Assembly (NCBI RefSeq): GCF_019599295.1
Contig: NZ_JAIEWN010000028.1
Span: 9,084-46,328, forward strand
Direction of reading: 5' to 3'
Source of the DNA: Oscillochloris sp. ZM17-4
GTDB lineage: Bacteria > Chloroflexota > Chloroflexia > Chloroflexales > Chloroflexaceae
Length of the DNA stretch: 37,245 bases
Both the position numbers and the translations under genes were made by a program. Positions 1 through 37,245 of this stretch are shown one piece after another. How positions within the stretch are numbered: the first letter of the stretch is position 1; each line of letters opens with the position of its first letter. The notes under the pieces were generated by a model, which was given only the letters and a program-made list of their open reading frames with translations, did not search any database and was not told the origin of the DNA.

Positions 1-157
1 GCCAGATCGTTCCTTGACCCGGTCAAATCGTTCCTTGACCCGGCAAGATCGTTCCTTGACCCGGCAAGATCGTCCCTTGACCCGGCAAGATCGTCCCTTG
101 ACCCGGCAAGATCGTCCCTTGACCCGGCCAGATCGTTCCTTGACCCGGCCAGATCGT
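1..157. repeat. 21-bp tandem repeat, about 7.5 copies
   Basis: A 21-bp unit of the form AGATCGTTCCTTGACCCGGC is repeated head to tail from the window edge to about base 157, with small variants (TTCC/TCCC and CCA/CAA). The array probably continues left of the window. Because 21 is a multiple of three, every frame stays open. On the minus strand the units read as the heptapeptide LAGSRND or LAGSRDD, in the same frame as the methylase remnant to the right. There are no unique spacers, so it is not a CRISPR array. Confidence 0.9.
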
Positions 158-1380
158 GATATGCGACGATGCGCGCCAGCTCCGCGTAGGCGTCGTCGTC
201 GCAGCCGTTGCCCTTGCCGAGCATCACCCCGCCGGCCCAGGCGGCGGCGAGCAGGCGGAAGGGGGCCAGGGCGGCGTCGAGGCGGGCGCGGGCGCCGCGC
301 TTGTGCTCCAGGTCGGCCAGGCTCACGCCCACGCTGGCCTCCAGGTCGGCCACGTGGACCAGCGCGGCGGACAACGAATGCCCCAGGCGGGCGCGCAGCT
401 CGCTGGCGAACATGTCGTTGGCGAAGGGCTTCTGGCTGCCGGGGAAACGGAACAGGTGCTCGACAAACGGGCCGGTAAGCGAGTCGCCCACCACCAGCCG
501 GTGGTCAAGGAAGGTCAGCGGCAACCCCTCGGCGTGGGCCTCGATCCACAGCGAAAGCTTCGCCAATTCAATCGCCAGCGGGTTCTTGTCCACCCCGTAC
601 AGGCAATGGACGGCGGCCAGGCGGCGGCAGATCGCCTCGACGATGCGCCGCGAGACGCCCTCGCCCGCGCCCTCGGCGGCGCGGCTGGGCAGGTAGCGCT
701 CCAGGGCGTCGTCGGGGTCGGGCAGGTCGCGCACGCGGCCGCGCAGCTCCTGGGCGCGGGCCTCCAGGCCGGCGCGATCGGCCGGGTCGGGGCAGCGCAG
801 CGCGGCGGCCTCGGCCTCGGTCGCCAGCTCGTCGCAGCGCCGGCACGCCTCGTAGAGCCGCGCGCCCAGGAAGCGGCATGCCTCAACCAAAAAGTGGCCG
901 CTGCCCATCGCCGGGTCGAGCACGCGGATACGGATCAGCGCGCCGGGCTGCGGGTCGTCCTGCGGGCTGCGCTCGTCACACTGCGGCCCTTGGCCGGCGT
1001 CCAGAGCAAGTTATCGAGCAGGCGGGCGACGGCGCGCTCGCCCCAGCGCATCCCGTCGAGCGTGGGCATGGCGGCCGTGCCGAAGAGCGCGCCGAGCGGC
1101 TCGATCTTCAGCTCGCTGACCCGCACGCCCTCGGCGAAGAGGCGGAACAGGGCGCGCAGGCCGCCCTCAAGCAGCCGCCCAGTCTCCGCGCCGCAATCAA
1201 GCACCTTGCGGGCATAGGGTGCCAGGGCCACGCTGGGCGAGAAGGTGTTGCGCCAGAGGCTGGTCGAGGCGAAGCTGAAGGCGCGGGCCGGGTCGTCGCT
1301 CGACTCCAGCTTGAGCACGAAGAGCAGGCGGTAGATCAGCACCAGGCCCTCGCGCCAGAGGACGGCGGCAGGTGGCAGGA
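158..1380 (-). pseudogene. Eco57I/PglX-type N6-adenine DNA methylase, internally deleted remnant
   Basis: This is the remnant of a large class I adenine methylase of a restriction or BREX-like system. The N-terminal part (1380 down to about 980) has the typical [19 protein letters not shown] start and ends at [10 protein letters not shown]. The frame then shifts, and from about 975 the second part reads [27 protein letters not shown] (given here as two motifs: [12 protein letters not shown] is SAM motif I), followed by [19 protein letters not shown] and [11 protein letters not shown]. The linker that normally lies between LLWTP and DPAMGSG, including the YYTP-type segment, is missing, so this is an internal deletion rather than a simple indel. 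No NPPY/W catalytic motif is present before the frame runs into the 21-bp repeats. It is almost certainly inactive. The motif order is seen directly; the exact subfamily (Eco57I versus PglX) is inferred. Confidence 0.75.
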
Positions 1381-1384
1381 GGCC

Positions 1385-1502
1385 GGTGGCAGGTGGCAGG
1401 CTCCGGGCATCCGGGTCAAGCTCAAGAACTCCCGCAACAAGGGTGCTACCTCCCGTTTCCTGCCTCCCGCCTCCGATTCTTCCGTGAGGCCCCGCGACAA
1501 TT
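1385..1502. other. Non-coding stretch with G/C-rich short repeats
   Basis: This stretch carries purine/pyrimidine-biased short repeats (GGTGGCAGG-like units near 1370-1400 and CTCCCG/CTGCCTCC-like units near 1446-1475). No coding frame is supported. Similar TGCCTCCTGC text recurs at about 31390, ahead of the IS91-type element. Confidence 0.4.
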
Positions 1503-1519
1503 CTAATTATCGCTGAACA
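1503..1519 (-). repeat. 17-bp motif TGTTCAGCGATAATTAG (copy 1)
   Basis: Read on the minus strand, this 17-mer is identical to one at 34104-34120, and its first 12 bases recur at 34257-34268. It is AT-rich compared with its surroundings and sits exactly where the ADP-ribosylglycohydrolase reading frame is cut off; the motif itself supplies the VQR-stop end. It may be the terminus of a mobile element; the leading TG is compatible with IS21-type ends, but that is a guess. Confidence 0.6.
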
Positions 1520-1812
1520 CCCTGGCCGCCAGAGAGGTCGGCCGATACCGTGCGCCAGTCCTGTCCGCCTTTCACGCGGCGCAGCAGCCGGAGCGCGCCG
1601 GCGCCGTAGCCGCGCGCGGGGTCGTGGCGCGCGGCGAAGCTCGTGGCCAGCGCGTCCTGGTCAACCTGGCCGTGGCGGCGCAGCACCGCCACCAGCGACA
1701 GCGCCATGCGCGGCAGGCGCTCGGCCAGCGCCTGGGCAAGACTCGACTTGCCGGCCGCCATCGCGCCGGTGATCAGGATGACGTCGGGCAAAGCCGGTGT
1801 TTCCGCAGTCAT
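1507..1812 (-). pseudogene. Chimera of P-loop kinase N-terminus and ADP-ribosylglycohydrolase fragment
   Basis: The 101-residue frame starts as a P-loop kinase (residues 8-30, ITGAMAAGKSSLAQALAERL; Walker A GAMAAGKSS). At residue 35 it switches without a stop to a fragment typical of ADP-ribosylglycohydrolases ([20 protein letters not shown], then [14 protein letters not shown]). In that family GGQGSYGNG follows; here the frame ends GGQGVQR inside the 17-bp repeat. The kinase catalytic core and the glycohydrolase metal sites are both absent, so neither activity is expected. The start ATG overlaps the stop of the upstream ATP-grasp gene (ATGA), so the kinase was probably once the second gene of that operon. 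Confidence 0.7.
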
Positions 1813-2711
1813 CCGCTGATTCCTCTCGACAGCGCCACATAGAAAGTGTCCACACCAACCCCCGGCGGCAGCCCGGCCACCTGCCCATCGCCGAGCTCGA
1901 TGATCCGCCAGCGGCCATCGGCGCGCTGGGCCAGGTCGAGCGTGAAGAAGCGGCTGGGGATGCCGGCGATGACATCTGCGAAGGGCGCCAGGTCGGGCGG
2001 CGCTGCTGCGATGGCACCTTCCCAGTAGGGCGCGACGCAGAGCGGCCGCCGGTCGAAGATCACCGCGCGATACTCGATCGCCAGCGGCATCCCGCTCTGC
2101 GGGTGGGTGCCGGCTGTGCGCAGCGGCTCGAAGGCCCGAAACACCAGCCCGCCCTGCAGCTCATCGCCCTGCAGCTCCAGGAAGCGGCCTGTTACGCGCG
2201 CGACCGCGTCGCGGTCGGCGGCCGAGGGGATGAAGCAGGCCTCGGCCCACTCGTGCTTGCGCGACTTCACGTAGTCCTTGACGAGCACCGGCTGCGCGCC
2301 GAAGGGCCGCAGGGCGGCCATGATCTGCTCCAGGCCCAGCCCGGCCTCCCTGGGCAGCCAGACCGTCGCCGGCGTATGGTCGCGGATGCTCGGGTAGGCG
2401 GCAGGGAGCTCGTGGCAGCTGCGATAGGCGGCGGGCGTCTGCAGCAGCTGGTAGCCGCGGGCGGCAAGGGCGTCGTACAGCGCCGTATACCGATCAACGC
2501 GGAGCATCCAGCCACGGTAGAGGCAGGCTTCCGGCGTCGCGCGGGGCGGGAGCCGGCCCAACGCGCCGGCAGCATCCTGGTCGTGGACCAGCCGCTCGTA
2601 GGTGAGCAGGGCGAGCGTGAAGCCAGCTCGTGTCGCTGCCTCCGCCTCAGCGGCGAAGGCCGAGTCGGGCTGGCGCGGGTTGAGCGGGTCGGCGCAGATA
2701 ATAAGGATCAT
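1809..2711 (-). CDS. ATP-grasp domain protein (R2K/DUF4343-like)
   Basis: A 300-residue protein with the layout of R2K-type ATP-grasp enzymes, which ligate a carboxylate to an amine using ATP. It has an N-terminal alpha/beta half (MILIICADPLN...), a central lysine segment (VLVKDYVKSRKHEW, near residues 141-154), an acidic middle strand (LAIEYRAVIFDRRPL) and a late metal-binding segment (WRIIELGDGQVAGLPPG). Full-length ATP-grasp proteins with this ending are usually about 250-310 residues, so it looks complete. The substrate cannot be told. It is divergent from the RtcB-like gene, with about 190 bp between, and a TACAAT -10 box lies 37 bp before the start. Its stop overlaps the kinase chimera by 4 bp. 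Confidence 0.8.
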   Translation of the reverse strand: MILIICADPLNPRQPDSAFAAEAEAATRAGFTLALLTYERLVHDQDAAGALGRLPPRATPEACLYRGWMLRVDRYTALYDALAARGYQLLQTPAAYRSCHELPAAYPSIRDHTPATVWLPREAGLGLEQIMAALRPFGAQPVLVKDYVKSRKHEWAEACFIPSAADRDAVARVTGRFLELQGDELQGGLVFRAFEPLRTAGTHPQSGMPLAIEYRAVIFDRRPLCVAPYWEGAIAAAPPDLAPFADVIAGIPSRFFTLDLAQRADGRWRIIELGDGQVAGLPPGVGVDTFYVALSRGISG

Positions 2712-2747
2712 AGCGTGAAGCGGCTCGTGAGGCGGCGACAGGGCTGG

Positions 2748-2753
2748 ATTGTA
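2748..2753 (-). promoter_or_regulatory. Probable -10 box (TGCTACAAT) for the ATP-grasp gene
   Basis: On the minus strand TACAAT is preceded by TGC, an extended -10 arrangement, 37 bp upstream of the ATG at 2711. No good -35 hexamer is visible at 17 bp. Confidence 0.45.
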
Positions 2754-2900
2754 GCACAGGGCTACGCATCACCGCCCGCCGAGTCCGAGCGCACGCGGAT
2801 GACTGGCGCCGACGCTCCGCCGCACGACCGTTGTCACGATGCGCCGCACAGGGCATGCTATGAAAAGAACACCAATTGATCGCGGAGGACTCCCGACCGC

Positions 2901-4409
2901 ATGACCAACGCGCGCATCGCCGACTACCGCCTGCAGCGCATCGACGCCAGCCAACTGACCCTGCCTAACCCCTGGGGCATCCCCGTGCGCCTGTTCGCCG
3001 GCGATGGCGTGCCGATCGAGCGCGCTGCGGTCAGCGAGCTGCTCGCGCTGCTGGAGCTCCAGGAGACCATCGCCGCCCTGCGGCGGGCCGCGCCCGACCT
3101 GTTCGACCACCCTGACCCCGGCATTGCGGCGGTGGCGCTCTCCAGCGACTTCCACAAGGGCAGCGGCATCCCGATCGGCACCACCCTGCGCACCCGCGGC
3201 GTGCTGGTGCCGCAGGCGGTCGGCACCGATGTCAACTGCGGCATGCGCGTCCACCTCACCGGCTGGCGCCTGGAGCAGGTGCAGCCCGCGATGACCGCAC
3301 TGGAGCGCCGTCTACGCCACCTGTTCTTTCAGGGCGGCCGCCGCATCGGCCTGACCGCCAGCCAGCGCGAGGCCCTGCTCCGCCTGGGCGTGCCCGGCCT
3401 ACTGGAGAGCGACGCGCTGCGCGACGCGGCCTGGGAGGCCGCGGCCGACGAGCTGGCCCACATCAGCGGCGGCGGCGGCTATCCCACCGCGCTGCCTGAT
3501 CAGCACCGCGACTACGTCGGCGGCTCCGGCGGGGTGAGCTACGACTCGCAGCTGGGCAGCATCGGCGGCGGCAACCACTTTGTGGAGCTGCAGGTGGTGG
3601 CGAAGCTGCACGACCGGGCCACCGCCCACGCCTGGGGCCTGCGCGAGGGCCAGCTGGCCGTGATGGTGCACACCGGCTCGCTCGGCTTTGGGCACGCTGC
3701 CTGGGCAGCGAGTAAGGCGGCACTGGGCGCACTGCTGCCGGCCGGCTTCCCGTTGCCGAACAACGGGATCCTGCCGCTGCCGCTGGGCGAGCGCGCCGCG
3801 CCGGCGCTCGCGGTCGTGCGGGCGGCCCAGCGCGTGGCGGCCAACTTCGCCTTCGGCAACCGCTTCTATCTTGCGCGCATGATGCTCCAGGCGCTGGCCG
3901 AGGTCGCGGGCGCGCAGGAGTCGCGCCTGCTGTGGGACTCGCCGCACAACCTGCTCTGGGAGGAGGCCGGGGCCGAGGTGGTGCACCGCAAAGGCTCCAC
4001 GCCGGCGCGCGGGGCGGCGGCGATGGCGAACACGCCTTTCCCATGGGGCGAGCCGGTGATCGTGCCCGGCTCGATGGGCGCGCCGAGCTTCATCCTGCGC
4101 GGGCTGGGCAAGCCCGAGGCCCTGGAGAGCGCCTGCCACGGGGCCGGGCGGGCGCTGGCCCGCGGCAGCGCGGCGCGCGGACACGATGCCGAGCTCGACG
4201 CCTTCCTGGAGCGGTTCCGCGTGGTCACGCCCGTGGAGCCGCAGCAGATCCGCGAGCGCCCTGACATCCGGGCCAGCTGGCGGGCGGCGCTGAAGGAGGA
4301 GGCGCCCTTCGCCTACAAGGAGATCGGCCCGGTGATCGCCACCCTGCGTGAGGCCGAGGTCGCCGAGCCGGTTGTCGAGCTCCACCCGGTCCTGCCCGTA
4401 AAGGGATAG
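2901..4409 (+). CDS. rtcB: RtcB-family RNA-splicing ligase
   Basis: A 502-residue RtcB-type RNA ligase, the family that joins 2',3'-cyclic phosphate (3'-phosphate) and 5'-hydroxyl RNA ends with GTP and Mn2+. The expected ligands are all visible: D110 and C113 in GTDVNCGM, H226 in GGGNHF, H257 in VMVHTGSLGFGH, H349 in SPHN, the guanylylated histidine H413 in CHGAGR, and K501 in the C-terminal KG. Motif differences from canonical RtcB are VNCGM for IGCGM, HTGSLGFGH for HSGSRGLGH, and CHGAGRALARG for SHGAGRxxSR, so it belongs to a divergent branch. No archease or RtcA gene is adjacent. The start is supported by GGAGGA 10 bp upstream. It runs convergently into the nucleotidyltransferase gene. Confidence 0.88.
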   Translation: MTNARIADYRLQRIDASQLTLPNPWGIPVRLFAGDGVPIERAAVSELLALLELQETIAALRRAAPDLFDHPDPGIAAVALSSDFHKGSGIPIGTTLRTRGVLVPQAVGTDVNCGMRVHLTGWRLEQVQPAMTALERRLRHLFFQGGRRIGLTASQREALLRLGVPGLLESDALRDAAWEAAADELAHISGGGGYPTALPDQHRDYVGGSGGVSYDSQLGSIGGGNHFVELQVVAKLHDRATAHAWGLREGQLAVMVHTGSLGFGHAAWAASKAALGALLPAGFPLPNNGILPLPLGERAAPALAVVRAAQRVAANFAFGNRFYLARMMLQALAEVAGAQESRLLWDSPHNLLWEEAGAEVVHRKGSTPARGAAAMANTPFPWGEPVIVPGSMGAPSFILRGLGKPEALESACHGAGRALARGSAARGHDAELDAFLERFRVVTPVEPQQIRERPDIRASWRAALKEEAPFAYKEIGPVIATLREAEVAEPVVELHPVLPVKG

Positions 4410-4767
4410 CCGTCGCTAGCTGGCCCTGATAGAGACAGGTGTGATCGGGCAGCGGAAACCGCCCGTGCGCCAGCATCTGCGCGATGAAGGCCAGGTTGGT
4501 TAGCCCGAATGAGATTGCCGGATCGTGGGTAAGCTCCGCCCAGCCAACCAGCGTGACCGGATCGGGACCCGGATCGGTCCAGAGCATCTCATCGAGGCGC
4601 AGGAGCGGCTGGGGCGCGTCAATGACCAGCCGCAGGTCAGTATCCGACCACGAGGTCGCCTCACCATGGGCGTGTGAGCCGATCGCGATCACGCCGAGCA
4701 GGCGCTCGCCGAAGGTTATCGCATGACGCTGGTCCGCGGGCGCAAGGGCATGCGGGAGCGAGAACAT
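4225..4767 (-). CDS. MNT-like nucleotidyltransferase, C-terminus probably clipped by rtcB
   Basis: The first about 118 residues (4767 down to about 4413) match nucleotidyltransferase-fold proteins. GVIAIGSHAHGEATSWSDTD carries the GS...DxD signature that binds the nucleotide and Mg2+, and FGLTNLAFIAQMLAHGRFPL follows. After DHTCLYQGQLA the frame continues only as antisense of the RtcB gene to a stop at 4225, and the tail is low-complexity Arg/Pro/Ala. The real gene was therefore probably truncated at its 3' end by the juxtaposition with rtcB. The start is good (AAGGAG, 4 bp from ATG) and lies 16 bp after the NUDIX gene, in the same operon. The substrate is unknown. Confidence 0.6.
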   Translation of the reverse strand: MFSLPHALAPADQRHAITFGERLLGVIAIGSHAHGEATSWSDTDLRLVIDAPQPLLRLDEMLWTDPGPDPVTLVGWAELTHDPAISFGLTNLAFIAQMLAHGRFPLPDHTCLYQGQLATAIPLRAGPGGARQPARRPRPHAGWRSPGRSPCRRRAPPPSAPPASWPGCQGARGSAAAPRA

Positions 4768-4783
4768 CCGTCTCCTTCAGCGG

Positions 4784-5521
4784 TCACTCCGGCCGATGCG
4801 TGAGCGCAATCGGGTCGGGCGCATCACCGGCCGGCGCGCACTCCCGGCACCAGGCGATTGCCTCAGCCAGGGCGGCGGCGAAGGCCGGGTCGGCCGCGCA
4901 GTGACGGATCATCCGCGTCAGCGCATCGCCCACGCGACCGCCCGGCGTAGCGAAGCCGGCAACAATGTCATTCCATGTGACCAGATCCTGATCGAGCCAG
5001 GTGCGCAGGCCACCGTCGCGTAGCTCGAACAGTTGAGCAGCACTCGCATCGACCGGGATGGCAGCCACGTATAACGTCGAGTACTCGACATTGATCGCGC
5101 GCGGGTCGTCGAGCCCGGTGGTAAGCGCACCCACCGCGCCGACCTGGCGCACGTGGGTCGCGGGCACCACGTAGGGCCGCCTGGCGCGGGTGAGCAGCAG
5201 TTCCTCGCGCAGCTCGCGCAGCGCCGTCGCCTGCGACGCCTGCGCCAGGCCCGCGGCGGTCAGGGGCATGCTGGCCTCGAAGGTCACATGCCCGCCGACC
5301 ATGTCCCAGGCCAGCGGGCTGACCCGCATCTGCGCCGAACGCTGATGCAGCAGTATCCGCCCGGTCTGCATCGTGACCGGCAGCACGTGGACGGCGGCGT
5401 GGGGCACACGGAACGAACTGTGAGCCAGGGCGCGGGCCACCGCACCGTAGGGCACGATCGGCCGGCTCTGCGGGTCGCGCGGGTCGACCGGCCCGACGAT
5501 CGTGAACGTCTCGTCGTACAT
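4784..5521 (-). CDS. NUDIX hydrolase
   Basis: A 245-residue NUDIX-fold protein that should hydrolyse a nucleoside diphosphate linked to another group. A REE-type Nudix helix is visible (ATALRELREELLL), preceded by GGHVTFEAS. There is an insertion of several residues between the Nudix glycine and the first helix, and the glycine normally following EE is replaced, so the box is degenerate relative to GX5EX7REUXEEXGU. The start chosen is MYDETFTIVG, with AAGGAG 6 bp upstream; a start 22 codons earlier has no ribosome site. It lies between a GNAT gene and a nucleotidyltransferase in a tight minus-strand cluster. The substrate is not inferable. Confidence 0.8.
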   Translation of the reverse strand: MYDETFTIVGPVDPRDPQSRPIVPYGAVARALAHSSFRVPHAAVHVLPVTMQTGRILLHQRSAQMRVSPLAWDMVGGHVTFEASMPLTAAGLAQASQATALRELREELLLTRARRPYVVPATHVRQVGAVGALTTGLDDPRAINVEYSTLYVAAIPVDASAAQLFELRDGGLRTWLDQDLVTWNDIVAGFATPGGRVGDALTRMIRHCAADPAFAAALAEAIAWCRECAPAGDAPDPIALTHRPE

Positions 5522-5552
5522 CGGATGCTCCTTGATGCAGGCAGCGTTTCCG

Positions 5553-6080
5553 TCAGCGCTCCTCCGCATCTCCATCGCGCGCGTCAAGCAGCCGGATCAG
5601 CCGGATGTCCTCGTCGCGGTAGCCATGCTGGTGGTAGAAGCCGAGCGCCCGCGTGTTGGCCGCGCCAGTGCTCAGGGCAATAATCCGGAAGCCCTGGGCG
5701 CGGGCCCAGTCCTCGCAGGCCCGCAGCAGCGCCCGGCCCACGCCCTGGCCCTCGGCCGCCGCGCTCGTCGCCAGTTCGCCAATGGAGGCCTGGCGCTCGC
5801 CGGGGAAGTGGGGCTCCGCGCTAACGCTGGCGAAGCCCAGCCGCTCGCCGTGATTGTCCTCGGCGACGAACACCGCCGCCGCCTGGCCGTGCTGGTCGAT
5901 GCTGCCGGCGATCCAGCCCTCCACGGCGGCCAGGCAGCGCTGCGGGTCGCGGTACGCCGGCATCCCGATCGTTAGGCGCGGGGCCAGGCCGCGCACAAAG
6001 GCCGCGTCATCAGGCTGGTAGGGCCGGACGTGTACCGACCGGGGGGCGTGCAGGGGCGTCTGCGCGGTCGCATCATCCAT
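5553..6080 (-). CDS. GNAT-family N-acetyltransferase
   Basis: A 175-residue GNAT acetyltransferase that should move acetyl from acetyl-CoA to an amine. It shows the usual order: an N-terminal strand/helix (VRPYQPDDAAFVRGL), a central beta-bulge strand (VFVAEDNHGERLGFASV), the acetyl-CoA loop (SAAAEGQGVGRALL, a Q/RxxGxG/A motif) and the C-terminal NTRALGFYHQHGYR segment. The start MDDATAQ is preceded by GAGGATC. It is 31 bp upstream of the NUDIX gene. The acceptor is unknown. Confidence 0.85.
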   Translation of the reverse strand: MDDATAQTPLHAPRSVHVRPYQPDDAAFVRGLAPRLTIGMPAYRDPQRCLAAVEGWIAGSIDQHGQAAAVFVAEDNHGERLGFASVSAEPHFPGERQASIGELATSAAAEGQGVGRALLRACEDWARAQGFRIIALSTGAANTRALGFYHQHGYRDEDIRLIRLLDARDGDAEER

Positions 6081-6306
6081 AGTTCTGATCCTCGTTTCCA
6101 GGGTGAGCGGCGCGTGAATCGGGCGCTCCCGACGCCGCGCGCCCCTCACGCACATACGCCAGCGCCGCACGCAGCTCGGCGCGTAACTCAGCCGCGTGGG
6201 TCAGCCAGAGGCTGTGGGCCGCGCTGGCGATCTCGACGTCAATGCTGATAGCGGTCGCCCCAGTATAGGCGATTGTGTGGGCGCCCACAAGCACCCGGAG
6301 CGCCAT
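6073..6306 (-). CDS. Hypothetical protein, 77 residues
   Basis: A short frame with an Ala-rich amphipathic middle (IASAAHSLWLTHAAELRAEL) and no recognised domain. Its stop overlaps the GNAT start and it begins 8 bp after the stop of the previous hypothetical gene, so it fits the cluster. The AGGAG at its start is about 17 bp away, which is too far, and a good promoter (6262-6290) lies inside it. Coding status is uncertain. Confidence 0.35.
   Translation of the reverse strand: MALRVLVGAHTIAYTGATAISIDVEIASAAHSLWLTHAAELRAELRAALAYVREGRAASGAPDSRAAHPGNEDQNYG
6262..6290 (-). promoter_or_regulatory. Sigma-70-like promoter TTGTGG-N17-TATACT
   Basis: On the minus strand TTGTGG (6290-6285) is followed after exactly 17 bp by TATACT (6267-6262). 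It would drive transcription of the GNAT-NUDIX-nucleotidyltransferase genes. It overlaps the start of the 77-residue hypothetical, which weakens that gene. Confidence 0.45.
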
Positions 6307-6314
6307 CGTGTGAG

Positions 6315-6683
6315 TCAGCGCCGCTCCTGGCGATGATTCACACGATGGCGCTCGAGAAACGGATTGAGCTCAGCAAAGCGCAGCGGCGCTTCCTCGGCCG
6401 GCGCGCGCGGGATGACGATCTGCCGCCCGGGGTAGATGTCGATCACCAGGCCCGGGACATCGCCCGGGTAGCGCCGCAGCCCAACCGTGACCATCTGGCT
6501 GTCGGCGCTCCAGGCGATCTGCTCGCTGCTCCACAGCCCGTCGCCGATCCGCAGCACCAGGCGCTGCGCCGCCCGCTCCCAGAGCGTCGCGCCCATGACC
6601 CAGTGCGACATCCGCATCTCGACATGCTCCAGCTGGAGCGCATATCGCCCATCGGGCGAGACAATCGATTGGACATCGCTCAT
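6315..6683 (-). CDS. Hypothetical protein with beta-rich WD40/propeller-like strands
   Basis: A 122-residue protein of unknown function, starting MSDVQSIVSPDGRYALQLEH with GGAGG 5 bp upstream. Segments such as SPDGRYALQLE, WSADSQMVTVGLRR and VIDIYPGRQIVIPR alternate beta strands with SxDG/SADSQ turns, as in propeller blades or short stand-alone beta proteins. It is the first gene of the minus-strand cluster leading to GNAT and NUDIX. Function is not recognised. Confidence 0.6.
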   Translation of the reverse strand: MSDVQSIVSPDGRYALQLEHVEMRMSHWVMGATLWERAAQRLVLRIGDGLWSSEQIAWSADSQMVTVGLRRYPGDVPGLVIDIYPGRQIVIPRAPAEEAPLRFAELNPFLERHRVNHRQERR

Positions 6684-6801
6684 CGGAGCCTCCAGGCATG
6701 CCGCGCAGCACCCCACTGCAATCACTCCGACGTCCTGCACGATCGTCCTGCGACGATCATACCACAGCGGCGCCCGGCAGGCACCGTGGGATTCGCCGTG
6801 C

Positions 6802-6807
6802 TACAAT
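6802..6807 (+). promoter_or_regulatory. Extended -10 box (TGCTACAAT) upstream of UPF0175 gene
   Basis: TACAAT preceded by TGC lies about 84 bp before the UPF0175 start. No matching -35 is seen. The same TGCTACAAT text occurs upstream of the ATP-grasp gene. Confidence 0.4.
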
Positions 6808-6890
6808 GGCCGAAGCGCGCAGACTCGTGGCATGATGATGGTGATTCAGCGCACATCGTTCTGGCATTCCCAGCGGTATGCGTGAGGTGC

Positions 6891-7160
6891 ATGATGGACA
6901 GCTTTCATGTGGTCTACCCCGCCGAGATCCAGGCTCTCTCTGGCCAACCGGCCGAGCGCCTCGGCCAGCTGGCCCGTGAGGCCCTCCTGGTGCGGCTCTA
7001 TGATCTGGGCGAGCTTTCCTCTGGTCAGGCGGCGGCATTGCTCGGTGTGAGCCGGCGCGAGTTCCTCGATCTGCTTGGCACCTACCACGTGTCGGTGTTC
7101 GATGAGGATCTGGATCTCGCCGAGGAGCTTCGCCGCTCGTCCGAGGCGCGCCGTGGCTGA
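6891..7160 (+). CDS. UPF0175-family antitoxin-like protein
   Basis: An 89-residue UPF0175-type protein, the small helix-turn-helix partners of DUF3368 PIN toxins. The diagnostic core is GELSSGQAAALLGVSRREFL followed by DLLGTYHVSVFDED, a predicted HTH. Two adjacent ATGs (6891 and 6894) follow a GAGG. The gene ends in a TGA that overlaps the GTG start of the PIN gene, so the two are translationally coupled. It should neutralise the toxin and repress the operon, by analogy with other type II systems. Confidence 0.8.
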   Translation: MMDSFHVVYPAEIQALSGQPAERLGQLAREALLVRLYDLGELSSGQAAALLGVSRREFLDLLGTYHVSVFDEDLDLAEELRRSSEARRG

Positions 7161-8388
7161 GCAGGCGCCGGTCGTCTCAAACACCACGCCGCTGATCACC
7201 CTCGCCGGCGTCGGGCTGCTTGAGCTGCTCCCCGCGCTCTATGGGACGATCACCATTGCGACCCAGGTCCTCCACGAGTACGAGGCGAAGCTCCGCGCTG
7301 GCGATCTGGATCTGCGCGCGGCCAGTTGGCTAACTGTCGCCGCAGTCACGATCCCTGATGATCTGGCCGCGCATCTCGACATGGGCGAGGCGGCGACGAT
7401 CGCGCTTGCCGCAGAAGCGGGCGCGCGGCTGGTGATCCTCGATGAGCGCCGCGGCCGGCGGATCGCCCTGGCGCGTGGCCTGCCGGTGATCGGGACAGGC
7501 GCCGTGTTGGTGGAGGCGAAACGCCAGGGGGTGATCCCAGCGGTAGCGCCCGTCCTTAATGCGATGATCACCCAGGGGCAGTATATCTCCACACGCCTGC
7601 GCGCGACCCTGCTCGCAGCCGCTGATGAACCTGCGACGAACGAGGAGCGTAGCCACGCCTGTATGGAGAGCAACCATGGCCGACGCAGCGATCAACCTGG
7701 CCGAGAAGCTGGCCCAGTTCGACGAGCACTGGGCGCCGCGCAGCGTGGCCCAGCTGAACGACTACGACATCATGGTCGTCAAGGTGCGCGGGGAGTTCGT
7801 CTGGCACGCCCACCCGGATACGGACGACTTCTTCCTCGTGCTGAAGGGCCGGCTGACCATCCGCCTGCGCGACGGCGAGGTGAGCCTCGGCCCCGGCGAG
7901 CTCTTCGTGGTGCCGCGCGGCGTCGAGCACCAGCCCGTCGCCGCGGAGGAGTGTCACCTGCTGCTCATCGAGCCGACCGGCACCCCGAACACCGGCGAGG
8001 CGACCACGGCCGCGCCGCGGCGGACGCTGTAGCCGGTGACGCCCGATCGACAGGCGCTGCTCCAGCGCATCGCCGCTGCCATCCTGCGCGCCCCCTCGCC
8101 CTTCGTGACTCGGGTGGGCATCGACGGCGTAGACGGCGCGGGCAAGACTATGTTCGGCGACGAGCTTGTCGGCCTGCTCCAGGCCGCCGGCCGGCGGGTC
8201 ATCCGCGCCTCGGTCGACTCCTTCCACAACCCGCGGGCGCTGCGCTACCGGCGTGGCCGCCACTCGCCGGAAGGCTTCTTCCACGACTCCTACGACTACG
8301 CCCAGCTGTGGGCGGCCCTGATCGACCCGCTCAGCCCCGGCGGGGATGGCCGCTACCGCACGGCGGCCTTCGATCACCGCACCGATAG
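7153..8388 (+). CDS. DUF3368/PIN-domain toxin; frame runs on past the domain without a stop
   Basis: The first about 160 residues are a DUF3368 PIN-type nuclease: VVSNTTPLITLAGVGLLELL with the first acidic/polar site region, HLDMGEAATIALAAEAGARL with the conserved D/E pair, and LVILDERRGRRIALARGL with the D-E/R motif. The GTG start at 7153 overlaps the antitoxin stop. The PIN domain ends about 7630, but the frame has no stop there and stays open to 8388 as an Arg/Ala/Pro-rich out-of-frame reading of the cupin and kinase genes. Either a stop was lost or a one-base shift occurred near 7640, where another frame reaches TAG. The domain call is firm; the true C-terminus is not. Confidence 0.6.
   Translation: MAEQAPVVSNTTPLITLAGVGLLELLPALYGTITIATQVLHEYEAKLRAGDLDLRAASWLTVAAVTIPDDLAAHLDMGEAATIALAAEAGARLVILDERRGRRIALARGLPVIGTGAVLVEAKRQGVIPAVAPVLNAMITQGQYISTRLRATLLAAADEPATNEERSHACMESNHGRRSDQPGREAGPVRRALGAAQRGPAERLRHHGRQGARGVRLARPPGYGRLLPRAEGPADHPPARRRGEPRPRRALRGAARRRAPARRRGGVSPAAHRADRHPEHRRGDHGRAAADAVAGDARSTGAAPAHRRCHPARPLALRDSGGHRRRRRRGQDYVRRRACRPAPGRRPAGHPRLGRLLPQPAGAALPAWPPLAGRLLPRLLRLRPAVGGPDRPAQPRRGWPLPHGGLRSPHR
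7676..8032 (+). CDS. Cupin-domain protein
   Basis: A 118-residue single-domain cupin with both motifs: GEFVWHAHPDTDDFFLVLKG (the G-x5-H-x-H-x4-E-type motif with D in place of E) and PGELFVVPRGVEHQPVA (motif 2, G-x5-P-x-G-x2-H). The three histidines H-x-H and EH would hold a metal. The start has GGAGAG 5 bp upstream. It is followed 3 bp later by the uridine-kinase-like gene, suggesting co-transcription. The substrate is unknown. Confidence 0.85.
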   Translation: MADAAINLAEKLAQFDEHWAPRSVAQLNDYDIMVVKVRGEFVWHAHPDTDDFFLVLKGRLTIRLRDGEVSLGPGELFVVPRGVEHQPVAAEECHLLLIEPTGTPNTGEATTAAPRRTL

Positions 8389-8692
8389 CCCGGTCGTTGC
8401 GCCGGAGGAGCAGGCCGCGACCGGCGACATCCTGGTCTTCGACGGGATCTTCCTGCACCGGCCGGAGCTCCGCAGCTCCTGGGATCTCTCGGTCTTCCTG
8501 GAGGTCAGCGTTGTCACCTCGGTCGGCCGCTGCGCCGCCCGCGATGGGAGCTCGCCTGACCCGCAGCACCCCAGCCAGCGCCGCTACGTCGAAGGTCAGC
8601 AGCTCTACCTGCGCAGCTGCCGGCCCGAGCGCCGCGCGACCTTCGTAGTCAACAACAACAACCTCGACGCGCCCTATCTAGTCGGCCGATGA
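8036..8692 (+). CDS. Uridine-kinase-like P-loop protein
   Basis: A 218-residue P-loop kinase of the uridine/pantothenate kinase group. Walker A is GIDGVDGAGKT (about residues 28-38), the Walker B/substrate region is VIRASVDSFHNPRALRYRRG, and GDILVFDGIFLHRPEL gives the second carboxylate. The first residues (MTPDRQALLQRIAAAIL) and this SxDxFHxPR motif are typical of the family of small stand-alone kinases rather than Udk itself. The start is a GTG 3 bp after the cupin stop, and the Shine-Dalgarno is poor, consistent with coupling. The substrate is unproven. Confidence 0.8.
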   Translation: MTPDRQALLQRIAAAILRAPSPFVTRVGIDGVDGAGKTMFGDELVGLLQAAGRRVIRASVDSFHNPRALRYRRGRHSPEGFFHDSYDYAQLWAALIDPLSPGGDGRYRTAAFDHRTDSPVVAPEEQAATGDILVFDGIFLHRPELRSSWDLSVFLEVSVVTSVGRCAARDGSSPDPQHPSQRRYVEGQQLYLRSCRPERRATFVVNNNNLDAPYLVGR

Positions 8693-8762
8693 GCAGATGT
8701 GCTGCAGCACAACGCCGCGGCGTACCTGGCGATCATCACACCTCGAGCGCCTGGGCATGCGG

Positions 8763-9282
8763 TTAATCGCTGCTGGCGGAGCTGCGCTCGACCCAGGCCA
8801 GAATACCGTCGACCACGGCGTGCGGGCGGTGAATCCCGGTATCGATACGGGCGGATAGCTGTTCGCGCAGGTGCTGCGCATCGTGGAGCGCGTCGGCGAT
8901 CTGATCCTCGCTCCATCCCGGGCGATCCCGAAGTCGTGCCTGGCGTGTCTGCGCATCACAATCGAGCAACAGCCACGCGATCCGGTCAACCCACGGAAGC
9001 CTCCCGACACGCGCAAGATCCTCGCGGTCGAGGGGCGCGAAGAGGAGCGCGATCATTCCGTTGCGCGACACCGCGTGAAGAATCTCCAGCCAGAGCCGGT
9101 TATAGGCCGGCCACGTCGCCTGGTCAGCGCGGATATCGCGCTGCGCAAGCTGCGATGCGGCCGGGAGCAGCTCGTCGATATTCAAAGGCCAGGTAGGGCG
9201 TCGCGCGACTGCGGAGCACGGTCAAGGCGGTGGTCTTCCCCGCACCGGGAGCGCCCGTGATGAGGTAGAGTGTTCGGGTCAT
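8763..9282 (-). pseudogene. AAA P-loop kinase-like protein, frameshifted
   Basis: The gene starts MTRTLYLITGAPGAGKTTALTVL (Walker A GAPGAGKT), with GGAGG upstream, and should continue TPYLAFNIDELLPAASQLA. One extra base at about 9182 (TTTGAATATC where TTTAATATC would keep the frame) breaks it. The second part then reads NIDELLPAASQLA ... RIAWLLLDCDAQTRQARLRDRPGW to a stop at 8763, with the lid R-x2-R residues intact. A TTG could restart the second part. Total length would be about 173 residues. It resembles nucleotide kinase-like ATPases of unknown substrate. Confidence 0.7.
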
Positions 9283-9437
9283 CCATCCTCCCGGCGTGCC
9301 CGACACGCGTCGAAGATCGGGGTGAGCAGCCTATCGGCCCCATAAAAAGACTCCTACAATATAGCTCGTACGCCAACGCCACGGCGCGGGGACTGTCCGC
9401 CTTGAGGCGGCAGGGGAAGCGCCGGGCAAGCAGCTTC

Positions 9438-9466
9438 TTGCGAGAACGCTGTGTATATGGTAGAAT
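9438..9466 (+). promoter_or_regulatory. tnpB promoter TTGCGA-N17-TAGAAT
   Basis: TTGCGA (9438-9443) and TAGAAT (9461-9466) are separated by 17 bp, and the ATG of tnpB follows 9 bp after the -10 box. The mRNA would be nearly leaderless. Confidence 0.55.
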
Positions 9467-9475
9467 ATATGTGCT

Positions 9476-10411
9476 ATGCAACGTACGCTTCGCGTGAAAC
9501 TCACCCCCTCCACGACACAGGCTGGGCTGCTGGCTGAAACCAGCCGCCTGTTCACGGCGGCCTTTAACGCCGTCTGCCGCGTGGGATGGCAACAGAAGAT
9601 CACCAACGGGGCCGATCTGCATCACGCGACCTACTACCCGACGCAGGCAGACTACCCTGCGCTCGTTTCGGATCTGTTGATCCAGGCGCGGGTCAAGGCA
9701 ACCGAAGCCGTCAAAAGCGCGTTTGCCTCGCAGAAGGCCGGGCGCACGGTTGGGATGCCGCAATCGGACGCCTGCCCGCCGCGCTATAACCGGCACACCT
9801 ATAAGGTCGATTGGGAGAGCCAGACGGTGCGCTTCCTGGGCAAGCCTGCCTGGAAGGCGATTGAGGGGCGGCTGTTCTACCTCAAACGCCAGCTTCAGCG
9901 GAAGGGGAGCAAGAGCGCCAAGCGACATCTGCGCACGGTGCGGGGGAAACAGGCCCGCTTTCGGCGTGACTGTGATCACGTCCTCTCCAAGCAGATTGTC
10001 CAGTCGGCGCATCCCGGTGCGACGATTGTGCTGGAGAACCTGACCCACATTCGGAAGCGGTCGAAGATCCGTAAGCAGACGAAAACCAGCCGCCGCGTCC
10101 ATAGCTGGTCGTTCGCGCAGATCACGTCGTTCGTGGCGTACAAAGCCGAGGAACGGGGGTGTACGGTGGCGGGGGTCGATCCCCGGCATACCTCGCAGAC
10201 CTGTAGCTGCTGTGGGCACCAGGCCCGCACCAACCGCCGTTCCCGTGGCCGGTTTGTGTGTCGGGTGTGTGGCTTCGAGCTGCATGCCGACCTCAACGCG
10301 GCGCGGAATAGTGCGGCCACGTACCATGCCAGCGGGGGTAGATCTCCTGTTGGCGGGCTGCCTGTCAACCAGCCAATCGTGTCCGTCCCGACGCTTCGGC
10401 TTCGGAAGTGA
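9476..10411 (+). CDS. tnpB: TnpB homologue lacking the RuvC-I segment
   Basis: TnpB is the RNA-guided nuclease of IS200/IS605 elements, guided by an omega RNA from the element's right end. This copy is 311 residues against roughly 370-420 usual. It keeps the N-terminal domain (LRVKLTPSTTQAGLL), the GSKSAKRHLR segment, RuvC-II glutamate E187 in IVLENLTHIRK, the four-cysteine zinc finger (C243/C246 and C262/C265, GVDPRHTSQTCSCCG) and RuvC-III aspartate D272 in HADLNAARN. Between about residues 120 and 124 the text jumps from the WED strand (WESQTVRFL) to AWKAIEGRLFYLKRQLQ, so the DLG-type segment with the first catalytic aspartate is gone. Nuclease activity is not expected. Decay is the simplest explanation. 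Confidence 0.85.
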   Translation: MQRTLRVKLTPSTTQAGLLAETSRLFTAAFNAVCRVGWQQKITNGADLHHATYYPTQADYPALVSDLLIQARVKATEAVKSAFASQKAGRTVGMPQSDACPPRYNRHTYKVDWESQTVRFLGKPAWKAIEGRLFYLKRQLQRKGSKSAKRHLRTVRGKQARFRRDCDHVLSKQIVQSAHPGATIVLENLTHIRKRSKIRKQTKTSRRVHSWSFAQITSFVAYKAEERGCTVAGVDPRHTSQTCSCCGHQARTNRRSRGRFVCRVCGFELHADLNAARNSAATYHASGGRSPVGGLPVNQPIVSVPTLRLRK

Positions 10412-10419
10412 GGCACAAG

Positions 10420-10439
10420 CTGTCGCGTTTACGCGACAG
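10420..10439 (+). other. Right-end stem-loop of the TnpB element
   Basis: A perfect inverted repeat CTGTCGCG-TTTA-CGCGACAG lies 8 bp after the tnpB stop. In this class it is the right-end palindrome and also part of the omega RNA 3' scaffold. The outer 9-bp pair 10361-10369/10443-10451 could enclose it. Confidence 0.6.
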
Positions 10440-10451
10440 TCAGTTGACAGG

Positions 10452-10693
10452 CTGTCTGGGTGCCCGCTCCACCAGCGGGCGATCCAGCCGTACTGGCGCA
10501 GGGTCGGGCGGGCGGTGTTCCCCGGCGGGTAGGCGCCCGAGTCGAGGATGACCGAGACGTTGGGCTGGCTGCGTAGGTAGCGCTCGGCTGGCGAGCCGGC
10601 GGGCACCAGGAAGTGGCGCTGGCCGACCAGCCGACAGACCGCCCAATCCCGGGCGCATGGCGATCGGCCGATCGCGAAGTAGAACTGAGGCAT
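10452..10693 (-). pseudogene. TGT-like (DpdA-type) protein, N-terminal fragment cut by the TnpB element
   Basis: The reading begins MPQFYFAIGRSPCARDWAVC, with GAGGAGGAG just upstream, and contains NVSVILDSGAYPPGNTARPT. LDSGAY with a nearby aromatic tail (YGWIARWWSGH) is the pattern of tRNA-guanine transglycosylase-like proteins found on phages and plasmids, including DpdA, which inserts 7-deazaguanine in DNA. Only about 80 residues remain before the right end of the TnpB element. The start is 3 bp after the stop of the helicase remnant, so the two formed an operon. The family assignment rests on one motif. Confidence 0.4.
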
Positions 10694-10695
10694 CG

Positions 10696-12670
10696 TTACT
10701 CCTCCTCGTAGAGCCAGCGGCAAAGCTGGCCGAGCCGCCGGCCGATACCGCCCTGGGCGTAGGTGATCGCCCACGCCAGCGGCGGCCAGCCGCCGCAGCT
10801 GGGTCAGGTCGAGGTAGGGGGTGAGCGTGCTGCGCCGGCCTTCGGTGACCGCCTCCAGCGCGGGCAGGCGCTCCGCCGGCGGGTCGAGGTCGGGCACCTC
10901 ACGGGTGGTCTCGTGGGTAATCACGGCGGGCAGCCAGCGCAGGCCGGTCGCCGCCTTGGTCGAGTGGGAGATCAGGGCGATCACCGCCGGCGCGTCGCTG
11001 TGCGCACAGCGGGCCATCCAGCGGTCCACGTCGGTGTGGTCGCGGATGACCAGCACCTCGGCCGCCGGGAAAGCCCCGGCGATCTCGCGCCGCCAGGTCG
11101 GGATGACCCGCCAGGTCGGGATGACCCGCTTGGGCGGGGCGATCCAGATCGGCAATGCCCTGGGCGCTCGTCCGTCGGTGTGCCGGTTCGCCTTCCAGGC
11201 CTTGGCCAGCCGGCGTGCCCAGGAGGGCTTCTTCTCGCCGTGAAATGCAGTGGCTTGCTCCTCCCAGTAGTGACAGAGGGTGGCGATCAGGGCGATGACC
11301 TGGCGGGTCTTGCCAACCCCCGGCTCGCCAGCGAACATGGCCCGGCCGCCGTCCCAGAGGGCGCGGCGCAGGGCGAAGACCCGGTGCATCTGCGCCGGCG
11401 CGAGGCCGGGATGCTCCGCACCGGGGAGCTGCTTGTCCAGGCCAATCTGGGCGACCACGCGGACCTCCCAGTCCGCGGGGTCAAGCTGATAGCGCGGCTG
11501 GTGCTTGTCTAAAACCTGGACGGCCAGGGTCGGCAGCAGCGGCTGGAGAAAGGCGAAGGCGGCGTCGTTCTGGTAGTGGCTGACCGCGCCGGTAGCGAGG
11601 TCGAGCACGCCCAGGACGGGGTTGTCCTCGATCTGCGAGACCTCGACCACGCCCTTGGCGCGCTGGTCGTCGTCGACCGGCATGCGCGTGGCTTGCTTGG
11701 AGGTTGCGGTGGTGATGACGAAGCGCTCGCCGTTGGGGCCGTCGAGGATATCGCCGTCGAGCAGGCCGGAGAGGATGAGCGCGGCCAGGTGGGCCGGGCC
11801 GGTCGGCGGCATCAGCGGGCGGGCGAAGACGCCCTCCGCCTGCAGGGTGACCGCCTGCTGCCAGGCGGGGCTGTGGTGGAGGCCGCCGGCCTCCAGCCCG
11901 CGCAGCAGCGCGTCCTCGTCGGCGTGGAGCACGAGGATCTCGGGTATCGTCGGCGCGGACGGCAGGAGGTAGGGGTCGGCGATCGGATGATCGGGCAGAA
12001 CGGGCGGCGGCGTGCCGCCGGCCCAGGTCTGGGTCTCCGTGTCGTAGCGCCAGCCCTGGAGCTGGGCCTTGACCATCGGGTCGGGCGTCTCCAGCGGGCT
12101 GAGCCGCTTCACGCCGGCGACGACGATCTGGGAGTACTTCTGAAAGGACGTGTCGGCGTTGGTGTCGCCATCGGGGAAGCGCCAGCAGCGCAGCTGCTGA
12201 TAGTTGCGGGCGTAGTGGTTGATCAGGGTGCCGTCGAGGCCCGAGCGGGCCGGGATGACCGCGAGGCTGACGCCGCCGGCGACCAGGGCCTTGGTAACGA
12301 GCACCTGGGCCGCGTACTCGGCGCGGCGGCCGTCGTCAAGCCGCACGTAGGGCGGGTTGGTCACGCACAGGCTAAACGAGTCGGGCGTCGGCCGGGTCGC
12401 CTCAAACGGCGCCCGCACGATCGTCGCGCCGGGCAGCCGCTGGCGGGCGGACTCAGCCCGCTCCGCGCTGATCTCGATGCCGAAGAGCCGGGCGGTGGGG
12501 AGATGGACAAAGGGGGCCAGCAGATTGCCGGCGCCGCAGCCGGTCAGGTCGCCGATCGCCACCGGGGTGGCGGCCGGAATAGTCACCAGGTGCCGGAGGG
12601 CGTCGGCGTGAACCTGGGGCGTGGGGATGTGCTGAGAAATCGCCATCCCGCCGAGGGGGCCGCTGCTCAT
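10696..12670 (-). pseudogene. DUF6094-type adenine methylase fused to helicase, internally deleted
   Basis: The N-terminal third is a SAM-dependent N6-adenine methylase: motif I AIGDLTGCGAGNLLAPF (38-54), acidic LFGIEIS, and catalytic NPPY at 105-108, followed by the LAVIPARSGLDG and SQIVVAGVKR strands typical of DUF6094. A second part from about residue 380 is an SF2 helicase-like ATPase with Walker A FAGEPGVGKTRQ (448-455) and APPKRVIPTW. The helicase loses its DEAH-type motif II and C-terminal lobe: after about residue 620 it jumps to LTPYLDLTQLRRLAA and then, by a frame change near 10770, to ITYAQGGIGRRLGQLCRWLY and a stop at 10696. The start has GAGGACTCT before ATG. Such fusions sit on plasmids and ICEs as orphan defence or methylation genes. 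It is probably inactive. Confidence 0.65.
11091..11126. repeat. Exact 18-bp tandem duplication inside the helicase
   Basis: CGCCAGGTCGGGATGACC occurs twice in a row with no mismatch. In the minus reading it duplicates RVIPTW (RVIPTWRVIPTW), in frame, within motif Ia of the helicase. It looks recent and is probably a replication slip. Confidence 0.85.
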
Positions 12671-12713
12671 AGAGTCCTCTTTCTTCAGGAGGACACCTGG
12701 AACGCGCTGCGGC

Positions 12714-12757
12714 CCCCGGACACCCGGCGAACCGCATGCGGTTCCCGGTGTCCGGGG
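12714..12757 (-). promoter_or_regulatory. 44-nt palindrome upstream of methylase/helicase gene
   Basis: Arms 12714-12724 and 12747-12757 are an 11-bp perfect pair (CCCCGGACACC / GGTGTCCGGGG), enclosing a second perfect 14-bp palindrome, AACCGCATGCGGTT (12730-12743). It lies between the Rad52-like and methylase genes, 44 bp before the ATG at 12670, with no T-run. A similar hairpin precedes the Rad52-like gene, so it may act as an mRNA leader or as a protein-binding site rather than a terminator. Confidence 0.5.
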
Positions 12758-12764
12758 CGGAACA

Positions 12765-13279
12765 TCAGGCAGATGGGGCGCGCACCCCGAGTCGGATCAG
12801 GTCATCCGGCGTCGGCCGGGTGGTCGGGAGCTTCCCGCGCTGGACGCCATCACTGACGAGGGCATTCCAGTGGCGCGGGTCGCCGGCGAGCTGCCAGGCG
12901 CGGATGCCCCGCGCCTCCAGAGGAAGCGTCCCAGCCCAAACTGGGCACAGGCCCGCTTGAAGGCCTGAGCGGCCGCGGTGGTGGCGCGGTTCTCGTTGGG
13001 GTGCTCGGGGTAGTCCAGCGGAAAATCGCCGACATCGGCCTTGGTGACACCGAGGATGCTCAGCGTGCAGACCACGCCGTCGGGCGTGAGGGTGAAGGCG
13101 ACCTGCCAGTCGGCCGGGCCAACCACCTGATCGAGGCGATCATGGTAGACCCGGCTGTCGGCGTAGGCCATGGCCAGCGCGCGGTCGCGGCTCTGGCTGA
13201 GCGCGCCGGGCTTGAGCTCGATCTGATCGCTGGGGAACGGTGCGGTAAGATCAGCGATGAGGTCGGTGAGGGAGCGCAT
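12765..13279 (-). pseudogene. Rad52/DdrA-like single-strand annealing protein, frameshifted near its end
   Basis: The first 120 residues are a Rad52/Rad22-type core: MRSLTDLIADL then IELKPGALSQSRDRALAMAY, ADSRVYHDRLDQVVG (short Rad52 motif), VCTLSILGVTKADVGDFPL, ATTAAAQAFKRACAQFGLGRFLW. This fold anneals complementary DNA strands and is common on phages and ICEs. At FLW (about 12925) the frame breaks; the other frame continues GIRAWQLAGDPRHWNALVSD to a stop at 12765. Normally the family ends in a short basic tail, so this is a late frameshift or a fusion to a foreign tail. The start chosen has GGAGG 7 bp upstream. Confidence 0.65.
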
Positions 13280-13301
13280 ACGAGTCCTCCGAAGAAATAA
13301 G

Positions 13302-13332
13302 GCCACCGGCTCCCGATGCCCGGGCCGGTGGC
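13302..13332 (-). promoter_or_regulatory. Hairpin leader upstream of the Rad52-like gene
   Basis: GCCACCGGC (13302-13310) and GCCGGTGGC (13324-13332) form a 9-bp perfect stem with a 13-nt loop. On the minus strand it is followed by a GAAG-A-rich stretch and GGAGGACTCGT-ATG. The methylase/helicase gene has the same arrangement, with GAGGACTCT-ATG. Confidence 0.4.
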
Positions 13333-13373
13333 AGAATGCCAGTGCTCCGGGCCGAGCGGGGCGCGAGTGTGGA

Positions 13374-13622
13374 CTACTTCTCAGTGGACTCCGCGTTCTC
13401 GGAGCGCTTTCCGGGCAGGCGCTTGATCAGCGCGCCGACGAAGGGGATGCGGGAGGGGGTGCTGAGCTGATCGCTTAACTGGCCGACCGCGCGGGCCTTG
13501 CGGCCGCGCAGCCGGTCAAAGGCCGCGTCGAAGTCGGAGTCATCGAAGGGCTCCAGCTCGGGGATGGTCTTCTTGGCCAGCGGCAGGGCGATGATGAACA
13601 GGGTGATGATCAGGACAGGCAT
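13374..13622 (-). CDS. Small single-pass membrane protein
   Basis: An 82-residue protein starting MPVLIITLFIIALPLAKKTI, with GGAGG 5 bp before the ATG. The N-terminus is one transmembrane segment with K-K on its cytoplasmic end. The rest is charged (PELEPFDDSDFDAAFDRLRG, then KARAVGQLSDQ). No known domain. It heads the minus-strand module with the Rad52-like and methylase/helicase genes, which fits a small membrane component of a plasmid or ICE. Unknown role. Confidence 0.6.
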   Translation of the reverse strand: MPVLIITLFIIALPLAKKTIPELEPFDDSDFDAAFDRLRGRKARAVGQLSDQLSTPSRIPFVGALIKRLPGKRSENAESTEK

Positions 13623-14160
13623 AAGAGCCTCCATGGCGATGGCCAGCCCCACTGCCGGGCTGGTCGTGATGACGCAGACCCAGGCAGGTGGGCAGACAAC
13701 AGCGCCCGGAGGGCGAGACAATGGGCACGCAAAAACGCCCGCTGCGGCGTGCAGCGAGCGACGGGGAGAAGGCCCAGGACAACAGGTTCAGCGAGCGTGC
13801 GACAAGAGGTGCGCCATGCGGCGCGGGAGAAGGGCAGTGGTCCGGCCTGCCGTCGAGGCGGCTACCGGCTATCGGCTATACGCAGTACGAAGGTGCGACC
13901 GGCACCACCCGGGACAGCGACATCGCGTTCGCCGGCGGTGTCACGCCTGAACAAGCGGCGGGAGTGGGCCGAGGAGCAGGATGCCGATGGCCGGGCGGGG
14001 CCGATGCTGTGCGAGCAGTGTAGCACTGGTGAGCAGGGCGGCGCAAGGCAACCTGCACGCTATCAGGCTAAGACGGGAGTGCTGGCCGATGGAAACGCGC
14101 ATTACTGGTCGTTTGCCGCCTCTACAGCGCCTCCGTGTACCCAATCAGTGCTGAGAGATG
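13623..14160. other. No recognisable gene
   Basis: About 540 bp with no frame I can support. Short frames here are arginine-rich shadows. A hydrophobic minus-strand stretch (SLIACRLPCAALLTSATLL near 14000-14070) lacks a ribosome site. It is probably the junction between the decayed module and the kinase region. Confidence 0.4.
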
Positions 14161-17421
<3,261 letters not shown>

Positions 17422-17463
17422 ATGGGTCTCCACCACGACGATCATGCGCAGGAAGTAGCTGAA

Positions 17464-17469
17464 ATTATA
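17464..17469 (-). promoter_or_regulatory. -10 box TATAAT of the hybrid kinase
   Basis: A perfect TATAAT on the minus strand, 42 bp upstream of the chosen ATG. No clear -35. It settles the start codon of the kinase because the more distal ATG would lie upstream of the transcript. Confidence 0.55.
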
Positions 17470-17649
17470 GTATCCACCCAAAAGCGTTGGGGATGGTTTT
17501 CACGACAGGGCGTAACGCTTTCTTCGGGCCAAAAGAGCGTTTCAAATCGATTGTCGGGGCGCTCTGCCGCTCTGCTTGGCGGAGCCGACGGCCCGGTCCA
17601 GGTGCAGTGCTCAGCGGCTCGACCGAACGCATGGCCGAGGCGGGCAGGC

Positions 17650-17784
17650 ACCTCGCCGGTCTTCGAGATACTCGATTCGCCGTCGAAGCACCTGGTCATC
17701 CTCGATCACGCCGGGCATCGCGCGCTGTTCGACCAGCCGGCGGCGTTTGCCGCGCTGATGCGCGAGGTTCGGGAGGCAAGCTGA
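17650..17784 (+). pseudogene. Alpha/beta-hydrolase C-terminal remnant
   Basis: The last 44 codons read TSPVFEILDSPSKHLVILDH then AGHRALFDQPAAFAALMREV and stop. This is the usual end of an alpha/beta hydrolase, with the catalytic histidine in DHAGHRALFDQP. The nucleophile and the rest of the fold are missing; upstream codons are not coding in this frame. The following 175 bp to 17962 hold no gene I can support. Confidence 0.6.
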
Positions 17785-17962
17785 TCTCACCACGCCGCGG
17801 TGAGGTGCGCAGCGCGTGGCGCATGCCGGCCAGGAACGCGTCCGCGCGGGTTGGGGTGATGTGGTGGTCAATCACGCTCTGTGGGCTACCAAGACAGGTG
17901 CGGCGAGCACAAGCCAGCACCGATGGTCGGCGCTGCGGCCGGGAGCGCGCTGCGTGTAGCAT

Positions 17963-20900
17963 CTACCCTTTGGCGAGCCGGTAGCCCACACCCCGCTCGG
18001 TGAGGATGTAGCACGGCTGCTTGGGGTCTGCCTCGATCTTCTGGCGCAGATGGGCGATGTGCACCCACAGGTAGTTGTTCTCCGCGCCGTAGGTCTCGCC
18101 CCAGACGGCCCTGAGGATCTGCGCGTGGGTCAGCACCTGGCCGGCGTGCTGGGCCATATACGCCAGGATGCCATACTCGGTCGGCGTCAGGCTGACTTCC
18201 TGCCCGGCGACGCTGACCTGGCGCTGGGCCAGATCTACCGTGAGGTGGTCGATCTGGATGAGCGAGATGCCGCCGGGCTCCATCTGGGGCTGGGCGCGGC
18301 GCAGCACCGCTTCCATACGCGCCAACAGCTCGCTCAGACGGAACGGTTTGGTCACATAGTCGTCGGCGCCGAGCTGGAGCCCGCGCACAATATCCTGCTC
18401 GGCTGAGCGCGCGGTGAGCATGATGATCGGCACGTTGGTCCACTCGCGCAGCTGCCGGCACAGCGCGAGCCCATCGACCCCCGGCAGCATCAGGTCGAGC
18501 AGCACCAGATCGGGCGGCTGCTGGGTGAGCGCGTCGAGCGCCCCCTGGGCCTCCACGACCGTCTGCACGGCGTAGCCCGCGTCGGCCAGGCTGCGGTCGA
18601 GCATCCGGCGCAGGGCGCGGTCGTCGTCCACCACCAGCACCCGCGTGGCGCCGTCGTGGCGCACGGCGACCTGCGGCTCCACAACCCGCGTCTCGGCCGG
18701 GAGCGTGAACCAGAGCTCGGCCCCGCCGCCGGGCGCGTCGGCGACCCCGATCTGCCCGCCGTGGGCCTCCACCAGGGCCTTGCAGATCGCCAGCCCGAGC
18801 CCGCTGCCGCTGCTCGCCACGCCAGCCTGCGCGATCTGGTAGAAGCGCTCGAAGACCCGCGCGCGCTCGCCCGGCGGGATGCCCGGCCCCTGGTCGCGCA
18901 CGCTGAGACGCACTGCGCCATCCTCCGTGGATGCGCTCAGCGTGATCACGCCGCCCTCCGGCGAGAACTTGACCGCGTTGTCGAGCAGGTTATGCAGCAC
19001 CTGCTCGACCCGGCGCAGGTCGGCGTTCACCGGCGGCAGCTCGGCCGGCAGATCGGCCTGGATGCGCAGCCCTTCGGCGCGCTCGCGCTGCTGGCGCAGC
19101 ACCTGCTGGATGCGCGGCCCCAGGGCGACCGGCGTGCGCCGCAGCCGCAGGGCGCCGGCCTCAACCTGGGCGAGGCTGAGCAGGTTATCGATCAGCTCCT
19201 CGAGCCGGTCGCTCTGCGCATCGATGATCTGCAGAAACTCGTGGACCCGCCCAGGGTCGGCCTCGCCGCTCTGCAGCAGGGTCTCGGTGCAGCCCTTGAT
19301 CGCCGTGAGCGGCGTGCGCAGCTCGTGGCTCACCAGGGCCACGAAGTCGGCCTTGAGCCGCTCGACCTCGCGCAGCTGGCGCAGGTCCTGAAACACCGCG
19401 ACCGCCCCGGTCACCACGCCGCCGTCATCGCGCAGCGGGACACTCGTAGTCAGCACCGGCACGCGTGTGCCGTCGGGCGCGATGATCACCAGCTCGATGT
19501 TGTGGCGCTCCTGGCCATCGGCCAGCGTTGCCGCCAGAGGCAGCCGCTGGGGCGCGACCGGCTCACCGCCGGGGCGGAAGGCGCGGCCGACGAGCGGGTG
19601 CGCGCGCAGGGTCGCGTCTGGCGCCAGGTCACCGAGCAGCGCGTGCGCGCGGTGATTCACCAGCGCGAGCCGCCCCTCCGGCGCCTCGGCGACCACGAGG
19701 CCCGCCGGCGAGTGGTCGAAGATCGCCTGCAGCCGCTGGCGCCCGGTCGCGGCCTCGGCATAGAGCCGGGCATTATCGAGCACCAGCCCGACCTCGGCGG
19801 CCAGCGTGCCGTAGAAGGCGAGGTCGGCCGGGTCGAATGCGTTGGGCCGCTCGCCCATGAGCACCAGTGCGCCGAATGCCTGGGCGCGCCCGCGCAGCGG
19901 CAGGACGAGCCCGCTGCGCGCGCCGAGAAGCACCCCGGCGACGGCGGATGTCTCCAGCGAAAGGTTGGCCGCCTGTGTATCGCCGATCAGCACATCCTGC
20001 CCTTCGGCGACCGCCTGCACCAGCAGCTCCTCGGCGGGCGTGCGCGGAGTCTCCTCCAGGCCGGGGATGGAGCTCGGCGCGGCCCGGGCGATCCACACGC
20101 CATCTGCGGGCAGCCCGAGGGCGCGCGCGATCGTCAGCAAGATGTTCCGCGCGCGCTCACCGGGCTGCACACTGAGCGCCGAGGCCGAGGCGACGGCGTG
20201 CAGCACGGTGAGCTGGCGGTTCTGCCGCTCGGCAGCAGCGAGCTGGGCCGCGCGCTCGGCGGCGAGCTGGGTGACGCGGGCCTGCTCGCTTGCTAGCGCC
20301 CGCATCAGCCCGACCATGCGCCAGAAGGCGGCGAAGACGACCACCAGGGCGGCCAGCCCGAGGATGCCGAGGACGACGGAGATCAGCGTCTGGAGCGTGC
20401 GGGCCTGGCTCGCCTGAGCGCTGAGCTCGCCCTCGGTGACCTGAATCTGGGCCTGGATACGCTGGAGCTGGCCGCGAATCGCGTCGAAGCGCCGCTGGCT
20501 CTCGCCGACCGCGAGGTCGGCGGCGGCATCCGAGAGCCGGCCCTGCGCGACCAGGGCGACCTGACGGTCCAGGCTCTCGCGCTGCCAGGCCATAATCGCT
20601 CCCGTCAGCTCGGCGAGCGGGGCGGCGAGCGCCGGGTCGACCAGGACCCCTGACTCAATAAGCAGCTCCAGCTGGGCGGGCAGCGCCGTCGCCGCCGCAT
20701 CATACTGCGCGCGGAAGTCCGGGCTCTGCGCGATGAGGTAGCCGCGCGCGTCGGCCTGCATCTGCTGCAGGCTGTTCTCGGTGTCGCTGAGCTGCACCGC
20801 CAGGGTCTGGGCGTGCTCCAGCTCGACTGCGATGGCCGTGTCGCGCAGGTCGACCAGCGGCGGGAGCACCACCAGGGCTAGCAGCACCAGCACGGTGAAG

Positions 20901-20980
20901 ATGAGCAGGCCGAGCAGCAGGTTGCGCGCGCGCCCGCTCAGCGGAAGCGATAGCGCATGATGAGCAATCGATTGTTCCAT
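17963..20980 (-). CDS. Membrane-anchored HK-REC-winged-helix single-chain two-component regulator
   Basis: A 1005-residue protein that carries sensor, kinase, receiver and DNA-binding output on one chain. TM1 is at 20-40, then a CHASE3-like extracytoplasmic domain (about 45-190), TM2 (198-220), coiled coil, GAF (255-405), PAS (415-535), HisKA with H552 in ALVSHELRTPL, HATPase (N box LHNLLDNAVKFSPEGG, GPGIP, SGLGLAI), REC with acid pair D785/D786, D829 in LVLLDLMLPGVDG, T856 and K878, and finally an OmpR/PhoB winged helix (905-1005, LTPTEYGILAYMAQHAGQVL and YLWVHIAHLRQKIE). The start has AAGGAG. Because of the TM anchor, the transcription factor part would act at the membrane unless cleaved. 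It is divergent from the bactofilin-like gene, sharing the intergenic hexamer array. Confidence 0.9.
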   Translation of the reverse strand: MEQSIAHHALSLPLSGRARNLLLGLLIFTVLVLLALVVLPPLVDLRDTAIAVELEHAQTLAVQLSDTENSLQQMQADARGYLIAQSPDFRAQYDAAATALPAQLELLIESGVLVDPALAAPLAELTGAIMAWQRESLDRQVALVAQGRLSDAAADLAVGESQRRFDAIRGQLQRIQAQIQVTEGELSAQASQARTLQTLISVVLGILGLAALVVVFAAFWRMVGLMRALASEQARVTQLAAERAAQLAAAERQNRQLTVLHAVASASALSVQPGERARNILLTIARALGLPADGVWIARAAPSSIPGLEETPRTPAEELLVQAVAEGQDVLIGDTQAANLSLETSAVAGVLLGARSGLVLPLRGRAQAFGALVLMGERPNAFDPADLAFYGTLAAEVGLVLDNARLYAEAATGRQRLQAIFDHSPAGLVVAEAPEGRLALVNHRAHALLGDLAPDATLRAHPLVGRAFRPGGEPVAPQRLPLAATLADGQERHNIELVIIAPDGTRVPVLTTSVPLRDDGGVVTGAVAVFQDLRQLREVERLKADFVALVSHELRTPLTAIKGCTETLLQSGEADPGRVHEFLQIIDAQSDRLEELIDNLLSLAQVEAGALRLRRTPVALGPRIQQVLRQQRERAEGLRIQADLPAELPPVNADLRRVEQVLHNLLDNAVKFSPEGGVITLSASTEDGAVRLSVRDQGPGIPPGERARVFERFYQIAQAGVASSGSGLGLAICKALVEAHGGQIGVADAPGGGAELWFTLPAETRVVEPQVAVRHDGATRVLVVDDDRALRRMLDRSLADAGYAVQTVVEAQGALDALTQQPPDLVLLDLMLPGVDGLALCRQLREWTNVPIIMLTARSAEQDIVRGLQLGADDYVTKPFRLSELLARMEAVLRRAQPQMEPGGISLIQIDHLTVDLAQRQVSVAGQEVSLTPTEYGILAYMAQHAGQVLTHAQILRAVWGETYGAENNYLWVHIAHLRQKIEADPKQPCYILTERGVGYRLAKG

Positions 20981-21082
20981 GACCTGGTCGTCTCCTTGGG
21001 CTCACACGGCGGCGGCTGCGCCCGGCAGCGCCCGTCATGTGGGCCCGCCGATAGCCCCAGGGTCAGGGGCCTACAGGAAGTG

Positions 21083-21120
21083 TTACGGTCGGCTGGGTTC
21101 ATTTTACGGCACTATTGCGG
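21083..21120 (+). promoter_or_regulatory. Operator array 1: TTACGG-N15-TTACGG-N5-TTGCGG
   Basis: Three hexamers at 21083, 21104 and 21115 are spaced 21 and 11 bp start to start, that is two and one helical turns. The array ends 69 bp before the bactofilin-like start and about 100 bp from the divergent kinase/OmpR-type gene. The identical geometry recurs at 22793-22830 (minus) and 22874-22911 (plus). Direct repeats 10-11 bp apart are how OmpR/PhoB-family regulators bind DNA. Assignment to the adjacent regulator is inference. Confidence 0.65.
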
Positions 21121-21189
21121 TTGGGCGGGCATGCTTGGCTGTGAGGAATGACGATAGATCGCATCGCCGATAGCGAGAAGGAGAACCAT

Positions 21190-22428
21190 ATGCGACTGAT
21201 GTCCCGCCTGGCCCGCTGGCCGGTGCTGCTCACCGGGGTGCTGCTGGCGCTCCTGGCGGCCGCCCCGGCGCTTGCGGCCGAGGTCGCCGGCGGCGACAGC
21301 TACCGCCTGGAGGCCGGGGAGGTGATCGCCGACGACCTCTACGTGAGCGCGGCGGAGGTGATCATCGCCGGCACCGTCGAGGGCGACCTGATCGCGGCGG
21401 GCGCCTATATCGAGGTGAGTGGCCGCGTGACCGGCGACGCCACGCTTGCCGGCGCGGCGGTGGTGGTGAGCGGCACGATCGACGATGATCTGCGGGCCGC
21501 AGCGGCCGGGCTCGACGTGTCCGGCACGGTCGGCGACGACCTGCTGGCCGGCGGCGGCGGCGGGGGCTTCGCCGCGCCGTTCGTCGTCGCCGGGCGCAAC
21601 GTCGTTCCGGGCGTGCGGATCGCCGACAGCGCACAGGTGGGCGGCGACGCGCTCCTGGCTGGCGGCCAGGGGACGATCGCCGGCACGATCGACGAGGACC
21701 TGCGGGCGGCGATGGGCGACCTGACCCTGGCGGCACAGGTTGGTGGCGATGCCCGGCTTGCCAGCGAGCGGATCGCCGTGCAGACGCCCGCCCAGATCGA
21801 TGGGGTGCTGCGCTACACCAGCGCCGAGCCAATCAGCGCGCCCGACGGCGTCGCTGCCGATGTGGTGTATGTGGCGCCCCCGGCGGAGCCCGCGCCTGCG
21901 CCCGGCGAGCAGGCCCTCGCCTGGGCGCTGCGCACGCTGCTGGTGCTGCTGGGCTTCGCGCTGCTGGGCGGGCTGCTGCTGCGCGTCTGGCCGGCGGCGC
22001 TGCTCACCCCCGCCCGCGCGATCGCCGCCCGGCCCGGGCGGGCCAGCCTGTACGGCTCACTGGCGCTGATCTTCCTGATGGCCCTCCCGCTGCTCTCGGC
22101 CCTGCTGGTCTTCCTGATGGTGCTGTTCTGGGGCTGGTGGCCTGGGGTGGTGCTCGGGCTGGCCCTGTTCGGCATGCTCGGGCTGCTCTGGTTCCTCAGC
22201 CCGCTGATCACCGGCGCCTGGCTCGGGCGCTGGCTGGCCCGCGCCACCGGCCGCGCGCCGGACGCCTGGCTCGCCGCGCTTAGTGGCGTGCTGCTGCTGG
22301 CGCTGCTGATGCAGATCCCCTACCTGGGCTGGCTGGTTGCGCCGGTGAGCTTTGTGCTCGCCCTCGGCGGCCTGCTGCTCGCGCGCCGCACCCCGGATGC
22401 GCGGGCAGAGCCGGTCATGAACCGCTAA
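21190..22428 (+). CDS. Bactofilin-like/polymer-forming membrane protein
   Basis: A 412-residue protein. The start MRLMSRLARWPVLL is chosen because AAGGAG sits 9 bp upstream. Residues 1-30 are a signal peptide with AALA cleavage. Residues about 35-225 are a right-handed parallel beta repeat (DDLYVSAAEVIIAGTVEGDL, VSGTIDDDLRAAAAGLDVSG, AGTIDEDLRAAMGDLTL), the polymer-forming bactofilin-type repeat. Residues about 250-400 hold roughly five transmembrane helices. Extracellular bactofilin repeats with a membrane anchor may form a shape- or envelope-stress scaffold. It is transcribed away from the single-chain regulator and its promoter carries operator array 1. Confidence 0.8.
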   Translation: MRLMSRLARWPVLLTGVLLALLAAAPALAAEVAGGDSYRLEAGEVIADDLYVSAAEVIIAGTVEGDLIAAGAYIEVSGRVTGDATLAGAAVVVSGTIDDDLRAAAAGLDVSGTVGDDLLAGGGGGGFAAPFVVAGRNVVPGVRIADSAQVGGDALLAGGQGTIAGTIDEDLRAAMGDLTLAAQVGGDARLASERIAVQTPAQIDGVLRYTSAEPISAPDGVAADVVYVAPPAEPAPAPGEQALAWALRTLLVLLGFALLGGLLLRVWPAALLTPARAIAARPGRASLYGSLALIFLMALPLLSALLVFLMVLFWGWWPGVVLGLALFGMLGLLWFLSPLITGAWLGRWLARATGRAPDAWLAALSGVLLLALLMQIPYLGWLVAPVSFVLALGGLLLARRTPDARAEPVMNR

Positions 22429-22476
22429 GCGGGCGGTGCGGCGCCGATAGGGGATGCTGCGGCCGGTGCCGCCGGC

Positions 22477-22737
22477 CTATGGCAACTGCTGTATCAGCAG
22501 CCGGGCCAGGCCCACCGCGAGCAGCGCGCCGACCGCCGCGGCGAGCACGCTCAGCGGGCAGAGCACATTGAGCGGGCCGGCCGCGAACGTCAGCGCCGCA
22601 GTCCCACCGAGCACGGCGCCCATCACCCCGCTGATCACGTACACCGCCAGCGTGCTGCGCGGCGGGTGCCGGCTCAGCCGGTCCGCCGCCCAGCCGATCA
22701 GCAGGCCGCAGAGGAGCCACCCCAGCAGATTCACCAT
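22477..22737 (-). CDS. GlsB/YeaQ/YmgE-type stress membrane protein
   Basis: An 86-residue protein with three hydrophobic segments (MVNLLGWLLCGLLIGWAADR, VYVISGVMGAVLGGTAALTF, LSVLAAAVGALLAVGLARLL) and the glycine pattern GxxxGxxA/GVMGAVLGG of transglycosylase-associated small stress proteins. The start has GGAGG about 10 bp upstream. It is convergent with the bactofilin-like gene, only 48 bp apart, and has its own operator array (array 3) 55 bp upstream. Function in the family is poorly defined, but it is usually an envelope stress gene. Confidence 0.75.
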   Translation of the reverse strand: MVNLLGWLLCGLLIGWAADRLSRHPPRSTLAVYVISGVMGAVLGGTAALTFAAGPLNVLCPLSVLAAAVGALLAVGLARLLIQQLP

Positions 22738-22792
22738 GGCGCCCAGCCCTCCTCGCTGCCCGCGCTCCCGTGATGCGAGGCTACACGACACG

Positions 22793-22830
22793 CCGTAAGC
22801 CGACCGTAAGGGCGGTGCGGCCAGCCGTAT
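22793..22830 (-). promoter_or_regulatory. Operator array 3: ATACGG-N15-TTACGG-N5-TTACGG
   Basis: Read on the minus strand, the hexamers lie at 22830-22825, 22809-22804 and 22798-22793, with the same 15- and 5-bp gaps as array 1, pointing to the GlsB-like start 55 bp away. TTACGGTCGGCT is shared exactly with array 1. It is back to back with array 2. Confidence 0.65.
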
Positions 22831-22873
22831 GGTTCCCGCGAGAACGGGCTACGGCGGCAATCTTCAGGCGATG

Positions 22874-22911
22874 TTGCGGTTGCGGCAGGCGATCTTGCGG
22901 CAGGCTTACGG
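22874..22911 (+). promoter_or_regulatory. Operator array 2: TTGCGG-N15-TTGCGG-N5-TTACGG
   Basis: Hexamers at 22874, 22895 and 22906 have the same 15/5 gaps. The array ends 53 bp before the oxidoreductase ATG. An additional TTGCGG overlaps at 22880, and the first two units sit in a 21-bp repeat (AGGCGATnTTGCGG, 22866 and 22887). Confidence 0.65.
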
Positions 22912-22964
22912 TTCCGCGCATACCTTCGTCGGTAGTCGAACACCCTGGAGAAGGAGGATGCCCG

Positions 22965-23942
22965 ATGAAGGCGATGGTCTACCACCGCTATGGCCCCCCC
23001 GATGTCTTGACGTGTGCGGACGTGCCACAGCCGACCCCCGGCGACAACGAGGTGCTGGTCCGCGTGCACGCGGCGGGCGTGAATGCCGGGGACTGGCACC
23101 TGCTGCGCGGGTCGCCCTTTCTGGTCCGCCTGATGTTTGGGCTGCGCCGGCCAAAGCGGCCCATCATCGGCTCGGATGTCGCCGGGCAGATTGACGCGGT
23201 CGGCAGCAAGGTTACGCGGCTGAAACCCGGCGACGCCGTGTTCGGCGAGCTCTCCTCGTCGGGGTTTGGCGCCTTTGCCGAGTACGCATGTGCCAGGGAG
23301 GAGGCGCTGGTACGGAAGCCGGACAACCTGAGCTTTGCGGAGGCGGCCGGCGTGCCGCTGGCGGCGCTCACCGCCCTGCAGGGGCTGCGCGACGTCGGCC
23401 AGATCCAGCCCGGGCAAAAGGTGCTGGTCAACGGCGCCTCGGGCGGGGTGGGCAGCTTCGCCGTGCAGCTCGCCAGGTCCCTCGGGGCCGAGGTGACGGG
23501 CGTCTGCAGCACGAGCAAAGTGGACATGGTGCGCGCGCTCGGGCCAGACCATGTGATCGACTACACGCAGGAGGATGTGACCCGCAGCGGCCGCCAGTAC
23601 GACCTGATCCTCGACGCCGCGGCCTATCGCCCATTTTCCGATTACCAGCGTGCGCTCACGCCCACGGGGACCTATGTCCTGGTTGGCGGCGCCACCAAAC
23701 GGCTGTTGCAGGTGATGATCATGGGGGCGATGCGCTCCAAAAAAGGTGGGCAGCAGTTCAAAACCTTCATCCTGCAGTCAAAGCTCACCAACCTGCAGTT
23801 CATCAAGGAGCTGGTTGAGGCCGGCAAACTGAAGCCGGCCATCGACCGCTGCTACCCGCTCGAGGAGCTGCCAACCGCGCTGCGCCAGCTTGAGGCGGGT
23901 CAGGCCCGAGGCAAGGCCGTCATCGCGCTGGCGCACGGCTGA
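22965..23942 (+). CDS. MDR-family NAD(P)-dependent quinone oxidoreductase
   Basis: A 325-residue zinc-independent medium-chain dehydrogenase. The start MKAMVYHRYGPPDVLTCADV is preceded by GGAGG. It has the GroES-like N domain (VHAAGVNAGDWHLLRG, GSDVAGQIDAVG) and Rossmann nucleotide loop VLVNGASGGVGSFAVQLA. The zinc-binding cysteine cluster and catalytic Cys/His of alcohol dehydrogenases are absent, as in quinone oxidoreductase/zeta-crystallin types. It should reduce quinones or reactive alkenals with NAD(P)H. It begins a plus-strand run with a DUF4386 protein, and carries operator array 2 in its promoter, which links it to the bactofilin-like and GlsB-like genes. Confidence 0.85.
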   Translation: MKAMVYHRYGPPDVLTCADVPQPTPGDNEVLVRVHAAGVNAGDWHLLRGSPFLVRLMFGLRRPKRPIIGSDVAGQIDAVGSKVTRLKPGDAVFGELSSSGFGAFAEYACAREEALVRKPDNLSFAEAAGVPLAALTALQGLRDVGQIQPGQKVLVNGASGGVGSFAVQLARSLGAEVTGVCSTSKVDMVRALGPDHVIDYTQEDVTRSGRQYDLILDAAAYRPFSDYQRALTPTGTYVLVGGATKRLLQVMIMGAMRSKKGGQQFKTFILQSKLTNLQFIKELVEAGKLKPAIDRCYPLEELPTALRQLEAGQARGKAVIALAHG

Positions 23943-23972
23943 GGGGCACCTCATCTCTGAGGAGGAAACGCT

Positions 23973-24710
23973 ATGACAGCCCGCACCAACGGGACATCGC
24001 CGCGGGTCTACGCCCGCATCGTCGGGGCGCTGTACCTGCTGATCTTCTTCGTCGGCCCCTTCGCCTTCTTTATGGGCCGGACCAGCGTCGTCGTGCCCGG
24101 CGATCCCGCCGCGACGGTCAATACCTTGCTGGCATCCGAGACCATGTTCCGACTCGGTATGGTCGCCGAAACCGTGATCGTGCTGGTGGAGATCGTGGTG
24201 AGCGCCCTGCTGTACGTGCTGTTCCGGCCGGTAAGCCGTCCGCTCGCGCTGGCGGCGGCGTTTGCCCGCTTCGCCCAATCCATCCTCCAGGCGGTCAACC
24301 TGATCACCGCGGTCCCCGCCCTGCTGCTCCTGGGCGGCGCCGGCTATGTGACCGTCTTCGCGCCGGAGCAGGTGAGCGCGCTGGTGCTCCTGTCCCTCGA
24401 TGCCAACGCATTTGTGATCATCATCTGGGGGCTGCTCTTCGGGTTTCACCTGCTGCTCCTCGGCTACCTGGTCTACCGGTCGGGCTTTATGCCGCGTATC
24501 CTGGGCATCCTGCTGATCATCGGCGCGGTCGGCTACCTGGCCCAGAGCTACGGGCACATCCTGGTGCCGCAGTATGACGAGCTCCTCTCGACCGTGGTCA
24601 TCGTGCTGTCGATCCCGGGGGAGCTGGCGTTTACGGTCTGGCTGCTCTGGAAGGGCGTGAATATCGAGCGGTGGGAGCAGCGTGCGCTCACACCTGCCGT
24701 CGCATCTTAA
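23973..24710 (+). CDS. DUF4386 integral membrane protein
   Basis: A 245-residue six-helix membrane protein matching DUF4386: YARIVGALYLLIFFVGPFAF opens it, followed by TVNTLLASETMFRLGMVAE, QAVNLITAVPALLLL and the late YRSGFMPRILGILLIIGAVG motif, which is diagnostic. GGAGGAAACGCT precedes the ATG. It lies 30 bp after the oxidoreductase and 13 bp before the 42-residue peptide, so all three are co-transcribed. No function is known for the family. Confidence 0.8.
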   Translation: MTARTNGTSPRVYARIVGALYLLIFFVGPFAFFMGRTSVVVPGDPAATVNTLLASETMFRLGMVAETVIVLVEIVVSALLYVLFRPVSRPLALAAAFARFAQSILQAVNLITAVPALLLLGGAGYVTVFAPEQVSALVLLSLDANAFVIIIWGLLFGFHLLLLGYLVYRSGFMPRILGILLIIGAVGYLAQSYGHILVPQYDELLSTVVIVLSIPGELAFTVWLLWKGVNIERWEQRALTPAVAS

Positions 24711-24723
24711 GGAGGAAAGCAAC

Positions 24724-24852
24724 ATGGAAGGACTTTGGTCGCCGCTGATGTGGGGGACGCCCGTTGGGCTGGGCATTTTCATCTTTCTCCTGGGCGTCGG
24801 GATGGGCGTCTTTTTCTGGGGCGTGAGCAAGATCTCTGGGAAGAAAGAGTAG
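24724..24852 (+). CDS. 42-residue single-pass membrane peptide
   Basis: MEGLWSPLMWGTPVGLGIFI is the first half, FLLGVGMGVFFWGVSKISG the second, ending KKE. GGAGGAAAGCAAC places a strong Shine-Dalgarno 8 bp before the ATG, and there are 13 bp after the DUF4386 stop. The core is one glycine-rich transmembrane helix with a basic end. Short size means gene finders may omit it. No family recognised; a role with the DUF4386 protein is likely from position. Confidence 0.65.
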   Translation: MEGLWSPLMWGTPVGLGIFIFLLGVGMGVFFWGVSKISGKKE

Positions 24853-24978
24853 CAGCAGGAACCGCGATCCCCACAGGTGCCAGCGCTCCACAGTTGGGCG
24901 CACCTGGCAGATGGCGCGGATCGCCGCCAGCACGTGCCGCCCACGCAGAATACCAGCCAGGGATCGACGCGAGGCGAT

Positions 24979-26553
24979 GTGTTTGATATCACCAGCTTTA
25001 CGCTTCAGGATATGACCCGCTGCGGCGCGGCGCTGCGCGGCCTGGGCGACGGCGCCGCGTCCATGGAGGCGACCGCCGATCGGATCGTCCGCTTCCTAGA
25101 CGACCACCTGCGCGATAGCGCCGGCGCGAAGGCCTGCGCCCTGGCGCGCCTGTTCATCACCCGGCGCTACCGCGACCTCGACGCCGACCTGCAGCGCCAC
25201 GCCCAGCGGCTGCTCGGCGCTATGCCCGAGGACACCGGGCTCCTGTGTCAGACCCTGCTGGCGACGGTCGGCGCGCAGCCCGGCTGGAACGACCGCCGCC
25301 GCTCCACCTACTACAAGACGCTGCCGCTCACCCCGGAGGTCATCGAGCAGAACCCGATGTATCTCCAGTTCGCTGAGACCTTCGGCGTCATCCTGGACCG
25401 CTCGGTCACGCCCGATCCCCAGCTCATCGCCGATCTGGAGCAGACGAGCTACAATGTCTTTCACGTGCCCGATGCCCTGGGCAGCCCGTATATCCCCGAT
25501 CAGGAGCACTTCGTCATCCCCTGCGGCATCCGCTCGGTGCTCGGCTTCTTCGGCATGCTGCCCAGCGGCCAGATCTACTCGGTCGTCATCTTCACCCGCG
25601 TGGCGATCCCGCGCGCGATCGTGACCTACCTCAAGTCGCTGGCCTTCCACGTCAAGCTGGCGATCCTGCCGTTCGACGAGATCGCGGTCTTCGCCGACAC
25701 CCCGATCGCCGCGCCGGACGACCAACGCCGGCAGATGGCCCAGCTGCGCTCGGAGGTCGGCGGGCTGCGCCAGCTGGTCGAGGTGCAGGAGCAGGTGGTG
25801 ATCGAGCAGGCCCAGCACCTCTCGGCGCTGCTTGACGAGCGCCGCCGGCAGGCCGAGCAGCTCGCGGCGACGAATAGCGACCTGGAGCGCCAGATCGCCG
25901 AGAACGAGCGGCTGCGCCAGCAGGCCGCCGAGCGGGCGATTCTGGAAGAGCGCAACCGGCTGGCGCGCGATCTGCACGACTCGGTCACCCAGTCGCTCTA
26001 CAGCCTGACCCTGTTTGCCGAGGCCAGCCAGCGCCTCCTGAGCGGCGGCAGCGGCGAGCGGGCGGCTGCCTATCTCGGCCGGATCGGCGAGACGGCGCAG
26101 CAGACCCTCAAGGAGATGCGGCTGCTGGTCTACGAGCTGCGCCCCCTGGCCCTCGAGCGCACTGGCCTGGTCGGGGCGCTCCAGCAGCGCCTGGAGGCGG
26201 TCGAGGGGCGCGCGGGCGTCGCGGCCAGGCTGCGGGTCGAGGGCGCGATCGCGCTGGCCCCCGCAGCCGAGGAGGGGCTCTATCACATCGCGCAGGAGGC
26301 GCTCAATAACGCGCTGAAGCACGCCCACGCGCAGACGGTCGAGATCCGACTTACCGCCACGGACGCGCATCTCCGCCTGACCGTGGAGGACGATGGGCAG
26401 GGCTTCAACCCACACCAAGAGCGCGGCGGCGGGATGGGCCTGGTGAGCATGCACGAGCGGGCCGCGGGCCTTGGCGCAACGCTTGACATCGCCTCGGTGC
26501 CGGGCACGGGGACGCAGGTGCGCCTGGAGCTACAGCACGCGCAGCAGGGGTGA
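24979..26553 (+). CDS. DICT-domain sensor histidine kinase (NarL/HisKA_3 type)
   Basis: A 524-residue cytoplasmic sensor kinase. The GTG start VFDITSFTLQDMTRCGAALR has a GAGG upstream and matches the usual family length; ATG 25012 is an alternative. Residues 1-80 are helical (ALRGLGDGAASMEATADRIV), 100-240 form the DICT-like sensory domain (NVFHVPDALGSPYIPDQEHF, CGIRSVLGFFGMLPSGQIY), 246-325 are coiled coil. HisKA_3 has H333 in LARDLHDSVTQSLYSL, and the HATPase has NNALKHAHA, DDGQGF and GGGMGLVSMHERA. It is 37 bp upstream of a LuxR-type regulator, its likely partner. No TM segments, so it senses inside the cell. Confidence 0.9.
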   Translation: MFDITSFTLQDMTRCGAALRGLGDGAASMEATADRIVRFLDDHLRDSAGAKACALARLFITRRYRDLDADLQRHAQRLLGAMPEDTGLLCQTLLATVGAQPGWNDRRRSTYYKTLPLTPEVIEQNPMYLQFAETFGVILDRSVTPDPQLIADLEQTSYNVFHVPDALGSPYIPDQEHFVIPCGIRSVLGFFGMLPSGQIYSVVIFTRVAIPRAIVTYLKSLAFHVKLAILPFDEIAVFADTPIAAPDDQRRQMAQLRSEVGGLRQLVEVQEQVVIEQAQHLSALLDERRRQAEQLAATNSDLERQIAENERLRQQAAERAILEERNRLARDLHDSVTQSLYSLTLFAEASQRLLSGGSGERAAAYLGRIGETAQQTLKEMRLLVYELRPLALERTGLVGALQQRLEAVEGRAGVAARLRVEGAIALAPAAEEGLYHIAQEALNNALKHAHAQTVEIRLTATDAHLRLTVEDDGQGFNPHQERGGGMGLVSMHERAAGLGATLDIASVPGTGTQVRLELQHAQQG

Positions 26554-26590
26554 TCGCGGCCGGCACCGGCCGGCTGAGAGAGAGGTGGTG

Positions 26591-27274
26591 ATGATGACCG
26601 CAGCGCCGATCCAGATCCTGATCGCCGACGACCACGCGGTCGTGCGCCAGGGGCTGCGCGCCCTGATCGAGACCGAGCCGGGGATGGAACTGGTGGGCGA
26701 GGCCCAGGACGGCCTGGAGGCCGCGGCTATGGCCCGCGCGCTTCAGCCCGATGTCATCCTGCTCGACATGGTCATGCCGCGCCAAGACGGCCTGGCGACG
26801 ATCGCGCAGATCACGGCCGAGCGGCCCGACGCCCGCATCCTGGTGCTCACCAGCTTCGCCGACGACGAGCAGGTCTTCCCGGCGATCAAGGCCGGCGCGC
26901 TCGGCTACCTCCTCAAGGACTCCTCGCCCCAGCAGCTGCTCCAGGCGATCCGCGACGTCTTCCAGGGCGAGTCATCGCTGCACCCGACGATCGCGCGCAA
27001 GCTGGTCCAGGAGCTTAGCCGCCCCGCGGAGCGGCCCCTGGCCCAAGATCCGCTCACCGAGCGCGAGGTCGAGGTGTTGCGCCAGGTTGCCCAGGGACGC
27101 TCGAACCAGGAGATCGCCGACCACCTCATCCTGAGCGAGCGCACGGTGCGCACCCACGTCAGCAGCATCCTCGACAAGCTGCACCTGGCCAATCGCACCC
27201 AGGCCGCGCTCTACGCCCTGCGCACCGGCATCAGCGACCTGCAGCCCGAGGAGCCCCACCGTCATTTGTCGTAG
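26591..27274 (+). CDS. NarL/LuxR-family response regulator
   Basis: A 227-residue response regulator. The receiver (1-120) has acidic pair in ADDH, D59 in VILLDMVMPRQDG, T in VLTSF and K in YLLKDSSP. A LuxR HTH lies near the end: LTEREVEVLRQVAQGRSNQE, IADHLILSERTVRTHVSSIL. GAGAGAGAGG is upstream of adjacent ATGs (26591 and 26594). It follows the DICT kinase, which should phosphorylate it. The targets are unknown. Confidence 0.92.
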   Translation: MMTAAPIQILIADDHAVVRQGLRALIETEPGMELVGEAQDGLEAAAMARALQPDVILLDMVMPRQDGLATIAQITAERPDARILVLTSFADDEQVFPAIKAGALGYLLKDSSPQQLLQAIRDVFQGESSLHPTIARKLVQELSRPAERPLAQDPLTEREVEVLRQVAQGRSNQEIADHLILSERTVRTHVSSILDKLHLANRTQAALYALRTGISDLQPEEPHRHLS

Positions 27275-27418
27275 CCGGGCCGCCATTTGACGCACGCGCG
27301 CCACTCGTCCAAGCGGCGTTTTGTTGTGCGCGGCGGGCGTCGTTGCGCCGATGCGCGGCGGGGGCGTGGCTGGTAGAGTGGCGGCAGGTCACGCAGCACG
27401 GTTTGGCAGAGGGGCAGG

Positions 27419-27796
27419 ATGAGCAGGCAGCTACCAGCGCTGATCGCGGCAGAGTCGGGTGAGCTTCGCGCAGGGCTGCAGGCGCTGCTCGAGAGCATCC
27501 CAGGCATCGGCCCGGTCGCCCAGGCCCGCGATCGGCAGGCGCTCAGAGAGCTGCTTGCGCATGACGCGCCGCTGCTCTGCCTGGCGGACTACAGGCTCGC
27601 CGATGCCATCTACGGCCGCCCGCGGGCAATCGTGGTGGTGCTGGTCGAGCGGCAGGGCGAGCAGCAGCCGGCGCTGGCGGCCGGCGCCGCACGGGCCGTG
27701 ATGAAGGGCACGCCGGCGGCGCAGCTGGTCGCGCTGATCGACGCGCTGCTCACCGGCGCCGGGGCGGAAGGGCGAGCAGGTGCGGAGGAGCCATAG
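27419..27796 (+). CDS. Degenerate stand-alone receiver domain
   Basis: A 125-residue single-domain protein with the receiver topology of the neighbouring regulator: LPALIAAESGELRAGLQALL aligns with LIADDHAVVRQGLRALIE, and AARAVMKGTPAAQLVALIDA aligns with LGYLLKDSSPQQLLQAI. The acidic pair is AES instead of DD, so Mg2+ binding is impaired; D57 (CLADY) and K96 remain. It may be a phosphorylation-independent or decoy partner for the kinase. Weak start spacing; GAGGGGCAGG precedes ATG. Confidence 0.65.
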   Translation: MSRQLPALIAAESGELRAGLQALLESIPGIGPVAQARDRQALRELLAHDAPLLCLADYRLADAIYGRPRAIVVVLVERQGEQQPALAAGAARAVMKGTPAAQLVALIDALLTGAGAEGRAGAEEP

Positions 27797-27869
27797 ACCC
27801 TTTCGCACCACTATGCATCCGTCCGAACCAGGTTTGCGGTAAGAGGCAGTACTACAAAGGAGGCACACG

Positions 27870-28553
27870 ATGCGAGGAATTCAGAGGCCGGGCGGCATCG
27901 CCGCGCTGTACCAGGGGCTGGCCTACGTCGTCGGGATGATCGGGTTTCTGCTGGTGGTGAACGTGGGCGACGTGGCCGACCCGGCCCAGAAGGTGGCCCT
28001 GATCGGCGAGCACCAGGGCTTCCTGTCGCTCCTGCACCTGGTCGTCTACGTCTTCTGGGGCATCGCGATGGTCGTGCTGGCCCTGGCGGTCCACGAGCGG
28101 CTGCAGGGCGGCGCTCCGGCGCTGATGCAGGTGGCGAGCGCCTTCGGGCTGATCTGGGCTGGCCTGGTGCTGGCCAGCGGCATGATCTACAACGTTGGCA
28201 TGCAGGCCGTGGTCGGGCTGGCCGGCACGGCGCCGGAGCAGGCCGCGCCGACCTGGCTGGCGATCGAGGCGGTCTTCAACGGGCTGGGCGGTGGGGTCGA
28301 GGTCGTCGGCGGGGTCTGGGTGCTGCTGCTGACCTGGGCGGCCCTGCGCGCGGGCGGCCTGCCGCGGGCGCTGAACCATTGGGGCCTGGGGGTTGGACTG
28401 GCGGGTCTCTGCACGGTCGTGCCGGCCATCAGCGAGGTCAGCGCGGCGGTGTTCGGGCTCAGCCAGATCGTCTGGTTCCTCTGGCTGGGGATTGTGCTGC
28501 TGCGCAGCCGCGCGCCCCATGCGGCCTACGAGCCGACGACCGCGGCGGCGTAG
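27870..28553 (+). CDS. Six-helix membrane protein of unknown function (DUF4386-like)
   Basis: A 227-residue protein with six predicted membrane helices (AALYQGLAYVVGMIGFLLVV, FLSLLHLVVYVFWGIAMVV, FGLIWAGLVLASGMIYNVG, VEVVGGVWVLLLTWAAL, GLGVGLAGLCTVVPAI, SQIVWFLWLGIVLLRS). The helix order resembles DUF4386 proteins, but the ending motif is absent. AAAGGAGG is 8 bp before the ATG. Function unknown. Confidence 0.7.
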   Translation: MRGIQRPGGIAALYQGLAYVVGMIGFLLVVNVGDVADPAQKVALIGEHQGFLSLLHLVVYVFWGIAMVVLALAVHERLQGGAPALMQVASAFGLIWAGLVLASGMIYNVGMQAVVGLAGTAPEQAAPTWLAIEAVFNGLGGGVEVVGGVWVLLLTWAALRAGGLPRALNHWGLGVGLAGLCTVVPAISEVSAAVFGLSQIVWFLWLGIVLLRSRAPHAAYEPTTAAA

Positions 28554-28589
28554 GGTCAATGCGAGTGGCTGAACAAGAGAGGCCAACTA

Positions 28590-29228
28590 ATGACGATGCG
28601 CGACAATCGTTCACCGCACAAGTCCGGTATCCGCCTTTCAAGCCTTGACTTTCGCAACAACACCTGGCTGACCATCCTGAGCTACCTGTTACGGCTGATC
28701 GGCGCGGTGGTCTTCGGGGGGCTGTTCTTCCAGATCGTGCAGCGCCTGCGCCCCGATGAGGCGCTCACCCTGATGGCGCTCGTGTCGATCGGCATCGACG
28801 GCGTGCCGGCGATCGCCAGCATCATCCTGGTGGTCCTGGACGTGATCGGCGTGCTCGTGCTGCACGAGTGCATCCACGCCGCGGTCTTTGCCATCACCAG
28901 CGGGGCGCCACCACGCATCGGCATCCGCGGCGCGATGATCTTCGCGTCGGCCGAGGGCTACCTGACCAGCCGGAACGCGATGCTGGTGAACGCCATCGCG
29001 CCGTTCGCCGTGATCTCGGCCCTCGGCCTGCTGCTGCTGCCGGTCGTCCCGTCCGCCGCACTGGCCTGGATCTTCATCCCGACCGTGGTGAATGCCGCCG
29101 CCGCCGCGGGCGACGCTATGGCGGTCGCCTGGCTGGCGACGCTGCCCACGACCGCCACAATTGAGGATCACGGCGATGTGCTGGTGGCTTACTCCCGTAA
29201 CCGCATCGTCCCGATGCATGAGTCCTGA
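28590..29228 (+). CDS. DUF3267-type putative zincin membrane protease
   Basis: A 212-residue membrane protein with HECIHA (HExxH) in the helix GVLVLHECIHAAVFAITSG, the DUF3267 signature of putative zinc metalloproteases. There are four or five membrane helices (SYLLRLIGAVVFGGLFFQIV, IASIILVVLDVIGVLVL, APFAVISALGLLLLPVVP, WIFIPTVVNAAAAAGD). The last segment with N and D (VVNAAAAAGDAMAVAWL) would carry the third ligand as in related site-2-like proteins. Start MTMRDNRSP has a weak site (GAGAGG). It follows the six-helix protein by 37 bp. Substrate unknown. Confidence 0.78.
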   Translation: MTMRDNRSPHKSGIRLSSLDFRNNTWLTILSYLLRLIGAVVFGGLFFQIVQRLRPDEALTLMALVSIGIDGVPAIASIILVVLDVIGVLVLHECIHAAVFAITSGAPPRIGIRGAMIFASAEGYLTSRNAMLVNAIAPFAVISALGLLLLPVVPSAALAWIFIPTVVNAAAAAGDAMAVAWLATLPTTATIEDHGDVLVAYSRNRIVPMHES

Positions 29229-29309
29229 GCATGTCTACGAAGAACAGTCCGATACATCGTTGCGGAAGAGCCGGGTATATTACCCGATACTGACAGCAAA
29301 GGGCCTGGC

Positions 29310-30206
29310 ATGAAAACAGTACTGATCGCCGGGGCGACCGGCTACCTGGGGCGATATGCCGTCCACGCCTTCAAACACGCAGGCTACCGGGTACGGGTAC
29401 TCGCCCGAAGCGAGCAAAAGCTGGCGCTACCGGGTGCGGGCCTGGCCCCGGCCATCAGCGACTGCATCGACGAGATCCATATCGGTGATGTGACCCAGCC
29501 GGAGACGCTCCGTGGGATCACCAATGGGATCGATGTCGTGTTCTCGTCGATTAGCATGATGGGGGCGAAAAGCAAGCACACCTGGCATGACGTCGATTAC
29601 CTGGGCAATCTCACTATCTTGAACGAGGCGCGGAAGACCGACGTCGCGAAGTTTGTGTTTATCTCGGTGTTCAACGCCGCCAAGCTGATGCATGTCCCCA
29701 TGGTCAAAGCGCACGAAGATTTCGCGGCGGATCTGGCGGCCTCCGGCCTGGCGTACACAGTGATTCGCCCGACGGGCTACTTCTCCGACATGGGCGCATT
29801 GCTTCAGATGGCGCAATCCGGGCGCGTCTATCTGCTGGGCGACGGCACGCTCCGGATCAATCCGATCCACGGGGCCGATCTGGCCCGGGTGAGCGTAGAT
29901 GCGGTAACGATGGGGGCCTCCGACATCGACGTGGGCGGGCCGGAGGTTCACGCGTGGGATGACATCGCAGCGATCGCGTGTGCCGCAGCCGGCCAGCCAC
30001 CGAAGGTCACGCGCATTCCGCTGCCACTGGCGCGCGCCGGGGTCGGTCTGCTGCGACCATTCAAGCGTCGCATGGCCCAGCTGCTGGATTTCTTCGTCTC
30101 CTCGGCGGCGCTGGAGAGCGTGGCACCGCAGGCGGGCACACGACGGCTAGCCGACCACTACGACCAGCTACTGGCAAATCGACCGCTGGAGGCAGTGGCA
30201 CCATGA
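29310..30206 (+). CDS. Atypical SDR / NAD(P)H-binding protein
   Basis: A 298-residue Rossmann protein of the NmrA/atypical SDR kind. The dinucleotide loop is VLIAGATGYLGRYAV, with the dinucleotide-selecting R in RVRVLARSEQKL, then DVVFSSISMMG, and YTVIRPTGYFSDMGALLQM typical of atypical SDRs. The catalytic YxxxK of classical SDRs is missing. GGCC/GGG before ATG is weak. It overlaps the next gene (ATGA), so the two are coupled. Confidence 0.8.
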   Translation: MKTVLIAGATGYLGRYAVHAFKHAGYRVRVLARSEQKLALPGAGLAPAISDCIDEIHIGDVTQPETLRGITNGIDVVFSSISMMGAKSKHTWHDVDYLGNLTILNEARKTDVAKFVFISVFNAAKLMHVPMVKAHEDFAADLAASGLAYTVIRPTGYFSDMGALLQMAQSGRVYLLGDGTLRINPIHGADLARVSVDAVTMGASDIDVGGPEVHAWDDIAAIACAAAGQPPKVTRIPLPLARAGVGLLRPFKRRMAQLLDFFVSSAALESVAPQAGTRRLADHYDQLLANRPLEAVAP

Positions 30207-31246
30207 GCGGTATCGACCAGCAGCTACAGCGTCTGATCGAGAGCGAGAGCCGAAGGCCGCACACTCACGGCGTGTTCCTCGGCGTGCAGTCCGCCGATGG
30301 GCGGGTGAACTTCCGGGGGGCGGCGGGGGATGCGGCGCCGGATTGTCCCTACTTCATCGCCAGCGTCACCAAGATGTACACCGTCGCCGTGCTGATGGGC
30401 CTCGCCGACGAGCGTCGGCTCGACCTCGACGCGCCGATCGCCGCCCACCTGCCGCATGATCTGCTCGACGGAATCCATGTCCACAAGGGCACGGACCACA
30501 GCCGCCGGCTCACGGTCGCCCAGCTGATCCACCAGACCTCCGGCCTGCCGGACTACTTTGAGGGCGGCTTCGCCGAGGACTTCAAGCAGAACCGCGACCG
30601 CGCCTACAGCGTGGCCGACGCGCTGGCGCTCGCCCGCCGGAAGCCGCCGGCGGCCGCGCCGGACAGCGGCAGATCCCACTACTCCGACACCAACTACCAG
30701 CTCCTTGGCGCGATCGTCGAGGCTGTCACCGACCAGCCGCTGGCGAACGCCTTCCAGCATCGCATCTTCGACCAGCTTGGCCTGGCGGATACGTACCTGT
30801 ATGACTGCGCCCACCCGCGGCCGGTCGAGCCGCTGCCGCTTTACTACAAGAGTACACAGCTGTCGCTGCCGCTGGCGCTCAGCTCCGAGCGTGGCACCGG
30901 CGGGATCGTCTCGACCCTGGCGGACAGCCTGCGCTTCCTCCGGGCATACTTCGACGGCGAGCTGTTCGACCCCGCCCACTTCGCGCGCATGCATGACTGG
31001 AACGCGCTGTTCTTCCCCATGCAGTACGGCTACGGCCTGATGCGCTTCAAGCTCCCGAGCTGGATGACCCTGTTTCGGGAAACGCCGGAGTTGATCGGGC
31101 ACTCCGGGTCGACGGGGTCGTTCGCATTCTATGCCCCGCGCGAGCAGGTGTATCTGGCCGGGACGTTCAACCAGTTTGACAAGCCGTCACGACCGTTCAA
31201 TGTGATGCTGAGGGTCGTTGCGATAACATCACGTACGGCCTCATAA
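30203..31246 (+). CDS. Serine hydrolase of the beta-lactamase/AmpC-like fold
   Basis: A 347-residue penicillin-binding-protein-like hydrolase. The nucleophile motif SxxK is S54-K57 in FIASVTKMYT; a Tyr-type motif YSDTNYQLLG replaces YxN; the third motif is GHSGSTGSFA. No signal peptide, so it is cytoplasmic, unlike true beta-lactamases. It overlaps the SDR gene stop. Esterase or peptidase activity is most likely. It is followed by the IS91-type element. Confidence 0.82.
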   Translation: MSGIDQQLQRLIESESRRPHTHGVFLGVQSADGRVNFRGAAGDAAPDCPYFIASVTKMYTVAVLMGLADERRLDLDAPIAAHLPHDLLDGIHVHKGTDHSRRLTVAQLIHQTSGLPDYFEGGFAEDFKQNRDRAYSVADALALARRKPPAAAPDSGRSHYSDTNYQLLGAIVEAVTDQPLANAFQHRIFDQLGLADTYLYDCAHPRPVEPLPLYYKSTQLSLPLALSSERGTGGIVSTLADSLRFLRAYFDGELFDPAHFARMHDWNALFFPMQYGYGLMRFKLPSWMTLFRETPELIGHSGSTGSFAFYAPREQVYLAGTFNQFDKPSRPFNVMLRVVAITSRTAS

Positions 31247-31412
31247 TCGTATCTTCAGCCAAAGCGTCTCGGATAGTTTACCGATTGAAGAACATGAGCG
31301 AATTTATAAAGTATCAAGAATGCGCGTTGAACGAAGCGCTTCGCGCAGCGAGTCCCTACCCCTCAGCTACCTGCTTTCCTGACAGCTTGCTGCCTCCTGC
31401 TACCCGTGTGAC

Positions 31413-31453
31413 GATACCTCCTGGTGGCGTGTCGCTTCTCACCAGGAGGTATC
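31413..31453 (+). promoter_or_regulatory. Hairpin that hides the recombinase ribosome site
   Basis: GATACCTCCTGGTG (31413-31426) and CACCAGGAGGTATC (31440-31453) form a perfect 14-bp stem with a 13-nt loop. The second arm includes AGGAGGT, the Shine-Dalgarno for the GTG at 31457. When the RNA is made from outside, the stem would block translation, a known way for transposons to limit expression by read-through. Confidence 0.65.
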
Positions 31454-31456
31454 ATC

Positions 31457-32326
31457 GTGACTCCCTTACGGCAGCGGATGCTCGAGGACATGCAGCTGCG
31501 GGGCATGGCGCCCTCAACCCAAGAGGCCTACCTGCGCTACGTCCGGCAACTGGCGGAGTTCACCGGCAAGTCCCCGGACCAGACCACTGACGAGGATTTT
31601 CGCCAGTTCTTTCTCGCGCTCCACAAGGTCCGTGGCCTCTCCCGCTCTTCGGCTACCGTCGCCATTGCGGCCTTCAAGTTCTTCTTCGAGATTACGCTCC
31701 AGCGTCCCTGGCCCCGCCTCGACCTGTTTCGTCCCCGCCCCACCCAGACTTTGCCCGTTGTACTCAGTGTCGATGAGGTCTGGCGTATTCTCGACCACAT
31801 CTACCGGCCGACCTACTACGCCTGCCTGGCGACCATCTACACCTGCGGCTTGCGCATCAGCGAAGGCGTCAACCTTCAGGTCTCCTGGATCGATAGCGCA
31901 CGCATGCAGCTCCAGATCCGCGGCGGCAAGGGCCTCAAGGACCGCTACATTCCCCTTCCCCTGCGCACGCTCACCCTGCTCCGCCGCCAGTGGCGCACCC
32001 ATCGCAACCCGGTCTGGCTCTTTCCGGCCGGGCCTCGCGCTGGCATGCAGCACCACACCGCCACGGCCCCCATCAGCCCCTGTGGGGTCCGTGAAGCGTT
32101 CCGCGATGCGCTCAACGACGCAGGGGTGAGCAAGAACGCCACGGTCCACACGCTGCGCCATTCCTGGGCCACCCACCTCTTGGAGGCCGGCGTCAACTTA
32201 CGGGTCATCCAACTCTGGCTCGGCCATCGCTCGCCTTCGACTACGGCGATCTATACCCACCTCACCCGCAAGGCAGAAGAACTGGCCAGCGGTGTGCTTG
32301 ACACCCTCTCGGAAGGTATGCAGTGA
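31457..32326 (+). CDS. Phage-type tyrosine recombinase of the IS91-type element
   Basis: A 289-residue tyrosine recombinase. GTG 31457 is chosen because AGGAGGT is 6 bp upstream. The N-terminal SAM-like core-binding domain is MLEDMQLRGMAPSTQEAYL ... VRGLSRSSATVAIAAFKFFF. The catalytic domain has R in CGLRISEG, K in GGKGLKDRYIP, HxxR in HTLRHSWATHL, H in LGHRSPST and nucleophile Y in AIYTHLT. All five residues are present. Such a partner occurs in some IS91-family elements. The stop overlaps the transposase GTG by 4 bases. Confidence 0.9.
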   Translation: MTPLRQRMLEDMQLRGMAPSTQEAYLRYVRQLAEFTGKSPDQTTDEDFRQFFLALHKVRGLSRSSATVAIAAFKFFFEITLQRPWPRLDLFRPRPTQTLPVVLSVDEVWRILDHIYRPTYYACLATIYTCGLRISEGVNLQVSWIDSARMQLQIRGGKGLKDRYIPLPLRTLTLLRRQWRTHRNPVWLFPAGPRAGMQHHTATAPISPCGVREAFRDALNDAGVSKNATVHTLRHSWATHLLEAGVNLRVIQLWLGHRSPSTTAIYTHLTRKAEELASGVLDTLSEGMQ

Positions 32327-33582
32327 CCACGCTCGGCGAGATCTTTCGCCGCTATGGGCCAGCCTACCGCGCGCGCTATAGCTCGACCCTTTCCGAGCGC
32401 CAGCTCCAGGCGATGCAGGCCATCGCCCAGTGTCGCACCGAAGCCCTCGGCGGCCACGTCTACCGCTGTCCGGCCTGCCAGACCACCCGCTACAGCTACC
32501 ACTCCTGCCGTAACCGCCACTGTCCGACCTGCCAGCAGGACGCCTCCGAGGCCTGGCTCGCCGCGCAGCAGGCTCTGCTGCTGCCCGTGCCCTACTTCCT
32601 GGTCACCTTCACCGTGCCGGCCGAGCTGCGGGCTGCCGCGCGCCAGCATCCCGAGGCGATCTACCCGCTCCTGTTTCACGCCGCATCGGCCGCACTGCAG
32701 CAACTCGCGCATGATCCGCGCTTCCTCGGCGGGCAGATCGGCATGCTCGGGGTCTTGCAGACCTGGACCCGCGACCTGCGCTACCACCCCCACGTCCACT
32801 TCCTCGTGCCGGCCCTGGCCCTCTCGCCTGGTGGCAAGCGCTGGCTGATCGGCAAACGCGACTTCCTCGTTCACGTCAAGCCCCTCGGCCAGCTCTTTCG
32901 CGCCAAGTTCCGTTCGGGGTTGGCGAAAACGCCGTGGATGCGCGAGGTGAACGCTCGTGCCTGGAAGCAGTCCTGGGTCGTGGACTGCCGGCCCGTTGGC
33001 AGCGGGGCGACGGCCTTGACGTACCTGGCCCCCTACATCTTCCGCATCGCCTTGAGCAACAACCGCATCGAGCGGGTCTCCAATGAGGCGGTGACCTTTC
33101 GCTACACCGACGGCAAGACCGGCGAGAAGAAACGAACCACCTTGCCAGTCGACGCCTTCATCAGCCGCTTTCTGGCCCACGTGCTGCCCAAGGGTTTCGT
33201 GAAGGTGCGCTCCTACGGGCTGCTCTGCCCGGGCAAGCGGCAGTTGCTCACGGAGGTGCGCAGCATGCTGATGCTGCAACAGGCTGCGGTGGAGCCGCCA
33301 GTACATGCGGTAGCTCCACCGCCGGAACGAGCAGCGCCAGATGTTCGCTGTTGTCCGTCGTGCGGGCAGGCGATGCAGCTGGTCAAGACGCTTCCGCCGC
33401 AGCGGCACCGTGAGCAAGCGCCACAGCCAGCTCCCCTGGCAACCAGTCGTGGCCCTCCACTCCAGCGTGTGTGTGTCCTGAGCTGGTACCAGCCGACCAG
33501 GTGTGCTGAGCATACCTGGCTGGTGGCGTGCGCCGTCGTTGTCGTCTCCGCCTGGCTCATGGTCGTGGGTGGTTTGGTATGA
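32323..33582 (+). CDS. IS91-family Y2/HUH transposase
   Basis: A 419-residue rolling-circle transposase. An N-terminal zinc finger (C49-x2-C52, then C62, C67 and C70 in YRCPACQTTRYSYHSCRNRH, CPTC) is followed by the HUH metal motif HPHVH (155-159) in RYHPHVHFLVPAL. The tyrosine region is YLAPYIFRIALSNNRI, close to the family's YLAxY pattern. The tail has CCPSCGQAMQLVK. It begins with GTG overlapping the recombinase stop. IS91 family length is 380-430, so it is complete. It should nick at the origin end and replicate by rolling circle. Confidence 0.9.
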   Translation: MTTLGEIFRRYGPAYRARYSSTLSERQLQAMQAIAQCRTEALGGHVYRCPACQTTRYSYHSCRNRHCPTCQQDASEAWLAAQQALLLPVPYFLVTFTVPAELRAAARQHPEAIYPLLFHAASAALQQLAHDPRFLGGQIGMLGVLQTWTRDLRYHPHVHFLVPALALSPGGKRWLIGKRDFLVHVKPLGQLFRAKFRSGLAKTPWMREVNARAWKQSWVVDCRPVGSGATALTYLAPYIFRIALSNNRIERVSNEAVTFRYTDGKTGEKKRTTLPVDAFISRFLAHVLPKGFVKVRSYGLLCPGKRQLLTEVRSMLMLQQAAVEPPVHAVAPPPERAAPDVRCCPSCGQAMQLVKTLPPQRHREQAPQPAPLATSRGPPLQRVCVLSWYQPTRCAEHTWLVACAVVVVSAWLMVVGGLV

Positions 33583-33634
33583 GTTACCGAGCCATCCACA
33601 GTCGCTACGCTCAGGGCATATCCCGCTGATTTTG

Positions 33635-33700
33635 GCGGGCTACGTGCGCTGGGGAGCGACGTCAGAGGCGGGCTACGTACGCTGGGGAGCGACGTCAGAG
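33635..33700 (+). repeat. 33-bp direct repeat, two copies
   Basis: Two adjacent 33-bp units (33635-33667 and 33668-33700) differ by one base (GTGCGC/GTACGC) and start GCGGGCTACGT. They lie 50 bp after the transposase stop, at the presumed right end of the IS91-type element. Confidence 0.8.
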
Positions 33701-33924
33701 GCAAGCGCTAAGCTGAGCCGGGGCACGGACGGGAGCAAATTCCAAGTGAGCGGAGCGCGAAGGCTTCGTTCAACGAGGATTGATGGCGCGGCTTCGCGCG
33801 CCATAATCCTTAGATCGTTCTCGGCTTTCCTACGCCAAAAGCATGTTCTTCGCACTGCCACAGCGTTGTGGCGCTCATCTGGTTGGTAAGGTTCGATCAT
33901 CCTACGGTACGCGCTGCGTATCAC

Positions 33925-34083
33925 GCCGCCGTTACAGAGTGCTGCTAGCGTATCAAAGTCGATCCCCTGAGTTTCCCCTTTCTCAATACGACGCAGCGTG
34001 AGCGGCGTCACCCCTGCTGCCTCTGCGGCCTCTAGCTGTGTAACTACACGGCCAAGTTTTGTCCCAAGCTCAAATGGTGGATC
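33925..34083 (-). pseudogene. XRE-family HTH regulator remnant
   Basis: The minus strand reads PPFELGTKLGRVVTQLEAAE then AAGVTPLTLRRIEKGETQGI and DFDTLAALCNGG: a Cro/CI-type HTH of the small GETQGIDFDTL class. There is a TAG just upstream and no start, so the 5' end is lost. After CNGG the usual ALGVQPGDLL is replaced by unrelated VIRSAYRRMIEP text, although the frame stays open to 33673. Confidence 0.6.
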
Positions 34084-34103
34084 CGCATGGTCCTACGAAA
34101 AAC

Positions 34104-34120
34104 CTAATTATCGCTGAACA
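34104..34120 (-). repeat. 17-bp motif TGTTCAGCGATAATTAG (copy 2)
   Basis: Identical to 1503-1519, same minus-strand orientation. It lies 20 bp upstream of the truncated HTH remnant. Confidence 0.6.
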
Positions 34121-34177
34121 TGTTGCCAGCAACAACACTGCGCACGGTGAGGGTGTGGCAGAGCTTTGCTTTCCCAC

Positions 34178-34230
34178 AAAAAAACTGATGGTGCTGCGGC
34201 GCGGCTACGCCGCGCCGCAGCACCATCAGT
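34178..34230 (-). terminator. Strong intrinsic terminator, 22-bp perfect stem
   Basis: A perfect 22-bp inverted repeat (34184-34205 and 34209-34230) has a 3-nt loop (TAC). An A7 run at 34178-34184 becomes T7 right after the stem on the minus strand. It lies downstream of the LOTUS-type fragment, which is read on the same strand. The stem is unusually long for a terminator. Confidence 0.75.
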
Positions 34231-34256
34231 GCAGCATGTGCCTGATGGGCACAAAG

Positions 34257-34268
34257 TATCGCTGAACA
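34257..34268 (-). repeat. 12-bp partial copy of the 17-bp motif
   Basis: TGTTCAGCGATA, the first 12 bases of the 17-mer, 5 bp after the LOTUS fragment stop on the minus strand. Together with 34104-34120 it brackets the terminator. Confidence 0.5.
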
Positions 34269-34273
34269 TAGGC

Positions 34274-34462
34274 TTACTGTTTCGCGCGGACGTAGAGGAT
34301 CTCCGTCGGTGAGCCGGCCACCTCGCGATCATCAAGCTCGAAGAGATCGGGGTGGGCCCGCACGAGGTCGCTCAGCTTCCGATAGCCAAAGTTGCGCGCA
34401 TCGAAGTCTGAGCGGAGCTTGGTGAGGTGGCTGCCGAGCATGCCGAGGTGCGCCCAGCCCTG
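34274..34462 (-). pseudogene. OST-HTH/LOTUS-domain C-terminal remnant
   Basis: The minus strand reads ALEQSSDEQGWAHLGMLGSH, LTKLRSDFDARNFGYRKLSD, LVRAHPDLFELDDREVAGSP, then EILYVRAKQ-stop. This matches the C-terminal LOTUS domain of NYN/OST-HTH ribonuclease-type proteins (GWAxLGxLGxxLRKxxPDFDPRNYGYRKLSDL). An in-frame TAG lies directly upstream (at ALEQ), and the NYN nuclease domain is missing, so only this end survives. The terminator follows. Confidence 0.65.
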
Positions 34463-34515
34463 CTCATCGCTTGACTGTTCGAGTGCCTAGCGGAAGAGCA
34501 CGGTCGGAAATTCGG

Positions 34516-34986
34516 CTACGGGCAGGCTGCTCTGGGCGCTGACAGGTGGAGCAAGCGCTGATGTGTCCGGGGCTGAGGCGGGCTACCTCGGCGAGCAGGC
34601 CCTCGATCACCGCCGCGCCGCGCCGCTGCCGTCCGCCGATCCAGGCCGGCGAGCAGCGCGATGTCCTGCCGCGCCGCGGCCGCACCCTCACAGGCGCTGC
34701 GCCAGACGCAGTAGGCGCAGTGGCGGGCAAACGCGATCGCCGGCTCGGCGTCGGGCTGGAGATCGGCGGCCTGGCGCAGCTGGCGCTCCAGCCCGGCCAG
34801 GGGCTCGCCCTGCCGCAGGACCGCGGCGGGCCGCCCGGCGGCATCCGCCCCCAGCCAGAGCTCGCCCTCCGGCGTGTGGCCCTGCGCCGGCGCGAGCAGC
34901 CAAGGGTGATCGGATGCGGCATGGGAACGGAGACACTCCTCCTGTGCAGACCCACGTCTCTTGTGGCGAGGTGTCACGCACCTCAC
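34516..34986 (-). pseudogene. RecB-like nuclease (TM0106 type), frameshifted fragment
   Basis: The text DHPWLLAPAQGHTPEGELWL then ARHCAYCVWRSACEGAAAAR and QDIALLAGLDRR is the C-terminal part of a TM0106-type RecB-family protein, whose CxYCxWxxxC segment holds the Fe-S or zinc cysteines. At DRR (about 34640) a one-base shift breaks the frame; the other frame goes on QRRGAAVIEGLLAEVARLSP. Nuclease core motifs are missing, so it is not functional. Confidence 0.55.
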
Positions 34987-35126
34987 GCAGCGCCGATCTC
35001 ACCGCCGACAATACTCTGGAGCGTTGCGGTAAGCGATTCCGTTTGTGGACGCGGACGGCGACGGGGCATGCGACAACGCGGGCACCGGCAGCCAGTCCCG
35101 GCGCGGCCGCCCGTAGCGGTAGAATC

Positions 35127-35174
35127 AAGCGCCGGCCGGCCAGCCCTCAATTAGGGGCTGGCCGGCCGGCGCTT
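35127..35174 (-). terminator. 20-bp perfect stem-loop after the EthD gene
   Basis: Arms 35127-35146 and 35155-35174 are perfectly complementary with an 8-nt loop (TCAATTAG). It starts 10 bp past the EthD stop. The T-run after it on the minus strand is poor (CTTGATTCT), so it may end transcription weakly or protect the mRNA end. Confidence 0.65.
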
Positions 35175-35183
35175 CGTGTCTTA

Positions 35184-35519
35184 TCAGGCCTTCGCCTCCA
35201 GCTGCACCGGGTAGATCACCTGCTCCGCATCGAACATGAACGCCGCCCCGCCGGTGGCAAAGTTCGGCACGTCGGCCACCGCCGCCTGGCCCTCCGGCGA
35301 GGCCAGGATGGCCTCGGCGGAGGCGCGGCTCTCGGCGTAGAGCGCGACGATCATGTAGTAGGGCGGCTGCTCGCCCGGCGTCGTCGCCTCGCACTTCCCG
35401 ATCGTCCAGCCCGTCCAGCCCTGCATCTTCCGCGCGAGCGGGATGTGGACCTCGTCGTAGTAGCGGTCAAACGCCTCCGGGTCGGCCGGGTGGCCGTAGA
35501 GGACCGTGAGCTTCACCAT
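35184..35519 (-). CDS. EthD-family protein
   Basis: A 111-residue ferredoxin-like fold protein with EthD features: MVKLTVLYGHPADPEAFDRY, DEVHIPLARKMQGWTGW, PPYYMIVALYAESRASAEAI and FDAEQVIYPV. The family includes EthD of the ethyl tert-butyl ether pathway, and generally small dimeric reductase/isomerase-like proteins of unclear activity. GGAGGGAGAG is 4 bp before the ATG. It ends the minus-strand operon with the PEP-hydrolase-like and Tm-1-like genes, 13 bp apart. Confidence 0.85.
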   Translation of the reverse strand: MVKLTVLYGHPADPEAFDRYYDEVHIPLARKMQGWTGWTIGKCEATTPGEQPPYYMIVALYAESRASAEAILASPEGQAAVADVPNFATGGAAFMFDAEQVIYPVQLEAKA

Positions 35520-35532
35520 CTGGCTCTCCCTC

Positions 35533-36360
35533 CTATGCGCCGCGCGTGATCTGCTTGAACCGCTTCGCGTTCTCGGTGATGGCTACCTCGGTTGGCAGCC
35601 GCTCCATGCTCGACGCGCCGAAGAAGCCGACCACGCCCCGCGTGCGCGCCAGCACATACTGCGCGTCGTCGGGCTCGGCGATCGGCCCGCCGTGGCAGAG
35701 CACCAGGATGTCCGGGTTCACCGCCTTCGCCGCGTCGTGCATGGCCTGGATCAGCGGCACGCAGTCGTCGAGGGTCAGGGCGGTCTGCGCGCCGATGCTG
35801 CCCTTGGTCGTCAGGCCCATGTGCGGCACCAGCACATCGGCGCCGGCCTGGGCCATCGCCGTCGCATCCTCGGGGCTGAACACATAGGGGCACGTGAGCA
35901 TGCCCTCCTCATGGGCGACGCGGATCATCTCCACCTCCAGCCCGTAGCCCATGCCGGTCTCCTCCAGGTTCTGGCGGAACGTGCCGTCGATCAGGCCGAC
36001 GGTGGGGAAGTTCTGCACTCCGCTGAACCCCTGCTCTCTCAGCTGGCGGATGAAGGGCCGCATCAGGCGGAAGGGGTCGGTGCCGCAGACCCCGGCGAGC
36101 ACGGGGGTGTGCCTGACGATCGGCAGCACCTCGTAGCCCATCTCGACGACGATCGCGTTCGCGTCGCCGTAGGGCATCAGCCCGGCCAGCGAGCCGCGCC
36201 CGGCCATGCGGTAGCGCCCCGAGTTGTAGATGATGATCAGGTCGACCCCGCCGGCCTCGGCGCACTTGGCCGAGAGCCCGGTGCCGGCCCCGGCCCCGAT
36301 GATCGCGCCGCCGTCGGCCACGGTCTTCCGCAGCTGGGCGAGCGCCTCTGCGCGTTCCAT
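35533..36360 (-). CDS. PEP-hydrolase-like TIM-barrel protein (Tm-1 C-terminal half)
   Basis: A 275-residue TIM-barrel protein of the phosphoenolpyruvate-hydrolase-like family. The start [19 protein letters not shown] has AGGAGG 7 bp upstream. Barrel strand ends show in [97 protein letters not shown] and [17 protein letters not shown]. In plant Tm-1 it is fused with the UPF0261/Tm-1 ATP-binding half; here that half is the preceding gene. They should form one complex; the substrate is unknown. Confidence 0.88.
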
Positions 36361-36400
36361 ATTCTTACCTCCTGTCATACGGTTGCATCCTGCTAGGGGC

Positions 36401-36527
36401 GCGGGGGCGGCTGCGCCGCCCCCGCAGCTTATATGTGTTGGTTCTGGGCGGCTGTGCCGCCCAGAACCAACACATATAAGGTCTGGAGCTCTGCTCCAGG
36501 GCAATGGTTCACGGCATCATGCCGTGA
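36401..36527 (-). other. Cluster of four perfect 3-nt-loop hairpins
   Basis: Four adjoining inverted repeats with 3-base loops: A 36401-36425 (11-bp stem, TGC loop), B 36428-36480 (25-bp stem, TGT), C 36483-36499 (7-bp, TCT), D 36509-36527 (8-bp, TCA). In D the loop is exactly the stop codon of the Tm-1-like gene. No T-run follows any of them. They lie between the two co-directional genes, so an mRNA-processing or stability role is more likely than termination. The stem ends GGC-nnn-GCC recall the terminator at 34178. Confidence 0.8.
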
Positions 36528-37245
36528 GCATCTGGTGCAGGCGCTCCGCCATCGCCTCGGCGAAGCGCGGGTCGTTGATCTCCATATCCAGCTCGTGCAG
36601 CTCGACGTTCGGGCCGAGGCTGGCCTTCAGCGCGCCGATCAGCGCCGCGTCGGCCTCCGGGTCGTAGAAGGGCTGGCCCTCAGCCGCGATCATCGACACG
36701 CCGCGCAGCGGCACGAACAGCGCCGTCGGGCCTTTGGCCGCGCTCAGCTTCTGGGCGATGATCGCGCCCAGCTGCGCGCACTCCTCGGGCGTGGTCCGCA
36801 TCAGGGTCACGGTGGCGTTATGCACGTAGAGGTTGCGCTCGCGGAACTGCGCCGGCACGGTCTCCTTCGGCCCGAAGTTGACCATGTCCAGCGCGCCGAG
36901 CGAGACGACCTGGGGGATGGGCTTGGCCCCGGCGGCGTCGAGCCGCTGCGGCCCGGCGCCAAGCACCCCGCCGACCAGCTCGTCGGCCCACTCGGTGGTG
37001 GTGATGTCGAGCGAGCCGACGATGAAGCCCGCGCTGATCAGCGCCTCCATCGAGCGGCCGCCCGCGCCGGTGGCGTGGAAGACCAGCACCTCGTAGCCAT
37101 GGCGCTCCAGCCACTCGCGGGCCGAGGTGACGCAGGGCGTGGTGACGCCGAACATCGTCGCGGTGATCAGCGGCTTGTGCTCCTCGGCCGGCTGGAAGGA
37201 CTCGTAGGCCCGGGCCATGCCGGTGATCGCGCCGGCGGCGTTCGA
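36517..37245 (-). CDS. Tm-1-like ATP-binding protein (UPF0261), N-terminus outside the window
   Basis: The visible 243 residues are the C-terminal part of a UPF0261/Tm-1-like protein: SNAAGAITGMARAYESFQPA, LITATMFGVTTPCVTSAREW, VLVFHATGAGGRSMEALI, VSLGALDMVNFGPKETVPAQ and FVPLRGVSMIAAEGQPFYDP, ending in EMxINDPRFAEAMAERL. The family binds ATP; plant Tm-1 uses it to inhibit tobamovirus replication. The frame enters from the right edge, so it is partial. It is the first visible gene of the minus-strand operon with the PEP-hydrolase-like partner, and its stop is inside hairpin D. Confidence 0.88.
   Translation of the reverse strand, partial: SNAAGAITGMARAYESFQPAEEHKPLITATMFGVTTPCVTSAREWLERHGYEVLVFHATGAGGRSMEALISAGFIVGSLDITTTEWADELVGGVLGAGPQRLDAAGAKPIPQVVSLGALDMVNFGPKETVPAQFRERNLYVHNATVTLMRTTPEECAQLGAIIAQKLSAAKGPTALFVPLRGVSMIAAEGQPFYDPEADAALIGALKASLGPNVELHELDMEINDPRFAEAMAERLHQMLTA

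Follow-up and report, generated by a model that had tools for sequence, protein, structure and literature searches.

Three short arrays of direct repeats, found in a stretch of 37,245 nucleotides from Oscillochloris sp. ZM17-4 (called here the window), are probably activator operators of the protein encoded beside them, a CHASE3-GAF-PAS-HK-REC-winged-helix regulator in which a KdpE-like DNA-binding domain is fused to its own membrane sensor kinase. The assignment has good support from comparative genomics: the same repeat geometry is found specifically in genomes with an orthologue of this regulator, beside its gene in one relative and before the homologue's own operon in three more distant ones.

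The arrays are composed of hexamers of the TTRCGG type. Array 1 (21072..21120, plus strand) contains TACAGG (21072-21077), TTACGG (21083-21088), TTACGG (21104-21109) and TTGCGG (21115-21120). Array 2 (22793..22841, minus strand), read 5' to 3' on that strand, contains TCGCGG (22841-22836), ATACGG (22830-22825), TTACGG (22809-22804) and TTACGG (22798-22793), and it stands back to back, within one intergenic region, with array 3 (22863..22911, plus strand), which contains TTCAGG (22863-22868), TTGCGG (22874-22879), TTGCGG (22895-22900) and TTACGG (22906-22911). A preliminary description of this DNA had reported three hexamers per array at offsets 0, 21 and 32 (21083-21120 on the plus, 22793-22830 on the minus and 22874-22911 on the plus strand), and these were confirmed with zero, one (ATACGG) and zero mismatches to TTRCGG, respectively. 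The unit is larger than a three-repeat operator, as it comprises four repeats and a fixed -10 element: a weaker, degenerate hexamer (TACAGG, TCGCGG, TTCAGG) is located 11 bp upstream of each array, giving repeats at 0, 11, 32 and 43. The full unit can be written as 6-N5-6-N15-6-N5-6-N9-(-10), in which two 6-N5-6 pairs have their centres 32 bp apart. Directly repeated half-sites about 11 bp apart, as in the OmpR/PhoB family, are seen in the 6-N5-6 pairs of all three arrays in the window and of the arrays in related genomes, which supports the earlier proposal of an OmpR/PhoB-type operator with its sites on one face of the DNA.

Dinucleotide shuffling of the window gave an expectation of 0.17 for TTRCGG at 0/21/32 with up to three mismatches. 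When the assembly (6.69 Mb, 98.6% complete) was searched by pattern with at most one mismatch, four matches were obtained, of which three were arrays 1-3 and the fourth was on another contig, while 0.09 matches were estimated from base composition. The reversed pattern, applied as a control at the same threshold, had no match here and about ten matches in a set of 61 genomes. On these three grounds the spacing is not a product of chance and the pattern does not occur in the genome at chance frequency, as the preliminary description had anticipated. The fourth match (C115:1106; L004/L099) was rejected as probably fortuitous, having neither a matching repeat at -11 nor a -10 hexamer at spacer 9 and a matrix score of 9.8 versus 37-43; a tandem run of the GGCGGCCCGTCCGGTTTTGTC unit is found close to it. 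A search with the four-repeat pattern again returned arrays 1-3 alone plus weak matches, and no comparable array with other hexamers was found in the flanks of 30 Trans_reg_C genes of this genome. Judged from sequence, the operators appear to be restricted to the locus of the regulator, so that the regulon would comprise three neighbouring promoters in a 2-kb interval and would not extend over the genome. Three copies so close together could also be taken for remnants of a duplicated promoter or of a tandem repeat without regulatory meaning. This explanation has a negligible probability, because the sequences between the hexamers are unlike one another in arrays 1-3, array 2 is inverted, and distant genomes show a matching geometry with another hexamer, beside the regulator there.

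Independent evidence that the arrays are parts of promoters is provided by a -10-like hexamer, which had no role in defining or finding them. It starts 9 bp after array 1 (CATGCT, 21130..21135, plus strand), array 2 (TAGCCT, 22778..22783, minus strand) and array 3 (TACCTT, 22921..22926, plus strand), and the three arrays of related genomes (G006, G016 and G027) have TACACT, CATACT and CATACT likewise 9 bp past the last repeat. When spacers from 0 to 34 were scanned, NANNNT was present at spacer 9 in all six arrays and at any other spacer in three of the six at most; the summed matches to TATAAT over the six arrays were 21 at spacer 9 and did not exceed 13 elsewhere, although individually these predicted -10 hexamers match TATAAT only moderately. 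Two of the six arrays belong to a single genus and do not count separately; with five arrays treated as independent and 25 spacers allowed for, the chance of the hexamer at spacer 9 is about 2e-6 to 7e-6. With the hexamer placed at -12 to -7, the starts of the four repeats fall near -70, -59, -38 and -27, hence in six of six arrays they overlap the -35 region at a fixed distance from the predicted -10, which is a class II (PhoB-like) promoter layout. The proximal repeats cover the -35 region, and sites in this position can also give repression, in which case the hybrid regulator would bind the arrays and its dimers over -38 to -22 would block RNA polymerase. The fixed 9-bp distance to the -10 and the exact rotational phase nonetheless match what would be expected for a class II activator like PhoB, the sites of which overlap -35 (PMC3348028), and repression is considered unlikely.

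The regulator itself (17963..20980, minus strand, 1005 aa) has the architecture TM-CHASE3-TM-GAF-PAS-HisKA-HATPase_c-REC-Trans_reg_C according to Pfam, hydropathy and alignments, with TM-like segments at about residues 20-41 and 197-225 (hydropathy). Its Trans_reg_C domain (PF00486) was matched with 92.6 bits at a cut-off of 26.2, which places it in the OmpR/PhoB DNA-binding family, and the presence of TM segments, HisKA, HATPase_c, Response_reg and Trans_reg_C in one chain gives it the composition of a hybrid transmembrane transcription regulator (hybrid TTR), which would act on transcription from the membrane. Residues H552 and D829 are invariant in the alignment of close orthologues. No array of this genome is directed at the regulator's own promoter; array 1 shares the divergent region and points away. 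Directly downstream of the regulator gene a second large hybrid kinase is encoded (14161-17481, minus strand), with PAS/GAF, HisKA, HATPase_c and two REC domains and without a DNA-binding domain.

The start codons of the three putative target genes are preceded by purine-rich ribosome-binding sites, read from the sequence, and lie 69 bp (array 1), 55 bp (array 2) and 53 bp (array 3) from the last repeat, in agreement with the 53-69 bp given previously. Target 1 (21190..22428, plus strand) is a secreted or membrane protein with a C-terminal cluster of membrane segments, and its former label of bactofilin-like can be retained as a weak similarity only, the match being below the Pfam cut-off (23.4 versus 27.9 bits). 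Target 2 (22477..22737, minus strand) is a small hydrophobic membrane protein of 86 aa, formerly called GlsB-like, a name without support from Pfam, which gave no match even at E 1. For target 3 (22965..23942, plus strand), the label of a zinc-type/MDR oxidoreductase is upheld by Pfam, and the gene of a DUF4386 membrane protein (Pfam; 23973..24710, plus strand), which begins 30 bp past it, is probably on the same transcript. A second, diverged DUF4386 gene is located at 27870-28553, and the two flank a HisKA_3 kinase/LuxR-type regulator pair (24877-27274). Elsewhere in the window (9182-12670, minus strand) a protein of 1162 residues is encoded, with methyltransferase (DUF6094) and weak SNF2-like matches. 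Neither the bactofilin orthologues of relatives nor the bactofilin paralogue of this genome are preceded by arrays; the target genes are not conserved, so that targets turn over.

The comparison across the order included 82 genomes, with the studied genome designated G000. A contig scan returned mostly unrelated kinases; close orthologues of the regulator are present in three other genomes, namely G016 (Candidatus Viridilinea mediisalina) and G027, both with 48% identity, and G006, with 60% identity over residues 354-1004. The four-repeat pattern with at most two mismatches was detected in all four genomes with a close orthologue (G000, G006, G016 and G027) versus four of the 78 others (Fisher p 4e-5), the latter rate being at or below the level of the reversed control. 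In G006 the array TTTTGG-N5-TTAAGG-N15-TTAAGG-N5-TTAAGG is found 60 bp past the regulator gene and before a radical SAM superfamily gene. In G016 and G027 the arrays (four perfect TTAAGG in G027) are situated upstream of orthologous oligopeptide-transporter operons, on contigs other than that of the regulator. A weaker array with two mismatches (G027:C271:1254-1302, L096) lies between two genes and points at no gene start; although located upstream of a gene for a solute-binding lipoprotein, it faces the other way, and it may be readable on either strand, its TTAAG repeats being nearly palindromic. When the -10 was added to the pattern and 400 sampled genomes of the phylum were scanned, G000 (two matches) and G006 alone had exact matches. 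Contiguous four-repeat arrays occur in distant Chloroflexota, one of TTAAGG type at 0/11/21/32 (L261, G392:C33:31056-31108) and one of TGAGG type at 0/10/21/32 (L260, G431:C2:252910-252962), both followed 9 bp on by a -10-like hexamer; they could represent a second, filled form of the operator, the relation being uncertain.

An independent check is afforded by another family of the order, in which more distant homologues keep the domain order CHASE3, HisKA, HATPase_c, REC, Trans_reg_C. A matrix scan around the G058 homologue gave one outlier, TTTAGG-N5-TTTAGG-N14-TTTAGG, then GCAAGG, then CATAGT 9 bp on, which precedes an operon of two genes, one for a membrane protein (sub-threshold glycosyltransferase-family match) and the other for the homologue itself. 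The species of G076 and G079 have the same array in the equivalent position. When the three promoters were aligned, the repeats and the -10 were invariant and parts of the spacers varied, which may be read as a modest footprint, given an overall identity of 84%. The exact TTTAGG array occurs once each in these three genomes, only before the homologue's operon, and nowhere else among the 82 genomes, hence in three genomes the putative operator precedes the operon of the regulator itself. For some wider Trp-type homologues, e.g. those of G046 and G271, no array was found in the stretches searched. The original idea that the arrays define the regulon of the HK-REC-winged-helix protein is therefore supported by comparative genomics as to the link, but the regulon appears local and its targets are not conserved; likewise, the expected conservation in orthologous promoters is found for the regulator but not for the targets, in view of the bactofilin orthologues without an array.

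It could be argued that a different, unlinked response regulator of the OmpR/PhoB family, such as a KdpE-like paralogue, uses the arrays, which would lie next to the hybrid gene by coincidence, as this genome has about 39 further Trans_reg_C proteins, several of them KdpE-like, and the transporter arrays of G016 and G027 are remote from the regulator. Against this, the occurrence of arrays follows that of the hybrid regulator from genome to genome, and in G000, G006, G058, G076 and G079 they are next to its gene or operon, whereas many genomes of the family with KdpE-like paralogues and without a hybrid orthologue have no arrays. Use by such a paralogue is accordingly improbable, and the hybrid regulator remains the preferred owner of the operators.

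Among solved structures, those of KdpE are the nearest to the REC-winged-helix part of the regulator. KdpE binds TTTATA-N5-TTTACA, in which the two leading T are invariant, and Arg193 of its recognition helix, conserved in KdpE orthologues only, is a possible base contact and is required for binding (PMC3264566). In alignments this position is occupied by Trp (Trp972 of the regulator) in each of the four genomes with a close orthologue and also in the G058-type homologues; most KdpE-like paralogues of this genome have Arg or Lys. The half-sites of hybrid-type arrays have kept TT and changed in the rest (TTRCGG, TTAAGG, TTTAGG). The regulator is thus not a KdpE orthologue, since it is fused to a CHASE3-GAF-PAS kinase, has no KdpD sensor domain and combines Trp972 with TTRMGG half-sites. 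A KdpE-like regulator of G047 with Arg at position 193 lies 1.2 kb off an array (G047:C6, L049:4566-4614; also L246) that reads TTTATG-N5-TTTATG-N15-TTTACG-N5-TTTACA, then 9 bp, TAAGCT, before a solute-binding protein gene. This single instance from an open-ended scan, in which a KdpE half-site accompanies an Arg regulator, is only suggestive of a repeat geometry older than the hybrid and of a half-site that follows residue 193. On a broader scale, it is possible, albeit somewhat doubtful, that a Chloroflexota clade of membrane-tethered hybrids changed its recognition helix (Arg193 to Trp) together with the half-site (TTTAYA to TT-NN-GG) and kept the rigid four-repeat geometry, and that the reach of these regulators is confined, in several genomes, to promoters a few kb at most from their own gene, the regulon being limited in cis by tethering.

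The most likely course of events is as follows. The extracellular CHASE3 domain would sense a signal, upon which the REC aspartate Asp829 would receive a phosphoryl group from His552. Winged helices would then pair head to tail on the repeats, each operator offering two dimer sites on one DNA face, 32 bp apart. The promoter-proximal dimer over -38 to -22 would replace the -35 contact and recruit RNA polymerase via sigma region 4 in a PhoB-like manner. The upstream dimer (repeats at about -70 and -59), on the same face, would lend stability to the complex, and the three promoters would fire. The repeats and their spacing, their uniqueness in the genome, their conservation with the regulator and the substitution in the recognition helix are seen directly in the sequences; DNA binding, phosphorylation, a positive sign of regulation and the order of these events are inferred.

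Hybrid two-component systems of Bacteroides resemble the present system in having the DNA-binding domain, the receiver and the sensor kinase on a single membrane-bound chain and in their local targets; they differ in an AraC-type domain in place of the OmpR/PhoB winged helix. The KdpE operator of E. coli kdpFABC (PMC3264566) is alike in its 6-bp direct repeats 5 bp apart, in TT as the first two bases and in having the closest solved winged helix. It differs in the hexamer (TTTATA/TTTACA versus TT[AG][AC]GG), in a single pair versus two pairs 32 bp apart, in Arg193 versus Trp972, and in KdpD and KdpE being separate proteins in contrast to the fused kinase described here. The pho box promoters of PhoB (PMC3348028, PMC4415409) share the head-to-tail repeats, which overlap the -35 (PMC3348028), and an activator that recruits polymerase, as is presumed here; their half-site is different, and in the present case two boxes are set apart by an extra 10 bp and the kinase is membrane-bound and fused. 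By analogy, the operator would act as two KdpE sites combined in a promoter of PhoB type. Hybrid TTRs, with membrane segments, HisKA, HATPase_c, REC and a DNA-binding domain in one chain as here, have been reported to be frequent in Chloroflexota (PMC10269533); that survey is domain-based, and the literature search found no paper giving an operator for a Chloroflexota hybrid TTR.

The locus supplies a concrete candidate operator, a promoter layout and a target list for one hybrid membrane regulator of Chloroflexota. A candidate specificity residue is offered by a natural comparison of KdpE-like (Arg, TTTAYA) and hybrid (Trp, TT-NN-GG) proteins. The findings also bear on the question of how a membrane-anchored transcription factor locates its targets, since the putative sites are few here and mostly adjacent to the regulator's own gene. 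As the four-repeat landing pads stand at a fixed distance from the predicted start of transcription and are matched in related bacteria that have the regulator, the DNA read by this type of sensor, and the genes it would turn on, become predictable.
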